Shown in pieces: positions 1-64,000 of a stretch of DNA of 64,000 nt. The notes under the pieces were generated by a model, which worked only from the letters and a program-made list of their open reading frames with translations, was not told where the DNA came from and ran no database searches. This DNA comes from Acidobacteriota bacterium. GTDB lineage: Bacteria > Acidobacteriota > Vicinamibacteria > Vicinamibacterales > UBA2999. The stretch covers positions 1 to 64,000 of the forward strand of contig JAGNJW010000013.1 in assembly GCA_018000455.1 (NCBI GenBank), read 5' to 3'. The first letter of the stretch is position 1; each line of letters begins with the position of its first letter. The translations under genes were made by a program, and so were the position numbers.

Positions 1-55
1 GGTGCCGCTCCTCCGTCGTCAAGATCAACGCAACCTTCGGGCGTCCCTTTCGCAT
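1..55 (-). CDS. IS630-type transposase, N-terminal fragment cut by the window edge
   Basis: Reading the minus strand from an ATG at 55-53 gives MRKGRPKVALILTTEERH before the window ends. This basic RGRPK start followed by a hydrophobic stretch and TTEER matches the usual beginning of IS630-family transposases, which act in the cytoplasm on their own element ends. A strong AAGGAGG ribosome binding site lies about 8 nt upstream (complement of 62-70), supporting the start. Only 18 residues are visible, so the family call rests on this short pattern. Together with the IS30 remnant next to it, it suggests an insertion-sequence hotspot continuing left of the window. Confidence 0.5.
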   Translation of the reverse strand, partial: MRKGRPKVALILTTEERH

Positions 56-123
56 GCTCGCCTCCTTGTAAAGGAGTACGAGTGGGCCGCGCCATTTGTT
101 TCAGCTTCTACGGTTACAGGACA

Positions 124-870
124 CTAGTTCGCATGGAAGCACTCCGCGGGGGTGCGGTACCCCAGTCGCTTTCTTGGTCGTGAGTTGAGGCGCCGCGCCA
201 GCGCGTCGCATTGGCGTTGAGTGAGGCCGGCCAGGCTCGTGCGCTTCGGCAGGTACTGTCGGAGCAAGCCGTTCAGGTTCTCGTTGCTGCCACGCTCCCA
301 CGAGTGGTACGGCGTGGCGAAGTAGAACCGCAGGCCGGTCGTCCGCTCGACAGCCCGGTAGTCGTGAAACTCGGTCCCACTATCGGCCGTCATCGTCTTG
401 AAGGCGTGTGGGGCGCGACGAATCAATCGACGCAGGCGCTGCGTCATGCCCCGACTGGTGCGGTTGCGCAGCGTGCCGAGCATCGTAAAGCCCGTCTTGC
501 GTTCGACCAGCGTGGCCACGCAGTCGGGCGCCCCGGTGCCGACGACCGTGTCCACTTCCCAGTGGCCCACCGTGGTGCGCTGCTCGACGACGGCCGGGCG
601 GTCCGCGATCATCCGCTGGCCGGTCAGGCGGCCGCGGCTATCGTAGATGCCGTGGCGCTTGCGGCGGCGCTTGGTGGCACCGCGCAGCTCGCGGAACAGC
701 GCCCCGCCCTGCGCCTTGTCCGGCCAGATGTGTGCGTAGATCGACTCGTGGCTGATCGACCAGGCCCCGTCGCGACGGAGGCGTCCGGCGATCTGCTCAG
801 GGCTCCACTGCTTCCGCAGCCACCGATGCACGCAGCGCCACTGGGCCACTTTGATATCAAGTTTGAACTG
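124..870 (-). pseudogene. IS30-family transposase, 5'-truncated remnant
   Basis: The minus-strand reading frame carries the catalytic part of an IS30 transposase. Visible blocks are WSPEQIAGRLR, SHESIYAHIW, the first catalytic Asp in GHWEVDTVVG, the second Asp in TADSGTEF, the Glu in SWERGSNENLNGLLRQY, and the C-terminal LNSRPRKRLGYRTPAE. The DDE triad is therefore intact. Recognisable similarity begins only near 870 (KLDIKVAQW). The roughly 100-residue N-terminal helix-turn-helix region expected in this family is missing and replaced by unrelated sequence. The frame stays open upstream to about 1227, but that extension does not look like transposase and runs through a palindromic repeat. It is probably an inactive relic; the TAG stop is at 124-126. 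Confidence 0.8.
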
Positions 871-1259
871 CAACACTGACGACTGACCAGAAGCACCCCT
901 CTGGGGCGCGGAAGCCAAGACGCCTGCGGGGTGCGGGCGTGGTGAGACTCGCGGCCAGCCACGAATAGCAGTTGCCTTGGCGTGGTGTCCGGTCGGCGAG
1001 CGACTATGAGTCGTCGTCGCGCAGACAACCGGCACTCGCGCCGAGAGTGCGGGCGACACCCAGGGTAGGGGATGGGGGTCCCCAGAAGAGCTTTGGACGG
1101 CAGGACCCGTCGCCGAGAGGCGCGAGTGACCGACGCGACTCATCGGAGCCGACGGCCGGACGCCGCGCCGAGGCAACTGCTGCGCGGCGAACGCGTTGCC
1201 AAGAGTCGTCTTCGATCGGGCGACCACGGCCGTGAGCCCCGCCGGGCGTCCCGTCGCCG
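871..1259. other. Non-coding stretch between IS30 remnant and PQQ dehydrogenase
   Basis: No convincing gene is seen. Bases 871-967 are unrelated to IS30 transposase although they adjoin its truncated end. Bases 968-1180 are MITE copy A, listed separately. Bases 1181-1259 form the leader-side spacer before the promoter hexamer of the PQQ dehydrogenase. The open frames here in several phases are typical of GC-rich non-coding DNA. Confidence 0.6.
968..1180 (+). repeat. 213-bp palindromic MITE-like element, copy A
   Basis: The segment begins GCAGTTGCC and ends GGCAACTGC, giving perfect 9-bp terminal inverted repeats. With mismatches the inverted similarity extends about 30 bp inward (GGCGTGGTGTCCGGTC against the complement of the other end). 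A second copy of exactly the same length lies at 36045-36257, with about 20 substitutions and no indels by manual alignment. Inner motifs CACTCGCGCC and GGCGCGAGTG are also inverted, so the whole element could fold into a long imperfect hairpin. It has no credible coding capacity. It lies beside IS remnants, as expected for a non-autonomous element. Confidence 0.8.
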
Positions 1260-1265
1260 TATACT
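1260..1265 (+). promoter_or_regulatory. -10 hexamer TATACT, leaderless-type promoter of the PQQ dehydrogenase
   Basis: TATACT ends 6 nt before the ATG at 1272, so transcription would start at or next to the start codon. No Shine-Dalgarno sequence is present upstream. The same geometry recurs before many genes in the window. No clear -35 box is seen. Confidence 0.5.
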
Positions 1266-1271
1266 CCGCGC

Positions 1272-3287
1272 ATGTCTCTCCCGCACTCGTGGATCCGCGT
1301 CGCTGGCGCGGTGTTGTTCGGATCCGTGACCCTGGTCGCTCAACGCGGCGCTCCGGCCGGCGAGTGGCCGACCTACGGCGGAGACCTCGGCCACACGCGC
1401 TACGCCCCGCTCGATCAGATCACGGCCGCCAACTTCGGCCAGCTCGAGGTCGCGTGGCGCTTCAAGACCGACAACCTCGGCCCGCGGCCCGAGTACACCT
1501 TTCAGTCGACGCCGCTGATGGTGAAGGGACGGCTCTACTCGACGGCCGGGTCGCGGCGCGCCGTCGTGGCGCTCGACGCCGCCACCGGCGAACTGAAGTG
1601 GAGCTACTCGCTCGACGAAGGGGTGCGCGGACAAGCCGCGCCGCGCCAGCTCTCGGGCCGCGGGTTGTCGTATTGGACCGACGGCCGCGAAGAACGCATC
1701 CTCTACGTGACGCCCGGCTACCGCCTCATCGCCCTCGACGCGGCCACCGGCTTTCCCGTGCCGTCGTTCGGCGAGCGCGGGGTCGTCGACCTCAAGCAGA
1801 ACTTCGATCAGGATCTGAACCTCACGACGGCGGCCGTGGGCTTGCACGCGACGCCGATCGTGGCCGGAAACGTCGTCATCGTGGGTGCCGCCTTCGAGAC
1901 CGGCGCCAACCCGAAGAGCAAGGTCAACGTGAAGGGCTATGTGCGCGGGTTCGACGTGCGCACGGGCAAGCGCCTGTGGATCTTCCGCACCATCCCGAGC
2001 CCGGGCGAGTTCGGCAACAACACCTGGCAGCAGGACTCGTGGGCCTACACCGGCAATACCGGCGTGTGGGCGCAGATCTCGGTGGACATCGAGGCCGGGC
2101 TCGCCTACTTGCCCGTGGAAATGCCGACCCACGACTACTACGGCGGCCAGCGTCCCGGTGACAACCTGTTCAGCGAGAGTCTGGTGGCGGTGGATCTCGC
2201 GACCGGCGAGCGCCGCTGGCACTTCCAGTTCGTGCACCACGGCATGTGGGACATGGACATCCCGTGCGCGCCGATCCTGGCTGATGTGGTCATCGACGGA
2301 CGCCTGCGCAGGATCGTCGCCCAGCCCACCAAGCAGGCCTTCCTGTATGTCTTCGATCGGCTGACCGGCGAGCCCATCTGGCCGATCGTCGAGCGGCCCG
2401 TGCCAAAGGGCGACGTGCCCGGCGAGTGGTACTCGCCGACGCAACCGATGCCCACGAAGCCGCCGGCCTACGATCGACAGGGGTTTTCGAGCGACGATCT
2501 GGTGGATTTCACGCCCGAACTGAAGCGTGAGGCCGAGGCGGCGATCGCGCGCTACCGGATCGGGCCGATGTTCACGCCGCCGGTCGTGAGCAAGGCCGAA
2601 GGCCCGATTGCCACGCTCACGCTCGGCGCGCAGGGTGCCGCCACCAACTGGCCGGGCGGGTCTTACGATCCGGAGACCGGCATCCTCTACGTGGCGTCGG
2701 AGAGTTCGCTGCGGCCGCTCGGCCTCGTGCCGCCGCCGCCCGGTGCCTCCGATCTGCCGTATCACCAGGGTACCGTGCTCACCGGCGCGCGGCGGGCGGG
2801 AGGAGCGGGCTCGGCGACCGCCGGCGGCGCCGGCGCGCCCGGCACCGGCGACCTGACCGTGCAGGGGCTGCCGCTCGTCAAGCCGCCCTACAGCCGCATC
2901 AGTGCCATCGACCTGACCAGGGGCAAGATCCGCTGGCAGGTGCCGCACGGCGCCACGCCCGATCTCGTGCGGAACCACCCGGCGCTCAAGGCGCTCGACA
3001 TCCCGCCTACGGGGCGGCCAAGGAACAACGTCGGCACGCTGGCGACGAAGACCCTCGTCATTGCCGGTGAAGGCAACTTCGGACCGACGCCCTCCGGCAC
3101 CCGCGGCGCGATGCTCAGGGCCTACGACAAGGCCACCGGTCGGGAAGTAGCCGCCATCCAGTTACCGGCGCCGCAGAGCGGATCGCCGATGACCTACATG
3201 CTGGATGGCCGGCAGTACCTCGTCGTTGCGGTCAGCGGCACGGGATACAGCGGCGAGCTGCTGGCGCTGCGCCTGCCGGCACGATGA
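1272..3287 (+). CDS. PQQ-dependent dehydrogenase (quinoprotein), exported
   Basis: This 671-residue protein is predicted to oxidise an alcohol, sugar or similar substrate in the periplasm using pyrroloquinoline quinone. The N-terminus is a signal-peptide-like segment (residues 1-24). The mature part opens with EWPTYGGDLGHTRYAPLDQI, the hallmark start of the eight-bladed PQQ propeller. Repeated blade motifs such as VVALDAATGELKW and AVDLATGERRWHFQ follow. There is no CXXCH motif, so it lacks the cytochrome domain of quinohemoproteins and needs a separate electron acceptor. A paralogue lies at 20319-22412. It is followed after 51 nt by the MOSC gene. The substrate cannot be inferred from sequence. 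Confidence 0.9.
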   Translation: MSLPHSWIRVAGAVLFGSVTLVAQRGAPAGEWPTYGGDLGHTRYAPLDQITAANFGQLEVAWRFKTDNLGPRPEYTFQSTPLMVKGRLYSTAGSRRAVVALDAATGELKWSYSLDEGVRGQAAPRQLSGRGLSYWTDGREERILYVTPGYRLIALDAATGFPVPSFGERGVVDLKQNFDQDLNLTTAAVGLHATPIVAGNVVIVGAAFETGANPKSKVNVKGYVRGFDVRTGKRLWIFRTIPSPGEFGNNTWQQDSWAYTGNTGVWAQISVDIEAGLAYLPVEMPTHDYYGGQRPGDNLFSESLVAVDLATGERRWHFQFVHHGMWDMDIPCAPILADVVIDGRLRRIVAQPTKQAFLYVFDRLTGEPIWPIVERPVPKGDVPGEWYSPTQPMPTKPPAYDRQGFSSDDLVDFTPELKREAEAAIARYRIGPMFTPPVVSKAEGPIATLTLGAQGAATNWPGGSYDPETGILYVASESSLRPLGLVPPPPGASDLPYHQGTVLTGARRAGGAGSATAGGAGAPGTGDLTVQGLPLVKPPYSRISAIDLTRGKIRWQVPHGATPDLVRNHPALKALDIPPTGRPRNNVGTLATKTLVIAGEGNFGPTPSGTRGAMLRAYDKATGREVAAIQLPAPQSGSPMTYMLDGRQYLVVAVSGTGYSGELLALRLPAR

Positions 3288-3338
3288 GCGGCGCTGCTTC
3301 CAGACCCACGAACCATCTCAGTGACAGAGGAGTGACCG

Positions 3339-4229
3339 ATGGCATCCAGTGAACGCACAGGCACGATCGCCGGACTGTGGCGGTTCCCCGTCAAGTCCAT
3401 GGCGGGCGAGCGCCTCGAGCATGCCGATCTATCGGAACGCGGGTTGCTCGGCGACCGTGCCTACGCACTCGTCGACGCGGCCACGGGCAAGGTGGCAAGT
3501 GCCAAGAGCGTGAGGCTGTTTCCGAATATCCTCGCCTGCCAGGCTCGCTTCGTCGAGCCGCCGCGCGCTGGTCACGATCTGCCGGCCGTACGGATCGTGC
3601 TGCCAGACGGCACGGCTGTGACCAGTGACGCGGGCAACCGCGACTCGGTGTTGTCGTCGTATTTCAAACGCGAGGTGACGCTCGGCCGCACGGCGCCCGA
3701 GAGTTTCACGATCGATCAGTATCACCCCGACATCGAGGGTGCGGACCCCGCCGGCCATCGCGACACGGTGGTCGAAGCGAAGGTGGGCTCGGCATTCTTT
3801 GCCGAGGCGGGCATGGCGTCGCCCGTGCCGGTTGGCGCGTTCTTCGATCTGTTTCCCGTCTCGGTCCTGACCACGTCCACGCTCGAACAACTGCGCGCCC
3901 ATCGCCCGCAAAGCAGCATCGACGAACGTCGATTCCGCATGAACGTGATTGTGGAGACGACGTCGCCGGGATTCGTCGAAAACGGCTGGGTGGGCCGGGA
4001 CCTGGCGATTGGGGCGACGGCGCGCCTGCACGTCGCGATGCCCGATCCACGATGCGTGATGACGACCCTGACGCAGGACGACCTGCCCTCGGATCCGGAG
4101 ATTCTGCGGGCGCTGGTCACGCACAACCGGATTCAGATTGGCGACGCCGGGCAGTTCCCCTGCGCCGGTGTCTACGCCGTGGTGGCGGCCGGCGGACTGC
4201 TGCACACGGGCGATCCCGTGGTCGTCTGA
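3339..4229 (+). CDS. MOSC domain protein (molybdenum cofactor sulfurase C-terminal type)
   Basis: The 296-residue protein has an N-terminal MOSC beta-barrel (IAGLWRFPVKSMAGERL, then GDRAYALVD) and a C-terminal MOSC domain with the conserved cysteine in DPRCVMTTL and a second in FPCAGVYA. Family members bind the molybdenum cofactor or carry sulfur and often act in N-hydroxylated compound reduction (YcbX/mARC type); the exact role here is not known. It is probably cytoplasmic. An AGAGGAG site lies 6-7 nt before the ATG. It converges with the permease gene, whose stop is only 12 bp away. Other molybdenum enzymes occur at 12.5-14.6 and 28.8-33.0 kb. Confidence 0.85.
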   Translation: MASSERTGTIAGLWRFPVKSMAGERLEHADLSERGLLGDRAYALVDAATGKVASAKSVRLFPNILACQARFVEPPRAGHDLPAVRIVLPDGTAVTSDAGNRDSVLSSYFKREVTLGRTAPESFTIDQYHPDIEGADPAGHRDTVVEAKVGSAFFAEAGMASPVPVGAFFDLFPVSVLTTSTLEQLRAHRPQSSIDERRFRMNVIVETTSPGFVENGWVGRDLAIGATARLHVAMPDPRCVMTTLTQDDLPSDPEILRALVTHNRIQIGDAGQFPCAGVYAVVAAGGLLHTGDPVVV

Positions 4230-4241
4230 GCGGGCACGGCG

Positions 4242-6647
4242 CTACTGCTCCCTGAGCGCCACCATCGGATCGACCCGCGTCGTGCGCAGCGCCGGCACCA
4301 GACTGGCGACGACCCCGGCCACGAGCAGCCCGCCGGCGGCCGCCGCAAACGCGGGTGCGTCGAACGGCCCGATCCCGTAGAGCACGCCCGACAACGACCG
4401 GGCGAGCACGATCGACCCCAGCAGTCCGACGGCGCCGCCCACCGCCACGAGCGTCACGCTCTGCCGCACCACCAGCCCCACCGTCTCGGCCACGGTCGAG
4501 CCGAGGGCGAGACGCAGGCCGATCTCCTTCGTGCGCTCGCTGACCGAGTACGACAGCACGCCGTAGATGCCAAGCGCCGCCAGCAGCAGCGCCGCCAGGG
4601 CGAAGAGCGCCAGCAGCGTCGTGCTGAGGCGCGGCAGGAAGACCGCGCGCGCGAGGATCTGATCCACCGTGCTCAGCTCGTAGATCGGCTGTTGCGGATC
4701 GACCTCCCAGATCACACGCTGGATGGTGCCGGCAAAGGCGCCGGGATCACCGCTCGTTCTCGCCACCAGCGCCATGCCCGCCGAGGGACTCTGGCGCATG
4801 GGCAGGTAGACCTGCTTCTTCGGCTCGCTCTCGAGGCCCTGATTACGCACGTCGCCCACCACGCCGACCACCTCGCTCTTGCCGTGCGGGTTCTGGATGA
4901 TCTGGCCGATGGGGCTGCGATCCGGGAAGTAGCGCCGCGCCATCGTCTGGTTGATGACGCTCGTGCGCGGCCCGGTCTCGATGTCGCGCTCGTCGAGGAA
5001 GCGGCCTTCAAGCAGCGCGATCTTCATGGTCTGGAAGTAGCCGGGCGCCACGATGCGCACGTCGGCCAGCGGGTCTTCGGTGGGCGGCGGCTGCTGCCCG
5101 GCCACGGTGAACGGCAGGGCGCCGGCGGCGCCGACGTTGTGCAGCGGCATCGCCGACACGGCCGAGGCCGCCGTCACGCCCGGCGCCTGGCGCAGTCGAT
5201 CGACGACGTCCTCATAGAAGCGCGCCACGGCCGGCCGCTGGTTGTACTTCGTGGTCGGCAGCAGCACGCGCGCGGCCACGAGATTCGTGGCATCGAAGCC
5301 GGGGCTCACCTGCAGCAGCTTCTGGAAGCTGCGCGTCATGAGGCCGGCGCCCACGAGCAGCACGAGCGCCAGCGCCACTTCCACGACCACCAGTCCGCTG
5401 AGCAGCTTGCGTGCGTAGGGGCTGCCGGTCGAGCCCGACGACTCGTGCATCTGGTTCTTGAGGTCGCCGGCGGCTCGCAGCGCCGGCAGCACCCCAAAAG
5501 CCAGAGCCACGCCCAGCGAGGCGACCAGGGCGAAGAGCAGCACCCCGCCATCGAGCTGGATCTGCTCCATCCGTGGCAGCTCGCCGGCGGGCAGCGTCGC
5601 CAGCAGGCGCAGGCCGCCGAAGGCTGCCACCAGGCCGAGCAGGCCGCCGCCGGCTGCCAGCAGCAGGCTCTCGGCCATGACCGGCCGCGCCACTTCCATG
5701 CGTCCGGCTCCGAGCGCGCCGCGCACGGCAATCTCGCGCCGCCGGCTCGAGGCGCGGGCCAGCTGCAGGTTGGCCATGTTGGCGCACACGATGAGCAGCA
5801 GGAAGGCCACCGCACCCATCAGCACCATGAGGGCGGGCCGCGACTGCGCCACGAGCTGCTCGTGCGCGGCCACGACACGCGCACCCCAGCCGGCGTTGCT
5901 GTCGGCATGGGCATCGGCAATTCGCCGCGCCAGCACCGAGAGCTCGTCCTGCGCCTGCGCCATGGTGGCGCCGTCGGCCAGCCGGCCCACGATGGTGAGC
6001 GAGCGGGCTCGCCTGGACGCACCGTGGAGATCCTTCGGATCGAAGGCCAGCGGCGCCCACGCCTCGACCCTGGTGCTGGTCGGGAACTCGAACACCGGCG
6101 GCATCACGCCGACGACGGTGAACGGCACGGAGTCGAGCTGGATGGTGTTGCCGATGGCCGCCGGACTCGCGCCCAGCTCGCGCGTCCAGAAGCCGTGGCT
6201 GACGACCACCACGCGGTCGGCGCCCACCACGGCCTCCTCGGGCACGAACGTGCGGCCGAGGAGCGCCTGAGCCTTCAGCACGACGAAGAGATCGGGCGTC
6301 GCGCGCACACCGGACACGTTGCGCGGATCGCCGGTGCCGGCATACGAGAAATCCACCTCGCGGTAGGCGGCCACCGACTGCAGGCTGCGCGCCTCGCGCT
6401 TCCAGTCTTCGTAGGTCGGCACCGACACCCGTTCCTGATTGCCCTCGGGATTCAGCTCCCACAGGACCGCGATCTGCTCGGGCGTCTCATAGGGCAATGG
6501 ATTCAGCACCACCGCCTTGATCACGCTGAAGATGGCGGTCGTGGCCCCGATGCCGAGCGCCAGGGTGAAAAGCGACACCAGCAGGAAGGTGGGCTGGCGG
6601 CTGAGGCCGCGAGCGGCGTACTTGAAAGCGGAAAGCCAGTCGGCCAT
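4242..6647 (-). CDS. ABC transporter permease, orphan duplicated MacB/FtsX (ADOP) type
   Basis: This 801-residue membrane protein has the layout of the ADOP family, common in Acidobacteriota: one TM helix near residues 20-42, a MacB periplasmic core, three TM helices with an FtsX domain (about 275-410), a further TM near 425-445, a second periplasmic core, and a terminal FtsX domain with three TM helices (about 690-795). About eight TM helices are visible. No ATP-binding subunit is adjacent, as is usual for these orphan permeases, and the substrate is unknown. I start at the ATG at 6647 (MADWLSAFKYAARGL) because a TAGAAT hexamer sits 7 nt upstream. An in-frame ATG at 6656 lies inside that hexamer. 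Confidence 0.9.
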   Translation of the reverse strand: MADWLSAFKYAARGLSRQPTFLLVSLFTLALGIGATTAIFSVIKAVVLNPLPYETPEQIAVLWELNPEGNQERVSVPTYEDWKREARSLQSVAAYREVDFSYAGTGDPRNVSGVRATPDLFVVLKAQALLGRTFVPEEAVVGADRVVVVSHGFWTRELGASPAAIGNTIQLDSVPFTVVGVMPPVFEFPTSTRVEAWAPLAFDPKDLHGASRRARSLTIVGRLADGATMAQAQDELSVLARRIADAHADSNAGWGARVVAAHEQLVAQSRPALMVLMGAVAFLLLIVCANMANLQLARASSRRREIAVRGALGAGRMEVARPVMAESLLLAAGGGLLGLVAAFGGLRLLATLPAGELPRMEQIQLDGGVLLFALVASLGVALAFGVLPALRAAGDLKNQMHESSGSTGSPYARKLLSGLVVVEVALALVLLVGAGLMTRSFQKLLQVSPGFDATNLVAARVLLPTTKYNQRPAVARFYEDVVDRLRQAPGVTAASAVSAMPLHNVGAAGALPFTVAGQQPPPTEDPLADVRIVAPGYFQTMKIALLEGRFLDERDIETGPRTSVINQTMARRYFPDRSPIGQIIQNPHGKSEVVGVVGDVRNQGLESEPKKQVYLPMRQSPSAGMALVARTSGDPGAFAGTIQRVIWEVDPQQPIYELSTVDQILARAVFLPRLSTTLLALFALAALLLAALGIYGVLSYSVSERTKEIGLRLALGSTVAETVGLVVRQSVTLVAVGGAVGLLGSIVLARSLSGVLYGIGPFDAPAFAAAAGGLLVAGVVASLVPALRTTRVDPMVALREQ

Positions 6648-6660
6648 GCGCGGCATTCTA
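6648..6660 (-). promoter_or_regulatory. -10 hexamer TAGAAT plus 7-nt spacer before the permease start
   Basis: The complement of 6655-6660 is TAGAAT, followed by a 7-nt spacer and the ATG at 6647. This suggests a leaderless transcript and favours 6647 over the upstream in-frame ATG. It lies back-to-back with the TACACT hexamer of the divergent hydrolase gene 20 bp away. Confidence 0.45.
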
Positions 6661-6679
6661 TCCCCGTCCCGGCAGCGTC

Positions 6680-6685
6680 TACACT
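6680..6685 (+). promoter_or_regulatory. -10 hexamer TACACT, leaderless-type promoter of the hydrolase gene
   Basis: TACACT ends 6 nt before the ATG at 6692 and no ribosome binding site is visible. It is divergent to the permease promoter in a 44-bp intergenic gap. Confidence 0.45.
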
Positions 6686-6691
6686 GGACCG

Positions 6692-7768
6692 ATGTCCGCT
6701 CTTCGAAGCTTTCGCATCCTCGCTGCTGTGCTGGCGATGACCGGGCTGGCCGCTCCCGACGCGCAGGCGCAGCTGACGCGCACCGACTGGGAGGTGCAAG
6801 GCGACCCCGACATCACGCTGGCCGTGCGCCACATCAAGCCGCCGGCAGCCACGGGCGTCCCGTTGGTGCTCCTGCACGGCGCCCGCGTCCCTGGCAGCGC
6901 GTCGTTCGACCTGCCGGTGGCCGGCGGTTCGCTGGCCGCCGACCTGGCCATGGCCGGCCACGACGTGTACGTCATGGACGCGCGCGGCTACGGCGGCTCG
7001 ACAAGGCCGCCGGAGATGTCCCGGCCACCCGCCACCGGCTCCATCCTGGGACGCTCGCCGGAGGTGGTGAGCGACATCGGCGCCGTGGTGAACTGGATCA
7101 CGACGCAGCGCGGCGGGCGCCGGCCGGTTCTGCTCGGATGGGCGACCGGCGGGCACTGGGTGGGCTACTACGCCAGCCTGCACTCGCCGCGCATCGCGGG
7201 CATCGTCATGCTGAACGCGCTCTACGGCGGCACGCCGTCGCATCCAACGCTGGGCTACGGCTCCGACCTCGAGGACAAGACCACGCCGGGCGCGTTCGCG
7301 AGTTCGTATGGCAACTACCGGCTCAGCGCCGCGGCTTCACTGCTTGGAGCCTGGGACCGTTCGATCCCTGCGGAGGACAAGAGCACGTGGCGCGACCCCG
7401 AAGTCGCCAATGCCTACGTGGCGGCGGCAATGGCCAGCGATTCCACGAGCAACAGCCGGACGCCGGCCAGTTTCCGCGCCCCCTCGGGGGCGATGGAAGA
7501 TTCGTTCTATCTGGCCACGGGGCGCCAGTTGTGGGACGCGTCGTTCATCACCTGTCCGACGCTGGTCATACGCGGGGAGGCGGACTTCTGGTCACGCCCG
7601 GCCGACCTCGAGATGCTGGGCCGCCATCTCGTGCACGCCCGGGCCCGGCTGGTGACGATTCCGGACGCCACCCACTTCGTCCACCTCGACCGGCCCGAGC
7701 GGGGCCGCGCCCGGCTGCTGGAGGAACTGCAGGCGTTCCTCGCCGAGCTGGCCACGCAACCCCGCTGA
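6692..7768 (+). CDS. Alpha/beta-hydrolase fold protein, exported, with atypical nucleophile elbow
   Basis: The 358-residue protein has a signal peptide (MSALRSFRILAAVLAM, cleavage near AQAQ at 26-27) and an alpha/beta-hydrolase fold: the oxyanion strand LVLLHGARVPG, DVYVMDARGYGGS, the elbow LLGWATGGHW, the acid-bearing strand IRGEADFWSRP, and the late His in DATHFVHLD. The family elbow is G-x-nucleophile-x-G with Ser, Asp or Cys in the middle. Here residue 151 is Ala (codon gcg, 7142-7144). The usual nucleophile is therefore absent although acid and His remain. It may be non-catalytic, use another residue such as Thr152, or act as a binding protein. It is periplasmic or secreted and divergent from the permease. 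Confidence 0.8.
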   Translation: MSALRSFRILAAVLAMTGLAAPDAQAQLTRTDWEVQGDPDITLAVRHIKPPAATGVPLVLLHGARVPGSASFDLPVAGGSLAADLAMAGHDVYVMDARGYGGSTRPPEMSRPPATGSILGRSPEVVSDIGAVVNWITTQRGGRRPVLLGWATGGHWVGYYASLHSPRIAGIVMLNALYGGTPSHPTLGYGSDLEDKTTPGAFASSYGNYRLSAAASLLGAWDRSIPAEDKSTWRDPEVANAYVAAAMASDSTSNSRTPASFRAPSGAMEDSFYLATGRQLWDASFITCPTLVIRGEADFWSRPADLEMLGRHLVHARARLVTIPDATHFVHLDRPERGRARLLEELQAFLAELATQPR

Positions 7769-7832
7769 GACGGGCCGCGCGCCCGGTGTCGCGCGACACG
7801 TCATCCTGGAAGCGCCGGATCCTGCAGAGGAG

Positions 7833-7838
7833 TAGGCT
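7833..7838 (+). promoter_or_regulatory. -10-like hexamer TAGGCT before the DUF4389 gene
   Basis: TAGGCT ends 6 nt before the ATG at 7845. An alternative reading is that the overlapping GAGGAG at 7827-7832 serves as a rather distant ribosome binding site, 12 nt from the ATG. Confidence 0.35.
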
Positions 7839-7844
7839 GTCGGC

Positions 7845-8471
7845 ATGGCCTATCCCGTGACCGTCGCCGTCGAACCGAGGCTGGCCGATCGTAACCGGCT
7901 CACCACGGCGTTTCGCGCGATTCTGGCGATTCCGCACGTCTTCCTCGTGGGTGGCGCCGGTATCGGCCTGGCCTACAACACCGACAGCCAGACCTCGGCG
8001 AGCGCCGAGGGCGGACTGCTCGGCGCGCTGGTCGTGCTGCTGGCCGTCGTGAGCTGGTGCACGCTGGTCTTCGCCGGCACCCACATCGCGGGCATCCGTC
8101 GGCTCACCCTCTTCTACATGCACTGGCGCGTGCGAGCGCTCGCCTACCTGATGCTGCTCCAGGATGCCTATCCCCCGTTCGGCGATGGGCCCTATCCGGC
8201 CACTGTGGCGGTCGTCGATCCGCCCGGCCCACGTAACCGCCTCACGGTGTTCTTCCGCATCCTGCTCGGCATTCCCCACATGATCGCGCTCACGTTGGTG
8301 ATGCTGGCCTGGGGCCTGGGCACGGTAGTGGCGTGGTTCAGCATTCTCTTCACGGGCCGCTATCCGCAGGGGCTCTACGACTTCTCGGTGGGCGCGTTGC
8401 GTTGGCGTCTGCGCTTCGACGCCTACGTGCTGCTGCTCGTCGACGACTACCCGCCCTTCTCGCTGAGGTAG
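7845..8471 (+). CDS. DUF4389 membrane protein with two tandem repeats
   Basis: This 208-residue protein contains two copies of the same unit. Each has YPVTVAVEP / YPATVAVVDP, RNRLTxxFRxILxIPH, a hydrophobic helix pair, and a closing block RxxAYLMLLQDAYPPF / RFDAYVLLLVDDYPPF. This is the DUF4389 pattern. Four TM helices are expected (about residues 25-50, 60-80, 140-165 and 165-180). The function of the family is unknown. It is co-directional with the preceding hydrolase (76 nt gap) and the following peptidase but probably has its own promoter. Confidence 0.8.
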   Translation: MAYPVTVAVEPRLADRNRLTTAFRAILAIPHVFLVGGAGIGLAYNTDSQTSASAEGGLLGALVVLLAVVSWCTLVFAGTHIAGIRRLTLFYMHWRVRALAYLMLLQDAYPPFGDGPYPATVAVVDPPGPRNRLTVFFRILLGIPHMIALTLVMLAWGLGTVVAWFSILFTGRYPQGLYDFSVGALRWRLRFDAYVLLLVDDYPPFSLR

Positions 8472-8507
8472 TCGCCGGCCCTGGCTCGCCTTCCATCACA
8501 CGCTGCT

Positions 8508-8513
8508 AGACTC
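8508..8513 (+). promoter_or_regulatory. -10 hexamer TAGACT before the S9 peptidase gene, with leader and RBS
   Basis: TAGACT lies 23 nt before the ATG at 8537, leaving a short leader that contains AAGGAG 8 nt before the start. This promoter therefore gives a leadered mRNA, unlike the 6-nt-spaced hexamers elsewhere. Confidence 0.4.
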
Positions 8514-8536
8514 GGTGCCTGACAAGGAGTCTGCCG

Positions 8537-10897
8537 ATGATGGTGCGGATCGGCACCCGTGATGCGGGTGCGTGGCTACTGGCGGTCGCGGTGAGCGTGA
8601 CGGGCACGGCGGGCCCGGCCCTGGCACAGGGTGCCGCCGCCGCGCCGCCCACGATCACGAGCGCCGACTACGCGCGCGCGGAACGGTTCCTCGCCACCAC
8701 CGTGAATCCGCTGGTCGTCGGCGGCACCGTCAATGCAACGTGGCTGGCGGATGACCGCTTCACCTATCGCAGCCAGCTCGCCGACGGCGCCTCCGAGTTC
8801 CTGCTCGTCGATCCCGTGAAGAAGACCCGTGTGCCGGCCTTCGAGCACGAGCGGTTGGCGGCGGCGCTGGCCACCGCCTCCGGCACCTCCGTCGAGGCGA
8901 AGAAGCTGCCCTTCCGCACCATCGAGATGTCGGCCGACGGCACGGCGGTGTCGTTCGACGTCGCGGCCAAGCGCTACACCTGCGACGTCGCAGGCACGGC
9001 CTGCTCATCGACGGCCGTGCGCGATGCCAACGCGGTGGCCTCCCCAGACGGCACGCGCGCGGTGTTCATCAAGGACTGGAACCTGTGGCTACGCGATATC
9101 GCCTCCGGCGTCGAGCGTCCGCTGACCACCGACGGCGTAGAGCACTTCGGCTACGCCACCGACAACGCCGGCTGGAAGCAGAGCGCGAAGCCGATCGTGC
9201 TGTGGTCGCCAGACTCAACGAAGGTGGCCACGTTTCAGCAGGACGAGCGTGCCGTCGGTGAGATGTACCTGGTCGAAACGAAGGCGGGGCACCCGGTGCT
9301 CAAGGCCTGGAAGTATCCGCTGCCCGGCGACGAGGCCGTCGCCATGCTGCACCGCGTGGTCGTCGACGCCGACAGCGGCGCCGTCGTGCGCTTCAAGATG
9401 CCGCCCGACTACCACCGCGCGATGCTCGGCGACGACTTCGACGTGGACGACATGGCGTGGAGCCCCGACGCGGCCAGGCTCGCGTTCGTGTCAACGGCCC
9501 GCGACCACAAGACCGCCACCGTCCGCGTGGCCGATGCCACCTCCGGCGAGGTGCGCACGGTGTTCGAGGAGTCGGAGAAGACGCACTTCGAGTCACCGGC
9601 CGGCTGGCGCGTGCTGTGGGCGACGAGCGAGATCCTGTGGAACTCGCAGCGCGACGACTGGAGCCACCTGTATCTCTACGACCTCGGAAGCGGCCGCCTC
9701 AAGAACCAGGTCACGTCGGGCCCCGGTCCCGTCACGCGCATCCTGCACGTCGACGAGACGGCGCGCACCGTGCTCTTCACGGCCAATGGCCGCGAGGCTG
9801 GCCAGGATCCGTACTTCGCGCACGTCTATCGCATCGGCCTCGACGGCAAGGGGTACCGGTCGCTCACTCCCGACGACCGCCATCACGCCGTGCAGATCTC
9901 CAAGACCGGCAGCTACATGGTGGTCAGCGCCTCGACGCCCGACACGGCACCCGAGGTGGTGCTGCGCGATGCGGCCGGCGCCACGGTGATGCCGCTCGAG
10001 AAGGCCGACATCTCAAGGCTCGTGGCGGCCGGCTGGCAGCCGCCGACGCGCTTCACCGTCAAGGCACGCGACGGCAAGACCGATCTCTACGGCCTGCTCT
10101 TCCGGCCCACGTCGTTCGATGCCGCGAAGAAGTACCCGATCATCAACTACGCCTACCCGGGACCGCAGAGCGGCAGCGTCGGACCGCGGTCGTTCGTGGC
10201 CGCGCGCGGCGACCACCAGGCGCTGGCCGAGCTCGGCTTCGTCGTCGTGATGCTCGACGGCATGGGCACGCCCGGCCGCTCGAAGTCGTTCCACGACACC
10301 TACTACGGCGCGATGGGCCGTGACAACACGCTGCCCGACCAGGTGGCGGGTATGAAGGAGCTGGCGGCGCGCTTTGCGTGGATCGACCTCGACCGGGCGG
10401 CGATGTGGGGGCATTCCGGCGGCGGCTTCATCACGGCCGATGCGATGTTCCGCTATCCCGACTTCTTCAAGGTCGGCATCTCGGAATCCGGCAATCACGA
10501 TCAGCGCGTCTACGAGGACGACTGGGGCGAGCGCTACCAGGGCCTGCTCCACCGCCTCGACGGCGCGCACCAGAATGGCGATGAGCCCCGCGACAGCTAC
10601 GAGGCCGAGGCCAACCAGACGCTGGCGAAGAACCTCAAGGGCAAGCTGCTGCTGATGCACGGCATGATGGACGACAACGTGCCACCGCAGAACACCTACC
10701 TCGTGATGGAGGCGCTCATCAACGCCAACAAGGACTTCGACCTGATCCTGTTTCCGAGTCAACGGCACGGTTTCGGCACCGACGGTCCGTACGCGATGCG
10801 CCGCCGCTGGGACTACTTCGTCACGCACCTGCTCGGGGTGGAGCCGCCGAAGGAGTACAAGATCGCTCCGGCGCCGCCGACGCCTGGTGCGCCGTGA
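8537..10897 (+). CDS. S9 family peptidase, dipeptidyl peptidase IV type, exported
   Basis: The 786-residue protein has a signal peptide (residues 1-31, ending PALAQ), an N-terminal DPP-IV beta-propeller (about 70-480) and a C-terminal alpha/beta-hydrolase peptidase domain. The catalytic Ser is in MWGHSGGGF, the Asp in GMMDDNVPP and the His in SQRHGFG, in the S9 order Ser-Asp-His. The family cleaves dipeptides, often X-Pro, from peptide N-termini. The elbow reads GHSGGG rather than the common GWSYGG. Length is typical for bacterial DPP-IV. An AAGGAG site precedes the ATG. It likely serves extracellular or periplasmic peptide scavenging. Confidence 0.9.
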   Translation: MMVRIGTRDAGAWLLAVAVSVTGTAGPALAQGAAAAPPTITSADYARAERFLATTVNPLVVGGTVNATWLADDRFTYRSQLADGASEFLLVDPVKKTRVPAFEHERLAAALATASGTSVEAKKLPFRTIEMSADGTAVSFDVAAKRYTCDVAGTACSSTAVRDANAVASPDGTRAVFIKDWNLWLRDIASGVERPLTTDGVEHFGYATDNAGWKQSAKPIVLWSPDSTKVATFQQDERAVGEMYLVETKAGHPVLKAWKYPLPGDEAVAMLHRVVVDADSGAVVRFKMPPDYHRAMLGDDFDVDDMAWSPDAARLAFVSTARDHKTATVRVADATSGEVRTVFEESEKTHFESPAGWRVLWATSEILWNSQRDDWSHLYLYDLGSGRLKNQVTSGPGPVTRILHVDETARTVLFTANGREAGQDPYFAHVYRIGLDGKGYRSLTPDDRHHAVQISKTGSYMVVSASTPDTAPEVVLRDAAGATVMPLEKADISRLVAAGWQPPTRFTVKARDGKTDLYGLLFRPTSFDAAKKYPIINYAYPGPQSGSVGPRSFVAARGDHQALAELGFVVVMLDGMGTPGRSKSFHDTYYGAMGRDNTLPDQVAGMKELAARFAWIDLDRAAMWGHSGGGFITADAMFRYPDFFKVGISESGNHDQRVYEDDWGERYQGLLHRLDGAHQNGDEPRDSYEAEANQTLAKNLKGKLLLMHGMMDDNVPPQNTYLVMEALINANKDFDLILFPSQRHGFGTDGPYAMRRRWDYFVTHLLGVEPPKEYKIAPAPPTPGAP

Positions 10898-10925
10898 ACG
10901 GCATGGTCGCCCAGTGACGAGCGTC

Positions 10926-11633
10926 ATGACGGATTCCAGACTGCGCGCCGTTGGCTGGGCGGCCGCAATCGGTGCGGCGCTGGCGGTGCTGGGGACGATG
11001 GTCGTCTACCGGTTGCTGCCGCAGAGCGGGCTGGCGCCGGCGCCTCACGACTGGACGGCGGAGTGGCGCTCGGAACCGCCGGTCGTGACCACGCTGCCCG
11101 GCGGCCTGCTCGAAACCGCCACCATCCGGATGGGCGAGGACTTCTACAAGTCTGACGCCAGGACGTGGTGGGGCCTTTACCTCGGCAACACCGTGTCGCA
11201 CGTGCAGGTGGCGGCCACCTACCGCTACGGAGTGCCGCTGGCGGACGCGAGCTGGCAGATCGTCACGCGCGGCCAGACCACGGTGGTCGTGGCGCCACCG
11301 CTTCGTCCCAGCCTGCCGGTGGCCATCGACACGTCCACCTGGCGCGAGAAGACCGCGAGTGGCTGGGCACGCTTCGACAAGAAGGACCAGCTCGAGGCCC
11401 TGCGTCATGGCGTTTCCGCCGACCTCGAGGAACGCGCGCGCGACGAGCGCCGCCTGGCCCTGGCGCGCGAAGCCTCACGGCGCACGATCGGCGAGTTCGT
11501 CGAGGGGTGGATCGTACAGCGGGGCGGTGAGGAGCTCGACCCCTTCGATACGATCAAGGTCTACTTCGTCGGCGAGATCGACGAGGCCATGCGCGGCGCG
11601 CTGTCGGCGCACCGGTTGGTCGATCCGCGCTAG
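10926..11633 (+). CDS. Uncharacterised membrane-anchored protein
   Basis: The protein (235 residues from the ATG at 10926) starts with a single hydrophobic helix (residues 7-27, VGWAAAIGAALAVLGTMVVY). A soluble domain of unknown fold follows, with WTAEWRSEPPVVTTLPGGLLETATIR near its start and a charged helical region RARDERRLALAREASRRTI near 175-193. The layout recalls DUF4230-type proteins, but I cannot confirm this. In-frame GTG codons at 10887 and 10914 are alternative starts; none has a good ribosome binding site. It lies 28 nt behind the S9 peptidase and may be co-transcribed with it. Confidence 0.65.
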   Translation: MTDSRLRAVGWAAAIGAALAVLGTMVVYRLLPQSGLAPAPHDWTAEWRSEPPVVTTLPGGLLETATIRMGEDFYKSDARTWWGLYLGNTVSHVQVAATYRYGVPLADASWQIVTRGQTTVVVAPPLRPSLPVAIDTSTWREKTASGWARFDKKDQLEALRHGVSADLEERARDERRLALAREASRRTIGEFVEGWIVQRGGEELDPFDTIKVYFVGEIDEAMRGALSAHRLVDPR

Positions 11634-11659
11634 GTCGCGCCGGCGCCAGGGATTGAGCC

Positions 11660-12469
11660 ATGTCCGACCTCGACGACGAGATCGACCGCCTGTATCAGGG
11701 TCCGCTCGAAGGCTTTACCGACCGCCGCAACGCGCTCGCCAAGGCGTTCAAGCGGCCAGACGTGAAGGCACTCGCCAAGCCGAGCGTGCCGGCGTGGGCG
11801 GTGAATCAGCTCTTCTGGCATCAACGGCCCGTGCTCGATCGCGTGGTCACCGCATCGATGGCGCTGCTCGCCGAGCACCGGCAGACGCTCGCCGGCAAGC
11901 CGTCGGATGTGCGCACCGCCGAAGGGTCGCATCGCGACGCTCTGCGCGCGGCCCTGGCGGCAGCGCGCGACCTGCTCGCCGCGGCCCGGCAGCCGGCCAC
12001 GCCGGCCACGCTCGAAGCGGTACGCCAGACGCTACAGGCGCTGCCCTCGCCCGATGCCAACGGACGGCTGGTGCGGCCGCTGACGCCGCAGGGCCTCGAA
12101 GCGCTGACTGGGCTGGTGCTGGCGGCGCGGGTGTCAGGGCCGGAAGCGGCGCCGCCGTCCGCCCCTCGTCCAACCGCTGCTGCCGTTGCCGGCACCAGGC
12201 CGCCAAGTGCGGCTGGGAACGACGCCGCACAGGCCAGTGCCGCACGGGCGAAGGCGAAGGCCGCCGTGAAGGCGGCGCAGGAGCGCGAGGTCGCGCGCCG
12301 GAAAGCCGAAGCGGCGCTCGGCAGCGCGCGCGAGTCATTGACCGCGGCTGACGCTGCCGTGGAACAGGCCGAACGCGATCTGGCCAGCCGCCAGGCCGAG
12401 CGGGTCGCCGCCCGGGACGCCGTGAAGCGGGCGCAGCGGATGGTCGAGGAGCTATCGTTCGGCCGCTAG
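11660..12469 (+). CDS. Conserved coiled-coil protein of unknown function
   Basis: The 269-residue protein begins MSDLDDEIDRLYQGPLEGF, then TDRRNALAKAFKR and LAKPSVPAWAVNQLFW. This pattern is known from a family of hypothetical proteins in Actinobacteria and Acidobacteria (LYxxPLxxFxxxRNALAKxL...KPSxPAWxxNxL). The C-terminal half (about 190-265) is Ala/Arg/Glu-rich and predicted to form a long coiled coil. There is no signal peptide or TM helix, so it is probably cytoplasmic. The role is unknown. It converges with the molybdopterin oxidoreductase gene 9 bp away. Confidence 0.75.
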   Translation: MSDLDDEIDRLYQGPLEGFTDRRNALAKAFKRPDVKALAKPSVPAWAVNQLFWHQRPVLDRVVTASMALLAEHRQTLAGKPSDVRTAEGSHRDALRAALAAARDLLAAARQPATPATLEAVRQTLQALPSPDANGRLVRPLTPQGLEALTGLVLAARVSGPEAAPPSAPRPTAAAVAGTRPPSAAGNDAAQASAARAKAKAAVKAAQEREVARRKAEAALGSARESLTAADAAVEQAERDLASRQAERVAARDAVKRAQRMVEELSFGR

Positions 12470-12478
12470 CGTGCTCGG

Positions 12479-14596
12479 TCAGCCGGCGTGGGCAGCCCTC
12501 GAACCGGCCGGCTCTGGCGCCGGGACCACGTCCACCAGCGCATCATAGAAGGTGGCCGCATTCCCCATGTCTGCCAGCCGCTGCGACGTCACCTGATTCG
12601 CGTTGGTGCCGTCGGGCGTGAGCTTGCGCCACCACAGCGACACCGCCACGACGCAGCCAGGCCGCGCCTTCTCGGTGACGCGGGCCCGCGCGCCGAAGGC
12701 GCCGCGGTCGTTGAAGACGCGCAGCCAGTGGCCCTCGCGGATGCCTCGCGGCGCGGCGTCGTCGGGATGGATGTCGAGGTGCGGTTCCTTCTCGCCATCG
12801 AGGAAGAGCGGCAGATTGGCGAACGACGAGTTGAGCAGGTTGCGCTGGGGCGGCGAGATGATGGCGAGCGGATAGGTGGTCGCCCGGTCGGGCGCGCTCT
12901 GCACCGACTCGACCGGCGGCGTGAAGGTGGGCAGCGGATCGAGGCCCATCGCCTTGGCGGTGTCGCTGTAGAACTCGCACTTGCCCGAGGGCGTCGGAAA
13001 GCCGCCCGCAGCAAACGGCGCGAACGTGGCGGGCACGTTGAGCCGTTGCCACCCGGCCGCCATCAGGCGCTCGAAGGTGATGCCGGCCATGCGTGGATCG
13101 CTCGTCTGCAGGGTCTGCCGGATGAGCGTCTCGTCCGATTCGAAGAGGGCCGGCTCGGTGAAGCCCATCTTCTTGGCCAGGCGCCGGAACACCTCGGTAT
13201 TCGGCACCGCCTCGCCCACCGGAGCGATGGCCGGCTGGTTGAGCAGAACGTAGAGATGGCCGTACGACTTGTGGAGGTCGAGGCACTCGAGCTGCGTCGT
13301 CGCCGGCAGGAAGATGTCGGCGTAGTCGGCCGTGTCGGTGAAGAAGACGTCGTGCACGACGGTGAAGAGGTCCGGGCGCGAGAACCCGCGCACGACCTTT
13401 TCCGAATCGGGCGCGATGGTGACGGGATTCGAGTTGTAGACGAAGAGGGCCTTGATGGGTGGACTGGCCTCGAGCAGCGCGTCGCCGATCGAGCTCGTAT
13501 TGATGGTGCGCGGCCGTCGCCCCTTCAGCAGATCCACCCGTTCGAGGGCCGCCGTGTTCATGCCGTAGAAGTCGCCGGTGCTGAGCAGCAGGCCGCCAGC
13601 GGCGTGCCGCCACGCGCCGGTGAGCGCCGGCAGGCAGGTGATGGCGCGCACGGCCGCGCCGCCGCCCTTGTGTCGTTGCAAGCCGTAGTTGACGCGGATG
13701 GCCGAGGGCGAGGTCGTGGCGTACTCGCGCGCCAGCTGCACGATGGCGTCGGCGGGAATGCCGCAGATGTCGGCGGCGCGAGCCGGCGGATACTGCCGCA
13801 CGCGCTCACTGAGCGCGTCGAAGCCGATGGTGTAACGCGCGACATAGTCGGCGTCGTGACGCCCTTCGTTGATGATGACGTGCATCATGGCGAGCGCCAG
13901 CGCCGCATCGCTACCCGGACGCACCGCGATGTGCTCGGTGCCCTTCTCGGCCGTGAGACTGCGATAGGGATCGATGACGACCACCTTCGCGCCCCGCCGC
14001 TTCGCCTCCTGGACGCGCGACCAGTAGTGGAGGTTCGAGGTGATCGGATTGGAGCCCCAGATGAGGATGAGCCGCGCATCCTCCACGCGTTCCGGGTCCA
14101 TGCCCACACTGCCGCCGAGCGACAGCTTGATGCCCACCTTGCCGGCCGACGAGCACAGCGTGCGGTCGAGCAGCGACGCGCCGAGGTGATAGAAGAACCG
14201 GCGGTCCATCCCGGCGAAGTTGATCAGGCCCATGGTGCCGGCGTAGCTGTACGGACAGATGGCTTCCGGCCCGTCGGGCGAGGCGGCGATTGCCGTGAAC
14301 CTGGCGGCGATGGTCTCGAGCGCCTCGTCCCACGTGATGCGCTCCCAGGCGCCCTGACCCGGGCCCTTGCCGCCCACCCGGCGATGCGGGTGCACGACGC
14401 GGTCGGCAGCATAAGTGCGATCGAGGTAGCGCGACACCTTGGTGCACAGCGCGCCGTCGGTCCACGGATGGTCCTTCTGTCCCGCCACCTTGACGGCCAC
14501 GCCGTTCCTGACGGTCGTCTCGAGCGCGCAGGTGTCCGGACAGTCGTGCGGGCAGGCGCCCTTGACGACGTGCTCTTCCATCGCCAAATCGTTCAT
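12479..14596 (-). CDS. Molybdopterin-dependent oxidoreductase (formate dehydrogenase/DMSO reductase superfamily)
   Basis: The 705-residue protein carries an N-terminal [4Fe-4S] motif (ACPHDCPDTCAL then ALCTKVSRY), the molybdopterin core (ICPYSYAGTMG, LIWGSNPITSNLHYW, VVIDPYRS), and a C-terminal molydopterin-binding barrel (NLPLFLDGEKEPHLDIHPDDA, GDWLRVFND-like). It is therefore a bis-MGD enzyme. No Tat signal precedes the cysteine cluster, so it should be cytoplasmic. No small iron-sulfur or membrane subunit is adjacent, so the electron partner is unknown. The substrate cannot be assigned. The ATG at 14596 is supported by a TATGCT hexamer 6 nt upstream. Confidence 0.88.
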   Translation of the reverse strand: MNDLAMEEHVVKGACPHDCPDTCALETTVRNGVAVKVAGQKDHPWTDGALCTKVSRYLDRTYAADRVVHPHRRVGGKGPGQGAWERITWDEALETIAARFTAIAASPDGPEAICPYSYAGTMGLINFAGMDRRFFYHLGASLLDRTLCSSAGKVGIKLSLGGSVGMDPERVEDARLILIWGSNPITSNLHYWSRVQEAKRRGAKVVVIDPYRSLTAEKGTEHIAVRPGSDAALALAMMHVIINEGRHDADYVARYTIGFDALSERVRQYPPARAADICGIPADAIVQLAREYATTSPSAIRVNYGLQRHKGGGAAVRAITCLPALTGAWRHAAGGLLLSTGDFYGMNTAALERVDLLKGRRPRTINTSSIGDALLEASPPIKALFVYNSNPVTIAPDSEKVVRGFSRPDLFTVVHDVFFTDTADYADIFLPATTQLECLDLHKSYGHLYVLLNQPAIAPVGEAVPNTEVFRRLAKKMGFTEPALFESDETLIRQTLQTSDPRMAGITFERLMAAGWQRLNVPATFAPFAAGGFPTPSGKCEFYSDTAKAMGLDPLPTFTPPVESVQSAPDRATTYPLAIISPPQRNLLNSSFANLPLFLDGEKEPHLDIHPDDAAPRGIREGHWLRVFNDRGAFGARARVTEKARPGCVVAVSLWWRKLTPDGTNANQVTSQRLADMGNAATFYDALVDVVPAPEPAGSRAAHAG

Positions 14597-14602
14597 CCAC
14601 CG

Positions 14603-14608
14603 AGCATA
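14603..14608 (-). promoter_or_regulatory. -10 hexamer TATGCT, leaderless-type promoter of the molybdopterin oxidoreductase
   Basis: The complement of 14603-14608 is TATGCT, followed by a 6-nt spacer and the ATG at 14596. It sits between the gene and the 94-bp palindrome at 14625-14718. Confidence 0.45.
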
Positions 14609-14624
14609 GCAGGCCGTGGACGCG

Positions 14625-14718
14625 GCGTTGACGTCCGGGCGACCTCTTCGTCCGGCGGAGATGATCGTACGGCGTCAGTTGGCGAAGCCGGAGGAAGGGG
14701 TCGTCCGGACGTCAACGC
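14625..14718. repeat. 94-bp imperfect palindrome (REP/terminator-like)
   Basis: The left arm GCGTTGACGTCCGGGCGACC (14625-14644) pairs with the right arm at 14699-14718 with one mismatch in 20. Pairing continues inward (CTTCGTCCGG against CCGGAGGAAG) with a few mismatches, giving a stem of about 33 bp and a loop of about 30 nt. It lies just downstream of the M20 amidohydrolase stop and just upstream of the oxidoreductase promoter, both minus strand. It could isolate the two transcripts. No T-tract follows the stem, so it is not a canonical intrinsic terminator. Confidence 0.65.
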
Positions 14719-14733
14719 ACGTGCGGCCTGGGC

Positions 14734-15978
14734 CTAGCTGGCCGCCACCATCTCAACCGTCTTGTCGACCAGCCGCAGGAACGCCTCGATGGTCACGTCG
14801 AGGTCGGCTTCCGGCGTGTCCTCTTCCTTGCAGTGCGACAGGCCGTTGGACGACACGGCGAACATCATCACGGCGGGCATCAGGCGGCTCATCTCGACGG
14901 CATCGTGCAGCGGCCCCGAGGCCAGTCTGGGCGCGTGGCCGGTCACCTCCTGCACGGCCTCGGCGCACAGCTCCACGAGACGGGCATCGAATCGGCAGGG
15001 GTCGATTCGCCACACGTGGCGCCACTCGACGCTGACGCCGTTGGCGGCGGCCGCCCGCGCTGCGGCGGCTTGGGCGTCGGCCAGCGCCTGCTTCAGCGTC
15101 GCCGGTTCGAAGGCGCGCTGGTCGAGACCAATCTCGCACACGCCCGGCACGGCGGTCACGATCGCCGGCTCCACCGACACGGTACCGACGGTGCACACCA
15201 TCCCGACGGCGGGCGTCGAATGGCGCCGGGCGATCTCGCGACAGGCGAGCGCCGTTTCGGCGGCGGCGAGGAAGGCGTCCTTGCGCATGGCGATGGGCGT
15301 CGATCCGGAGTGCGCGGCCTGGCCCACGAAGCGCAGCACGTGGCGCTCGACGCCGTAGGTGCCGATGACCACCCCGGTAGAGCGTCCCATCGCCTCGAGC
15401 ACCGGTCCCTGCTCGATGTGCAGTTCGAGATAGGCACGAGGACGGCGACGGTCGAGCGCGTGACGCGCCTCGGGCATGCGGTCCACATCGACGCCGTTCT
15501 CGGCCAGCGCGTCGACGAGCCGTACGCCGTGGCGATCGACGAGGCCGCGTGTGCTCTCGGGCACCAGACTCCCGCTCGCCCCGGACGACCCGAGCAGGCT
15601 GCGCGAAAAACGCGCCCCTTCCTCGTCGGCGAAGTCGACGACAGCGAGCGTCACCGGCGGGGTCGTGCCCTTGCGACGGCGCAGCGCCTCGACGCCCGCC
15701 AGCAGGCCGAGCGGGCCGTCGAGCCAGCCGCCGCTGGGCACCGAGTCGAGGTGGCCGCCGATGACGACGGTGTCGGGCCGCGCACCCGGCAGGGTGATCC
15801 AGCGGTTGCCGGCGGCGTCGGCTTCTGCGCTCAGACCGGCCTTTCCCAGCAGGTCGTCGAGCCAGCGGCGCGCGTCACGCCAGATTGGGCCCCACGCGAC
15901 GCGCTGGGCGCCGCCGTGCACGTCGCTCGTCCCTACGGCAAGGCTTCGAAGATCGGCAATCACATCGCGTGCGCTCAC
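14734..15978 (-). CDS. M20-family Zn-dependent amidohydrolase (N-carbamoyl-amino-acid hydrolase/allantoate amidohydrolase type)
   Basis: The 414-residue protein shows the bimetal M20 signature: the first His/Asp in GGHLDSVPSGGWLDGPLG, the Glu pair in DFADEEGARF, a His in LELHIEQGP, and the late His in NGLSHCKEEDT. The HIEQGPVLE block is characteristic of the hydantoinase/carbamoylase branch, which removes N-carbamoyl groups from amino acids or ureidoglycolate precursors. It is cytoplasmic. I choose the GTG at 15978 because GGGGGAA lies 6 nt upstream and MSARDVIADLRSL is a natural N-terminus; the frame stays open further upstream without plausible protein. It is divergent from the propeller gene. 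Confidence 0.85.
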   Translation of the reverse strand: MSARDVIADLRSLAVGTSDVHGGAQRVAWGPIWRDARRWLDDLLGKAGLSAEADAAGNRWITLPGARPDTVVIGGHLDSVPSGGWLDGPLGLLAGVEALRRRKGTTPPVTLAVVDFADEEGARFSRSLLGSSGASGSLVPESTRGLVDRHGVRLVDALAENGVDVDRMPEARHALDRRRPRAYLELHIEQGPVLEAMGRSTGVVIGTYGVERHVLRFVGQAAHSGSTPIAMRKDAFLAAAETALACREIARRHSTPAVGMVCTVGTVSVEPAIVTAVPGVCEIGLDQRAFEPATLKQALADAQAAAARAAAANGVSVEWRHVWRIDPCRFDARLVELCAEAVQEVTGHAPRLASGPLHDAVEMSRLMPAVMMFAVSSNGLSHCKEEDTPEADLDVTIEAFLRLVDKTVEMVAAS

Positions 15979-16092
15979 GTCGGTTCCCCCGAACGGCCAT
16001 GATAGCGGCAGGCCGGGCGCGAGGGGTGCGCGGGAGGCAGAGAGGCCTGGGTGCACCGGTCGAATGCGGGCGCCGCCACCGCGGCGGGCTGT

Positions 16093-16098
16093 TAGACT
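16093..16098 (+). promoter_or_regulatory. -10 hexamer TAGACT upstream of the propeller-MFS unit
   Basis: TAGACT lies 52 nt before the ATG at 16151, leaving a leader of about 45 nt that contains GGAGGT 6 nt before the start codon. It would drive the beta-propeller gene and the overlapping MFS gene. Confidence 0.35.
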
Positions 16099-16150
16099 CG
16101 CCGCCTGTGCGACGCACGTGGTGGCGTCGGCCCATCCCCGGAGGTCTGGC

Positions 16151-17377
16151 ATGACTCGCAGGCGTGGATTTCGACCGCTTCGGTGGCTGGCTGTGCTCGG
16201 CGCCCTCGCCGTGGCGCAAGCCGGGCTCGATCATGTCGCGGCGGCGCGCACCCAGGGCGCCAGACAGGCGCCGCGTTTCGAGGTGGATCCGCTGTGGCCG
16301 AAGCCGCTGCCGAACCACTGGGTGCTCGGCAACGCCATCGGCGTGTGGGCCGACGATCGCGATCGCATCTGGATCATCCACCGTGGCTCGTCGACGCTCG
16401 ACGCAAACGAGAAAGCGCTGGAGCTCAAGACGGGCGACTGTTGTGCCGGCGCTCCGCCGGTGCTGGCCTTCGACACCGCCGGCAACCTGGTGCAGAGCTG
16501 GGGCGGTCCGGGAGCAGGCTACGACTGGCCCACCGGCAATCACGGCATCTTCGTCGACCACACCGGCATGGTGTGGATCGGCGGCAACGGGCCCGGCGAC
16601 TCGCACATCCTGAAATTCACGCAGGACGGCAAGTTCGTGGCGCAGTACGGTAAGCCGAACGCGCGGCAGTCTGGCACCGGCCCGCAGGGTCAGCCGGCGT
16701 TTGCCGCTGGCAGCAGCGATCCCACGAGCTTCGGCCGCGTGGCCAAGGTCTTCGTCGACCCCAAGGCGAACGAAGCCTACGTCGCCGATGGTTATCTGAA
16801 CCGGCGGGTCGCCGTGCTCGACGCCGACACCGGCAAGATCAAGCGGTTCTGGGGCGCCTACGGCAAACCCCCGAACGATGCCCCCGAAGGTCGCTACGAT
16901 CCGGCCGCGCCCCCCTCGCCGAACTTCCGCAACCCCGTGCACTGCGCGGACCTGTCGAACGACGGCTTCGTCTACGTCTGCGATCGGCTGAACGACCGCC
17001 TGCAGGTATTCCGTGCCGACGGCACCTTCGTGAAAGAGGCGTTCATCGACAAACACACACGCGCCTCGGGCTCGGTGTGGGACGTCGCGTTCTCGAAGGA
17101 CGCGCAGCAGCGCTTCCTCTTCGTCCCAGACGGCATCAACAACCGCATCAACATCCTGCAGCGCGACACGCTGGAGGTGCTGACCACCTTCGGCGACGGC
17201 GGACGCCAGCCGGGCCAGTTCTACGGCGTCCACAGCATCGCCATCGACTCCAGCGGCAACCTCTACACGACCGAGACCTGGGAAGGGAAACGCGTGCAGA
17301 AGTTCGTCAACAAGGGCCTGGCCCCGGTGACGACACTGCATCAGGGTACGGTCTGGCCGTCCCTTCCAGCGCAGTGA
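16151..17377 (+). CDS. Exported NHL-type six-bladed beta-propeller protein
   Basis: The protein (408 residues) starts with a signal peptide (RPLRWLAVLGALAVAQAG). Repeated propeller strands follow, such as GIWADDRDRIWIIHRG-like, NHGIFVDHTGMVWIGG, VFVDPKANEAYVADGY, FVYVCDRLNDRLQVF and SIAIDSSGNLYTTETW. This NHL/SMP-30-like pattern suggests a periplasmic binding protein or hydrolase of unknown substrate. GGAGGT lies 6 nt before the ATG at 16151. Its TGA overlaps the GTG of the MFS gene (GTGA), so the two are translationally coupled and probably act on the same compound. Confidence 0.8.
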   Translation: MTRRRGFRPLRWLAVLGALAVAQAGLDHVAAARTQGARQAPRFEVDPLWPKPLPNHWVLGNAIGVWADDRDRIWIIHRGSSTLDANEKALELKTGDCCAGAPPVLAFDTAGNLVQSWGGPGAGYDWPTGNHGIFVDHTGMVWIGGNGPGDSHILKFTQDGKFVAQYGKPNARQSGTGPQGQPAFAAGSSDPTSFGRVAKVFVDPKANEAYVADGYLNRRVAVLDADTGKIKRFWGAYGKPPNDAPEGRYDPAAPPSPNFRNPVHCADLSNDGFVYVCDRLNDRLQVFRADGTFVKEAFIDKHTRASGSVWDVAFSKDAQQRFLFVPDGINNRINILQRDTLEVLTTFGDGGRQPGQFYGVHSIAIDSSGNLYTTETWEGKRVQKFVNKGLAPVTTLHQGTVWPSLPAQ

Positions 17378-18606
17378 CGCGTGAGCGCCGGGGCGTTACC
17401 GGACTACTCTTCCTGCTGTTTGCGATCACCTACCTGGATCGCGTCTGCATCTCGGTCGCCGGACCGCGCATCCAGGAAGAACTCGGCATCGACCCCATCG
17501 GCTGGGGATGGGTGACGGGCGTCTTCACCCTGGCCTACTGCCTGTTCGAGATCCCGACCGGCACGATGGGAGATCGCCTGGGGCCGCGGCGGGTGCTCAC
17601 CCGCATCGTCGCGTGGTGGTCGGGCTTCACGGCCCTGACTGGGATGGTGACGGGCTTCTACCCGCTGCTGGCGGTGCGCTTCCTGTTCGGCGCCGGCGAG
17701 GCCGGGGCCTTTCCGAACGCCTCGATCGTGGTGGCACGGTGGTTCCCCGCTTCACAGCGCGCCACGATGTCGGGCGTCATCCTCATGGCCAGCCAGGTGG
17801 GCGGCGCCATCGCGCCGCTGCTGGTGCTGCCGATCCAGATGCGCTACGGCTGGCGAATGTCGTTCTACGTCTTCGGCGCCGTGGGCCTGCTGTGGGCGGC
17901 GGCGTGGCATGCGTGGTTCCGCGATTCACCCGCCGAGAAGACCGGGCGAGAGCCGGCCGCAGACGATGGCACCGCGGCACCGGGGCACGGCGCGCGCTTT
18001 CCCTGGCGCGCTGCGTTTCGGTCGCCCACGGTGTTGGCGATCCTGGGCGTAGCCTTCTGCTACATCTACGTCTACAACTTCTTCCAGACGTGGTTCCACA
18101 CGTTCCTCGTCAATGGACGCAACGTGAGCGAGAGCGGGTTGTTCCTGTCGGCGCTGCCCTTCATCGTGGCGGTGGTGGCGAACCTGGCCGGCGGCGCGGT
18201 GAGCGACGCCTCGGTGCGGAGGCTTGGCCGGGGGGCGGGCCGGCGGGTCGTGGGCGCCGCGTCACTACTCATGGCCGCGGGTTTCACCGGCGCCACCATG
18301 ATGACCACCGACCCGGCCCTCTCGGTCGTGCTCCTGGCGCTCGCCTACGGCGCCATCACGTTCCAGCAATCGGGAGTCTTCGGCGTGTGCCTCGACGTGG
18401 GCGGGGTGCACGCTGGTGCCATGGTCGGCCTGATGAACACGGTGGCGCAGGTCGGCGGCTTCCTCGGCTCGGTGCTCTACGGCTACATCGTCGATCGCAC
18501 GGGCAGCTACGATGCGCCGTTCGTGCCGATGACGGCCGTGCTCGTCATCGGCGCCCTGTGCTGGCTCAAGGTCGATGCCAGCCGGCCAGTCACGGCCACT
18601 GCCTAG
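17374..18606 (+). CDS. MFS transporter (anion:cation symporter-like)
   Basis: The protein (about 410 residues from the overlapping GTG) has about 12 TM helices. MFS signatures are LDRVCISVAGPRIQEELG in helix 1, the loop motif GDRLGPRRVL between helices 2 and 3, and RFLFGAGEAGAFPNAS in helix 4. These fit the anion:cation symporter group, which imports organic acids, but the substrate is inferred only loosely. The start is the GTG at 17374, which shares bases with the stop of the propeller gene. No independent ribosome binding site is obvious, which supports coupling. Confidence 0.85.
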   Translation: MTRERRGVTGLLFLLFAITYLDRVCISVAGPRIQEELGIDPIGWGWVTGVFTLAYCLFEIPTGTMGDRLGPRRVLTRIVAWWSGFTALTGMVTGFYPLLAVRFLFGAGEAGAFPNASIVVARWFPASQRATMSGVILMASQVGGAIAPLLVLPIQMRYGWRMSFYVFGAVGLLWAAAWHAWFRDSPAEKTGREPAADDGTAAPGHGARFPWRAAFRSPTVLAILGVAFCYIYVYNFFQTWFHTFLVNGRNVSESGLFLSALPFIVAVVANLAGGAVSDASVRRLGRGAGRRVVGAASLLMAAGFTGATMMTTDPALSVVLLALAYGAITFQQSGVFGVCLDVGGVHAGAMVGLMNTVAQVGGFLGSVLYGYIVDRTGSYDAPFVPMTAVLVIGALCWLKVDASRPVTATA

Positions 18607-18726
18607 CGCCGCCGGCCTTGGTAATTTCTTGTCTCCCAGCACTGGCGCGGATCGGGGACCGCGCCGTCCCGTGAGACCATCTGCCTAAGGACGGCGGATG
18701 CCTGTCGTGCGGCCCCCTCATCGTTT

Positions 18727-20292
18727 ATGTCCGAACTTCACAAGAATACCCGCCGGCTTGCGCTGACGCGCCGATCCTTTCTCGAACGAGTGGGAGCCAT
18801 CGGCGGCTCATCACTGGTCATGACCGCCCTGAGTTCCTGGGATCTCATGGCCGAGGCCGCAGGACAACGTCCCGCGCTCTCCGGACGTCCGGCCAAGGCC
18901 AAGGTGCTCATCCTCGGCGCTGGCACGTCCGGACTGGTCGTCGCCTACGAGCTCGGCAAGCTCGGCTACGACTACCAGCTACTCGAGGCGCGCGACCGCG
19001 TGGGCGGCATCGTGTGGAGCGTGCACAAGGGCGCGACGCACACCGAGATCGACGGCGGTGAACGCCAGACTTGCACCTGGGACGACGGGCAGTACGTGAA
19101 CGTGGGCGCGTGGCGCATCCCGCACTCACACACCGGCGTGCTCGGCTACTGCCGCGAACTCGGCGTGCCGATGCAGGTGTTCCTCAACGAGGCCGACGCT
19201 TCCAGCTTCTACTACGAGGACACCGGCGGCGGACCGCTCGCCAACCGGCGCGTCAAGCTGCGCGAGGTGAAGGCCGACCTCGTCGGTCAGGTCAACGAGC
19301 TGCTCGTCAAGGCCATCGACCAGCATCAGCTCGATCTGCCCCTGACGACCGAAGACCAGAAGCGGCTCACCGATTTTCTGGTGCGACAGGGCTATCTCGA
19401 TGCCAAGACCCACACCTACAAGACGTTCGAAGACCGCGGCGAAGGCGATCCGATCGCGCTGGCGGCGCTGCTCGAGAGCGGCTTCGGCAACCGGCTGCGT
19501 TCGGTGCCGCCGATGGAGGGCACCGCGGCGGCGCCGATGTTCCAGCCGCTCGGCGGCATGGACCAGATCTGCAAGCACTTCCAGCGCGCCATCGGGCCCA
19601 ACCGCCTGACCTTCAACGCCGAGATTCAATCGGTGCATCAGAGCGACGCCGGCGTGAAGGTGGTCTATCGCGACACCAAGAGCGGCAAGGCGACGGAAGT
19701 GACCGCCGACTACGTGGTGTCGTGCCTGCCGCTGTCGGTCTTGTCCGGCATCGACATCAATCTCTCTGACGAGATGATGCAGGCGGTCAAGCGGGTGACC
19801 TACAGCAACAGCGCCAAGATCGGGCTGGCGATGAAGCGGCGTTTCTGGGAGGAGGATGACCGTATCTTCGGCGGTCATCTCTATTCGAACCTGCCGATCG
19901 GCGAGTTCTCGTACCCGTCGTACGACTACTTCACGAAGAAGGGTGTGCTGCTCGGCCTCTACTCGAATGGCCCGATCGCCGACCTCATCGACCGGCCGGT
20001 AGCGGCGCGCATCGAGCACGTGCTGATGCACGCCAGCAAGGTGCATCCACAGATCCGCACCGAGTTCGAGAGCGGCTACGCCGTGTTCTGGAAGAAAGTG
20101 CCCTACAGCTTGGGCGGCTACGCCACGGTGCGGGCCGCCTCCATCCGCGAGCAGTTGTCGAAGGTCGAGAACCGGATCGTCATCGGCTCGGCGGCGACGG
20201 CGCCGCGGTCGCTGCCGGATTGGCAGGAAGGCGCGGTGGCGGCCGGCTGGCAGGCGCTGCAGTCGGTGCACGCACGCGCCATGCGCGGATAG
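18727..20292 (+). CDS. FAD-dependent amine oxidase, Tat-exported
   Basis: The 521-residue protein has a twin-arginine signal (LTRRSFLERVGAIGGSS), so it is predicted to be folded with its flavin and exported. The ADP-binding motif VLILGAGTSGLVVAYEL is near residue 60, followed by the GG-doublet LLEARDRVGG. The C-terminal FAD contact region reads IVIGSAATAPRSLPDWQEGAV. This is the flavin monoamine oxidase/L-amino-acid oxidase family, which oxidises amines to imines with peroxide release. The substrate is unknown. The next gene is convergent, 26 bp away. The ATG at 18727 lacks a clear ribosome binding site. Confidence 0.85.
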   Translation: MSELHKNTRRLALTRRSFLERVGAIGGSSLVMTALSSWDLMAEAAGQRPALSGRPAKAKVLILGAGTSGLVVAYELGKLGYDYQLLEARDRVGGIVWSVHKGATHTEIDGGERQTCTWDDGQYVNVGAWRIPHSHTGVLGYCRELGVPMQVFLNEADASSFYYEDTGGGPLANRRVKLREVKADLVGQVNELLVKAIDQHQLDLPLTTEDQKRLTDFLVRQGYLDAKTHTYKTFEDRGEGDPIALAALLESGFGNRLRSVPPMEGTAAAPMFQPLGGMDQICKHFQRAIGPNRLTFNAEIQSVHQSDAGVKVVYRDTKSGKATEVTADYVVSCLPLSVLSGIDINLSDEMMQAVKRVTYSNSAKIGLAMKRRFWEEDDRIFGGHLYSNLPIGEFSYPSYDYFTKKGVLLGLYSNGPIADLIDRPVAARIEHVLMHASKVHPQIRTEFESGYAVFWKKVPYSLGGYATVRAASIREQLSKVENRIVIGSAATAPRSLPDWQEGAVAAGWQALQSVHARAMRG

Positions 20293-20318
20293 CGGGATCG
20301 CGGTCGCCGCCTCCGGCC

Positions 20319-22412
20319 TCAGTGCTTGACGCCGCTGGCCGGCGCGGGCAGGCGCAACGCGACGAGCGATCCCGGGACCGTGCCGCTCGCGATCTGCACT
20401 ACGACGTACTGCCGCCCCTCGTGCAGGTAGCCCATCATGCCGTATTGCCCGGGCGCCGGCAGTCCTACCGTCCCCAACCGTTTCCCGGACCGCTTGTCGA
20501 GCGCGTAGAGCACGGCATCGCCGCCGGGCGCGGTGAGCAGCAACGTCTTCGTGGGCATGGTCACGCCGTGCACTATCTGCCCCGTGGGCGGGATGTCGAG
20601 CCCCTGCAGCCGCGGATGCTCGCGGATGTGCCGCGGCGTGTCGCCGTTGGGCGTCTCCCACAGGAACTCGCCGGTGTGCATGTCGATGGCGATGATGCGG
20701 CTGTAGGGCGGCTTCCAGATCGGCAGTCCGTCGGGTCCACGCAGGTCGCCGCGATTGGCCACGACCCAGCGTGACAAGGTGGCGCCGGTCGTCTTTGGGT
20801 CGTCTGGCTCGTCCATCTTCTCGCCCGGCACGAGATTCTCGGCGCGGCACAGCCGCTGCGTCGCCACGTAGAGCACGCCGGCCTCCGGATCGGCGGTGGT
20901 CGGGCCGTTGATGTTGCTGGCCCCGGCCGGACAACTCACGAACGAGCGCAGTCCCGACGGATGGCCCACCTGAATTGGCGGCGTGAAGAGCGGCCCGGTC
21001 TTGTAGCGCTTGCGGATCTCGATCGCTTCCGCGCGCAACTCCGGCGTGAAGTCGATGAGGACGTCCTCGGTGAGTTCCTGGATCTCGAGCGGCTTCGGGC
21101 GGGTCGGGTGCGGCTGCGTCGGCGAGAGCTTCTCGCCGGGCAGATCCGAGGCTGCGACCGGACGTTCGGGAATCGGCCACACCGGCCGACCGGTCTCGCG
21201 GTTGAGCGTGTAGGCGAAGCCCTGCTTGGTCGTCTGCACGGCGATCGGCGTCGGCCGGCCATCGACGACGACGTCGAGCAGCACCGGCGCCGTCGGGTTG
21301 TCGAAGTTCCAGATGTCGTGGTGCACCGTCTGGTAGTGCCACACGCGCTTGCCGGTCTTGACGTCGAGGGCCAGGATGCTCGTGCCGAACAGATTGTCGC
21401 CGGGCCGGAAACCGCCGTAGAAATCGATGGTCGGCGGATTGGTGGGGATGTAGACCAGGCCGCGCGCCGGGTCGGCCGACATCGGCGCCCACGACGACAC
21501 GTCGCCGGTCTTTCGCCAGGCGTCGTTCTCCCATGTCTCGTGGCCGAACTCGCCCGGCCGCGGGATGACGTGGAACTTCCACAGGTGCTTGCCGCTGCGC
21601 ACGTCGTAGGCCAGGATGTCGCCGGGAATGTTCTCGATGCGGGTCTGGTAGTAACCCTGCTCGTGCACGTTGCCCACGACGACGACGCCGTTGACGACGA
21701 TCGGCGGCGACGAGGTGGAGAGGTTGCCCAGCTCACGCGGGATGCCTTTCTCGGCGTCGTACTTCTTCTCCGCCGTGAGCCACGGCTCCCAGTCGCGCAC
21801 CAGGTCCGGCAGCATGTCGACGACACCGGTGCGCGGGAAGCCGGCAATCGGGACCGGCGTGCCCCAGTTCTCGACGTGCTCGCCGGACTTCGCGTCCAGC
21901 GCGTGCAGGAAGAACGCCGGCGAGGTGTAGAAGATGACGCGCCGCCCGGCGATCTCGCCATAGGCCACGCCCTTGCCGTAGTTGTTCCGCATGCCGCGAT
22001 CGAACCGTGTCGTCGTCGGCTCGCGGTAGGTCCACAGCGTCTCGCCCGTGCCGGGATCGATGGCGGCGACGGTGCGTCTACTCCCGGCCACGGTGTAGAG
22101 CACGCCGTCGACGTAGAGCGGCGTCGACCGGGAGACGTAGTCCACCGCGGGCCCGAAGTTGTCGCCGCGCCAGACCCAGGCGGTTTCGAGGGTTTCGAAG
22201 TTCTCGGCAGTGATCTGATCGAGGGGGGAATAGCGCGTCTGAGCGGCGTCGCCGCCGATGAAGCGCCACTCTCCGGCCGGTGCCGGTGCCGGTGCCAGTG
22301 GCGCCACCGGGCGCGCCGCCTGCCTCGCCGCGAGTGCGGCCACCCCGGCCACGAGCAAGGCGCCGACCACGCCGACTCGACTCGCCTTGCTTCCCCGCAG
22401 TCGTTGCACCAT
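20319..22412 (-). CDS. PQQ-dependent dehydrogenase (quinoprotein), exported, second paralogue
   Basis: The 697-residue protein resembles the dehydrogenase at 1272-3287 but is clearly diverged. It has a signal anchor or signal peptide (VGVVGALLVAGVAALAA), then EWRFIGGDAAQTRYSPLDQI and propeller blades such as VAAIDPGTGETLWTY and ILALDVKTGKRVWHYQ. It lacks CXXCH, so an external electron acceptor is needed. It should act in the periplasm on alcohols or sugars. The ATG at 22412 has AGGAGGT 6 nt upstream; upstream in-frame codons are not convincing. It is convergent with the amine oxidase and divergent from the cupin gene. Confidence 0.9.
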   Translation of the reverse strand: MVQRLRGSKASRVGVVGALLVAGVAALAARQAARPVAPLAPAPAPAGEWRFIGGDAAQTRYSPLDQITAENFETLETAWVWRGDNFGPAVDYVSRSTPLYVDGVLYTVAGSRRTVAAIDPGTGETLWTYREPTTTRFDRGMRNNYGKGVAYGEIAGRRVIFYTSPAFFLHALDAKSGEHVENWGTPVPIAGFPRTGVVDMLPDLVRDWEPWLTAEKKYDAEKGIPRELGNLSTSSPPIVVNGVVVVGNVHEQGYYQTRIENIPGDILAYDVRSGKHLWKFHVIPRPGEFGHETWENDAWRKTGDVSSWAPMSADPARGLVYIPTNPPTIDFYGGFRPGDNLFGTSILALDVKTGKRVWHYQTVHHDIWNFDNPTAPVLLDVVVDGRPTPIAVQTTKQGFAYTLNRETGRPVWPIPERPVAASDLPGEKLSPTQPHPTRPKPLEIQELTEDVLIDFTPELRAEAIEIRKRYKTGPLFTPPIQVGHPSGLRSFVSCPAGASNINGPTTADPEAGVLYVATQRLCRAENLVPGEKMDEPDDPKTTGATLSRWVVANRGDLRGPDGLPIWKPPYSRIIAIDMHTGEFLWETPNGDTPRHIREHPRLQGLDIPPTGQIVHGVTMPTKTLLLTAPGGDAVLYALDKRSGKRLGTVGLPAPGQYGMMGYLHEGRQYVVVQIASGTVPGSLVALRLPAPASGVKH

Positions 22413-22504
22413 CGCGGCACCTCCTAGAATCGAGTCAGATACTACAGGGGCACGCGATGGCAGAATAGGCCGCGCGTCCACTCCTTTTTGGCGAGGTGCC
22501 CGAC

Positions 22505-23131
22505 ATGACAAGTCCGCTGAAGACATTGCTTCTGGCGCTCGGCGCCGCCACGTGCGTGGGCGCCGGCATGCTGGCCCAGGCCAAGATCAACCCCACCGAC
22601 CCGCAGCCCACGTGCGAGATGTGCCCGGGCACCTATATTCCGCTGTCGGAACTCGAGGCCTACACGGCCAAGGCGATCGCCGAGAAGATCATCGACCAGC
22701 AGGTGCGCGACGTCTTCATCGGCAAGGCGCATATCGGCATCGGCATGGTCTACCGCGGCCGCCTCGACAAGCCAGCGCCCGACTCGGTGGCCGAACACGA
22801 TCTCGTGAGCGAGGTCTATCACGTGATCTCCGGCTCGGCCACGCTGGTGCTCGGCCCCGACATCGTGAACCGGCAGCGGCGCCCGGCCACGCTCAAGACC
22901 GTCGTTGAGTACAACGGGCCTGGTCACAACGGCTCGGAGGTCCGAAACGGCGTGGCGCACCAGCTCAAAGCCGGTGACGTCGTGGTGATCCCAGCCGGCA
23001 CCGGCCACTGGTTCACGAAGATCGACGATCACATCAACTACCTGATGGTGCGCATCGACGCCGACAAGGTGACGCCGCTCAAGAGCGAGGCGCAGTCGAA
23101 GGCGTACCTGGCCAAGCCGGCGGGCGACTAG
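22505..23131 (+). CDS. Exported cupin-domain protein
   Basis: The protein (208 residues from the ATG at 22505, with GAGGTG 7 nt upstream) has a signal-peptide-like N-terminus (LKTLLLALGAATCVGAGM). A single cupin barrel follows with EVYHVISGSATLVLG and the late His in VIPAGTGHWF. The region CEMCPGTYIPLSE just after the signal has two Cys that could form a disulfide or bind metal. It is probably a periplasmic small-molecule binding or isomerase-like protein. The function is not assignable. Confidence 0.8.
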   Translation: MTSPLKTLLLALGAATCVGAGMLAQAKINPTDPQPTCEMCPGTYIPLSELEAYTAKAIAEKIIDQQVRDVFIGKAHIGIGMVYRGRLDKPAPDSVAEHDLVSEVYHVISGSATLVLGPDIVNRQRRPATLKTVVEYNGPGHNGSEVRNGVAHQLKAGDVVVIPAGTGHWFTKIDDHINYLMVRIDADKVTPLKSEAQSKAYLAKPAGD

Positions 23132-23150
23132 CCACGGCTCAGGGACTCCT

Positions 23151-24182
23151 TCATGAGGTTTCGAGCAGGGTCTCGACGTGCGCCGCCGTCGCCAGCGCGA
23201 GCCCCTCGATGTTGTAGCCGCCTTCGAGAAGTGACACCAGTCGCCCGCCGCAGCAGGAGTCGGCGATCGCCTGGGCTTTGCGGGTCATGCGCCGGAAGGC
23301 ATCGTCGGTGACGTCGAAGCAGCCGAGCAGATCGTCCTGCCGGCTGTCGAAGCCGGCGCACACGATGACGAAGTCGGGGTCGAAGGCGGCCACCGCGGGC
23401 TCGAGCCGCTTGTCCCATGCCTGCAGCATGTCGATGTCCCGTGCGCCGCAGTCGAGATGCACGTTGATGTTGGTGCCTCGCCCGTCTCCGTCACCCACCA
23501 GCGACGGGTCACCCGTTTCCGGATACGCCGCCCAATCGTGCGTCGAGTAGAAGAGCACGGATGGGTCGTTGAAGAAGGCGTTCTGTGTGGCGTTGCCGTG
23601 GTGGTAGTCCCAGTCGATGATGAGGACCTTCTCGAGTCCGTGCGCCTGTTGTGCGTAGCGCGCCGCGATCGCGGCGTTGTTGTAGTAGCAGAAGCCTTCC
23701 TCGGCGCCCGTGTTGTTGGCATGGTGCCCCGGCGGACGCACGGCGCAGAAGGCGTTTCTCACGTCGCCGCGGGCGACCGCATCGACGGCACCGAGCGCGC
23801 CGGCGACCGCCAGTTCGGCGATTGGTCCCGTCACGGGGATCTGCCGGATGGCCGCGACGTGCGCGGCCGCATGATGCGCGTCGATGTATGGCCGCGGGTC
23901 TCCGAGGGCCTTGACCGGCTGCATCTCATCGACGAGACCGCGGGAGTTCAGCACCTCCATGATCCGAACGAGGCGCGCGGCGACCTCGGGTCGCGGTGCC
24001 CCGCTGCTCGACGGCGGCACCACGTGGGCGAGGGAACGCGCGTCGTAGACAAAGCCCGTGCCCGTCGCCGGAGCGGCCCGAGAGATGCCCGGAGCGCATC
24101 CCTGCAGTGGCAGAAGGCCGGCCAGCCCGAGGCCCGCCACTCCTTGCGACGCTCCGACGACGAACTCCCTGCGCGTGGTCAT
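23151..24182 (-). CDS. Histone-deacetylase-fold amidohydrolase with Tat/lipoprotein signal
   Basis: The 343-residue protein keeps all class-defining residues of the HDAC/acetylpolyamine amidohydrolase family: RPPGHHA (catalytic His pair), the Zn ligands in IDWDYHHGN and CAGFDSRQDD, and the Tyr in LEGGYNIEG. Such enzymes deacetylate acetyl-lysine, acetylpolyamines or similar. The N-terminus MTTRREFVVGASQGVAGLGLAGLLPLQGC combines a twin-arginine motif with a lipobox-like LQGC, so export and lipid anchoring are predicted. That is unusual, because bacterial relatives are generally cytoplasmic. The ATG at 24182 has GAGAGGAG 5 nt upstream. A periplasmic acetylpolyamine or acetyl-sugar substrate is my inference. 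Confidence 0.85.
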   Translation of the reverse strand: MTTRREFVVGASQGVAGLGLAGLLPLQGCAPGISRAAPATGTGFVYDARSLAHVVPPSSSGAPRPEVAARLVRIMEVLNSRGLVDEMQPVKALGDPRPYIDAHHAAAHVAAIRQIPVTGPIAELAVAGALGAVDAVARGDVRNAFCAVRPPGHHANNTGAEEGFCYYNNAAIAARYAQQAHGLEKVLIIDWDYHHGNATQNAFFNDPSVLFYSTHDWAAYPETGDPSLVGDGDGRGTNINVHLDCGARDIDMLQAWDKRLEPAVAAFDPDFVIVCAGFDSRQDDLLGCFDVTDDAFRRMTRKAQAIADSCCGGRLVSLLEGGYNIEGLALATAAHVETLLETS

Positions 24183-24270
24183 GACCGTCTCCTCTCCCTG
24201 CAATCGCGCGCCCACTTGATGCCGCCTGGAAGCCCTGGCCAATGGCGCGGCCGAGCGAACCTCGGAGTCG

Positions 24271-27147
24271 TCAGGGCACGCGCAGGACGACATCCGACGA
24301 AGGCGGTCCCACCCCCGCCGCGTTGACCGCGCGCACACGCACCACGTAGGTGCCAGGCACCACCGGCGGCACGACGAAGCTCGGCGTGGGCCCAAGGGTC
24401 ACGGTGACGAGATTCGCCGCCCCGATGTCACCGCCGGCTTCGAGCACGTAGCCGGTGACGGGGCCTGGCGGCGGCGTCCAGACGAGCGTGCGGCCGGCCG
24501 CGGATGTCTCCACCGCTAGTCCTCTGGGTGCGGCCGGTAGCGCCTCGGCGGCACCCACGGTGAAGAACACGTCCGCCGACGAGCCGCTCGCGCCACAGCT
24601 GTTCGCGGCGACGAGGCGTACGTAATAGGTGGCCGGCGGCACGTCGGTGGCCGTCAGACTCGTCGCCTCGCCCGCCATCGTCACGCGCGCCAGGTCGGCC
24701 CGGCCAGCGGCCGATCCAGCCGACAGCGTGTAGGACGTCACGAAGGCATCCGGCGCCTGCCACGTGAGCGTCACCGTCCGACCAACGATGGTGGCAGTCA
24801 GCGCCGACGGGGCGCTGGGCGGAACAAGACAGCCGCCGACGACGCGCACCTCGTTCGACACCTCTCCACTCGCCGCCGGACTAGCCGACGCACGAATGCG
24901 GACGTAGTAGGTGCCGGGCGGCACGACGGTGGTGTACGTCGGCGTCGTGCCGATCGGCACGACAACCGCGGTGGTCCCAGGCGACGTTCCGGCCTCGAGC
25001 ACGTAGCCGCCGGGTGGTGCACTCGCCGGTGGTGTCCAGGTGAACTCGATCGCCGCACCGCGCGGCCGCGCTCGCAGCGCCGACGGCGCGCGCGCGCCGT
25101 CGAGCGGATAGACCGCCAGACCCTGAAGCGCCGGCGCCAGGTAGCGCCCGAAACTGCCAAAGGCAACCAGTGCGTCACTCGACGGCAGGAACCCGGCGCG
25201 CGCATCGGTGATGAGCGACGGCGCCACCCCAGGCTGCCACGCGGTCGAGCGCCCGTCGAGCGTGAGCGCCACCAGCCCTCGCGAACCCGGCACATTGGGG
25301 TCGCTGCCATTGACGAAGAGACGGCCATCCGCCACCGTCAACGCACTCGCGCCGGAACCCGAGAACTGCGAGGTCATCAAGGCCCCCGTGCGCGCGTCGT
25401 GTGTCGTCAGCCCGAAGAGCCCGCCGTCGGTATAGACGGTGTCGCCACTCACCGCCACACGCCGCACGTTCGCGCCAGCGTTGAACCACAGGACGCGCGC
25501 CGTGCGACGGTCGACAGCCGCAAGTCCTCCGCTGCTCGCCAGGTACAGCGTGTCGCCGTCGGCCACGCCACTGGCTGACGCGGGCAGTCGCCAGCTCTCA
25601 TCGCGCGCACCGCTCGCCAGGCTGTAGCGCTCGAGCACGTACGGGCCGCTGGGCGACGGTCCGGCTGCCCAGTACATCCAGGTGTCGTCGACGAAGGTCG
25701 CGCCACCGGGCAACGTCGGCGACCACGGCAAGAGTGCCCCGGTCACCGGATCGAGGGCGGCGCCGCTGTCGGCGGCGACGCCGTTGATGGCCGTGAAGCG
25801 TCCGCTCACGGTGACGCGTGCGCCCGTGGCTCCAATCACCGAGACCCCATCGTTGGCGGCCGGCGCCCACAGCAGAAGGTCGCCCGTGCTGAGGTCGAAC
25901 GCCGCGAGCCGGTTTCGCGCCACGTGGCCAAACGAGGTGAGCCCGCTCGACACGAGGAGCGTTCCCGACGGCCCGGCCGCGATGGCGCGAACGGTGTCGG
26001 GTCTGACATCGGCGACCCACGGCGTGACGGCGCCGCTGGCATCGATCTCGGCGAGGTTCCGACGAGCCTGGCCGGCGATCGTCTCGAAGAGCCCGCCCAC
26101 GAAGACACCGCCGGCCCCCGACGGCACCACCTGGAAGACCGGACTGATGGAACCCGGGTTCCACGGCAACAAGGCTCCCGTCGTGATGTCGAACGCCGCC
26201 AGATTCTGCCGTGCGGCTCCACCGGCGCTGCTGAACGACCCGGCCACATAGAGGGTCGTGCCCGACAGCGCCAGCACGCTCGCCGCCACGTTGGGGTTCC
26301 AGCCGGCGTCGACCGCGCCGGTCGACAGGGACAAACGTGAGAGTCCGCGCCCGGGGTTGCTGGGTGCGACCGAATGCGCCACGTAGACGCGCGTGCCGTC
26401 ACGCACCATCGCACCCGCGCTCCCCCGCGGTTGTTGCACGCCGCCAGGGGCGACGGAAGTGACCCACAACGACGCGCCGGTGGCCGCATCGTAGGCGCCA
26501 ACGAGGCCCGACGCCGCCATCGGTAACGCGTCGGATCCCGACACGACGAGTCGATCGTCTGCCGCCATGAGCCCCGACACCGTGCCGATCGCCAGGTCGG
26601 CACGCTGCCACGTCGTGCGCGCACCCGTGTTTGTCGTGACGGCGGCCACACCCAGAACCGGCGTCCCGCCAACGTCCCAGAAACTACCGGCGAGAAACAG
26701 GCTGCCGCCGATACGGGCGAGGTGAACAACGGGCCCATCCACCACCGGACGGAAGACCGGGTCGAACGTGCCGTCAGCCAGCAGATGCGCGAGGTACGCC
26801 TGGGCCACGCCGGCAAGAGCGGTGAACTCACCGCCGACGAAGTAGCCGCCAGCGCCATCGGGCTCGATGACCGACACCGGCCCATCGATCGCCGGGAAGC
26901 CCGGACCTGTCACAGCGCCAGTGGTTTGTGACAGCGCATACAACGGCGGCAAGGCATTCGCCGCCGGCGCCACCGCGCGGAAGAGCCCCCCGACGTAGAG
27001 CACGTCGCCTACACGGGCGGCACTTTGCACGGCTCCGTCGAAAACCCAGTTCAGGCGCGACAAGGGCGCCGGTTCGGGCGCGGCGGGTGTTGCCGGGATG
27101 ACGAGCAGCAAGGCGGACAACGCCGCCAGAAGCGCGCGATGGGCCAT
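24271..27147 (-). CDS. Large exported propeller-like protein with three C-terminal fibronectin type III domains
   Basis: This 958-residue protein has a signal peptide (residues 1-22). A long region (about 30-700) of repeated strands follows, such as VGDVLYVGGLFRAV, GYFVGGEFTALAG and LYVAGSFSSAGGAARQNLAAFD. These are typical of delta-60/PQQ-like surface propellers. Three FN3 domains occupy about 700-958 with TWTPPASAPPGGYVLEAGT, LTWQAPDAFVTSYTLSAG and VWTPPPGPVTGYVLEAGG. It is probably a secreted or surface protein. No catalytic residues are evident and the role is unknown. A GATAAT hexamer lies 7 nt before the ATG at 27147. Confidence 0.8.
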   Translation of the reverse strand: MAHRALLAALSALLLVIPATPAAPEPAPLSRLNWVFDGAVQSAARVGDVLYVGGLFRAVAPAANALPPLYALSQTTGAVTGPGFPAIDGPVSVIEPDGAGGYFVGGEFTALAGVAQAYLAHLLADGTFDPVFRPVVDGPVVHLARIGGSLFLAGSFWDVGGTPVLGVAAVTTNTGARTTWQRADLAIGTVSGLMAADDRLVVSGSDALPMAASGLVGAYDAATGASLWVTSVAPGGVQQPRGSAGAMVRDGTRVYVAHSVAPSNPGRGLSRLSLSTGAVDAGWNPNVAASVLALSGTTLYVAGSFSSAGGAARQNLAAFDITTGALLPWNPGSISPVFQVVPSGAGGVFVGGLFETIAGQARRNLAEIDASGAVTPWVADVRPDTVRAIAAGPSGTLLVSSGLTSFGHVARNRLAAFDLSTGDLLLWAPAANDGVSVIGATGARVTVSGRFTAINGVAADSGAALDPVTGALLPWSPTLPGGATFVDDTWMYWAAGPSPSGPYVLERYSLASGARDESWRLPASASGVADGDTLYLASSGGLAAVDRRTARVLWFNAGANVRRVAVSGDTVYTDGGLFGLTTHDARTGALMTSQFSGSGASALTVADGRLFVNGSDPNVPGSRGLVALTLDGRSTAWQPGVAPSLITDARAGFLPSSDALVAFGSFGRYLAPALQGLAVYPLDGARAPSALRARPRGAAIEFTWTPPASAPPGGYVLEAGTSPGTTAVVVPIGTTPTYTTVVPPGTYYVRIRASASPAASGEVSNEVRVVGGCLVPPSAPSALTATIVGRTVTLTWQAPDAFVTSYTLSAGSAAGRADLARVTMAGEATSLTATDVPPATYYVRLVAANSCGASGSSADVFFTVGAAEALPAAPRGLAVETSAAGRTLVWTPPPGPVTGYVLEAGGDIGAANLVTVTLGPTPSFVVPPVVPGTYVVRVRAVNAAGVGPPSSDVVLRVP

Positions 27148-27154
27148 GGAGGCG

Positions 27155-27160
27155 ATTATC
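27155..27160 (-). promoter_or_regulatory. -10 hexamer GATAAT, leaderless-type promoter of the propeller/FN3 gene
   Basis: The complement of 27155-27160 is GATAAT, followed by a 7-nt spacer and the ATG at 27147. It is one of the recurring hexamers placed immediately before start codons in this window. Confidence 0.45.
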
Positions 27161-27203
27161 GATCTGAGTGCGACGAGCGAGGCATCAATTCTTACGCGCG
27201 GTG

Positions 27204-27788
27204 CACGTTTCGATGGAAATGTCGCAGCGGCCGTCGTGCGATGCGTCGCTGGTGCACATGCGCCACGACACCGACGGCGCGGTGCTCGAGGTGGGCCGCA
27301 AGAACCGCACGATCCCGCCGTCCATTCGCCGCGCCCTGGCCGCGCGCGACACCGGTTGTCGCTTCCCGGGCTGCACGTCCCGCAGATGCGACGCGCATCA
27401 CGTGCATCACTGGGCGGAGGGCGGGTCCACCAGCCTCGACAACCTCGTGCTGCTGTGCCGGCGCCACCATCGCTCAGTGCACGAAGGTGGATTCGGCGTC
27501 ATGCGCGGGCTCGACGGCGTGCTGACCTTCCTGCGGCCTGATGGTGCGCCGCTTCAGGTGGCCCCTGCCGCGCCGCTCGACCTGCCCGAACTGAAGGACG
27601 CGACGCCATTCGTGACCGCTACATCACCCACCTGGGACGGCACGCGCTTCGACCTGCCGTGGGTGATCGACGCGCTCTGCCGCGGTCCCGCCGTTCCGAA
27701 TCTGGATCCAAGATTGGAAGGAGGCTGTGGGAGCTGTGGAAACCGTACTGTGGTTTCCAAGGAGCTTGTGGACGCGTTGCCCGCCTGA
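27204..27788 (+). pseudogene. HNH endonuclease, C-terminal remnant of a DUF222/13E12-type protein
   Basis: The frame shows CDASLVHMRHDTDGAVLEVG, then RTIPPSIRRALAARDTGC and the HNH nuclease core FPGCTSRRCDAHHVHHWAEG, with LDNLVLLCRRHH closing it. This is the C-terminal third of DUF222-HNH proteins, often found in repeated genomic copies. The N-terminal DUF222 domain is absent: upstream is the start region of the divergent propeller gene. No ribosome binding site precedes the fragment. The frame ends at a TGA inside a hairpin at 27761-27818. The HNH residues are intact, but the gene is almost certainly a relic. Confidence 0.75.
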
Positions 27789-27833
27789 AGTCGCCGCGGG
27801 CAAGGCGTCCACAGCTCCGGCAGCTTCCACAGC
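27733..27833. repeat. Nested inverted repeat / potential cruciform
   Basis: Three stems are nested or adjacent. The outer arm GCTGTGGAA (27733-27741) pairs with TTCCACAGC (27825-27833). An inner hairpin has GGAAACC (27738-27744) and GGTTTCC (27752-27758) with a 7-nt loop. The main stem pairs 27761-27784 with 27796-27818 around an 11-nt loop, with one bulge and one mismatch over about 23 bp. The motif GGAGCTGTGGA recurs. It separates the HNH remnant from the kinase fossil and may be a decayed mobile or REP-like element. Confidence 0.7.
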
Positions 27834-27884
27834 ACAAGCGCGGCCACTGGGACCGCTCGGCTCGCAATATCACGCACACCTTGG

Positions 27885-28290
27885 CCCTCGCCCCCGGCAC
27901 ATCGCCGCGATCTACGTTCTCGAAGAAGGCAGCACTTCGGCAAGGCACGCTTCGACGGCATCGTGAAGGTGCTGGACTTCGGGCTCGCGAAGGCGATGGA
28001 CCCGCCCGCCTCCGCGCTTCGCGCTTCGGCGGGGCAGGCCCCAGGCGGCGCGCCGAACGTGTCGCAGCCGCCGACGATCACGACGCCGACTTGCCTGGTT
28101 CTCTTTCAACGTGCCCGAAGGCCAGATCCCGACGACGGAGGCGGAGGGCCACGCGGTCGCCATCTCTCCCGATGGGACCAACATCGTGTACGCCGCCGTT
28201 CAGCAGCTCTACGTCCGCAGCGTTGCGAGAATGGAGGTGCGGCCTAACTGCCGGGACGTCGCATGTTCAGGGACGCCTCGTGCGTCATCG
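27885..28290 (+). pseudogene. Ser/Thr protein kinase fossil with internal deletion and frameshifts
   Basis: Three fragments of one kinase type lie in order but in changing frames. Near 27898-27930, HIAAIYVLEEG matches the HPNIAAIYGLEE block of acidobacterial kinases. At 27951-28092, FDGIVKVLDFGLAKAMD is the DFG activation-loop segment, followed by NVSQPPTITTPT. From about 28099, WFSFNVPEGQIPTTEAEGHA and AISPDGTNIVYAAVQQLYVR are the start of the C-terminal WD40/TolB-like propeller of these kinases. The rest of the catalytic domain and the TM segment are missing at about 28093. The N-terminal glycine loop is also gone. It is non-functional. Confidence 0.75.
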
Positions 28291-28722
28291 TGCGATAGCC
28301 GGCCCGAGCGCCTCGTCGAGGGTGGCGGTCCACCTCACGCCCTCGGCCTCGATGACCAGATACGAAACACGCGGGTCGTCGGCCACGTGGACCGTGCCCG
28401 TGCCGGCGCCCGGCGCGTCGACGACGAGCTGCAACGGGCGGCCGCTGATGGCGCTGTGAAGCCAGACGCGGAGCCGGCGCGCACCGTCACCGGCCGCGGT
28501 GCCCTCGGCGCGTGCATCCCAACCAAGTCGCAGCGCGCCGGTCGCGACGTCGAACGACCCGGTCTGACGACTGCCGGTGCCCGTCCATTGCCCGAGCGTG
28601 CGCCACCGCGTCTCGGTGGCGGGCGGCTGTTCGGCCCGGGCTGGCGGCGCCGCGCATGCCGTCGACAGGACGACCACGGCCGTCAGGACCACCGCTCCGC
28701 CGAGCCGACGCAGGCTACTCAC
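28285..28722 (-). CDS. Small predicted lipoprotein of unknown function
   Basis: The protein (145 residues from a GTG at 28722) has a signal peptide with lipobox LSTAC (Cys at 23). A compact beta-rich domain follows (TRWRTLGQWTGTGSRQTGSF, LRVWLHSAISGRPLQLVVD, VHVADDPRVSYLVIEAEGV). The domain suggests a galactose-binding-like or jelly-roll fold, but no family was recognised. The frame stays open upstream of the GTG without plausible coding. It lies downstream of the molybdenum hydroxylase operon's upstream flank on the same strand and probably forms its own unit. Confidence 0.6.
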   Translation of the reverse strand: MSSLRRLGGAVVLTAVVVLSTACAAPPARAEQPPATETRWRTLGQWTGTGSRQTGSFDVATGALRLGWDARAEGTAAGDGARRLRVWLHSAISGRPLQLVVDAPGAGTGTVHVADDPRVSYLVIEAEGVRWTATLDEALGPAIAR

Positions 28723-28814
28723 CCGCTGACATTCCGGCCCCGTCGGCCGCCACCGCGCGTCCTGCGACCGACGTTCTCTGACATATCCGGTCGCCGAACT
28801 TCGGTTCCGCGACA

Positions 28815-29828
28815 CTACGTTGTCGTCGGGAGCGGCCCGCCGCGCACGGCCCGCCGCACGAGATTGCGCATCAGCGGAATCTTGTAGGCGTTCTGGCGTA
28901 GTGCCACGGCACCCTCGATGGCCATCTCGCCCGCCATCGTCGCCGTCTCTTCGTCGAGCGGCCGGCCAGCAATCGCCTGCTCCACCCGGGTCAGCCGTAC
29001 AGGACGCGCGGCCACGGCGCCCACGACCAGCCGGGCAGCAGCGATGCGGTTGCCGTCCAGGCGGAGCGACGAGGCCACGTTGACGAGCGCGAAGTCCCAC
29101 ACCTCGCGGTCGCGGGCCTTCTCGAAATACACGCGCGTGCCAGCCCACGTCGCGGGAATCCGGATCGCCGTGAGCAGCTCACCGGGCCGCAGCACCGTCA
29201 TCCGCGTGATGTCGGTGCCGGGGCCCATGAAGTAGTCGGCCGCCGCCACGACGCGCTCACCTCCACGGCGGCCAACGACCATCTCGGCATCGAGCGCGAT
29301 GAGCGCCGGCGCCGTATCTGACGGGCTCACCGCCACGCAGCGGTCCGCCTGCAGGATGGCGTGCTCGCGGTTCATCGCCGTGGGCGTGTCGGCGTAGCAG
29401 ACGTTGCCGCGGGCGCGATAACAGTGCCAGCCGCGACGGTAGTAGGCGCAGCGCGCGTCCTGCGACACGTTGCCGCCGAGCGTGCCCTGATTGCGGATCT
29501 GCGGCGAGGCGACGCGCCCTGCGGCCTGCGCCAGGGCCGGGAAGCGTTCGCGCACGAGCGCGTGCTCGGCGACGTCGGTGAGCGTGGTCATGGCGCCGAT
29601 CTCGAGGCCGCCGCCGGCCTCGCGCACGCCCTGCAGCTCGGCCACCTGGCTGAGCTCCACGACCGCGCTCGTGCGGCGCGTGCGGTCCTTGAGCCAGTCC
29701 AAGGAATCCATGCCGCCGGCCAGGACCCAGGCCTCTTTGCCGCGCGTGTCGAGTAACTCCAGCGCGTCGTCGAGGCTCGACGGCTGAAAGAGCAGGAACG
29801 GCGGAATGACGTCGTGCACGATGGCCAT
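28815..29828 (-). CDS. Molybdenum hydroxylase FAD-binding subunit (PaoB/YagS-like)
   Basis: The 337-residue protein is the medium subunit of a xanthine dehydrogenase-family enzyme. It has the FAD-binding VLAGGMDSLDWLKD motif near residue 36 and TLGGNVSQ near 115. Four cysteines follow in a QDARCAYYRRGWHC / GNVCYAD / ADRCVAV arrangement, which in the PaoABC aldehyde oxidoreductase type binds an extra [4Fe-4S] cluster. It passes electrons from the iron-sulfur subunit to an acceptor. AGGAG lies 6-7 nt before the ATG. It is the last of three genes, 17 nt behind the large subunit. Confidence 0.88.
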   Translation of the reverse strand: MAIVHDVIPPFLLFQPSSLDDALELLDTRGKEAWVLAGGMDSLDWLKDRTRRTSAVVELSQVAELQGVREAGGGLEIGAMTTLTDVAEHALVRERFPALAQAAGRVASPQIRNQGTLGGNVSQDARCAYYRRGWHCYRARGNVCYADTPTAMNREHAILQADRCVAVSPSDTAPALIALDAEMVVGRRGGERVVAAADYFMGPGTDITRMTVLRPGELLTAIRIPATWAGTRVYFEKARDREVWDFALVNVASSLRLDGNRIAAARLVVGAVAARPVRLTRVEQAIAGRPLDEETATMAGEMAIEGAVALRQNAYKIPLMRNLVRRAVRGGPLPTTT

Positions 29829-29845
29829 GGCGTAACTCCTGTTCC

Positions 29846-32323
29846 TCAGATGTGGGCGGTCAGCGGATCCTGCATGGGGCGGCCGTGCTCGAGGGCCATC
29901 AGGACGCTGTCCATGGTGACCGGCGCGCGCCTGTAGACATCGTCACCGAGCGCGTCGGAGAGTGCGTTGAGGATCGCGCAGGCGCCGGCAGCCACCGGCG
30001 GCTCGCCGATGCCACGCGCCCCCACCGGCGTTTCCGGATCGGGGATGTTGACGGCCTCCCAGTGCATGTTGCGCGGGATGTCGAGCAGCGTGGGTGGACG
30101 GCTCTGGTAGAAGCGCTGCGTCATCGACAACCCGTAGTGCTGGTCGTAGACGGTCTTGAGCGAGAGTGCGTGCGACATGCCGAGCACGGAGCGGCCGAGC
30201 AGCTGGCCGCCGTAGGCGCGCGGATGGATGATGGTGCCGGAGTCGCCGATGGCGGTGTAGTCGAGCACCGTGTAGTGCCCGGTCTCGACGTCGACTTCGA
30301 CTTCGGCGAAGCCGGCCACGAACGAGTAGCTGCCGCCGTCGCGCGGATAGGTGTCGCGCGCCACGCCCATCAGGCCCTGCCCAGCCATGGCGGAAGCGGC
30401 CGTCTTCGTCACCGCGTTGATGTTCTCTGGCAGCACGTGGCCGTCGAAGGTCGCGCCGAGCGCGATGGCGCGCCTGGCCACCTCGGCCAAGGTCATGCTG
30501 CGGCCCCCGCCCACTACGCGTTCACCGGTGAGCTGATACGACTCGGGGCGGCCGCCGAGCGTCATCGCCGCGATCGCCTTGGCCTTGGCGATGGCGTCGG
30601 ATGCCGCGGCGTGCGCCGCGCGGGTCATCGCGTGCGTGGTCTGGCTGCCGCCCGAGACACACGTCCACGGCAGCGGCTGCCCCGTGTCGCCCCAGCTCAC
30701 CGTGACCTTGTCCCACGGCAGGCCCATCATCTCGGCCGCCACGCGGTGCACGTCGAAGACCGATTCGGTGCCCAGGTTACCGACCCCCGATTGCACGTAC
30801 ATCCGGCCGTCGGGTTTGATGACGAACAAGCCGTCGAAGCCGGTGGAGCCGGCCACGAAGGTGCTCACGGCCACGCCGACGCCGCGCACGCTCGAACCGA
30901 TGCGCTTACCGGAGCGCGCCTTGCGCTCATCCCAGCGGAACTGTTCCTTGCCGCGGTCGAGCGCTTCCTTCAGGAACGCGCTCGTGGCGTAGGCGCGCTG
31001 CCCTTTCGCATCCGCCGGGCCGATCTTCGCCTTGCCCTCGGGCGCGTTGAGGCGCCTGAGCGCCACCTGGTCGATACCGAGCTGGCGCGCGGCCTTGGCC
31101 ATCACGGGCTCGACCACCATGATTGCCTGCAGGCCGCCGGGCTGACTCTGCGCCCGCCGCGGCGGCGTGTTGGTCAGCACGGTGATGCCGCGCGAACGCA
31201 TGGCCTCGGGCTGGTACAGCAGCGACACGAAGCGGCCGCCGCCGTTGGCGTCGGCCTGGGCTTCATAGGCGCTGTTCTCGCCCACGAGGAAGAGATCCAG
31301 CGCCAGCAGCTTGCCGTCTTTCGCAAAGCCCGCCTTGACGCGACCGTGCACGGCCGGGCGGATGCCGCCGATGTACTGCTCTTCCTCACGCGTGATGCGC
31401 ATCATCACCGGCGCGTTGGTCTTCTTGGCGAGCAGCGCCGGAATCATGCACTGCACGGAGCCCGTGGCACGGCTGCCGAAGCCGCCGCCCGTGTACTCCG
31501 TGATGAGCACGACGTCGGCGGCATCGAGGTTCATCCAGCGCGCAATCGAGGCCACCGTCTGCACCGCGCTCTGGGTGCCGGAATGGATGTGGAGCTTGCC
31601 GTTCTGCCAGTAGGCCAGCGCCGTGCGCGGCTCCAGCACGTGGTGCTGGTTGTTGGCCACCGAGAACGTCTCGTCGAGCACCAAAGCCGCCTTGGCGAAG
31701 CCGGCCTCGAGGTCGCCGTACGACCAATCCACCTGCGCCTTGCCGGTGGGCATCTTCCCCTGGTCGTAGTCGGCGAAGTCTTCGGCCGTCCACTTCAGCT
31801 CCTGCACGTCGAGCGGGCCGGGCGGCTGGCCGGGGGCGGCCGGCGGGCGACCCCAGGTGTTGCCCTCGAGCCGCGGATTGGGACCACCGGGCCGCAGGCT
31901 CGAGAGCGGATCGACCACGAAGGGCAGGTGCTCGAAATCGATGCGGATGGCTTCGATGGCCGCCGCCGCGGTCTCTTCGTCGATGGCCGCCACCGCCAGA
32001 ATCGGCTCGCCGGCATAGACCGGCTCGTCGCTCAGCGCGCGTTCGGACTTCGGGTTGGCACGCACCGTCTCGCCAAGGTCGGTCACGGTGTCGGCTGGAG
32101 ACGGCAGTTCGCCGGCGCGCAGGATGGCGCGCACGCCGGGCATGGCCTCGGCGGCGCTGGTGTCGACGCTGCGCACGCGCCCGTGCGGGATCGGGCTGAG
32201 CAGCAGCTTGGCGAAGAGCATCCCCTCGGCGCGGAAGTCTTCGGCGTACTTCGCCTTGCCCGTGACCTTGGCAATGAGATCCGGCGTGACGTAGTTCTGT
32301 CCGACGAGCTTCTGATCAGCCAC
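29846..32323 (-). CDS. Molybdenum hydroxylase large (molybdopterin-binding) subunit
   Basis: This 825-residue subunit starts GKAKYAEDF and contains GGGFGSRATG, the molybdopterin-contacting QSGVGNLGTES, and the catalytic Glu in VGARGIGEPP near residue 770. These mark the aldehyde oxidase/xanthine dehydrogenase catalytic subunit, which hydroxylates aldehydes or N-heterocycles with water. It has no signal of its own; export would be by hitch-hiking with the Tat-signal-bearing small subunit, as known for PaoABC. The start is a GTG at 32323 that overlaps the small-subunit stop by 8 nt, giving translational coupling. The substrate is unknown. Confidence 0.9.
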   Translation of the reverse strand: MADQKLVGQNYVTPDLIAKVTGKAKYAEDFRAEGMLFAKLLLSPIPHGRVRSVDTSAAEAMPGVRAILRAGELPSPADTVTDLGETVRANPKSERALSDEPVYAGEPILAVAAIDEETAAAAIEAIRIDFEHLPFVVDPLSSLRPGGPNPRLEGNTWGRPPAAPGQPPGPLDVQELKWTAEDFADYDQGKMPTGKAQVDWSYGDLEAGFAKAALVLDETFSVANNQHHVLEPRTALAYWQNGKLHIHSGTQSAVQTVASIARWMNLDAADVVLITEYTGGGFGSRATGSVQCMIPALLAKKTNAPVMMRITREEEQYIGGIRPAVHGRVKAGFAKDGKLLALDLFLVGENSAYEAQADANGGGRFVSLLYQPEAMRSRGITVLTNTPPRRAQSQPGGLQAIMVVEPVMAKAARQLGIDQVALRRLNAPEGKAKIGPADAKGQRAYATSAFLKEALDRGKEQFRWDERKARSGKRIGSSVRGVGVAVSTFVAGSTGFDGLFVIKPDGRMYVQSGVGNLGTESVFDVHRVAAEMMGLPWDKVTVSWGDTGQPLPWTCVSGGSQTTHAMTRAAHAAASDAIAKAKAIAAMTLGGRPESYQLTGERVVGGGRSMTLAEVARRAIALGATFDGHVLPENINAVTKTAASAMAGQGLMGVARDTYPRDGGSYSFVAGFAEVEVDVETGHYTVLDYTAIGDSGTIIHPRAYGGQLLGRSVLGMSHALSLKTVYDQHYGLSMTQRFYQSRPPTLLDIPRNMHWEAVNIPDPETPVGARGIGEPPVAAGACAILNALSDALGDDVYRRAPVTMDSVLMALEHGRPMQDPLTAHI

Positions 32324-32957
32324 GGATCACCCCCCGGGAGAGCTCGGCGCCGCGGTGGAGCGCCGTGAGGATCTTGTCGTAGTCCTGACACCGGCACAGG
32401 TTGCCCGACACGCCGTGGGCCAGTTCCTCGCGCGATGGGTTCGGATGCTTCTTCAGATAGCCGACGGTGGCCATGATGAAGCCCGACATGCAGAAGGCGC
32501 ACTGGAAGCCCTGCTCCTCGACGACGCCCTGCTGCACGGGATGCAGCGTGCCGTCGGTGGCGGCGAGGCCTTCGATGGTCTGGATGCGCTTGGTGCGGAC
32601 GCTGTGCGTGAAGACCGAACAGGCGTAGCGCGGCACGTCGTCGATGAGCACCGTGCAGGCGCCGCACTCGGCGCGGTCGCAGCCGAGCTTGGTGCCCGTG
32701 AGCCCCAGCTTGTAGCGCAGCGTCGTGGCCAGGGTTTCCTGAGGCGCCACGTCCACCCGCCGCGTCTGGCCGTTGACGGTGAGCGACAGCAGCCGTTCGA
32801 CGCTGCCGGTGCGCCCCTGGCCGGAGACGAGCGCGCTATGGCGGAACAGGTAGGCCGACGACGAGACGGCCACACTGCCGGCCACCACGCCTTTGATGAA
32901 GGTGCGCCGAGAGACTGCGGTCGGCGTGACGGGAATCGTGTGCGCGTCGCGAGACAT
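32316..32957 (-). CDS. Molybdenum hydroxylase [2Fe-2S] small subunit with Tat signal
   Basis: The 213-residue protein begins with a twin-arginine signal (SRRTFIKGVVAGSVAVSSS). A plant-type ferredoxin domain follows (GCDRAECGACTVLIDD, then Cys in RYACSV), and the C-terminal [2Fe-2S] helical domain shows CAFCMSGF and CRCQDY. It relays electrons between the molybdenum site and the FAD subunit. GAGGAG lies 7 nt before the ATG at 32957. It heads a three-gene operon (small, large, FAD subunit). The Tat signal indicates a periplasmic enzyme, as in PaoABC. Confidence 0.9.
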   Translation of the reverse strand: MSRDAHTIPVTPTAVSRRTFIKGVVAGSVAVSSSAYLFRHSALVSGQGRTGSVERLLSLTVNGQTRRVDVAPQETLATTLRYKLGLTGTKLGCDRAECGACTVLIDDVPRYACSVFTHSVRTKRIQTIEGLAATDGTLHPVQQGVVEEQGFQCAFCMSGFIMATVGYLKKHPNPSREELAHGVSGNLCRCQDYDKILTALHRGAELSRGVIRG

Positions 32958-33089
32958 GTCCACACTCCTCGTTCGGGCTGGCCAGCACGGCGGCTGACGG
33001 CGGTCGATCGGGCGCACTATACCTCACCCCGGCGGGGCCGCGTTCAAATCAGGGCCGGGACGAAGCAGTGGACTGGCACGTGGTCGCGC

Positions 33090-34256
33090 CTACAATGCCG
33101 CCAGAACGCGCGCGACCGCCCAGTACGCGCCCACGAGCGCGATCGACGCCGACGCCGGTACGACGACTCGCGCCCGGTAGCGGGGATGGAATCGCCACCA
33201 GCCGGTGACGCCGAACGCGAGCACGATGACCGCGAGTTGACCCGCCTCGACACCGGCGTTGAAGCCGATGAGCCCGGTCACGAAGCGCTCGCGCGGCAGG
33301 CCGAGGCCCGCCAGCGTCCCGGCAAAACCAAGTCCGTGCAGCAGGCCGAACGCGAAGACCACGACGGGCCGCCACGGCGTGAGCGTGGCGGTGACGAGGT
33401 TCTCGGCCGCGACGGCGGTGATCGACAACGCGATCAGCGGCTCGACGACGGCCGCGGGCAACCGCACGACGCCGTAGATCGCCAGTGCAAGTGTGCACGT
33501 GTGCGCCACCGTGAAGGCCGTCACCTGCCAGAGCAGCGGCCGGATGCGGACGCTCAGAAGATACAGCCCCAGCACGAACAGCACGTGGTCGAGGCCACGC
33601 GGCAGGATGTGGAGGAACCCGAGCCTCACGTAGTCGAGCGCCACGGCCATCCGACCCGGCGCCGGCGCGGCGCCGGCCAGCGGATACGGCGCGCTCTCGC
33701 TCAACGGGTCCAGGATCTGCTCGGCGGGAACGCCCTCGACGCTCGTGACACGCAGAACGACGGTGTTGAAGACAGGCGCTGCGTTGAAGGTGAAGGCCAT
33801 GGCGCCATGCGGGATTTTGCCTTCGAGCCGAACGAGATGTCCGGGCAATGCCGGGCGATCGCCGACGCGCCCGCGCTCACGATTGGGAAAGGTGACGACC
33901 GAGGCGGCGGGCTGCTTGTCGAACCGAAGGCCGACCATCACGCGGAAGTACTGCCGCACCATGTCGAGGCGGCGCTCGAGGTCGGCATCGGACAGGGCGC
34001 GCAGCCGTCGGTACTGCGCGTCGGACAAGTCTCCGAGCGGCACGTCGGCGAGCATCGCGTCTACGTGAAAGATGATGTCCGCGCGGTAGGTGTCCCGCTC
34101 GAGGCGCACGTCGACATTGGTCACCTCGAACGGATGCGCCGCTGCCGGCGCGCCCCCGCTGGCGCAGGCCAGCGCGGCGCACGTCAGCGCGAGGATCAGC
34201 CGCCAGCGGGCGACGACCAGGGCGTCAGCGGACTGCGCCGCCGGGGCTCGAGCCAC
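33090..34256 (-). CDS. HupE/UreJ-family membrane protein
   Basis: The 388-residue protein has an N-terminal hydrophobic signal ending near AAAHPFEV and an extracytoplasmic domain (about 40-210). Six or seven TM helices follow, carrying the HupE/UreJ hallmarks LGFLHILPRGLDHVLFVLGL and FGLLHGLGFAG. Proteins with this C-terminal block are related to nickel/cobalt permeases, but the metal role here is unproven. The GTG at 34256 lies 32 nt inside the CapA-like gene, so the two genes are probably co-transcribed and coupled. No strong ribosome binding site is seen. Confidence 0.75.
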   Translation of the reverse strand: MARAPAAQSADALVVARWRLILALTCAALACASGGAPAAAHPFEVTNVDVRLERDTYRADIIFHVDAMLADVPLGDLSDAQYRRLRALSDADLERRLDMVRQYFRVMVGLRFDKQPAASVVTFPNRERGRVGDRPALPGHLVRLEGKIPHGAMAFTFNAAPVFNTVVLRVTSVEGVPAEQILDPLSESAPYPLAGAAPAPGRMAVALDYVRLGFLHILPRGLDHVLFVLGLYLLSVRIRPLLWQVTAFTVAHTCTLALAIYGVVRLPAAVVEPLIALSITAVAAENLVTATLTPWRPVVVFAFGLLHGLGFAGTLAGLGLPRERFVTGLIGFNAGVEAGQLAVIVLAFGVTGWWRFHPRYRARVVVPASASIALVGAYWAVARVLAAL

Positions 34257-35670
34257 TCAGCCGGATCACTCCCACGTTCTCTTCGATGGCGATCGCGGTG
34301 CCGTAGGGCTTCGACAGCCGTTGCAGGCGCTCGAGGATGGCACGCGCCACCTGAGGCTCAGCCAGCCGCGGCACACCGCGATCCGCCGCGCGCTTGTCGA
34401 AACCGATGTCCACCGGGTGGAGACGAATTTCCGACAGCCGGCCATGCGAGAAACGGCTCTCGGCCACCACGCTCTGGTAGTACTGCGCGCCAGGGAACGT
34501 GCGGTCGGTCCAGAAGGTGCTGAACTCCATGTCGGTCATGGTCTGCGGATTCTTGTTGAAGCGCTCGTACAGGTCGTTGCCGACCGGCTGCAGCAGGTCG
34601 AGTTGGAAGATGAAATTGCCGAGGCTGTAGAGGATAGGCTTGCCCTTGTAGACCTCGATGCCACGCAGCTGGTGCGGGCCGTGCCCCACCCACGCATCGG
34701 CGCCCGCGTCGATGGCCTTTCGCGCGAGCACGGGAAGGAAGTCCGCCGGCTGCTCGCTCCAGTTGCCGGGGTCGTGCGCGTGGATGGTGGCGATGACGAA
34801 GTCGGCGCTCATCTTCGCGTGGCGGATCGTCTTGACGATCTCGGCTTCGTCAACGGCGTTCACGCTGTAGGTGTAGCCGCGCGCGGGACCCACGCGGTAA
34901 GAGGTGCCAAACAGCGTGAGGCGGTCCTTCGGCTCGTCCGGGTTCGGTGTGAAGCTCCCGGCCGGCTGTTCGTCGCGGATCTTCCGCAGGCGCTCGAGCT
35001 CGTCGGCAGTGACGAAGACCTCGCGTGTCACACGCACCGCGCTCAGGCCCGGCCGTCCGGGCGCTTCGCCCACCGGGTCCATGGCCTGCGACATGGGGGT
35101 GAACGACGAGGCCATCGAGACGAGGGCCACCCGCCCGCGCGGCGTGTCGATGTAGCGCCCGGCCCGCGCCGCCGATCGCGACTCGCCCGAACCGGCGTGC
35201 ACGATGCCCGCTTCGTCCAGCGCCGCGTTGGTGAGTCGCATGCCCTCGAGGCCCCAGTCGGTCGTGTGGTTGTTGGCGCGCGAGACCATGTCGAAGCCCA
35301 TGGCTTTGAGGTCACGCGCGACGTCGGGCGGGCCGATAATCCATACGCCGCCGAATTCCGCGGCCGGATAGCCCTTGAAGTGCCGGATGTCGAGCGCCGA
35401 TCCTTCGAAGTTGCCGAAGGTGACGTCGCCGGCCTGCAGCAGCTTCACGACCGATCGGAACGCCGGGTCGGCCGTCTGCGACATGGGCCGCGCGAAGATC
35501 AGGTCGCCGACCGTGGTCAGGGTGAACCCATCGGCGACGCTGGCGGCCAGTTCCCTGGCCGGATCGCGCGGAGCCGGCTCCTGCGCGCGCCCGGCCATGC
35601 GGCCGCCGCCAACGCCCAACCCGACTATCGCCGTCAGCGCGACGGCACGGCGAAGGGACCGACACTCCAT
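34225..35670 (-). CDS. CapA-family metallophosphatase-fold protein, exported
   Basis: The 481-residue protein has a signal-like N-terminus (ALTAIVGLGVGGG). The CapA (poly-gamma-glutamate synthesis) fold follows: TVGDLIFARPM, VTFGNFEGS, the metal-site ANNHTTDWG, VIATIHAHDPGNW, and GHGPHQLRGIEVYKGKPILY with SLGNFIF. These are calcineurin-like metal motifs. CapA proteins act in capsule or polyglutamate handling, though many family members have no defined role, and no capBC genes are near. GGGAGGT lies 5 nt before the ATG. Its 3' end overlaps the HupE-like gene. Confidence 0.82.
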   Translation of the reverse strand: MECRSLRRAVALTAIVGLGVGGGRMAGRAQEPAPRDPARELAASVADGFTLTTVGDLIFARPMSQTADPAFRSVVKLLQAGDVTFGNFEGSALDIRHFKGYPAAEFGGVWIIGPPDVARDLKAMGFDMVSRANNHTTDWGLEGMRLTNAALDEAGIVHAGSGESRSAARAGRYIDTPRGRVALVSMASSFTPMSQAMDPVGEAPGRPGLSAVRVTREVFVTADELERLRKIRDEQPAGSFTPNPDEPKDRLTLFGTSYRVGPARGYTYSVNAVDEAEIVKTIRHAKMSADFVIATIHAHDPGNWSEQPADFLPVLARKAIDAGADAWVGHGPHQLRGIEVYKGKPILYSLGNFIFQLDLLQPVGNDLYERFNKNPQTMTDMEFSTFWTDRTFPGAQYYQSVVAESRFSHGRLSEIRLHPVDIGFDKRAADRGVPRLAEPQVARAILERLQRLSKPYGTAIAIEENVGVIRLSGSSPGGAVR

Positions 35671-35803
35671 GGCGACCTCCCGTGAAACGGAACGCTATCC
35701 GCGAAGGATGATAGCGACTCGCGCCCCCGGCGGGTAACGGAATCGGCAGGCCGATGCGAACCGGGCGCACCAGAGTCTCGACCCACTCCGACGAGAGCAG
35801 ATG

Positions 35804-35944
35804 TCACGGTCGTCGCAGTCCAGGAATCCGTGGCTCACGTGACGGGGGAGCGTATCCCGGCTTCTGCAGGGTCAACGACTCCTTGCCAATGACCTCGTCG
35901 CCGCTCACGAGCGTGTGTCCGTAGAACACGTATTGGAATGCCAT
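35804..35944 (-). CDS. Possible small ORF or 3' gene remnant, function unknown
   Basis: A 46-codon frame beginning MAFQYVFYGHTLVSGDEVIG continues with KESLTLQKPGYAPPSREPR before a TGA. The same frame stays open for at least 12 codons upstream (TTQRSVQWLFTPHR), so this may be the C-terminal end of a lost exported protein rather than a gene. No ribosome binding site is present. The rest of 35671-36044 shows nothing recognisable, and MITE copy B occupies 36045-36257. Low confidence. Confidence 0.25.
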   Translation of the reverse strand: MAFQYVFYGHTLVSGDEVIGKESLTLQKPGYAPPSREPRIPGLRRP

Positions 35945-36044
35945 TGCCCTGTGCGGAGTGAATAGCCACTGCACCGACCGCTGCGTAGTGCCGCGTAGTC
36001 ACATCGGGTAGCGTGCTCTTCAGCGAACTGCCTAGCCCCGCACG

Positions 36045-36257
36045 GCAGTTGCGTTGGCGTGGTGTCCGGTCGGCGAGCGACTATGAGTCGTCGTCGCTCG
36101 GAAAGCCGACACTCGCGCCGAGAGTGCGGGCGACACGCAGGGTAGGGGATAGGGGTCCCCAGAAGTGCTTTGGACGGCAGAACGGGTCGCCGAGAGGCGC
36201 GAGTGTCCGACGCGATGAATCGGAGCCGACGACTGGACGCCACGCCGACGCAACTGC
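36045..36257 (+). repeat. 213-bp palindromic MITE-like element, copy B
   Basis: The ends GCAGTTGCG and CGCAACTGC are perfect 9-bp inverted repeats, and inverted similarity continues inward. Length and orientation equal copy A (968-1180), with about 20 differences in 213 bp and no indels. The ninth base pair differs in both arms (C-G in copy A, G-C in copy B), a compensatory change that keeps the stem paired. The right end lies 9 bp from the selO stop codon, so the fold could also end or protect selO mRNA. Confidence 0.8.
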
Positions 36258-36266
36258 TATCCGGGG

Positions 36267-37715
36267 TTAGGTCCCGCAGAACGTGCGATACGGTGGTTTC
36301 CCTGGCTCGGCTGGATGCCTGAACTCGAGCGGCACGCGGGCATCGTCCCAGGGTGCACCCAGGGTTTCCACCAGGCGCTCGAGCGGACCAAGATCGCCCT
36401 GCTCGGCGGCCGCGAGCGCCGCTTCCACCAGGTGATTGCGGGCAATCACGGCCGGGTTGCTCCGCCGCATGAGCGCAGCGACCTCATCGGGAGCTTGGGG
36501 CTGGCGTCCAAGGCGCGCCTGCCACTCGGCCTGCCACGCAAGAAACGCGGCATCCTCGAGCGCCGGAGCCGCGGGGCCGCCGGCCGGGTCGAGGCCGCGG
36601 AAGGTGTTGGTGAAGTCGGCGGCCGTGTCGCGCATCCAGGTGAGCAGCGCGCCGACGAGGGCGGCATCGCCAGGCTCGTCGGTGGCAAGGCCAAGCTTGG
36701 CGCGCATCCCGGCCAGCCAGTGGTGCTCGAAGCGTGTCGCGAAGCGTTCGATGGCGGCGTTCGCGGAGGCGATCGCACGCGCCTGGTCGGCGTCGAAGAG
36801 CGGCAGCATCGCCTCGGCCAGCCGGGCCAGGTTCCACTGGGCGATCGGGGGCTGATTGGCGTAGGCGTAGCGTCCTGCCGCATCGATCGAGCTGAAGACG
36901 GTAGCGGGATCGTAGGCATCCATGAACGCACACGGGCCGTAGTCGAGGGTCTCACCGGCCAGCGACATGTTGTCGGTGTTCATCACGCCGTGGACGAACC
37001 CGACGAGCTGCCACTGCGCCAGGAGCCGCGCCTGGCGCTCGACGATGGCACCAAAGAGCGCCAGGTGCGGCAACGGTTGGTCCGCGGCCTCGGGATAGTG
37101 GCGGTGCATGGTGTAGTCGGCGAGCGCGACAAGCGCCGCCGGATCGCGATGCGCCGCCGCCCACTCGAAGGTGCCCACGCGCAGGTGGCTGGCGGCGATG
37201 CGCGTGAGCACGGCCCCCGGCAGCACCCGCTCGCGCTGCACCGGCTCGCCGGTGGAGACGACGGCGAGACTGCGTGAGGTGGGGATGCCGAGCCCGTGCA
37301 TCGCTTCGCTGATGACCAGTTCGCGCAGCATCGGCCCGAGCGCCGCGCGGCCATCGCCGCGTCGCGAGTACGGGGTCTGCCCGGCGCCCTTGAGCTGCAC
37401 GTCGACCACGGCGCCGTCTGGCGTCGTCTGCTCACCGAGCAGGATGGCCCGTCCGTCGCCGAGCGCCGTGAAGTGGCCGAACTGGTGGCCAGCGTAGGCC
37501 TGTGCGAGCGGACGCGCGCCCTCCGGAAGAACGTTGCCGGCGAAAACCGCCGCGCCGGTCGGCGTGTCGAGGGAAGGAACGTCGAGCCCGAGCGTGGTGG
37601 CCAGCGCCGTGTTGAAGACGACCAACTGGGGGTCGCGCACCGGCGACGGCGCGGCCTCGGCGTGGAAGAGCGCCGGCAGGGCCGCGTAGGTATGCTCGAG
37701 GCGCCAACCGCTCAT
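36267..37715 (-). CDS. selO: Protein adenylyltransferase SelO (YdiU/UPF0061 family)
   Basis: The 482-residue protein matches SelO pseudokinases: LPEGARPLAQAYAGHQFGHF, LGDGRAILLGE, VQLKGAGQTPYSRRGDGRA, LRELVISEAMHGLGIPTSRS, and GVMNTDNMSLAGETLDYGP with the metal-binding Asn and Asp. SelO transfers AMP to Ser/Thr/Tyr of other proteins and has a role in redox stress. No selenocysteine site is apparent; the C-terminus reads RTFCGT with a Cys in the equivalent tail position. I start at the ATG at 37715 (MSGWRLEHTY); the open frame upstream is not protein-like. It is divergent from the sigma factor gene. Confidence 0.9.
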   Translation of the reverse strand: MSGWRLEHTYAALPALFHAEAAPSPVRDPQLVVFNTALATTLGLDVPSLDTPTGAAVFAGNVLPEGARPLAQAYAGHQFGHFTALGDGRAILLGEQTTPDGAVVDVQLKGAGQTPYSRRGDGRAALGPMLRELVISEAMHGLGIPTSRSLAVVSTGEPVQRERVLPGAVLTRIAASHLRVGTFEWAAAHRDPAALVALADYTMHRHYPEAADQPLPHLALFGAIVERQARLLAQWQLVGFVHGVMNTDNMSLAGETLDYGPCAFMDAYDPATVFSSIDAAGRYAYANQPPIAQWNLARLAEAMLPLFDADQARAIASANAAIERFATRFEHHWLAGMRAKLGLATDEPGDAALVGALLTWMRDTAADFTNTFRGLDPAGGPAAPALEDAAFLAWQAEWQARLGRQPQAPDEVAALMRRSNPAVIARNHLVEAALAAAEQGDLGPLERLVETLGAPWDDARVPLEFRHPAEPGKPPYRTFCGT

Positions 37716-37799
37716 CTCCGCATGATCGCATGGGAGAGGCGGCGCGATCGGCGTCACCGTCCCGGGCGCCGGCGGCACCGGATCATGGGGACCCTCTGC

Positions 37800-37805
37800 T
37801 AGACT
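37800..37805 (+). promoter_or_regulatory. -10 hexamer TAGACT before the sigma factor-kinase operon
   Basis: TAGACT lies 42 nt before the ATG at 37848 (27 nt before an in-frame GTG at 37833). It matches other TANACT hexamers upstream of genes here. No clear -35 box is seen. Confidence 0.35.
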
Positions 37806-37847
37806 GCGACCCAGCCCGCGGCGCCGACCGTCGTGGCTCCGTCCGCC

Positions 37848-38428
37848 ATGTCTGCCGTGCCCTCTCAGGAGCTCACCCGCCTGCTGCATGCGTGGGCGGA
37901 CGGCGACGTGCAGGCGCTCTCCAGACTGACGGAGCTCGTCTACCCGGAACTCCATCGCATCGCCGCCAGGCAACTCAGCCGCGAGCGCAGGGGTCACACG
38001 CTGCAGCCGACTGCCCTCGTGAGCGAGGCTTACCTCCGGCTGGCGAAGCAATCGACCGGTAAGCAGTGGCACGACCGAACGCACTTCTTCGCCGTCGCCG
38101 CCCGCATCGTCCGCGCCGTGCTCGTCGACCACGCGCGGGCGCGCCTGGCGACCAAGCGCGGCTCGGGAGCCATCAGCGTGGAGTTGTCGGACGCGGTGGC
38201 GCCGGTGCCCGCCCCACCCGTTGATCTGATTGACCTCAACACGGCGCTGACCGCCCTCGAACAGCTCGATCAGCAGCAGAGCCGGATCGTCGAGCTGCGC
38301 TACTTCGGTGGCCTGTCGATCCAGGAGACCGCCGACGTGCTCGCCATTTCTCCCTCGTCGGTCGATCGCGACTGGCTACTGGCGAAGACCTGGATCCGCC
38401 GTCACATGCGCGGTGAGAGCGCCGCCAC

Positions 38429-38432
<4 letters not shown>
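37848..38432 (+). CDS. ECF-type RNA polymerase sigma factor (TIGR02999-like)
   Basis: The protein (194 residues from the ATG at 37848) has sigma region 2 (LVYPELHRIAARQLSRERRG, HTLQPTALVSEAYLRLAKQS, FFAVAARIVRAVLVDHARAR) and region 4 (LEQLDQQQSRIVELRYFGGL, then IQETADVLAISPSSVDRDW). The HTLQPTALVSEAYLRL block marks the ECF group widespread in Acidobacteria and Planctomycetes, which is often paired with a Ser/Thr kinase. Here its TGA overlaps the kinase ATG (ATGA), so the pair should be made together. A GTG at 37833 is an alternative start. There is no anti-sigma factor, so phosphorylation by the kinase is the likely control (inference). Confidence 0.88.
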
Positions 38433-40936
<2,504 letters not shown>

Positions 40937-41012
40937 CGTCGCCGTCGCCGTTCTTCCGCTTACCTGGATACCGCGCCCTCTCCTGTGGCGCGGCGTCGAA
41001 GGGGGAGTGGGC

Positions 41013-42785
41013 ATGGCGTCGATGAACTGGCCGGGTAACGTGCAGTTTCGAGCGGTGGTGGTGGCGGGAATCTGTCTGTTCGTGCCGGGGATCAGCACGG
41101 CCCTCGCGCAACCGCCCGCCCCGGCCGCACAGGCTTCCGTACCACGCGTGGTGCGCATCGACGGCGTGTTCGTGCCGGCCGCGGGCACGACTGCTACGGC
41201 CATGGAGACGGTGACGCTGTCGCTGCACGATGCGGCATCTGGCGGCACGCTGCTGTGGGAAGAGGTCCAGATCGTGCCGGTTGGCCAGGACGGGCGCTAC
41301 ACCGCCTACCTCGGCGCAACGCGCCCGGACGGTCTGCCCGCCGCGACGCTCAGCGGCGATCTCCCCAGGTGGCTGGGGGTCCGCTTCGCACGCGGCGGCG
41401 ACGAACCACGGGTGCCGCTAACGAGCGTGCCCTATGCGCTGCGCGCCTCCGACGCCGACACCCTCGGCGGACTGCCGCCGTCGGCGTTCCTGCGGGCCGA
41501 CCTGCCCGAGAGCGGCACGGCGGCCACATCCGCGGACGGCGCGTCCACGTCGACCGGACGCACGACGCCTCCCCTGGTGAATACCGGCACGGCCAACTTC
41601 ATCGGCAAGTTCGTCGATGCGACCGACCTGACGAGCTCGCTGCTCTACGATTCGGGCAGTCGCATCGGGCTCGGCACGACCTCGCCCCTCGACATCTTCC
41701 ACTCGCGCTTCACCGACAGCAGTGGCTCACTCACGGGGCTGGCCGTGCAGAATCTGAGCAACTCGGCGAGCGCCTACTCAGGCATGTTGTTCTACGACCA
41801 CACCGGGGCGCTCGGTCAGTTCCAGGGCTTCAACAACGTGACCAAGGAATACCGCATCAACAACATCGCGAGCGGCGGCTCGATCAACTTCATGCTTTCG
41901 AGTCAATCGCGCTTCCGCGTGCGGCCCGATGGCGATATCGACATGCCCGGGAATATCTACAAGGGGCAGTTCATGTTCCTGCGAGCCGGCGGAAGTGGCA
42001 GCACTCACAGCATCGGCCTCGGCGAGCAGGCTCTGAACAACGGCCTCGGCTTGGGCAACATCGCGATCGGGAGCACGGCGATCGGCGGCCCTGGGAGCGG
42101 TGGGATTACCAACATCGGCATCGGCAACGCCGCCCTCTACTCGAACGCCGGGACCGGCAACATCGCCGTGGGCTCCGGGGCACTCGGTTCGTCGACGGGC
42201 AACTACACCATCGCAATCGGCGACCAGGCCGGGTCGTCGAAGTTCGGCGCGAACAACTACAACGTCTATCTCGGTGCGTCGGTGGGCAGTGGCGGCGCAA
42301 CCGAGTCTGGCACCATCCGCGTCGGCGACACCCCCAACTACCTGCGGTTCTTCGCCGGCGGCATCCGCGGCGTGACCACGGGCAGTCCCACCGGCGTCAA
42401 CGTGGTGATCGACAGCCAGGGCCAGCTTGGGACGATCAGCTCGTCGCGGCGCTTCAAGACCGACATCCAGGACATGGCGGAGGCCAGCAGCCGGCTGATG
42501 CTGCTGCGCCCCGTGACCTACCGCTACAAGCAGTCCTACGCCGATGGCAGCATGCCGATCGACTACGGGCTCATCGCCGAAGAGGTGGCCGAGATCTACC
42601 CCGACATCGTGGTGCGGAATGCTGATGGTGAGATCGAGACCGTGCAGTACCACAAGGTCAACGCGATGCTGCTGAACGAAGTGCAGAAGCAGTACCGTGA
42701 CAACCAGGCGCAGCAGCGGGAGATCGACGAGCTGCGGGCGCGGCTGGCGACGCTGGAGCGGCTGCTGGCGACCGACAGGCGTTAG
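41013..42785 (+). CDS. Exported tail-fibre-like protein with C-terminal S74 intramolecular chaperone domain
   Basis: The protein (590 residues; GGGGGAG lies 5-6 nt before the ATG at 41013) has a signal peptide ending near TALAQ. A region like acidobacterial surface proteins follows (VPLTSVPYALRASDADTLGG), then head-like repeats rich in Gly, Asn and Ile (IAIGSTAIGGPGS, NIGIGNAALYSNAGTGNIAV, GSGALGSSTGNYTIAIGDQA). The C-terminal S74 peptidase-type chaperone starts near residue 476 with SSRRFKTDI, then DYGLIAEEVAEIYPDIV, and ends in a coiled coil. S74 domains trimerise and self-cleave in phage tail spikes. Its place behind the kinase suggests a surface fibre under that pathway; no phage genes are near. 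Confidence 0.85.
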   Translation: MASMNWPGNVQFRAVVVAGICLFVPGISTALAQPPAPAAQASVPRVVRIDGVFVPAAGTTATAMETVTLSLHDAASGGTLLWEEVQIVPVGQDGRYTAYLGATRPDGLPAATLSGDLPRWLGVRFARGGDEPRVPLTSVPYALRASDADTLGGLPPSAFLRADLPESGTAATSADGASTSTGRTTPPLVNTGTANFIGKFVDATDLTSSLLYDSGSRIGLGTTSPLDIFHSRFTDSSGSLTGLAVQNLSNSASAYSGMLFYDHTGALGQFQGFNNVTKEYRINNIASGGSINFMLSSQSRFRVRPDGDIDMPGNIYKGQFMFLRAGGSGSTHSIGLGEQALNNGLGLGNIAIGSTAIGGPGSGGITNIGIGNAALYSNAGTGNIAVGSGALGSSTGNYTIAIGDQAGSSKFGANNYNVYLGASVGSGGATESGTIRVGDTPNYLRFFAGGIRGVTTGSPTGVNVVIDSQGQLGTISSSRRFKTDIQDMAEASSRLMLLRPVTYRYKQSYADGSMPIDYGLIAEEVAEIYPDIVVRNADGEIETVQYHKVNAMLLNEVQKQYRDNQAQQREIDELRARLATLERLLATDRR

Positions 42786-42840
42786 GCGCCCGGCACCGCC
42801 GCGCTCGCGGTCGCGGCCGACCGTGGCCCTGACCAACAGG

Positions 42841-42865
42841 CATGCACCGTACAATGCGGTGCATG
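42841..42865 (+). promoter_or_regulatory. Perfect 9-bp inverted repeat around a TACAAT -10 box and the start codon
   Basis: CATGCACCG (42841-42849) and CGGTGCATG (42857-42865) flank the 7-nt spacer TACAATG. TACAAT is a good -10 hexamer and the ATG at 42863 lies within the right arm, 7 nt after it. The site could be a repressor operator over a leaderless promoter, or a hairpin that controls initiation. Confidence 0.45.
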
Positions 42866-43273
42866 GCTTCCACCGGGCAGGCCCACGGCGTCGTGCTCTT
42901 CGATGGCACGTGCGCCTTCTGCGAGCGCTCGGTGACCTTCATCGCCGCGCGCGATCCGGGTGGCTACTTCAAGTTCGGCGCCTCGCAGAATGCGGCCGCC
43001 CAAGCGCTGCTGGCGAAGTTCGGCGAGACGCGCGAATCCACGCGCAGCATCCTCCTCATCGAAGACGGACAGCTCTACCGCAAGTCCACGGCCGTGCTGC
43101 GCATCGCAGGACACCTGCCTCGGCCATGGTCGCTCGCGGCGGTGTTTCTCGCCGTGCCGCGACCGCTGCGCGATGCGGCCTATGCGCTGGTAGCGGCCAT
43201 CCGGCACCGGCTGGCCGGACGTTCGAACGCCTGCAACATCCCGCCGCCGGAGATCCGCGAACGCCTCATCTAG
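42863..43273 (+). CDS. DCC-family (DUF393) thiol-disulfide oxidoreductase-like protein
   Basis: The protein (136 residues from the ATG at 42863) matches the DCC family: VVLFDGTCAFCERSVTFIAARD with the CxxC-type pair at its start, then FKFGASQN, a central STAVLRIAGHLPRPW, and the terminal block AGRSNACNIPPPEIRERL, usually Y..R......C. Members are small cytosolic thioredoxin-fold proteins of unclear function. An in-frame ATG at 42842 is possible, but the leaderless geometry favours 42863. It converges with the small gene at 43310-43678. Confidence 0.8.
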   Translation: MASTGQAHGVVLFDGTCAFCERSVTFIAARDPGGYFKFGASQNAAAQALLAKFGETRESTRSILLIEDGQLYRKSTAVLRIAGHLPRPWSLAAVFLAVPRPLRDAAYALVAAIRHRLAGRSNACNIPPPEIRERLI

Positions 43274-43309
43274 TGTTCGGCCTCGGCGTGCGCACCGAGG
43301 CGGCGCCGC

Positions 43310-43678
43310 TCACCTTTTCGGCTTGGCCGGTCCGGGCGGGCCCGGCAGGCTCACGGCGGGGCCGGCGGTGGCCGTGTCGACGCACGGCCACTTCCGGATC
43401 GCGGTGGAGTGATGCTCAGGATCGTGGCCGGCCGGCAGCACGACGTGAACGAAGGCTTGCAGGTCGCGCTCGGCGGCCGACAACGCCTCCGCCCGCTGCT
43501 CGGCCAGTTGCGGCACGGTCGCTTCGATGCGTGTGCCGGGCGGCAGCGCCTCGGGCGAGAACTCCTCGCCTCGAGGGCCGTGGAAGCGCTGGCCTTTGGT
43601 CTCGAAGGTCCAGCCGGGCTTCATCTTGATCGACACCGGGCGCCGGATGCCCGGCGGCGGTGGCACGGATGGCTGCAT
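43310..43678 (-). CDS. Small protein resembling the neighbouring subtilase's N-terminal prodomain region
   Basis: The protein has 122 residues from the ATG at 43678, with GGGAGG 8 nt upstream; a GTG at 43681 is in frame. Its central part, FVHVVLPAGHDPEHHSTAIR with a following KWPCVDTATAGPAVSLPG, lines up with FVQIVPKRPGDAKKIAAALN and RHDSIWKAYVAPAPVPAF in the protease encoded 30 bp upstream on the same strand. Both have the beta-alpha-beta look of I9/subtilisin propeptides. It has no signal peptide. A role as a separate folding aid or inhibitor of the protease is my inference. The N-terminal FHGPRGEEFSPEALPPGTRI block is unrecognised. Confidence 0.65.
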   Translation of the reverse strand: MQPSVPPPPGIRRPVSIKMKPGWTFETKGQRFHGPRGEEFSPEALPPGTRIEATVPQLAEQRAEALSAAERDLQAFVHVVLPAGHDPEHHSTAIRKWPCVDTATAGPAVSLPGPPGPAKPKR

Positions 43679-43708
43679 CACGTCGTCCTCCCGACGCTAA
43701 CACGCGCG

Positions 43709-45199
43709 CTAGACAAGCTTCATCGCTTCGACCAGGTTCGGCTGCGGCCCGATGCGCTCTGTGAGCGGCACGCCCGGTCCGGCCACCTGCGGGGTGCCGG
43801 TGGCCATCAGGATCTTACGCACCTTCTCCGGGCTGAGCGGCGCGCCGTGCTTGGCCACCGCGCGCCCCTGCAGGCAGGCGACCGCGCCGGTGACGATCGG
43901 TGACGCGCTCGAGGTGCCCGAGAACCGTGCCGTGTACCAGCGGTTCTCGGACTTGTGGCCCTGCAGGTCGCCGTAGGCGAGCGTCGAGACGTGGAAGCCC
44001 CAGCCCTGCACGTTGACGATCTTCCCGTAGTTCGAGAACCAGATGCGCGACCGCGGCACGCCGATCGACTGGTAGGCGGCGCCGAAGCCGCCGCCGCCGT
44101 CGAAGTCGAAGGCGTTACTCGGCGGCACGCCGGCGCCGACGACGATGGCGCCGCTGTCCTTCTGCAGCCCGGTGTTGTTGAAGATCGGCAGCTGGAAGTT
44201 CTCGTTGCCGTTGCCGGCCGCCTCGACCACCGTGATGCCCTTGGCCGTGGCCGCCACGATGGCCGAGAAGATGTCGGGCCAGAACTGCATGGCGACATAC
44301 TTGCCGTTCGGCCCGGTGGCCTGCAGTTCGATCAGGATGACGTCGCCTGACTTCAACTTGCTGGTGGCGTTGGTGAGCGCCTGCGCGAGGTTGAAGACGC
44401 CGCCGATGACGGCCGAGTGCACGACCGCCTTGGCTTCGTGGCTGATGCCCACGCAGCCCTTGCTGTTGGGCACCGACACCATCTCGCCGAGCACCGCGGT
44501 GCCGTGATTGCGCCAGCCGAGGTCGGCGATCATGGTGCCGCCGATGAGGCGAATGCCTCTCGGCAGATCCTCGTGCCTCGTGTTCCAGGCGCCCTCGATG
44601 TCACAGATGGTGATCTTCTTGCCCTTGGCGCCGGCCAGTGGCCACACGTCAGCGGCGCCGATGCCGATTGGAGCGGAATAAAGATAGCCCTGGGTCGGCT
44701 CGAACAGCCGCGTGCCGGCCGAGGATCCGGAGAGGAAGGCGGGTACCGGCGCCGGCGCCACGTAGGCCTTCCAGATGGAGTCGTGACGGTTGAGCGCGGC
44801 CGCGATCTTCTTGGCGTCGCCGGGACGCTTTGGCACGATCTGGACGAATCCGCTCTGACGGAACGCGGCGTCGGCACCACGGCTGTCGAGCACGCGGGCC
44901 GACGGCTCGGCTGGCAACGTGGCGGCCAGGTCGATGCGGTCGCGGATGGCGGCCGCCTTCATCCCGAACTGCGAGCCGATGGACGACACATCGAAACGGG
45001 CCAGGACGTCGTTCAGGCCGGTCGACTGGTCGCGCGCTGCGGCCGGGGCACGGAATCCAGCGGCGCCATACCCGACGGGACTTTCGTAGCGCAGCTCGGC
45101 CACGACGTAGTCGGCCGCCTTCGCCGCCCGGTAGTCGCCGCTCTCGTATCCCGCCTTGTCGCCGCTCTTCCGCGCTCGGCCACGTCGTGCTTTCGCCAT
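43709..45199 (-). CDS. S8 family serine peptidase (subtilase) without export signal
   Basis: The 496-residue protein holds the subtilase triad: Asp in ITICDIEGAWNTRHEDL, His in LGWRNHGTAVLGE, oxyanion Asn in VVEAAGNGNEN, and Ser in FSGTSSASPIVTGAVA near residue 435. A roughly 150-residue N-terminal region precedes the catalytic domain and includes a short propeptide-like unit (about 115-155). The very N-terminus is basic (MAKARRGRARKSGDK) with no signal peptide, so the enzyme may be cytoplasmic or use another route. GGAGG lies 7 nt before the ATG. A co-directional small gene follows 30 bp downstream. Confidence 0.88.
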   Translation of the reverse strand: MAKARRGRARKSGDKAGYESGDYRAAKAADYVVAELRYESPVGYGAAGFRAPAAARDQSTGLNDVLARFDVSSIGSQFGMKAAAIRDRIDLAATLPAEPSARVLDSRGADAAFRQSGFVQIVPKRPGDAKKIAAALNRHDSIWKAYVAPAPVPAFLSGSSAGTRLFEPTQGYLYSAPIGIGAADVWPLAGAKGKKITICDIEGAWNTRHEDLPRGIRLIGGTMIADLGWRNHGTAVLGEMVSVPNSKGCVGISHEAKAVVHSAVIGGVFNLAQALTNATSKLKSGDVILIELQATGPNGKYVAMQFWPDIFSAIVAATAKGITVVEAAGNGNENFQLPIFNNTGLQKDSGAIVVGAGVPPSNAFDFDGGGGFGAAYQSIGVPRSRIWFSNYGKIVNVQGWGFHVSTLAYGDLQGHKSENRWYTARFSGTSSASPIVTGAVACLQGRAVAKHGAPLSPEKVRKILMATGTPQVAGPGVPLTERIGPQPNLVEAMKLV

Positions 45200-45348
45200 C
45201 TGAATCCTCCACCGGCATGTGCTGCCATGAGCCGTCCCCGAGAAGGCGGACGTTGGACGGCGTCGGCCGCCATCAGTAGGTGGGACGGCCTTGCCCGCGA
45301 AGTTTTCCTGGTGAGCGCCAGTGGGCGGCTAGCGAAGCTCCCCCTTCG

Positions 45349-45750
45349 TTAGGGACGCGGCGCCACCGCGATGGCATTGAGCGCGTCGACCTCGCCGCTG
45401 AGCGGCGTCGACCCGGCCGGGTACTCGTTCAGCTCGAGGAAGTAGGCGATGAGCGCGGCAATCTCCGCGCGCTTCAAGCTGCCGGGGTCGTCCATCGGCA
45501 TCTCGAACATGGCCGCGTCGATCCCCACGAGCGACCTGCCGCCGTAGGCCCGCGCGAACTCGGCGCCGCTGAACTTCGCCGGCTGGTGGCAGCTCTCACA
45601 GACCTGTCCGTAGAGCGCTTTTCCTTCGGCGGCCTGGGCCGCCGTGTAGACGCCATCGTTGGTGGTCGCGCCCTGGGTGCGCGCCGCCATCACACCGCCC
45701 ACCGACGCCAGCGTCAGCGCCGCCATCAGAAGAACCGCAGTTCGTGCCAT
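45349..45750 (-). CDS. Periplasmic c-type cytochrome (monoheme)
   Basis: The 133-residue protein has a signal peptide (residues 1-22) and one heme-binding CESCH at 51-55. The likely distal Met is in FEMPMDDPGSL (84 or 86), and a C-terminal helix reads LIAYFLELNEYPAG. It is a class I small cytochrome c that could accept electrons from the heme-less PQQ dehydrogenases, although it is not linked to them. A TAGGAT hexamer is placed 6 nt before the ATG. A short hairpin (45329-45337 with 45344-45352) overlaps the TAA stop. Confidence 0.88.
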   Translation of the reverse strand: MARTAVLLMAALTLASVGGVMAARTQGATTNDGVYTAAQAAEGKALYGQVCESCHQPAKFSGAEFARAYGGRSLVGIDAAMFEMPMDDPGSLKRAEIAALIAYFLELNEYPAGSTPLSGEVDALNAIAVAPRP

Positions 45751-45756
45751 GCATCC

Positions 45757-45762
45757 ATCCTA
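45757..45762 (-). promoter_or_regulatory. -10 hexamer TAGGAT, leaderless-type promoter of the cytochrome c gene
   Basis: The complement of 45757-45762 is TAGGAT, followed by a 6-nt spacer and the ATG at 45750. No Shine-Dalgarno sequence is seen. Confidence 0.4.
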
Positions 45763-45949
45763 ACCTGTGCTCGGCCGGTTGCCCACCCGGCCGCCCAAGG
45801 GTCGAATCCGCACTCGTCCGCCGGTAGCGCCGCGGTCTTGCTCACACCAATCCTCTGAGCCATTCGCCGGCCCTGTGTCGACGTGCCCGAACCGGAATAA
45901 GATCATCGCTTTCCCCGGAGTACGAACTCCGATCGAGAGCGGTCACACG

Positions 45950-46693
45950 ATGTCTGAGATCTGGGTATTGGCGTTTGGCGCGGCGGTGGCGGGACTGGTG
46001 CAAGGGATTTCAGGGTTCGCCTTCGCGATGGTGGCGATGGCGATCTGGGTGTGGGGCGTCGACCCCCATCTGGCCGCGTTGATGGCGGTCTTCGGCGGCC
46101 TTACCGGGCAGATTATCTCCGTCATCAGGGTGCGGCGGGGCTGGCAACTGCCGCTGCTCTGGCCATTCGTGCTGGGCAGTGGCGTGGGGATTCCCCTCGG
46201 CACGCGCCTGCTGCCGCTGCTCGATCCGAACCGCTTCAAGCTGGTGCTCGGCGGGATGCTGGTCGTGTGCTGCTCGGCGATGCTCGCCACCTCGAAGCTG
46301 CCGAAGGTGACGCACGGCGGCCGCTGGGCCGATGCCTTCGTCGGACTGCTCGGCGGCGTGATGGCGCCGCTCAGCGGGTTCAGCGGTCTCGCCCCGGCGC
46401 TCTGGTGCACGCTGCGCGGATACACGAAGGACGCGCATCGCGCGGTGCTCCAGAACTTCAACCTGATCGTGCTGGCGGCGACTTTCAGCTCGCTCGTCGG
46501 CTCTGGCCGCGCGCGCGCCGAACACCTGCCCCACATGGCCGTGGTTGCTGGCTCGCTCGTCATCCCGGCCATCTACGGGTCGAAGATCTACACCGGCCTG
46601 AGCCCCGCAGCGTTCAGGAATGGCGTGCTCTGGCTGCTCGTCTTCGCCGGCGCCACGATGCTGGCCGCCGCGTCGAAGGCCATGCTGTTCTAG
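45950..46693 (+). CDS. TauE/SafE (sulfite exporter) family permease
   Basis: The protein (247 residues from the ATG at 45950) is almost entirely hydrophobic, with about seven TM helices. It begins with the family motif GLVQGISGFAFAMVAMAIW, and LLGGVMAPLSGFSGLAPALW is its internal repeat. TauE/SafE proteins export sulfite, sulfonates or organic anions. Pyruvate carboxylase starts 5 nt after its stop, so the two genes probably share a transcript; a metabolic link is not evident. The start has no strong ribosome binding site. Confidence 0.82.
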   Translation: MSEIWVLAFGAAVAGLVQGISGFAFAMVAMAIWVWGVDPHLAALMAVFGGLTGQIISVIRVRRGWQLPLLWPFVLGSGVGIPLGTRLLPLLDPNRFKLVLGGMLVVCCSAMLATSKLPKVTHGGRWADAFVGLLGGVMAPLSGFSGLAPALWCTLRGYTKDAHRAVLQNFNLIVLAATFSSLVGSGRARAEHLPHMAVVAGSLVIPAIYGSKIYTGLSPAAFRNGVLWLLVFAGATMLAAASKAMLF

Positions 46694-46698
46694 TCACC

Positions 46699-49600
46699 AT
46701 GCCGCATCCGCCCTCCTCCAAAGCCACCTCAGCGATTCGCCCGGTCGGCAAGCTGATGGCAGCCAACCGGTCGGAGATTGCCGTACGCATCTTCCGCGCC
46801 GGCAACGAGCTGGCCATGCGCACGGTGGCGATCTACGCGCAGGAAGATCGCTTCTGCATCCACCGCTACAAGGCCGACGAGTCGTACCAGGTCGGCCACG
46901 GCAAAGGGCCCGTGGCCGCCTACCTCGATATCGAATCGATCGTCGGCGTCGCGAAAGACAAGGGCGTCGGTGCCGTGCACCCGGGCTACGGCTTCCTGTC
47001 GGAGAACGCTGCCTTCGCCCGGGCCGTCGAGCAGGCGGGGATGGTGTGGGTCGGGCCGCGGCCCGAGCTGCTCGAGACGATGGGCGACAAGACCGCCGCC
47101 CGCGCGCTCGCGACGCGACTCGGCGTGCCGACGCTGCCAGGCACCGAGGAGCCGGTCACCGGTCGCGAGGCGGCGCTCCAGGTAGCCACGTCGATCGGCT
47201 TCCCGCTCATCATCAAGGCGGCGTTCGGCGGCGGCGGGCGCGGCATGCGCGTCGTGAATGCGGCCGCCGACCTCGTGCCGCTCCTCGACGAGGCGCAGGG
47301 CGAAGCCGAGCGCGCCTTCGGCAATCCGGCCGTGTTCCTCGAGAAGTACATCCCGCGCGCCAAGCACATCGAGGTGCAGATCCTTGGCGACCGGCACGGC
47401 AACGTCATCCACCTCCACGAGCGCGACTGCTCGGTGCAGCGCCGCCACCAGAAAGTGATCGAGGTGGCGCCGAGCTACGGCCTGCCCGAGGCCGTGGTGG
47501 GAGAACTGTGTGACGCCGCCGTGCGCATGGCGCGCGAGGTGCGCTACGACAACGCCGGCACGATCGAGTTCCTCTACGACCTCGACCGCCACGAGTGGTT
47601 CTTCATCGAGATGAACCCGCGGATTCAAGTCGAGCACACCGTCACTGAGGTCATCACCGGCCTCGACCTGGTGCGCGCGCAGATTCTCATCGCCCAGGGG
47701 CACGCGCTCCATTCGACGGAAGTCGGCATGCCGCGACAGGCCGACGTACCGCGCAACGGCTACGCCATCCAGTGCCGGATCACGACCGAGGATCCGGATA
47801 ACAAGTTCATCCCCGACTACGGCCGCCTGCTGGCCTACCGATCGCCGGGCGGCTTCGGCATTCGCCTCGATGGCGGGATGGGCTACTCGGGCGCCGTCAT
47901 CACGCCCTTCTACGACTCGATGCTGGTGAAGCTGGTCGCCAGCGGCCAGACCTACGACATCGCGCTCCGCAGAAGTCACCGCGGGCTGTCGGAGTTCCGC
48001 ATCCGCGGCGTGAAGACCAACATCCCGTTTCTCGAGAACGTCATCGCGCATCCCCTGTTCCGCAGCGGCCAGGCGACGACGACGCTCATCGACACCTCGC
48101 CCGAGCTCTTCCGCTTCACGCCGCGGCGCGATCGCGCCTCGAAGCTGCTCAACTTCCTCGGCCAGGTCGTCGTGAACGGCAACCAGCACGCCAAGGGCTA
48201 CCGCCCGGCCGGCGTGCTGGCGCCGACCACGCCGCCGCCCCACGACCATCGCCTCACGGCGCCGCCCGGCACGCGCCAGCGACTGCTCGAGCTCGGTCCG
48301 AAGCGCTTCGCCGAATGGACGGCCGCCGAAACGCGCCTGCTCGTCACCGACACCACCTTCCGCGACGCGCATCAGTCGCTCATGGCGACGCGCGTGCGCA
48401 CTTTCGACATGCTGGCCTGCGCCGACACGGTGGCGCACGGACTGCCGGAGCTGTTCTCCCTCGAGATGTGGGGCGGCGCCACCTTCGACACGGCGATGCG
48501 ATTCCTGAGCGAGGATCCGTGGGACCGGCTGCGCGCGCTCAGGGCGCGCGTGCCCAACATCTGCTTCCAGATGCTGTTCCGCGGCGCCAACGCCGTCGGC
48601 TACACGAACTACCCCGACGCGGTCGTGGCCGGCTTCGTGCGACACGCGGCCAAGAGCGGCATGGACATCTTCCGCATCTTCGACTCGCTGAACTACCTGC
48701 CTAGCCTGCGGGTGGCGATGGAGGCCGTGCAGGGCACGCACGCCGTCTGCGAAGCGGCGCTCTGCTACACCGGCGACATCCTCGACGAGCGGCGCGACAA
48801 GTACTCCCTCAAGTACTACGTGCGCCTCGCCAAGGAGCTCGAACGGATGGGGGCGCACATCCTCGCCATCAAGGACATGGCGGGCCTGTGCCGGCCCTAT
48901 GCCGCACACAAGCTGGTCACGACCCTCAAGGCAGAAGTGGGCGTGCCCATCCACTTCCACACGCACGACACGAGCGGCATCAACTCCGCCTCGGTCCTCA
49001 GGGCCGCCGATGCCGGCGTGGATGTGGTCGACCTGGCCATCGCCTCGATGAGCGGCAGCACGTCGCAGCCGAACCTCAACTCGCTGGCGGCGGCCCTGCG
49101 CCACACGCCGCGCGACACCGGGCTCGACAGCGACACGCTCGAGCGGCTCTCGGACTACTGGGGTCAGGTGCGCGCCCACTACGCGCCGTTCGACAGCGCG
49201 CCCCGCTCGGGCAGCGCCGAGGTCTACCTGCACGAGATGCCGGGCGGGCAGTACACGAATCTTCGGGAACAGGCCGCCGCGATGGGTGTGACGAGCCGCT
49301 GGCCCGAGATCGCCCGCACCTATGCCGAGGTGAACCTCCTGTTCGGCGACATCGTCAAGGTGACGCCGTCGTCGAAGGTGGTGGGCGACATGGCGCTCTT
49401 CCTCTTCACGAAGGGCATCCGGCCGGCCGACATCGTCAACATCGAACCGGGCTCGATGCCGTTTCCCGAGAGCGTGATCGACATGCTGAGCGGCGGACTC
49501 GGCTGGCCCGAGGGCGGCTGGCCCGACGAGGTGTCGCGGGTGGTGCTCGGCGAGGCGCCTCACGCCGAGGCCCGTGCCCGTTACGCGGCGGCGTTGGCCC

Positions 49601-50220
49601 ACCCCGAGGCGGTGTCGGGCCCTGCGGGTTCGCTCGAGTCACTGCGCGCCGACGTGGCGGCGGCGCTCAAGCGCGCGCCGAGTGACGACGAGCTGTACTC
49701 GCATCTGATGTATCCGCAGGTCCATGCCGCGTATGTAAAGCACCGGCGGGAGTTCGGCGACGTCAGCGTGCTGCCGACGCCGGCGTTTTTCTATGGTCTG
49801 ACCCCCGGTGAGGAGATCCAGGTGGAGATCGAGGAGGGCAAGACCCTCATCATCCGCCTGGTGGCCGTGGGGGCACCCGACAAAGATGGCCGCCGCACCG
49901 TGCGCTACGAGCTCAACGGCATGGCGCGCGACACCTTCATCGTCGACAAGGGCGTGGCGCCGAAAGCGAAGGCCCGCCCGAAGGCCGATCTGGCCGATAT
50001 CACGCAGGTGGCTGCGCCGATTCCCGGACTCGTCGCCACGCTCACCGCGTCGGTCGGCGCCAAGGTGTCCAAGGGCGACCGGCTGCTGATGATGGAAGCG
50101 ATGAAGATGCAGACCACCGTGTACGCGCCGTGTGACGGCGTGGTGGCGGAACTGCACGTCGCGCTTGGCGACACGGTGGAAGCCAAGGACCTGCTCGTGA
50201 GGTTGCGCCCGGCGAGCTGA
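46699..50220 (+). CDS. pyc: Pyruvate carboxylase
   Basis: The protein (1173 residues) has the full single-chain layout. The biotin carboxylase (about 15-470) shows HPGYGFLSENAAFARA, the ATP-binding GGGGRGM and EMNPRIQVEHTVTE. The carboxyltransferase begins near 550 with TDTTFRDAHQSLMATRVRT and carries the metal-site HFHTHDTSG. The C-terminal biotinyl domain has MMEAMKMQ, with the biotin Lys near residue 1136. It converts pyruvate, bicarbonate and ATP to oxaloacetate in the cytoplasm. Length is normal. The ATG at 46699 lies 5 nt after the permease stop, without a strong ribosome binding site. Confidence 0.95.
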   Translation: MPHPPSSKATSAIRPVGKLMAANRSEIAVRIFRAGNELAMRTVAIYAQEDRFCIHRYKADESYQVGHGKGPVAAYLDIESIVGVAKDKGVGAVHPGYGFLSENAAFARAVEQAGMVWVGPRPELLETMGDKTAARALATRLGVPTLPGTEEPVTGREAALQVATSIGFPLIIKAAFGGGGRGMRVVNAAADLVPLLDEAQGEAERAFGNPAVFLEKYIPRAKHIEVQILGDRHGNVIHLHERDCSVQRRHQKVIEVAPSYGLPEAVVGELCDAAVRMAREVRYDNAGTIEFLYDLDRHEWFFIEMNPRIQVEHTVTEVITGLDLVRAQILIAQGHALHSTEVGMPRQADVPRNGYAIQCRITTEDPDNKFIPDYGRLLAYRSPGGFGIRLDGGMGYSGAVITPFYDSMLVKLVASGQTYDIALRRSHRGLSEFRIRGVKTNIPFLENVIAHPLFRSGQATTTLIDTSPELFRFTPRRDRASKLLNFLGQVVVNGNQHAKGYRPAGVLAPTTPPPHDHRLTAPPGTRQRLLELGPKRFAEWTAAETRLLVTDTTFRDAHQSLMATRVRTFDMLACADTVAHGLPELFSLEMWGGATFDTAMRFLSEDPWDRLRALRARVPNICFQMLFRGANAVGYTNYPDAVVAGFVRHAAKSGMDIFRIFDSLNYLPSLRVAMEAVQGTHAVCEAALCYTGDILDERRDKYSLKYYVRLAKELERMGAHILAIKDMAGLCRPYAAHKLVTTLKAEVGVPIHFHTHDTSGINSASVLRAADAGVDVVDLAIASMSGSTSQPNLNSLAAALRHTPRDTGLDSDTLERLSDYWGQVRAHYAPFDSAPRSGSAEVYLHEMPGGQYTNLREQAAAMGVTSRWPEIARTYAEVNLLFGDIVKVTPSSKVVGDMALFLFTKGIRPADIVNIEPGSMPFPESVIDMLSGGLGWPEGGWPDEVSRVVLGEAPHAEARARYAAALAHPEAVSGPAGSLESLRADVAAALKRAPSDDELYSHLMYPQVHAAYVKHRREFGDVSVLPTPAFFYGLTPGEEIQVEIEEGKTLIIRLVAVGAPDKDGRRTVRYELNGMARDTFIVDKGVAPKAKARPKADLADITQVAAPIPGLVATLTASVGAKVSKGDRLLMMEAMKMQTTVYAPCDGVVAELHVALGDTVEAKDLLVRLRPAS

Positions 50221-50226
50221 GCGGCT

Positions 50227-50550
50227 TCAGCCCTCGTCGGGCTGCGCCTGTATGGCCCGCCAGGCCGCGGGCGTGCTAAGAAGCCGCACGCCCATGCCGC
50301 CTTTGCTCGTCATCACGAACGCCGGCGGCACGCGGCGCGTGCGCATGACCCGCCCATCGAGTTGCAGCGTCTCGCCGCCGGGCACCGATACTTCGACGCG
50401 GACGGCCGAGCCAGGCGGCAGGATCGAATTGGTCGCGATGTAGATGCCGCGGGCCGAGATGTCGGTGATGAGACCCATCTTCTCGGGCTTCCCGGCGCCG
50501 AAGCGCACGGGCAGCCGGGTCTTCCGGCGCTGACGTCCCCGCTTTTCCAT
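50227..50550 (-). CDS. PilZ domain protein (c-di-GMP receptor candidate)
   Basis: The 107-residue protein has the c-di-GMP motif RRKTR (RxxxR) at residues 8-12. The second motif TDISARGIYI (D/NxSxxG) follows about 25 residues later, then the PilZ barrel (LPPGSAVRVEVSVPGGE). Binding is therefore plausible. It is cytoplasmic, single-domain and of unknown output. I start at the ATG at 50550 with GAGG upstream; the frame is open further upstream but not protein-like. It converges with pyruvate carboxylase, 6 bp away. The 50551-50819 gap shows no recognisable feature. Confidence 0.85.
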   Translation of the reverse strand: MEKRGRQRRKTRLPVRFGAGKPEKMGLITDISARGIYIATNSILPPGSAVRVEVSVPGGETLQLDGRVMRTRRVPPAFVMTSKGGMGVRLLSTPAAWRAIQAQPDEG

Positions 50551-50819
50551 CGCGTCTGCCCTCACGCCGCGAGCACTGGCCGCGCGGTCAATGACGAATT
50601 CGGTGCCTCCGTCGAGAGCACGATTCGTGCCCGATAGTGATCGCGGGCAACCCCGTGCGAAGTCGACTGGACGCCGAGAGAACGTAGCGGCGGCTGCCAC
50701 CCGGACCAGGCGTCAAGGCCGCAGATTCGGCGACGAGTGTCTGGCCTTGGCCAGAACTCGCGGCTCCCTCCGACTTGCCGCCGGCGCTACCCGCCGCTGA
50801 GGAGCGCTAGGCAGCCGGC

Positions 50820-52379
50820 TCAGCTGGGATCGATCAAGACGCCAGGGTTCAGCCGCCAGCCGGGGTCGAAACAGCGCTTGGCGGCGCGCATTGTCTCGAG
50901 GGTCGAGGCGTCGTACTGCACTGGCAGGAAGTGCTTCTTGATGCGGCCGATGCCGTGTTCGGCCGAGACGCAGCCCCCACGGGCCACGACGGCCGTGGCG
51001 AACTCGGCGTAGATGGCCTTGGCCGCCGTCAGCTCGCGGTCGTCGCGCGGCAGGATGTTCACGTGGAAGTGGTTGTTGCCGGCGTGACCGAAGACGGCAT
51101 AGTCGAGGCCGGCCTGGTTGAGACGCGACGTGTAGAGGTCGTAGACCCAGCGAAGGTCCTTGTCCTGCACCGCCATGTCGGTGGCGATCTTGTGCAGCGT
51201 CGGATGCTCCTCGCGGCGCCGCGCAATGGTGGCGTTGATCCGTTCCGGCACGGCGTGGCGGAAGACGCGGATGTCGCCGAGCACCTGATCGTCGATGCCG
51301 GCCAGCCCGGCCGCTTCGTCGCCGCCGGCCGCCGTCACGTGCTGCAGCACCCGCTCGATCGTGGTCTCGAGGCCCGCCTCATCGTCGTAGCCGAACTCGG
51401 CAAACACCGAGCAGCTCCGTGCCGGCGCCTGCGCCAGCACGCGCCCCACCTCGGGCTTGCCGGTCTCGCGGGCCAGTTCGTGGGAACGCGCGTCGAGGAA
51501 CTCGATGGCGGTCGGGCGGAGCGCGCGGTCGCCGCGCAGCGCTTCGACCAGGTCGAAGGCCTGAGCGGGCTGGGCCAGGCACTGCAGGAAGGCCAGCCGC
51601 GGCTCCGTCGCCGGCGCCAGGCGCAGGATCACTTCGCTGACGATGCCGAGCGTGCCTTCGCTGCCGACGAAGAGATCGAGGATGTCTCCGCCGGGCGAGA
51701 AGCCGTAGCCGATGGAGTTCTTGGTGTGCGGCTTCGGGATGGCCGGCAGATGCGCGGTACGCCGCTCGTCGCCGTCGACGAGCGTGACGGCGTCGCCCTC
51801 GGCGCGGTGGGCGCCACGGCGCAGCTCGAGCGTGCGGCCCGAGGCAAGCTCCACGGTCAGCCCTTCGACCCAGTCGCGCGTCGCTCCGAAACGGAAAGCG
51901 CGCGAGCCGGCGGCGTTGGTCGCCACCATGCCGCCGAGCGAGGCGCCCGCTTCGGTGGGGTCGAGCGGCAGCGTCCAGCCGGGCGCGCGGGCGGCAAGCT
52001 GCGTCTGCAGCTCACGCAGCGTCGTGCCGGCCAGTACGCGTACCACGGGTGGGGTCGACTGCAAGTCGAGGTCGACGATGCCGCCGAGGCGCGCCACCGA
52101 GACCAGGTGCGTGGAGGGGTCCGGCACGGCGCCTCCGGCCACGCCCGTACGGGCGCCACTCACAGTCACCCGGTGTCGTTCGGCCGCGTGCCAGGTGAGC
52201 ACCTGTCGCAGTTGGGCCAGCGTGACAGGCTCGGCCACCGAGGCCACGCCAGTGGCGGACAGGCGTGATTCGTCGTGCAGCAGCTCACCGACCTCGGCTG
52301 CAGGCGGCGCCACGCGCACCGACGCCGGAACGGCGGTGACCGGCCCCGTTAGATCGTGCGCTTCGAGATGGTGGCCCAC
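50820..52379 (-). CDS. FAD-linked oxidoreductase, GlcD / D-2-hydroxyglutarate dehydrogenase-like
   Basis: The 519-residue protein has a PCMH-type FAD-binding domain (VTVSGARTGVAGGAV, GWTLPLDPTEAGASLGGMVA, LFVGSEGTLGIVSEV) and a C-terminal FAD-oxidase domain with the metal/substrate motif GHAGNNHFHVNI and CVSAEHGIGRIKK. It oxidises a D-2-hydroxyacid. Its GTG start shares one base with the TAG of serA, so the two genes are translationally coupled. Since SerA enzymes can make D-2-hydroxyglutarate, a D-2-hydroxyglutarate dehydrogenase role is likely (inference). D-lactate or glycolate are alternatives. Confidence 0.85.
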   Translation of the reverse strand: MGHHLEAHDLTGPVTAVPASVRVAPPAAEVGELLHDESRLSATGVASVAEPVTLAQLRQVLTWHAAERHRVTVSGARTGVAGGAVPDPSTHLVSVARLGGIVDLDLQSTPPVVRVLAGTTLRELQTQLAARAPGWTLPLDPTEAGASLGGMVATNAAGSRAFRFGATRDWVEGLTVELASGRTLELRRGAHRAEGDAVTLVDGDERRTAHLPAIPKPHTKNSIGYGFSPGGDILDLFVGSEGTLGIVSEVILRLAPATEPRLAFLQCLAQPAQAFDLVEALRGDRALRPTAIEFLDARSHELARETGKPEVGRVLAQAPARSCSVFAEFGYDDEAGLETTIERVLQHVTAAGGDEAAGLAGIDDQVLGDIRVFRHAVPERINATIARRREEHPTLHKIATDMAVQDKDLRWVYDLYTSRLNQAGLDYAVFGHAGNNHFHVNILPRDDRELTAAKAIYAEFATAVVARGGCVSAEHGIGRIKKHFLPVQYDASTLETMRAAKRCFDPGWRLNPGVLIDPS

Positions 52380-53605
52380 TAGTAGAGGATACGCGTGCGC
52401 ACGTTCATCGGCAGGGCCGAGATGCGGGTATGCACTTCATCGGAGAGTTCGCGGTTCACGTCCATCACGAGGTAGCCCACGTCGCTCATGGTGGCCAGCT
52501 GCTGCGCCTCGATATTGGCACCCACCTCCGACATGATGTTGTTGACCGCGGCCAGCACTCCGGGAACGTTCTGGTGGATGTTCAGGATGCGGTGCGTCCC
52601 GGGCATCGAGGGCGGGTTCACTTGCGGAAAGTTCACTGCGCTTTCTGTCGAACCGCGGTCGACGAACTCGCTGAGCGCGTACGCCACTTCGAGCCCGATG
52701 CTGCGCTGCGCCTCTTCGGTGTTGCCGCCAACGTGTGGCGTCAGAATGACGTTCGGCAGATCACCGAAGCCGACGTCGAACTCCGCCACCGTGGGCGTGG
52801 GCTCCTTCGGGAAGACATCGAGCGCCGCACCGCCGAGATGGCCACTCTCGAGCGCCGAACGTAGTGCCTCCACGTCGACGACCCGGCCGCGCGACAGGTT
52901 CAGCAGGTAGGCGCCCGCTCGCATGCGCGCCAGTTGCGGTGGGCCGATCATGGCGACGGTGCGCGGCGTTTCGGGCACGTGCAGCGACACGAAGTCGGCG
53001 GCGGCGAGCAGGTCATCGAGAGCGGCGACGGGACGGGCGAGACCGAGCGGCAGCTTCTTGACGATGTCGTGAAACAGCACGCGGATGCCGAAGGCCTCGG
53101 CGAGCAGGCCGACCTGCTGCCCGATGTGCCCGTAGCCAACGATGCCGATCGTGCGTCCGCGGACCTCGTGCGCGCCGGCGAGCGACTTGTCCCACCGGCG
53201 CTGGTGCAACCAGGCGCTCTTGTCGCCGAGGCGCCGGGCCAACGCGATCATGGCACCGAGCGTGAGCTCGGCCACGCTGCGGGTCGAGGCATGCGGCGCG
53301 TTGAAGACCGGGATCCCGAGGCGCGCCGCGTCGTGAGTCGCGACCTGGTCGGTGCCGACCGAAAAGCAGCCGATGGCCAGCATCCGTCCGGCATGGCTGA
53401 GGTGCTCCTCACGCACCTTCGTGCGCGAGCGGACGCCGAGAACATGCGAGGCGGCCACGACCTGCCGCAGCTCGTCGCCTTCGAGCGCCACGGGAATGAC
53501 TTCGACTGAATAGCCCCGCTCGGTCAGGGCTTCGGCGGCGGACGGGTGGACGTTTTCGAGCAGAGAGATGCGGATGCGGTTTCTGGGAAACGACGTGTCG
53601 GCCAT
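52379..53605 (-). CDS. serA: D-3-phosphoglycerate dehydrogenase (SerA type) with C-terminal ACT domain
   Basis: The protein (408 residues from the ATG at 53605) is a 2-hydroxyacid dehydrogenase: an N-terminal substrate domain, the NAD motif TIGIVGYGHIGQQVG, the catalytic Arg in LLNLSRGRVVDV, the Glu in DVFPKEPTP, and the His in ILTPHVGGNTEEAQ. The C-terminal ACT domain (about 335-408) is the serine feedback site. It catalyses the first step of serine synthesis. Length equals the E. coli-type SerA. A GTG at 53629 is an alternative start; neither start has a clear ribosome binding site. It is coupled to the downstream flavoprotein gene. Confidence 0.9.
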   Translation of the reverse strand: MADTSFPRNRIRISLLENVHPSAAEALTERGYSVEVIPVALEGDELRQVVAASHVLGVRSRTKVREEHLSHAGRMLAIGCFSVGTDQVATHDAARLGIPVFNAPHASTRSVAELTLGAMIALARRLGDKSAWLHQRRWDKSLAGAHEVRGRTIGIVGYGHIGQQVGLLAEAFGIRVLFHDIVKKLPLGLARPVAALDDLLAAADFVSLHVPETPRTVAMIGPPQLARMRAGAYLLNLSRGRVVDVEALRSALESGHLGGAALDVFPKEPTPTVAEFDVGFGDLPNVILTPHVGGNTEEAQRSIGLEVAYALSEFVDRGSTESAVNFPQVNPPSMPGTHRILNIHQNVPGVLAAVNNIMSEVGANIEAQQLATMSDVGYLVMDVNRELSDEVHTRISALPMNVRTRILY

Positions 53606-53640
53606 GAACGGAATCGATCTTGGTGGCACGGCCGTGGGGC

Positions 53641-53666
53641 GGGGCCCCTTGGCGGCCCGGGCCGCC
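53641..53666 (-). repeat. GC-palindromes in the serA 5' region
   Basis: GGGGCCCC (53641-53648) is followed by the perfect 16-bp palindrome GGCGGCCCGGGCCGCC (53651-53666), all within the likely serA leader. Stable RNA structure next to the start codon is expected. It may attenuate or modulate serA expression, but no known riboswitch was recognised. Confidence 0.45.
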
Positions 53667-53745
53667 CGCCTTCACAGCGGGCCGTGCGCAGGCCCAGGAC
53701 ACCACCAAGACTCTCCGTGCTGAAAGGGGGGCTTAGTTGATGACC

Positions 53746-53782
53746 TCTACTCTGTTCACAGTAGACAATATATCGTGTCTAC
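53746..53782 (+). promoter_or_regulatory. Tandem operator-like palindromes before the pentein hydrolase gene
   Basis: Two inverted repeats share a half-site. CTACTCTG-TT-CACAGTAG spans 53747-53764, and GTAGACA-N8-TGTCTAC spans 53761-53782. Half-sites TCTAC/GTAGA therefore occur three times at regular spacing (53746, 53761, 53778). The AT-rich centre ATATATCG is unusual in this GC-rich DNA. This is typical of a dimeric repressor operator over a promoter; BlaI/PadR-like regulators bind comparable TAC-GTA palindromes, but none is encoded nearby. Confidence 0.5.
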
Positions 53783-53831
53783 CTGGGCTTCGGCGTCTGA
53801 ATCCACGGGTGGACCTCGCGGCTTTACCGGA

Positions 53832-55013
53832 ATGAATCCTCAGCTATCTCGTCGAACGATACACCTGCTGGTCATCGCCGCCACGTCGACGCTGTGGTTG
53901 CAGGGCGCTCCGGCCGCTGATGGCGGCGGCCCCACGCCAGCGGTTCAGGTGCGGCCCGAGTACGAGCGCGCGCTGAGGAGCGTCTACCTCTCGGTGCCCA
54001 GCCGCTTCCGCGACCCGCGCCAGGCGGCCGCTCCCGATCGCCACATCGAGTTCGTGCGAGCCGCTTACTCCGAGCTCATCGCCGCGCTGCCGGCCTACAC
54101 GAGCATCGACCTCGCGGTGGCCGACAGCGACCAGGACGGGGTGGCCGGCCATCTGCGCTCGGTGGCCGCTACGCGGCCCTTCCGCACGCACGTGGTCGAG
54201 CAGCGGCACGCCGAACTCGACATGTGGGCGCAGGACCTGGGCGAACCTATCATCGTCGCCGGCGAGGCCCGGTTCCTCGTGCCGATGTCGCTCGACGAGA
54301 ACGTTTCCTACAACGGCGAACTCGCCGGTTCGCGCCGGCGCGTGGCCCACCGCGTGTTCCCCAATCGCACCGTCGATGCCGACTTCGTCTTCGAGGGCGG
54401 CAACCTGGCCTTCGACCAGGTCGGCGACGGCACGCGGGTCTTCATCGGCTACAACGACGTGCTGCTCACCATCGAGACCTACCGGCGGCGGGGACGCTCG
54501 CTCGACACCGCCGGCGTCGCGCAGATGGTCGCCGCCGATTTCGGCGGCGCCGAGGTCGTCGTGGTTGGGCGCTCGCAGCAGAGCCCGCTCCTCTTCCACC
54601 TCGACCAGGCCTTCATTCTGCTCGGGAGCAACGTGGCGGTCGTCAACCGCATCGTCGGACCGCCCTCACGCGAACAGCGACAGCTCGAAGACACCCGGAT
54701 GCAGCTCGAACGGCTCGGCTACCGCACGATCGCCATCGATCACACGCAGTCCGATGTCGAGACCTACCGGATCTCCACCAATGCGGTGCCGTTCGTCGAT
54801 GCCCAGACGGGCCGGAAGACGATTCTCTTCCCGGTGTTCCCGGGGGAAGTGAAGAGCGCGCCGCAGGGTCGCCTCACGCGCGACCACCTGACCGGCAAGT
54901 CGCTGGCGGCCTACAAGGCCTACGAGGCCGCCGGCTACCTGCCGGTGCCGATTCGCGACTTCGCCCACGCCGTGGGCGGCAACACCCACTGCATCACCAA
55001 CGTCCTCGACTGA
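53832..55013 (+). CDS. Exported pentein-fold hydrolase (agmatine/arginine deiminase superfamily)
   Basis: The protein (393 residues from the ATG at 53832) has an N-terminal hydrophobic signal (HLLVIAATSTLWLQGAPA). The pentein pattern of agmatine/peptidylarginine deiminases follows in order: MWAQDLGEPI, FEGGNLAFD, the His-x-Asp in LLFHLDQAF, and the nucleophile Cys near 387 in GGNTHCITNVLD. This set hydrolyses or transfers guanidino groups. The overall sequence is far from standard agmatine deiminase, so the substrate is open. An upstream in-frame GTG at 53775 is an alternative start. It is controlled by the palindromic region just upstream. Confidence 0.75.
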   Translation: MNPQLSRRTIHLLVIAATSTLWLQGAPAADGGGPTPAVQVRPEYERALRSVYLSVPSRFRDPRQAAAPDRHIEFVRAAYSELIAALPAYTSIDLAVADSDQDGVAGHLRSVAATRPFRTHVVEQRHAELDMWAQDLGEPIIVAGEARFLVPMSLDENVSYNGELAGSRRRVAHRVFPNRTVDADFVFEGGNLAFDQVGDGTRVFIGYNDVLLTIETYRRRGRSLDTAGVAQMVAADFGGAEVVVVGRSQQSPLLFHLDQAFILLGSNVAVVNRIVGPPSREQRQLEDTRMQLERLGYRTIAIDHTQSDVETYRISTNAVPFVDAQTGRKTILFPVFPGEVKSAPQGRLTRDHLTGKSLAAYKAYEAAGYLPVPIRDFAHAVGGNTHCITNVLD

Positions 55014-55028
55014 GGCCGCACGAGGCTG

Positions 55029-56159
55029 TTAGGCCAGGCGCTTGCTCGACCTGAGCGTCGCCAGCGTGATGAGGACGAGCCCGCAGGCCAGGAGCGCCGC
55101 CATCTGCGGCCACAGCACGTCCACGCCCACGCCCTTCAGGAAGATCCCGCGCACGATCACCAGGAAGTAGCGCAGCGGGATCGCGTAGGTCGCGTACTGG
55201 ATCCACTGGGGCATGTTCTCGATCGGAAACGTGAACCCCGAGAGATAGATCATCGGCGTGAGGAAGAAGAACGTCGCCGTCATCGACGCCTGCTGCTGCG
55301 TCTGTGAAATGGTGCTCACGAAGAGGCCAAGGCCGAGCGTGCTCAGCAGGTACATCAGGCTGCAGGCGAACAGCAGCGGGAAGCTGCCGAGGAAAGGCAC
55401 CTCGAACCAGTAGACCGACACCAGCGTCACGAGCACCACGTCGAACATGCCGATGAGCGCGTAGGGCAGGAGCTTGCCGACGATCAGTTCCCAGCGCGCC
55501 AGCGGTGTCACGTTCAGCTGTTCGAGCGTGCCGACTTCGCGCTCGCGTACGATCGCCATGGCCGAGAGGTTGGTCGTGACGACGAGCAGCAGCAGCGCCA
55601 CGATGCCCGGCACCATGAAGTCGCGGCTCTCGAGCTGCGGGTTGAACCACACGCGGATATCGACGTCGATGGGCGCGGCACGCGCGCCGCCGGGCAGCCG
55701 GGCCGCCGACTGCTCCGCGGAGTAGTCGGCCACGACAGTGCGGGCGTAGCCGAGCGCCACGCCAGTGGAGTTCGAGTCGGTGCCGTCGGCAATCACCTGC
55801 ACGGTGGTCGGGCGGCCCGACGCCACCTCAGTGCCCAGGCCCGCCGGAATGGTCAGCGCCATCCACGCGGTGCCGTGTTCCAGATGGTGCTCGACGTCGT
55901 CGTTCCCGCTCACCACGTCCACGATGGTGAAGTTGGCCGAGGCGGCGAAGCGCTCGACGAGCTGCCGGCTCCCGGCGGAGCGGTCATCGTCCACGACCAA
56001 GATCGGGATGTCGTGGACGTCGGTGGTGGCGGCATAGCCCAGCAGCACGAGCTGGATGATGGGCGCCATGATGACGATGCCGAACAGGCGCGGATCGGCC
56101 CTGAGCTCGATCAGCTCCTTGGTGATGAGGTGCCCGACACGGGTGATGGCCGCGATCAT
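55029..56159 (-). CDS. ABC-2 type transporter permease (YbhR/YhhJ-like), second
   Basis: The 376-residue permease has an N-terminal TM helix (residues 25-45) and a large periplasmic domain (about 46-180). Five C-terminal TM helices follow, with the ABC-2 motif AIVREREVGTLEQLNVTPL and the FPIENMPQWIQ-type loop. It is the last gene of the efflux operon, 4 nt after the first permease. The pair should form the inner-membrane channel driven by the two ATPases and linked to the fusion protein and TolC-like channel. Confidence 0.9.
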   Translation of the reverse strand: MIAAITRVGHLITKELIELRADPRLFGIVIMAPIIQLVLLGYAATTDVHDIPILVVDDDRSAGSRQLVERFAASANFTIVDVVSGNDDVEHHLEHGTAWMALTIPAGLGTEVASGRPTTVQVIADGTDSNSTGVALGYARTVVADYSAEQSAARLPGGARAAPIDVDIRVWFNPQLESRDFMVPGIVALLLLVVTTNLSAMAIVREREVGTLEQLNVTPLARWELIVGKLLPYALIGMFDVVLVTLVSVYWFEVPFLGSFPLLFACSLMYLLSTLGLGLFVSTISQTQQQASMTATFFFLTPMIYLSGFTFPIENMPQWIQYATYAIPLRYFLVIVRGIFLKGVGVDVLWPQMAALLACGLVLITLATLRSSKRLA

Positions 56160-56163
56160 GACG

Positions 56164-57291
56164 TCATCGCCATTCCCGTCTCAGGCGCAGCGCCGACAAC
56201 CCGAGGGTGGCGGCGGCAAAGACCGCAAGCGCCGCCAGCGGCTGCCACACGACGGCCATGCCTGCCCCCTTCAGCACCACGGCACGCAGCGCGGCGATGA
56301 AGTAGCGCGCCGGCACGATGTGCGTGACCGCCTGGATGGCGGCCGGCATGCTGGTAATGGGAAAGATGAAGCCCGACAGGATGAAGGTGGGCAGGAACGA
56401 CGACAGCAGCGCGAGCTGGAAGGCCACCTGCTGATTGCTCGACACGGTGGAGATGAGCAGCCCTTGTCCCTGTGCGCCGACGAGGAACACCGCGATGACC
56501 AGGCTGAGCAGCCCCCACGATCCCTTCTGCGGCAGGTCGAAGAGCACCATCGACACCAGGATGATGAGCACCGCCGACACGAACGCGATGACCGAATAGG
56601 GCACGGTCTTGCCCAGCACGAAGGCGAGCGGACTGACCGGCGCCATCCGGATCTGCTCCATGGTGCCGCGTTCCTTCTCGCGCACGACGGCCAGGGCGGT
56701 GGAGATGACGGCCGTGATCATCGAGATGTAGGCAATCAGCCCGGGGACGAGGAACAGCGTGCTGCGAAGCTGCGGGTTGTACCAGACGCGCGGCTCGAAG
56801 CCGACCAGCGCCCGCGGCGTGGTGCCGGGCGCGCCGGCGAGCGCAGCGACCATCTCGGCGCCGGCCTGGGCCACGATCGCCCCCGCATACCCCACCACGG
56901 CCGCCGCGGTGTTGGCGTTGTCGCCGTTGACGATCATCTGCACCCGCACGGGCGTCTTACGCGCCAGATCGCGGCTGTAGTTGGCGGGAATCACCAGCGC
57001 CGCCCGCGCGTCGTTGGTGTCGATCATGCGCTCGAGCCCAACGCCGCCGGGCACCGATCCGGCGAAGGTGAAATAGCCGGAGTTGGTGAAGGCCGACACC
57101 AGCGCGCGGCTGGCCGCCGTGCCGTCGCGGTCGTCCACGGCCAGGCGGATGTTGCGGATGTCGAAATTGAGCGCGTAGCCGTACAACAGCAGGAAGATCG
57201 CCGGCACGAACACCAGAATGAGCAGGGTGCGGCGGTCGCGCCGGATCTGCCGCAGTTCCTTGACGACCATCGCGCGGGTCGTGACCATCAT
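56164..57291 (-). CDS. ABC-2 type transporter permease (YbhS-like), first
   Basis: The 375-residue permease has the same layout as its neighbour: TM near residues 24-42, a periplasmic domain to about 175, then AVVREKERGTMEQIRMAPVS and four or five more TM helices ending SALRLRREWR. Its ATG overlaps the stop of the second ATPase by 4 bp (ATGA). The two permeases are homologous but distinct, as in YbhR/YbhS heterodimers. Confidence 0.9.
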   Translation of the reverse strand: MMVTTRAMVVKELRQIRRDRRTLLILVFVPAIFLLLYGYALNFDIRNIRLAVDDRDGTAASRALVSAFTNSGYFTFAGSVPGGVGLERMIDTNDARAALVIPANYSRDLARKTPVRVQMIVNGDNANTAAAVVGYAGAIVAQAGAEMVAALAGAPGTTPRALVGFEPRVWYNPQLRSTLFLVPGLIAYISMITAVISTALAVVREKERGTMEQIRMAPVSPLAFVLGKTVPYSVIAFVSAVLIILVSMVLFDLPQKGSWGLLSLVIAVFLVGAQGQGLLISTVSSNQQVAFQLALLSSFLPTFILSGFIFPITSMPAAIQAVTHIVPARYFIAALRAVVLKGAGMAVVWQPLAALAVFAAATLGLSALRLRREWR

Positions 57292-58313
57292 GCGGCCTGC
57301 CCACCGCCCTCGCCCTGTTCCCTGCGCTCCACCACGTCCAGGAAGACGTCTTCGAGCGACGGCGGCACCGGGCTGACCGCCGTCACTGGAATGCCCTTGG
57401 CCTCGAGTGCCGCCTGCACCTGGGACGGTGGCACGCCGGCCCGGCCGACGACCGCGTGCACCGTGGTGCCGAAGATGCTGGTCTTTTCGATCTCAGGCAA
57501 CTGTTCGAGGGCAGCCATCGCGTCGACGGGTCGCGGTGACTGCACTTCGAAGATGGGCCGGTCGGCGAACACGCTCTTCAGCTCCGGTGCCGAACCGAGG
57601 GCCACCAACTGCCCGCGATGGATGATCGCCAGGCGGTGGCAGTGCTCCGCTTCGTCCAGGTAGTGGGTCGTAACGAGCACCGTCACGCCGGTGCTGGCCA
57701 GGGTGCCGATGAGATCCCAGAACTGCCGCCGGCTCACCGGATCGACGCCGCCCGTCGGCTCGTCCAGGAACACGATCGGCGGCTCGTGGAGCACGGCGCA
57801 GCCGAGCGCCAGGCGCTGGCGCCAGCCGCCCGAGAGGGCGCGCGTCACCGTGGTCTCGCGTCCGCGCAGCCCGGCCATGTCGAGCACGAACTCGCGCCGC
57901 TCGTCGAAGTGCGCCCCCTTGAGCCCGTAGACGCCGCCGAAGAAGCGGATGTTCTGGTCGACGGTGAGCGCCTCGTAGAGGGAGAACTTCTGCGACATGT
58001 AGCCGATGTGGCGCTTGACACCTTCCGGATCACGGCCGACGTCGATGCCGCCGACCAGCGCCATGCCGCTCGTGGGCCGCAGCAGCCCACACAGCATGCG
58101 GATGGTGGTGCTCTTGCCGGCGCCGTTGGCGCCCAGGAACCCGAACACCGCGCCCTTCGCCACCTGGAACGACACGTCGTCGACGGCGGTGAAGGCGCCG
58201 AAGCGGCGCGTCAGGTGTTGCACGTCGATGGCGATCGAGCCAGCGCCAGCACCGCCCGGGCCTCGTTCAGAGCGGGACCCGGCGGAACGAGATGGCGAGG
58301 CGTCCTCGCTCAT
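57288..58313 (-). CDS. ABC transporter ATP-binding protein, second of two
   Basis: The 341-residue ATPase has Walker A GANGAGKST near residue 66, Q-loop YMSQKFSLYEAL, signature LSGGWRQRLALG (variant of LSGGQ), Walker B IVFLDEPTGGVD and H-loop VTTHYLDEAEHC. An approximately 85-residue C-terminal extension (SPVPPSLEDVFLDVVERRE) is typical of multidrug-type CcmA/NatA proteins. A low-complexity Ser/Gly tail precedes the fold. It starts in a 4-bp ATGA overlap with the TolC-like gene and powers the downstream permeases. Confidence 0.92.
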   Translation of the reverse strand: MSEDASPSRSAGSRSERGPGGAGAGSIAIDVQHLTRRFGAFTAVDDVSFQVAKGAVFGFLGANGAGKSTTIRMLCGLLRPTSGMALVGGIDVGRDPEGVKRHIGYMSQKFSLYEALTVDQNIRFFGGVYGLKGAHFDERREFVLDMAGLRGRETTVTRALSGGWRQRLALGCAVLHEPPIVFLDEPTGGVDPVSRRQFWDLIGTLASTGVTVLVTTHYLDEAEHCHRLAIIHRGQLVALGSAPELKSVFADRPIFEVQSPRPVDAMAALEQLPEIEKTSIFGTTVHAVVGRAGVPPSQVQAALEAKGIPVTAVSPVPPSLEDVFLDVVERREQGEGGGQAA

Positions 58314-59626
58314 CGGCCCAGCACGCGCGTCAGGCGCGCCTCGTTCAGACGGATGTCGGCGAGTACGCGGGTGCGGTCGAGCTCGGCCTGCATCTCGGCC
58401 AGCTCGGCGTCGAGCAGGTCGAGGGTCGTGCCCACGCCAGCCTCGAAGCGGTCGCGGACGACCCTTCGCGTCTCTTGCGCGCTGGCTAGCGCCAGGCGTG
58501 CCGGCGACAGGGCCGCGCGGCTGGTCGCCAGCTCGACGAGTTGCTTGCGAACGTCGGCCTGAATCTGCGACTCGACTTCGCTCTTTCGCTCCCTGAGCAC
58601 CGTCTGGTTGGCGAGCGCCTCGGTCCGGTCGGCCACGGCGCGGCCTGAGTCCCAGATCTGCCAGACCACGTTGAGGGAGATGTCGAAGGAGTCGTCCCAC
58701 TTCGACTGACGCGGGAAGATGCGCGGGTTGGGGTGCGCGACGTCGTACCCGGAGGCGACGCTCACCATCGGTTTGCGCCAGGTCGCGATGGCGTCGAGCC
58801 GCGCCGTGATCCCGTCGGATCGCTGCTGGAGCGCCGCCAGCTCCGGCCGGGCGCTCATCGCTTCGATGACGAGGGCAGCGGCATCGGCCGCGACACCCGA
58901 TCCGCCGTCGAGGGCTTCGGCCGGGTCGATGGCTACAGGCGCCGTCAGGCCCATGAGCCGGGCGAGATCGATCGACACGAGCTCGATGCGGCCGCGCGCC
59001 TCGACCAGCAGCAGCTCGCTGCGCGCATGCTGTGCCAGGCTACGCGACACGTCGTTCGGCGGCAGCAGGCCGGCGTCGACGCGGGCGCGGACGTCGTCGA
59101 GCGAGCCGTCGGCCGTGGCCAGCGCCTGCTCGAGCACGCGCACAGTCTCGCGGGCGGTCACGAGCGCCCAGTAGGCGCGCGCCACCTCGAGCCGCAGATC
59201 GAGCCGCGCGGCCGCAAGATCGGCACCGGTAGCCGTGGCCTCGGCGCGGGCGGCGCGCTCGAGGGCATCGGTCTTGCCGGCGGTGTAGACCGGCCACACG
59301 AGTTCCACCCGCGAGCGGTAGTTGTCGGGAATGTCGGGGTAGATCACCCGCAGGCGGCCATCCGGCTGCGGCACGCCGAACTCATCGATGTGATTGGTGC
59401 GGGTGTAGCCGGCCAGCGCCGTGAGCGTCGGGTCGTCAGACCGTCGCCGTGCCTCAATCGTGGCCTCGGCAGCCTGCTGGCGGGCTCGGCCTTCGGCCAG
59501 GCGATGGCTGCTCTCGACGGCCCGGGCCACGGCTTCGTCGAGCGTGACACGCAGCGTCGACGGCTGCGCGCTGAGGCGACCGGCGGCGAACAGGACGACG
59601 AGGGTGGCGATGACATGGGATCTCAT
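58310..59626 (-). CDS. TolC-family outer membrane efflux protein
   Basis: The 438-residue protein has a signal peptide (MRSHVIATLVVLFAAGRLSA). The duplicated OEP/TolC pattern follows, with long amphipathic coiled-coil helices (RLAEGRARQQAAEATIEARR, GADLAAARLDLRLEVARAYW, RERKSEVESQIQADVRKQLV) and the beta segments VELVWPVYTAGK and SLNVVWQIWDSGR. It forms the outer-membrane channel. It overlaps both neighbours by 4 bp, so channel and pump are made in one translational relay. Confidence 0.9.
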   Translation of the reverse strand: MRSHVIATLVVLFAAGRLSAQPSTLRVTLDEAVARAVESSHRLAEGRARQQAAEATIEARRRSDDPTLTALAGYTRTNHIDEFGVPQPDGRLRVIYPDIPDNYRSRVELVWPVYTAGKTDALERAARAEATATGADLAAARLDLRLEVARAYWALVTARETVRVLEQALATADGSLDDVRARVDAGLLPPNDVSRSLAQHARSELLLVEARGRIELVSIDLARLMGLTAPVAIDPAEALDGGSGVAADAAALVIEAMSARPELAALQQRSDGITARLDAIATWRKPMVSVASGYDVAHPNPRIFPRQSKWDDSFDISLNVVWQIWDSGRAVADRTEALANQTVLRERKSEVESQIQADVRKQLVELATSRAALSPARLALASAQETRRVVRDRFEAGVGTTLDLLDAELAEMQAELDRTRVLADIRLNEARLTRVLGR

Positions 59627-60573
59627 GCGGCTGTCCCGGCACGGGCGGCGAGGTCGAGGGCCGCCAGCCTTGCGATGAACACGTCTTCGAGGGAGGGCGC
59701 GATGAGGCGGCCGTCGAACGGGACGACCCCGGCCCGGGCGATGAGGCCAGCGAGCTGCTCGTTGGCGTGGGCTTCGGTGGCGGCGTCGGTGAGCCAGATG
59801 TGCAGGCGCTCGCCGAACACTTCCGCGTGCTGGTGACCGGCCGCGCGCAGCCGATCGCGCACCTGCCGCACGTCGGGTGGGAAGGCCTCGATCCACAGGC
59901 CGGGCAGCGACGTCCGCAGGCGGCCCGGCGTGTCGAGAGCGAGCAGCGCGCCGTCGTGCACGAGCGCCACGCGGCTGCAGCGCTCGGCCTCGTCGAGGTA
60001 CGGCGTCGTCATCAGGATGGTGATGCCGTCTTCGAGGAAGTGCGAAAGCAGCTTCCAGAACTCACGCCGCGACACCGGATCGACGCCGGTCGTGGGCTCG
60101 TCGAGCAGCACGACCTCGGGTTGGTGGACGAGCGTGCAGGCGAGCGCGAGCTTCTGTTTCATGCCGCCCGAGAGCTTGTCGGCGAGGCGGCCGCGGAAGG
60201 GTGTGAGCTGGGTCATGTCGAGCAGGTGGTTGCGCCGCTCGCGGTAGTCGGTCACGCCATGAATCTCGGCGAAGAACGCGACGTTCTCATCGATCGTCAG
60301 GTCGCCGTAGAGGCTGAAGCGCTGCGAGAGGTACCCGACCTTGTGCGTGATCGCCCGGTGGTCGCGCGCCGGGTCCAGGCCGAGCACGCGCACATCGCCG
60401 GCGTCGGCGTGCAGCAGGCCGCAGATGAGGCGAATGGCCGTGGTCTTGCCGGCGCCGTCCGGTCCGATGAGTCCGAACATCTCGCCGCGGGCGGTCTCGA
60501 ACGAGAGGCCGTCGAGTGCCGCCCTGGCGCCGTAGCGTTTGGTGACGTTGGTGAGCTGGATGGCCGGGGTCAT
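59623..60573 (-). CDS. ABC transporter ATP-binding protein, first of two
   Basis: The 316-residue ATPase has Walker A GPDGAGKTT near residue 39, Q-loop YLSQRFSLYGDL, signature LSGGMKQKLALA, Walker B VVLLDEPTTGVD and H-loop MTTPYLDEAERC, in which the switch position reads Pro-Tyr rather than His-Tyr (TPYLDE versus the usual THYLDE). The switch His may thus be missing, which would affect hydrolysis. The C-terminal block APSLEDVFIARLA matches multidrug exporters. With the second ATPase it corresponds to the two halves of YbhF-type proteins, here split. ATGA overlaps on both sides. Confidence 0.9.
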   Translation of the reverse strand: MTPAIQLTNVTKRYGARAALDGLSFETARGEMFGLIGPDGAGKTTAIRLICGLLHADAGDVRVLGLDPARDHRAITHKVGYLSQRFSLYGDLTIDENVAFFAEIHGVTDYRERRNHLLDMTQLTPFRGRLADKLSGGMKQKLALACTLVHQPEVVLLDEPTTGVDPVSRREFWKLLSHFLEDGITILMTTPYLDEAERCSRVALVHDGALLALDTPGRLRTSLPGLWIEAFPPDVRQVRDRLRAAGHQHAEVFGERLHIWLTDAATEAHANEQLAGLIARAGVVPFDGRLIAPSLEDVFIARLAALDLAARAGTAA

Positions 60574-61604
60574 GGCGTGGTGGGCTCCTGAACGGCCGGC
60601 GTCAGCGCCAGCTCCGCGTCCACCGGCATGCCCTGCTTGAGCACACCCGAGGCGTTGTCGACGGAGATGCGGATGCGGTAGACGAGCTTGGCGCGCTCCT
60701 CCGCTGTCTGCACGTTGCGGGGCGTGAACTCCGCCTTCGGCGAGATGTAGGTCACCGTGCCGGGAATGCCAGCACCCCCGGCATCGGTGAAGAGCGTCGC
60801 GGGCTGGCCGAGCCTGAGGCGTGGGACGGCGGGTTCGGGCACGTAGACGTCGGCCCAGGCGCGGGCGAGATCGGTGATGACGACAACCGGCGCCCGCGGC
60901 GCGATTACTTCGCCGACTTCCGTGAGCTTCTCGGTGACGATGCCGCTGACGGGCGCCGACAATGTGGCGTCGTCGAGCTGGTCTTCGAGTGTGGCGATGA
61001 CGGCGGCCGTGGTGGCAATGCGTGCCTGGGCCACTGCCACCTCTTCTTGCCGCGCCCCTGCGCGCACGCGGGCGACGGTGGCGGCGGCCGCGGCGACGCG
61101 GCGCTCGGCGGCCTCGAGGCGGGCCGCGGCGATGTCGCGCCTCGTGGCAGCGTCGTCGCGCTGTTTCTGGGAGCCCGACTTGCGTGTGAGCAGCAGTTCG
61201 AAGCGGGTGAGGTCGGCGCTGGCGGCGTCGAGTTCCGCCTTCGCGGCCGGCACCTCTGCCACGGCGGCCTCGACCTGCGCCTCGGCCTGACGCACATCCT
61301 CGACCCTGGCGGCGGCCCGCACCAGCCGGAGTTGCGCTTCGGCCGATGCCTGCTCCGTTCTGGCGCGGGCGATGGCCAGCCTGAGATCGGTGGCATCGAG
61401 TGTGAGGATCGGAGCCCCGACCTCGACGGTGTCACCTTCCTTCACGGCGAGGGTGAGGACCCGGCCGCCCATCTCTGGCGCCAGCCGCACTTCGGTGGCC
61501 TCGACGTGCCCGGAGACGCGCAGCTGGTTGGGGTCGGCGGCGGGTGCGCAGCCGGCAATGAAGATCAGTACGGCCACGGTGGACAACGGTCGGGAGTGAG
61601 TCAT
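60570..61604 (-). CDS. Membrane fusion (HlyD/YbhG-type) lipoprotein
   Basis: The protein (344 residues from the ATG at 61604) has a lipoprotein signal (TVAVLIFIAGCAP, Cys at 19). A biotinyl-lipoyl half-motif GHVEATEVRLAPEMGGRV and a long alpha-helical hairpin (about 75-210) follow, then the second lipoyl half LSAPVSGIVTEKLTEVGEV and a beta-barrel. It bridges the inner-membrane ABC pump and the TolC-like channel. It overlaps tetR and the first ATPase by 4 bp each. Confidence 0.92.
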   Translation of the reverse strand: MTHSRPLSTVAVLIFIAGCAPAADPNQLRVSGHVEATEVRLAPEMGGRVLTLAVKEGDTVEVGAPILTLDATDLRLAIARARTEQASAEAQLRLVRAAARVEDVRQAEAQVEAAVAEVPAAKAELDAASADLTRFELLLTRKSGSQKQRDDAATRRDIAAARLEAAERRVAAAAATVARVRAGARQEEVAVAQARIATTAAVIATLEDQLDDATLSAPVSGIVTEKLTEVGEVIAPRAPVVVITDLARAWADVYVPEPAVPRLRLGQPATLFTDAGGAGIPGTVTYISPKAEFTPRNVQTAEERAKLVYRIRISVDNASGVLKQGMPVDAELALTPAVQEPTTP

Positions 61605-62356
61605 CGGGAACGGTCCTTCGCGAGCATGCTGAGGGCGGTGCGCTGGACGTGGGCGACGAGCTCGCGCCGCTCGACTGCGACGAACATGGGCAGATGGGCG
61701 CGGCCGGGCGCGGCGCCCGCGCGCTCGCGGATGGCGTTCATCAGGAGCGGGCCCATGATCGACATGTAGGCCATCACCGGATTGACCGCGCGGAAGGCCC
61801 GCGCCGACACGCCGGCGGCGAGAATGGCGCTGAAGGTCGTAAACACCGCGCGCATCTCGGCCAGGGTGTCGCTGTCGAGATGCGGAGCGCCGGCGGCCAT
61901 CTCGCGCATCATGAGCGGCGGGAACCACGGTCGCTCGTCGCGCATGTTGGCGACGGTCGCGACGAAGCGCTCGATCTTGTCCGCCGGCGCGTCGTCGGTG
62001 TCGGCAATGGCCGTCGCGGCCGCGCCAACCGCGCGCAGCATGTCGCCGACCACCGCACGATAGAGCCCGAGCTTGCTCTTGAAGTGGTAGTAGAGCATCG
62101 CCTTGTTCACGCCGGCATCGCGGGCGATGCTGTCGACGCCGACGCCGTCGAAGCCGGTGCGGGCAAAAGCGGCGGCCGCGGCCGCGAAGATGAGGTCGCG
62201 GGTGTCGGTGAGTTCGCCCCGGCGCGCGGCGGCGGGCACCGGGCCGGGCCGGCGCGGCCGCGCGGCCACCGGCTTCACAGCGATTCTCTTGCCGGGCCCG
62301 TGTTTGGCAGCGCGTCGAGCAGGGCGGGCGGCGACGGAGTCGGGTGGGAATGACAT
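61601..62356 (-). CDS. TetR-family transcriptional regulator of the efflux operon
   Basis: The 251-residue protein has an unusually long basic N-terminal tail (about 50 residues, Ala/Arg/Pro-rich). The TetR helix-turn-helix follows (DLIFAAAAAAFARTGFDGVG, VDSIARDAGVNKAMLYYHFK at about 54-100) and a ligand-binding domain. It heads the seven-gene operon and should repress it by binding the palindromic region directly upstream, in the style of autoregulated efflux repressors. The tail is an extension relative to most TetR proteins; downstream starts are possible. Confidence 0.9.
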   Translation of the reverse strand: MSFPPDSVAARPARRAAKHGPGKRIAVKPVAARPRRPGPVPAAARRGELTDTRDLIFAAAAAAFARTGFDGVGVDSIARDAGVNKAMLYYHFKSKLGLYRAVVGDMLRAVGAAATAIADTDDAPADKIERFVATVANMRDERPWFPPLMMREMAAGAPHLDSDTLAEMRAVFTTFSAILAAGVSARAFRAVNPVMAYMSIMGPLLMNAIRERAGAAPGRAHLPMFVAVERRELVAHVQRTALSMLAKDRSR

Positions 62357-62359
62357 CGA

Positions 62360-62397
62360 TAATTAACTAACTGTTTGGTTAAACCGTATGGTTAATT
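62360..62397 (-). promoter_or_regulatory. AT-rich palindromic operator/promoter region of the efflux operon
   Basis: Directly before tetR lies an AT-rich island with two overlapping palindromes. TTAACCATACGGTTTAA (complement of 62379-62395) is a near-perfect inverted repeat, and AATTAAC...GTTAATT arms (62361-62367 and 62391-62397 on the plus strand) bracket the whole. The GGTT/AACC half-sites are typical TetR operator elements. Binding here would shut off the entire operon and tetR itself. Confidence 0.6.
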
Positions 62398-62467
62398 GGC
62401 CGCGCGGCGGCTGTCAAGCCCGGATTCGAGGATCCGCGCAACGGATCTCGGATCTCCCGCCAGGCGT

Positions 62468-62473
62468 CACAAT
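62468..62473 (+). promoter_or_regulatory. -10-like hexamer CACAAT before the epimerase gene
   Basis: CACAAT ends 6 nt before the ATG at 62480, the same geometry as other leaderless-type starts here, although the first base departs from TANNNT. No Shine-Dalgarno sequence is present. Confidence 0.35.
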
Positions 62474-62479
62474 GGGCGT

Positions 62480-63376
62480 ATGCGAGTCGCGATTGCGGGC
62501 GGCAGTGGCTTTCTGGGCCGCGCCTTGACCCGTGAACTCGAGGGCGGCGGACACACGGTGTCGGTGCTGACGCGGCGGGCGCGTCCGGGTCAGAGCCGCG
62601 ACATCGCCTGGACGCCGAACGGTCGGTCTGGACCCTGGGCACACGCCCTGGCGGAGATGGACGCGGTCGTCAACCTCGCGGGGGCGGGCATCGCCGATGC
62701 GCGCTGGACGCAGGCCCGCAAGCAGCTCCTCCTCAGCAGCCGCCTCGACGCCACGACCAGCCTCGTCGCGGCGATGCACGACGTCCCGACGCCGCCCGCC
62801 GTGTTCGTCAGTGGGTCGGGCGTCGGCTATTACGGCCCGACCGGCGACGAACGAATCACCGAGGACGCGCCGGCCGGCCACGACTTCCTGGGCGACATGG
62901 CGGCGGCGTGGGAGCACGCGGCCCAGCCGGCCGCGGCCCACGCGCGGGTCGTGCTGCTGCGTACCGGTCTGGTCATGGGCGCCGAGGGCGCGCTCGCGAA
63001 GATGCTGCCGGCCTTCAAGCTCGGCGTCGGCGGACGGCTCGGCTCGGGCGCGCAGTGGATGCCCTGGATCTCGGTGGACGACTGGGCTGCCCTCGCCGCG
63101 CGGCTCATCGCCGACGACCGCGCCAGCGGCCCGTTCAACCTGAGCGCGCCAGAGCCGGTGACCAACGTCGACTTCACGCGCACGCTCGGCGCGGTGCTCG
63201 GCCGTCCCACGATCCTTCCGGTGCCCGCCTTCGCGCTGAAGCTCGTGCTGGGGGAGCTCTCGATCGCCCTGCTCACCGGCCAACGCGCCGTGCCAGCGAA
63301 GGCGCTCGCGCTCGGCTACGCCTTCCGCCACGCCGCGCTCGGCGGCGCACTCGCCGCGGCGCTCGGCCGCGCCTGA
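62480..63376 (+). CDS. TIGR01777-family NAD(P)-dependent epimerase (SDR39U1-like)
   Basis: The protein (298 residues from the ATG at 62480) has the Rossmann start MRVAIAGGSGFLGRALTREL. Family blocks are VVNLAGAGIADARWT, SGSGVGYYGPTGDERITED, VLLRTGLVMGAEGALAKMLP, MPWISVDDWAAL and PFNLSAPEPVTN. TIGR01777 proteins are extended short-chain dehydrogenases, sometimes called YfcH/SulA-type, with no settled substrate. It is cytoplasmic. It is divergent from the efflux operon, with about 120 bp between starts. Confidence 0.88.
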   Translation: MRVAIAGGSGFLGRALTRELEGGGHTVSVLTRRARPGQSRDIAWTPNGRSGPWAHALAEMDAVVNLAGAGIADARWTQARKQLLLSSRLDATTSLVAAMHDVPTPPAVFVSGSGVGYYGPTGDERITEDAPAGHDFLGDMAAAWEHAAQPAAAHARVVLLRTGLVMGAEGALAKMLPAFKLGVGGRLGSGAQWMPWISVDDWAALAARLIADDRASGPFNLSAPEPVTNVDFTRTLGAVLGRPTILPVPAFALKLVLGELSIALLTGQRAVPAKALALGYAFRHAALGGALAAALGRA

Positions 63377-63398
63377 CGGCGGTCGCAGGCCGGCGTTG

Positions 63399-63404
63399 TA
63401 CACT
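63399..63404 (+). promoter_or_regulatory. -10 hexamer TACACT before the glycosyltransferase gene
   Basis: TACACT lies 13 nt before the ATG at 63418, leaving a leader of only about 7 nt. No ribosome binding site fits in it. Confidence 0.4.
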
Positions 63405-63417
63405 CGACCGGCTGCGC

Positions 63418-64000
63418 ATGCGCGTGTTGTCCACGCTCACCTACTACCATCCGCACTGGACCGGCCTGACCAACCTCGCGCGGCGCATCGCCGAAGGCCT
63501 GGTGCGGCGCGGTCACACGGTCACGGTGCTGACCACGCGGCACGAGCCGGGGCTCGCACGAGACGAGATGGTGAGCGGCATCCGCGTGCTTCGCCTCCGG
63601 CCCTGGGCGTTCATCAGCCGCGGTGCGGTGGCGCCATCGTGGCCATGGCAGCTGGCCCGGCTGCTGCCCGAGCATGATGTCGTGCACATCCACACTCCGC
63701 AGGCCGAGGCCCTCCTCGTCGCCGCGTGTGCGCGCTCGCTCGGCAAACCGGTGCTCATCACTCACCATGGGGATCTCGTGATGCCGGCCGGCAGCTTCAA
63801 CCGTGTGGTCGAGCGAACGGTCACCGCCACGATGTCGATGGCCGGACGTCTGGCTCATGTGGTCGCGCCCCTCAGTGCCGACTATGCGGCGCACTCCGAC
63901 TTCCTGGCGCCGCTCGGCTCGCGCCTCACGCCCGTGTCGCCCCCGATTGACATGCCGCCACCGCAACCCGACGAAGTAGCGGCGTGGCGGCAGCGGCTGA
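63418..64000 (+). CDS. Family 4-type glycosyltransferase, N-terminal part (runs off the window)
   Basis: From the ATG at 63418 the frame is open to the last base (194 codons). It begins MRVLSTLTYYHPHWTGLTNL, then ARRIAEGLVRRGHTVTVLTT, DVVHIHTPQAEALLVAACA and PVLITHHGDLVMPAGSFN. This is the GT-B N-terminal domain of a GT4-like glycosyltransferase acting on a nucleotide sugar at the cytoplasmic membrane face. The nucleotide-binding C-terminal half with its E-x7-E motif lies outside. It follows the epimerase by 41 bp on the same strand. Confidence 0.82.
   Translation, partial: MRVLSTLTYYHPHWTGLTNLARRIAEGLVRRGHTVTVLTTRHEPGLARDEMVSGIRVLRLRPWAFISRGAVAPSWPWQLARLLPEHDVVHIHTPQAEALLVAACARSLGKPVLITHHGDLVMPAGSFNRVVERTVTATMSMAGRLAHVVAPLSADYAAHSDFLAPLGSRLTPVSPPIDMPPPQPDEVAAWRQRL

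Follow-up and report, generated by a model that had tools for sequence, protein, structure and literature searches.

A subtilase gene and the adjacent gene of a prodomain relative form a mobile bacterial pair, probably a protease–inhibitor module

Propeptides act in cis as chaperones and inhibitors. Those of subtilases are also described as tight and selective inhibitors in trans (PMC10580911), and free-standing proteins that resemble propeptides inhibit their cognate subtilases (PMC6993865). The stand-alone inhibitors of this I9 or propeptide-like kind include the yeast proteinase B inhibitor, POIA1 of Pleurotus, SPI-1 of Arabidopsis, MIC5 of Toxoplasma and SUB1-ProM of Plasmodium (PMC6993865). 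In bacteria, Spi of Streptococcus pyogenes is presented in PMC2873492, citing Kagawa 2005, as an analogue of the propeptide, with its gene next to that of the protease SpeB. Emfourin appears in a reference of PMC9505478 as the prototype of an inhibitor family of its own, and that entry does not describe it as a propeptide copy. The literature covered here is open-access, with subscription journals mostly outside its scope; the stand-alone propeptide mimics of subtilases found in it are all eukaryotic, and it yielded no equivalent for a bacterial subtilase. In a 2008 survey of S8 domain architectures in prokaryotes (PMC2605481), a word search returned no mention of a stand-alone propeptide.

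Here we describe a pair of genes on the minus strand of a 64,000-nucleotide stretch of Acidobacteriota DNA, which we call the window. Both genes are intact, and their features are as follows.

43709–45199, minus strand: coding sequence of the S8 subtilase, 496 aa (open reading frame; Pfam PF00082, E 1.4e-13; orthologues 51–80% identical)
43712–44695, minus strand: catalytic domain, residues 169–496 (orthologue alignments; Pfam)
44738–45115, minus strand: prodomain of the protease, about residues 29–154 (AF2 model; hhalign to sister-clade prodomains)
44738–44851, minus strand: FVQIVPKRPGDAKKIAAALNRHDSIWKAYVAPAPVPA, segment within the prodomain that is similar to the small protein (hhalign)
43679–43708, minus strand: 30-bp spacer between protease and small gene, with a ribosome-binding-like motif GGGAGGA at 43686–43692
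43310–43678, minus strand: coding sequence of the 122-aa prodomain-like partner, ATG start (open reading frame; homologues downstream of the protease in 9/9 loci)
43343–43477, minus strand: prodomain-like segment of the partner, about residues 68–112 (hhalign E 4.6e-5; AF2)

The first-pass annotation had placed the small gene 30 bp downstream of the protease gene, and its coordinates are exact by our open reading frame and sequence check. One copy of the small protein is found in the 5.19-Mb assembly of the source genome. On the same strand, the subtilase gene is preceded by a gene for a cytochrome c-like small protein (45349–45750, minus); at the other loci, no gene of this kind was observed next to the pair.

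Peptidase_S8 is the sole Pfam match in the protease. It covers residues 228–469 (E 1.4e-13) and scores 51.3 bits against a cut-off of 21.8, which places the protein in S8 (PF00082). Alignments of nine orthologues reveal that D200, H232, N330 and S430, i.e. the Asp/His/Ser triad and the oxyanion Asn, are invariant, and judged by these residues the catalytic set of the window subtilase is complete. The AF2 model of the prodomain has a pLDDT of 77–94 across most of residues 31–148 and a strand–helix–strand ... strand–helix–strand topology. Prodomains of the window clade match those of its sister clade in hhalign with E 5.1e-5 over 113 columns. The AF2 model of the catalytic domain is poor (shallow alignment) and is left out of the structural claims; by sequence, the closest solved relatives of this domain are intracellular subtilisins (7xr8, E 8.8e-6). 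The export signal had been reported as missing, which is confirmed by a simple hydrophobicity test only: no hydrophobic stretch is observed at the N-terminus, where the best 15-residue Kyte–Doolittle mean within residues 1–60 is 0.51. Apparently the subtilase stays in the cytosol, as predicted from its sequence. To be noted, a more distant relative (L073) starts with what reads as a leader peptide, and thus the lack of export may be a trait of the clade rather than of the whole family.

A stretch of the small protein had been aligned by eye with the prodomain (FVHVVLPAGHDP against FVQIVPKRPGDA), and hhalign recovers the same register unaided. The profile of nine small proteins matches the protease prodomain with a score of 34.2 (E 4.6e-5, probability 69%), a match carried by about 45–60 columns of these nine sequences. 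The maximum of 200 column shuffles is 21.4, the reversed profile gives 10.2 and the catalytic domain 14.8. The prodomain likeness, which the first-pass annotation had named as a refutable claim, is thus significant and beats all shuffles. The resemblance sits in the C-terminal half of the small protein. Against sister-clade prodomains, the alignment spans 101 columns (E 2.6e-4, score 29.8, shuffle maximum 16.8) and takes in the first strand and the tail (SLP versus ELP). By the yardstick of the match between the two sets of true prodomains, the distance from the small protein to the prodomain is about that between two true prodomains. When a prodomain-only HMM was run on 2163 open reading frames, the top six non-protease matches were small open reading frames beside proteases; the small protein of the window itself reaches only 3.7 bits. 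In a whole-genome scan, the small-protein HMM matches the prodomain of a close-clade protease (G288) at model positions 59–116 with E 0.054. The conserved tail of the small protein is P-x-x-SLP, absent from one copy (L023), and stand-alone copies upstream of other subtilases carry AYVKPxxELP; the prodomain of the protease ends in P-x-P-V-P-A. These profile comparisons show that the small protein is homologous to the subtilase prodomain. A sequence relationship to the cognate prodomain, found here by hhalign with shuffle controls, is a trait of stand-alone propeptide-like inhibitors. Could an unrelated small gene of similar composition carry a coincidental motif? The pairwise identity is weak (about 20%) and both Pfam and the fold search are silent, but the shuffle controls, the calibration on true prodomains, the blind ranking of open reading frames and the 9/9 linkage leave coincidence very little probability. 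A frameshifted piece of the protease was also considered for the small open reading frame and ruled out, the protease keeping its own prodomain in 9/9 loci.

The small protein has no Pfam match. Inhibitor_I9 (PF05922) gives no match at E up to 10 to the nine small proteins, the upstream small open reading frames or the protease prodomains scanned, a search in which HMMER filters may drop very weak I9 matches. Nothing was found for the small protein in NCBIfam and PHROGs, and sequence searches of the PDB with the protein and with its profile returned nothing credible. In PADLOC, no family credibly matches the protease or the small protein; a CARF8 match of the latter (E 0.025) is at chance level. 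AF2 models the small protein with a pLDDT of 82, with strands at residues 14–19, 50–53, 76–80 and 100–105, helices at 68–74 and 87–94, and a hairpin at 24–33. The resulting topology is strand–hairpin–strand–helix–strand–helix–strand, while the propeptide fold consists of two strand–helix–strand units: the first prodomain helix is missing from the model and a beta hairpin takes its place. The prodomain-like segment is modelled as strand–helix–strand and ends in the conserved P...SLP tail. Foldseek with this model returned nothing below E 0.18; its matches, at E 0.18 and above, are antibody and ribosomal folds. In a second look by VIA, the subtilisin propeptide 2z58_B is found at rank 47 (Z 4.0, 66/66 residues, rmsd 3.7 Å). 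Since ribosomal L6 domains score higher there (Z 5–6), the predicted fold is compatible with that of a propeptide, but the comparison is not decisive. The extra N-terminal hairpin and a variable C-terminal tail, both absent from the prodomain, would suit a substrate adaptor or regulatory subunit whose prodomain-like fold recruits proteins to the protease without inhibition. We regard such a role as quite improbable, given that the conserved tail ends propeptide-like, as in the upstream stand-alone copies, and that known free propeptide mimics are inhibitors (PMC6993865).

Conserved co-occurrence of the two genes, on which the earlier reading of the pair had been made to depend, was surveyed with searches from either gene and holds throughout the close clade. 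In 9/9 close-clade loci the protease gene is immediately followed by the small gene, with spacers of about 5–42 bp. Eight of these loci were found from the protease and two from the small protein (G288 and G383), G288 being found both ways. Their hosts are Acidobacteriota, Alpha- and Gammaproteobacteria (Pseudomonadota), Planctomycetota and Hydrogenedentota. The pair is rare: a convincing small gene is present in 3/396 sampled genomes of the phylum of the window and in 1/246 of the Planctomycetota sample. A same-genus relative (G001) has the pair with the same identities as an uncultured Acidobacteria assembly (L015). As in stand-alone propeptide-like inhibitors, the small gene is separate and not part of an enzyme precursor: at the loci it has its own open reading frame, with a start, a stop and a spacer, the start codon being evident except in L019. 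That metagenome contig has a second copy of the C-terminal part of the gene behind an N run (positions 1690–2250 of L019), probably an assembly artefact. Weak extra genome matches (E 1e-3 to 1e-2) were judged chance; several fall in stop-containing frames or in frames of much longer open reading frames. Viral contigs contain no relative of the protease or the small gene, and plasmids no relative of the small protein of the window.

In the catalytic-domain tree, the nine proteases form one clade with support 100/100. Reyranella (Alphaproteobacteria) is placed beside the acidobacterial pair, and Bythopirellula beside Woeseiaceae. The protease tree contradicts the species relationships, and therefore the pair moves horizontally between phyla as a unit. 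Identities of the small protein correlate with those of the catalytic domain (Mantel r 0.66, p 1e-4) and more strongly with those of the prodomain (r 0.87). Purifying selection acts on the small gene (dN/dS about 0.2–0.5), even as it evolves faster than the protease.

This patchy, cross-phylum, horizontally moved cassette of two genes would fit a toxin–immunity pair, in which the protease acts on a cell, after delivery to it or release within it, and the small protein shields the producer. The intracellular protealysin/emfourin protease–inhibitor operon has been proposed to act so (PMC9505478), and a sister-clade relative of the small protein is found on a Rhizobium plasmid beside a trypsin–nuclease fusion and SIR2–HerA defence genes. 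Such a reading is a special case of inhibition and overlaps the explanation we prefer. Taken in its own right it is unlikely: neither a delivery domain nor a signal peptide is observed at the close-clade loci, a conserved third gene was sought there and not found, and neither protein has a credible PADLOC family.

A different role would be that of a folding chaperone in trans, i.e. a second subunit resembling an intramolecular chaperone, in place of lasting inhibition. In mesophilic bacterial subtilases, the propeptide serves both as an inhibitor and as an obligatory chaperone (PMC10580911), and translation right after the protease across such short spacers suits help in folding. However, the protease keeps a complete, conserved prodomain, which would make a second chaperone redundant, and of all parts the partner evolves fastest (mean identity 31% versus 46% and 72%), a better fit to an inhibitor. 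We thus consider a pure chaperone improbable.

A second arrangement is observed in the sister clade, where a prodomain-like open reading frame lies directly upstream of the subtilase (L011, 88 aa; L064, about 84 aa; and L067 at a contig edge). These open reading frames are shorter than the partner in the window, and their subtilases retain their own prodomain. The profiles of upstream and downstream copies match each other with E 1.7e-5. Perhaps the prodomain copy was set free more than once, downstream of the protease in one clade and upstream in another.

Three further loci were observed. On the Rhizobium johnstonii plasmid pRlX5 (NZ_CP140850.1; L070, 1269–7882), a relative of the L064 copy, the stand-alone prodomain-like gene of WP_130788541.1, is located between a Trypsin_2–Endonuclease_NS fusion and a truncated subtilase consisting of a prodomain and the start of a catalytic domain, after which SIR2 and HerA defence-type genes come. 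On plasmid pART37 of Paenibacillus sp. 37 (L029, 3489–5071), prodomain and catalytic domain of a sister-clade subtilase are found in two overlapping open reading frames in different frames, either by a frameshift or as a genuinely split gene; they adjoin another S8 protease and a trypsin-like protease. In pHME505 of Haloferax mediterranei (L027, 3707–5754), the next gene after an archaeal subtilase is a free copy of its C-terminal domain with nearly the same sequence (FRGTVPANS...), here another protease domain repeated as a separate downstream gene.

We conclude that the two genes probably form a protease–inhibitor module, in which the small protein is a dedicated trans inhibitor related to the prodomain and possibly also a folding helper. 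In this mechanism, the subtilase would be synthesised, apparently in the cytosol, with an N-terminal prodomain of its own that would fold and transiently block the catalytic domain. The downstream gene would supply a second, free-standing prodomain relative docking on the same protease surface. Its P-x-x-S-L-P tail may lie in the substrate cleft, where the prodomain C-terminus would lie. We infer that the partner binds the mature enzyme and keeps it inactive in trans, with degradation or displacement of the partner ending the block. Three points make inhibition in trans most likely: free propeptides of subtilases inhibit tightly and selectively (PMC10580911), stand-alone propeptide mimics inhibit or regulate subtilases (PMC6993865), and bacterial protease genes that neighbour the gene of a propeptide analogue or other inhibitor are an established arrangement (PMC2873492; PMC9505478). 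The first-pass annotation had read the pair in this way, hedging on folding or inhibition in trans, and the sequence analysis supports that reading.

This suggests a dedicated off-switch, of a kind that nobody appears to have described in bacteria. Tentatively, the pair may represent a new horizontally mobile bacterial two-gene system, in which a freed prodomain copy is dedicated to inhibiting a cytosolic subtilase or giving immunity to it, possibly in defence or programmed-death networks. If true, a second prodomain made as a separate protein offers a simple genetic system for how propeptides became stand-alone inhibitors. It would also be a small mobile protease–inhibitor cassette whose role in regulation, competition or defence is directly testable. 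The small-protein family is so far without a description in Pfam, NCBIfam, PHROGs and PADLOC.

Intracellular subtilisins of bacteria (ISPs) are known to have only a short N-terminal extension. Like ISPs (PDB 7xr8, 7y6m, 2wwt), the window protease is a subtilase without an export signal; it differs from them in its prodomain of about 120 residues and its free partner. The protealysin–emfourin operon of Serratia (PMC9505478) likewise combines an intracellular protease with an inhibitor gene, the inhibitor role being a prediction in the window, but protealysin is a metalloprotease. In SpeB–Spi, as in the window, a bacterial protease gene adjoins a gene for a propeptide analogue. There the genes are co-transcribed and Spi inhibits SpeB. 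SpeB is a C10 cysteine protease and the window protease belongs to S8, which places the pair outside the SpeB–Spi type; both the protease and the propeptide families are unrelated. Comparable too are the stand-alone I9 or propeptide-like inhibitors, which like the window partner are small free-standing proteins resembling a subtilase propeptide, and Plasmodium SUB1-ProM is also encoded beside subtilase genes (PMC6993865). The window partner differs from I9 inhibitors in that no Pfam model including I9 matches it, its first helix is apparently replaced by a hairpin and its inhibitor role is predicted. The stand-alone inhibitors named in PMC6993865 are all eukaryotic, whereas the window partner is bacterial and is encoded in a two-gene, operon-like arrangement with its protease.
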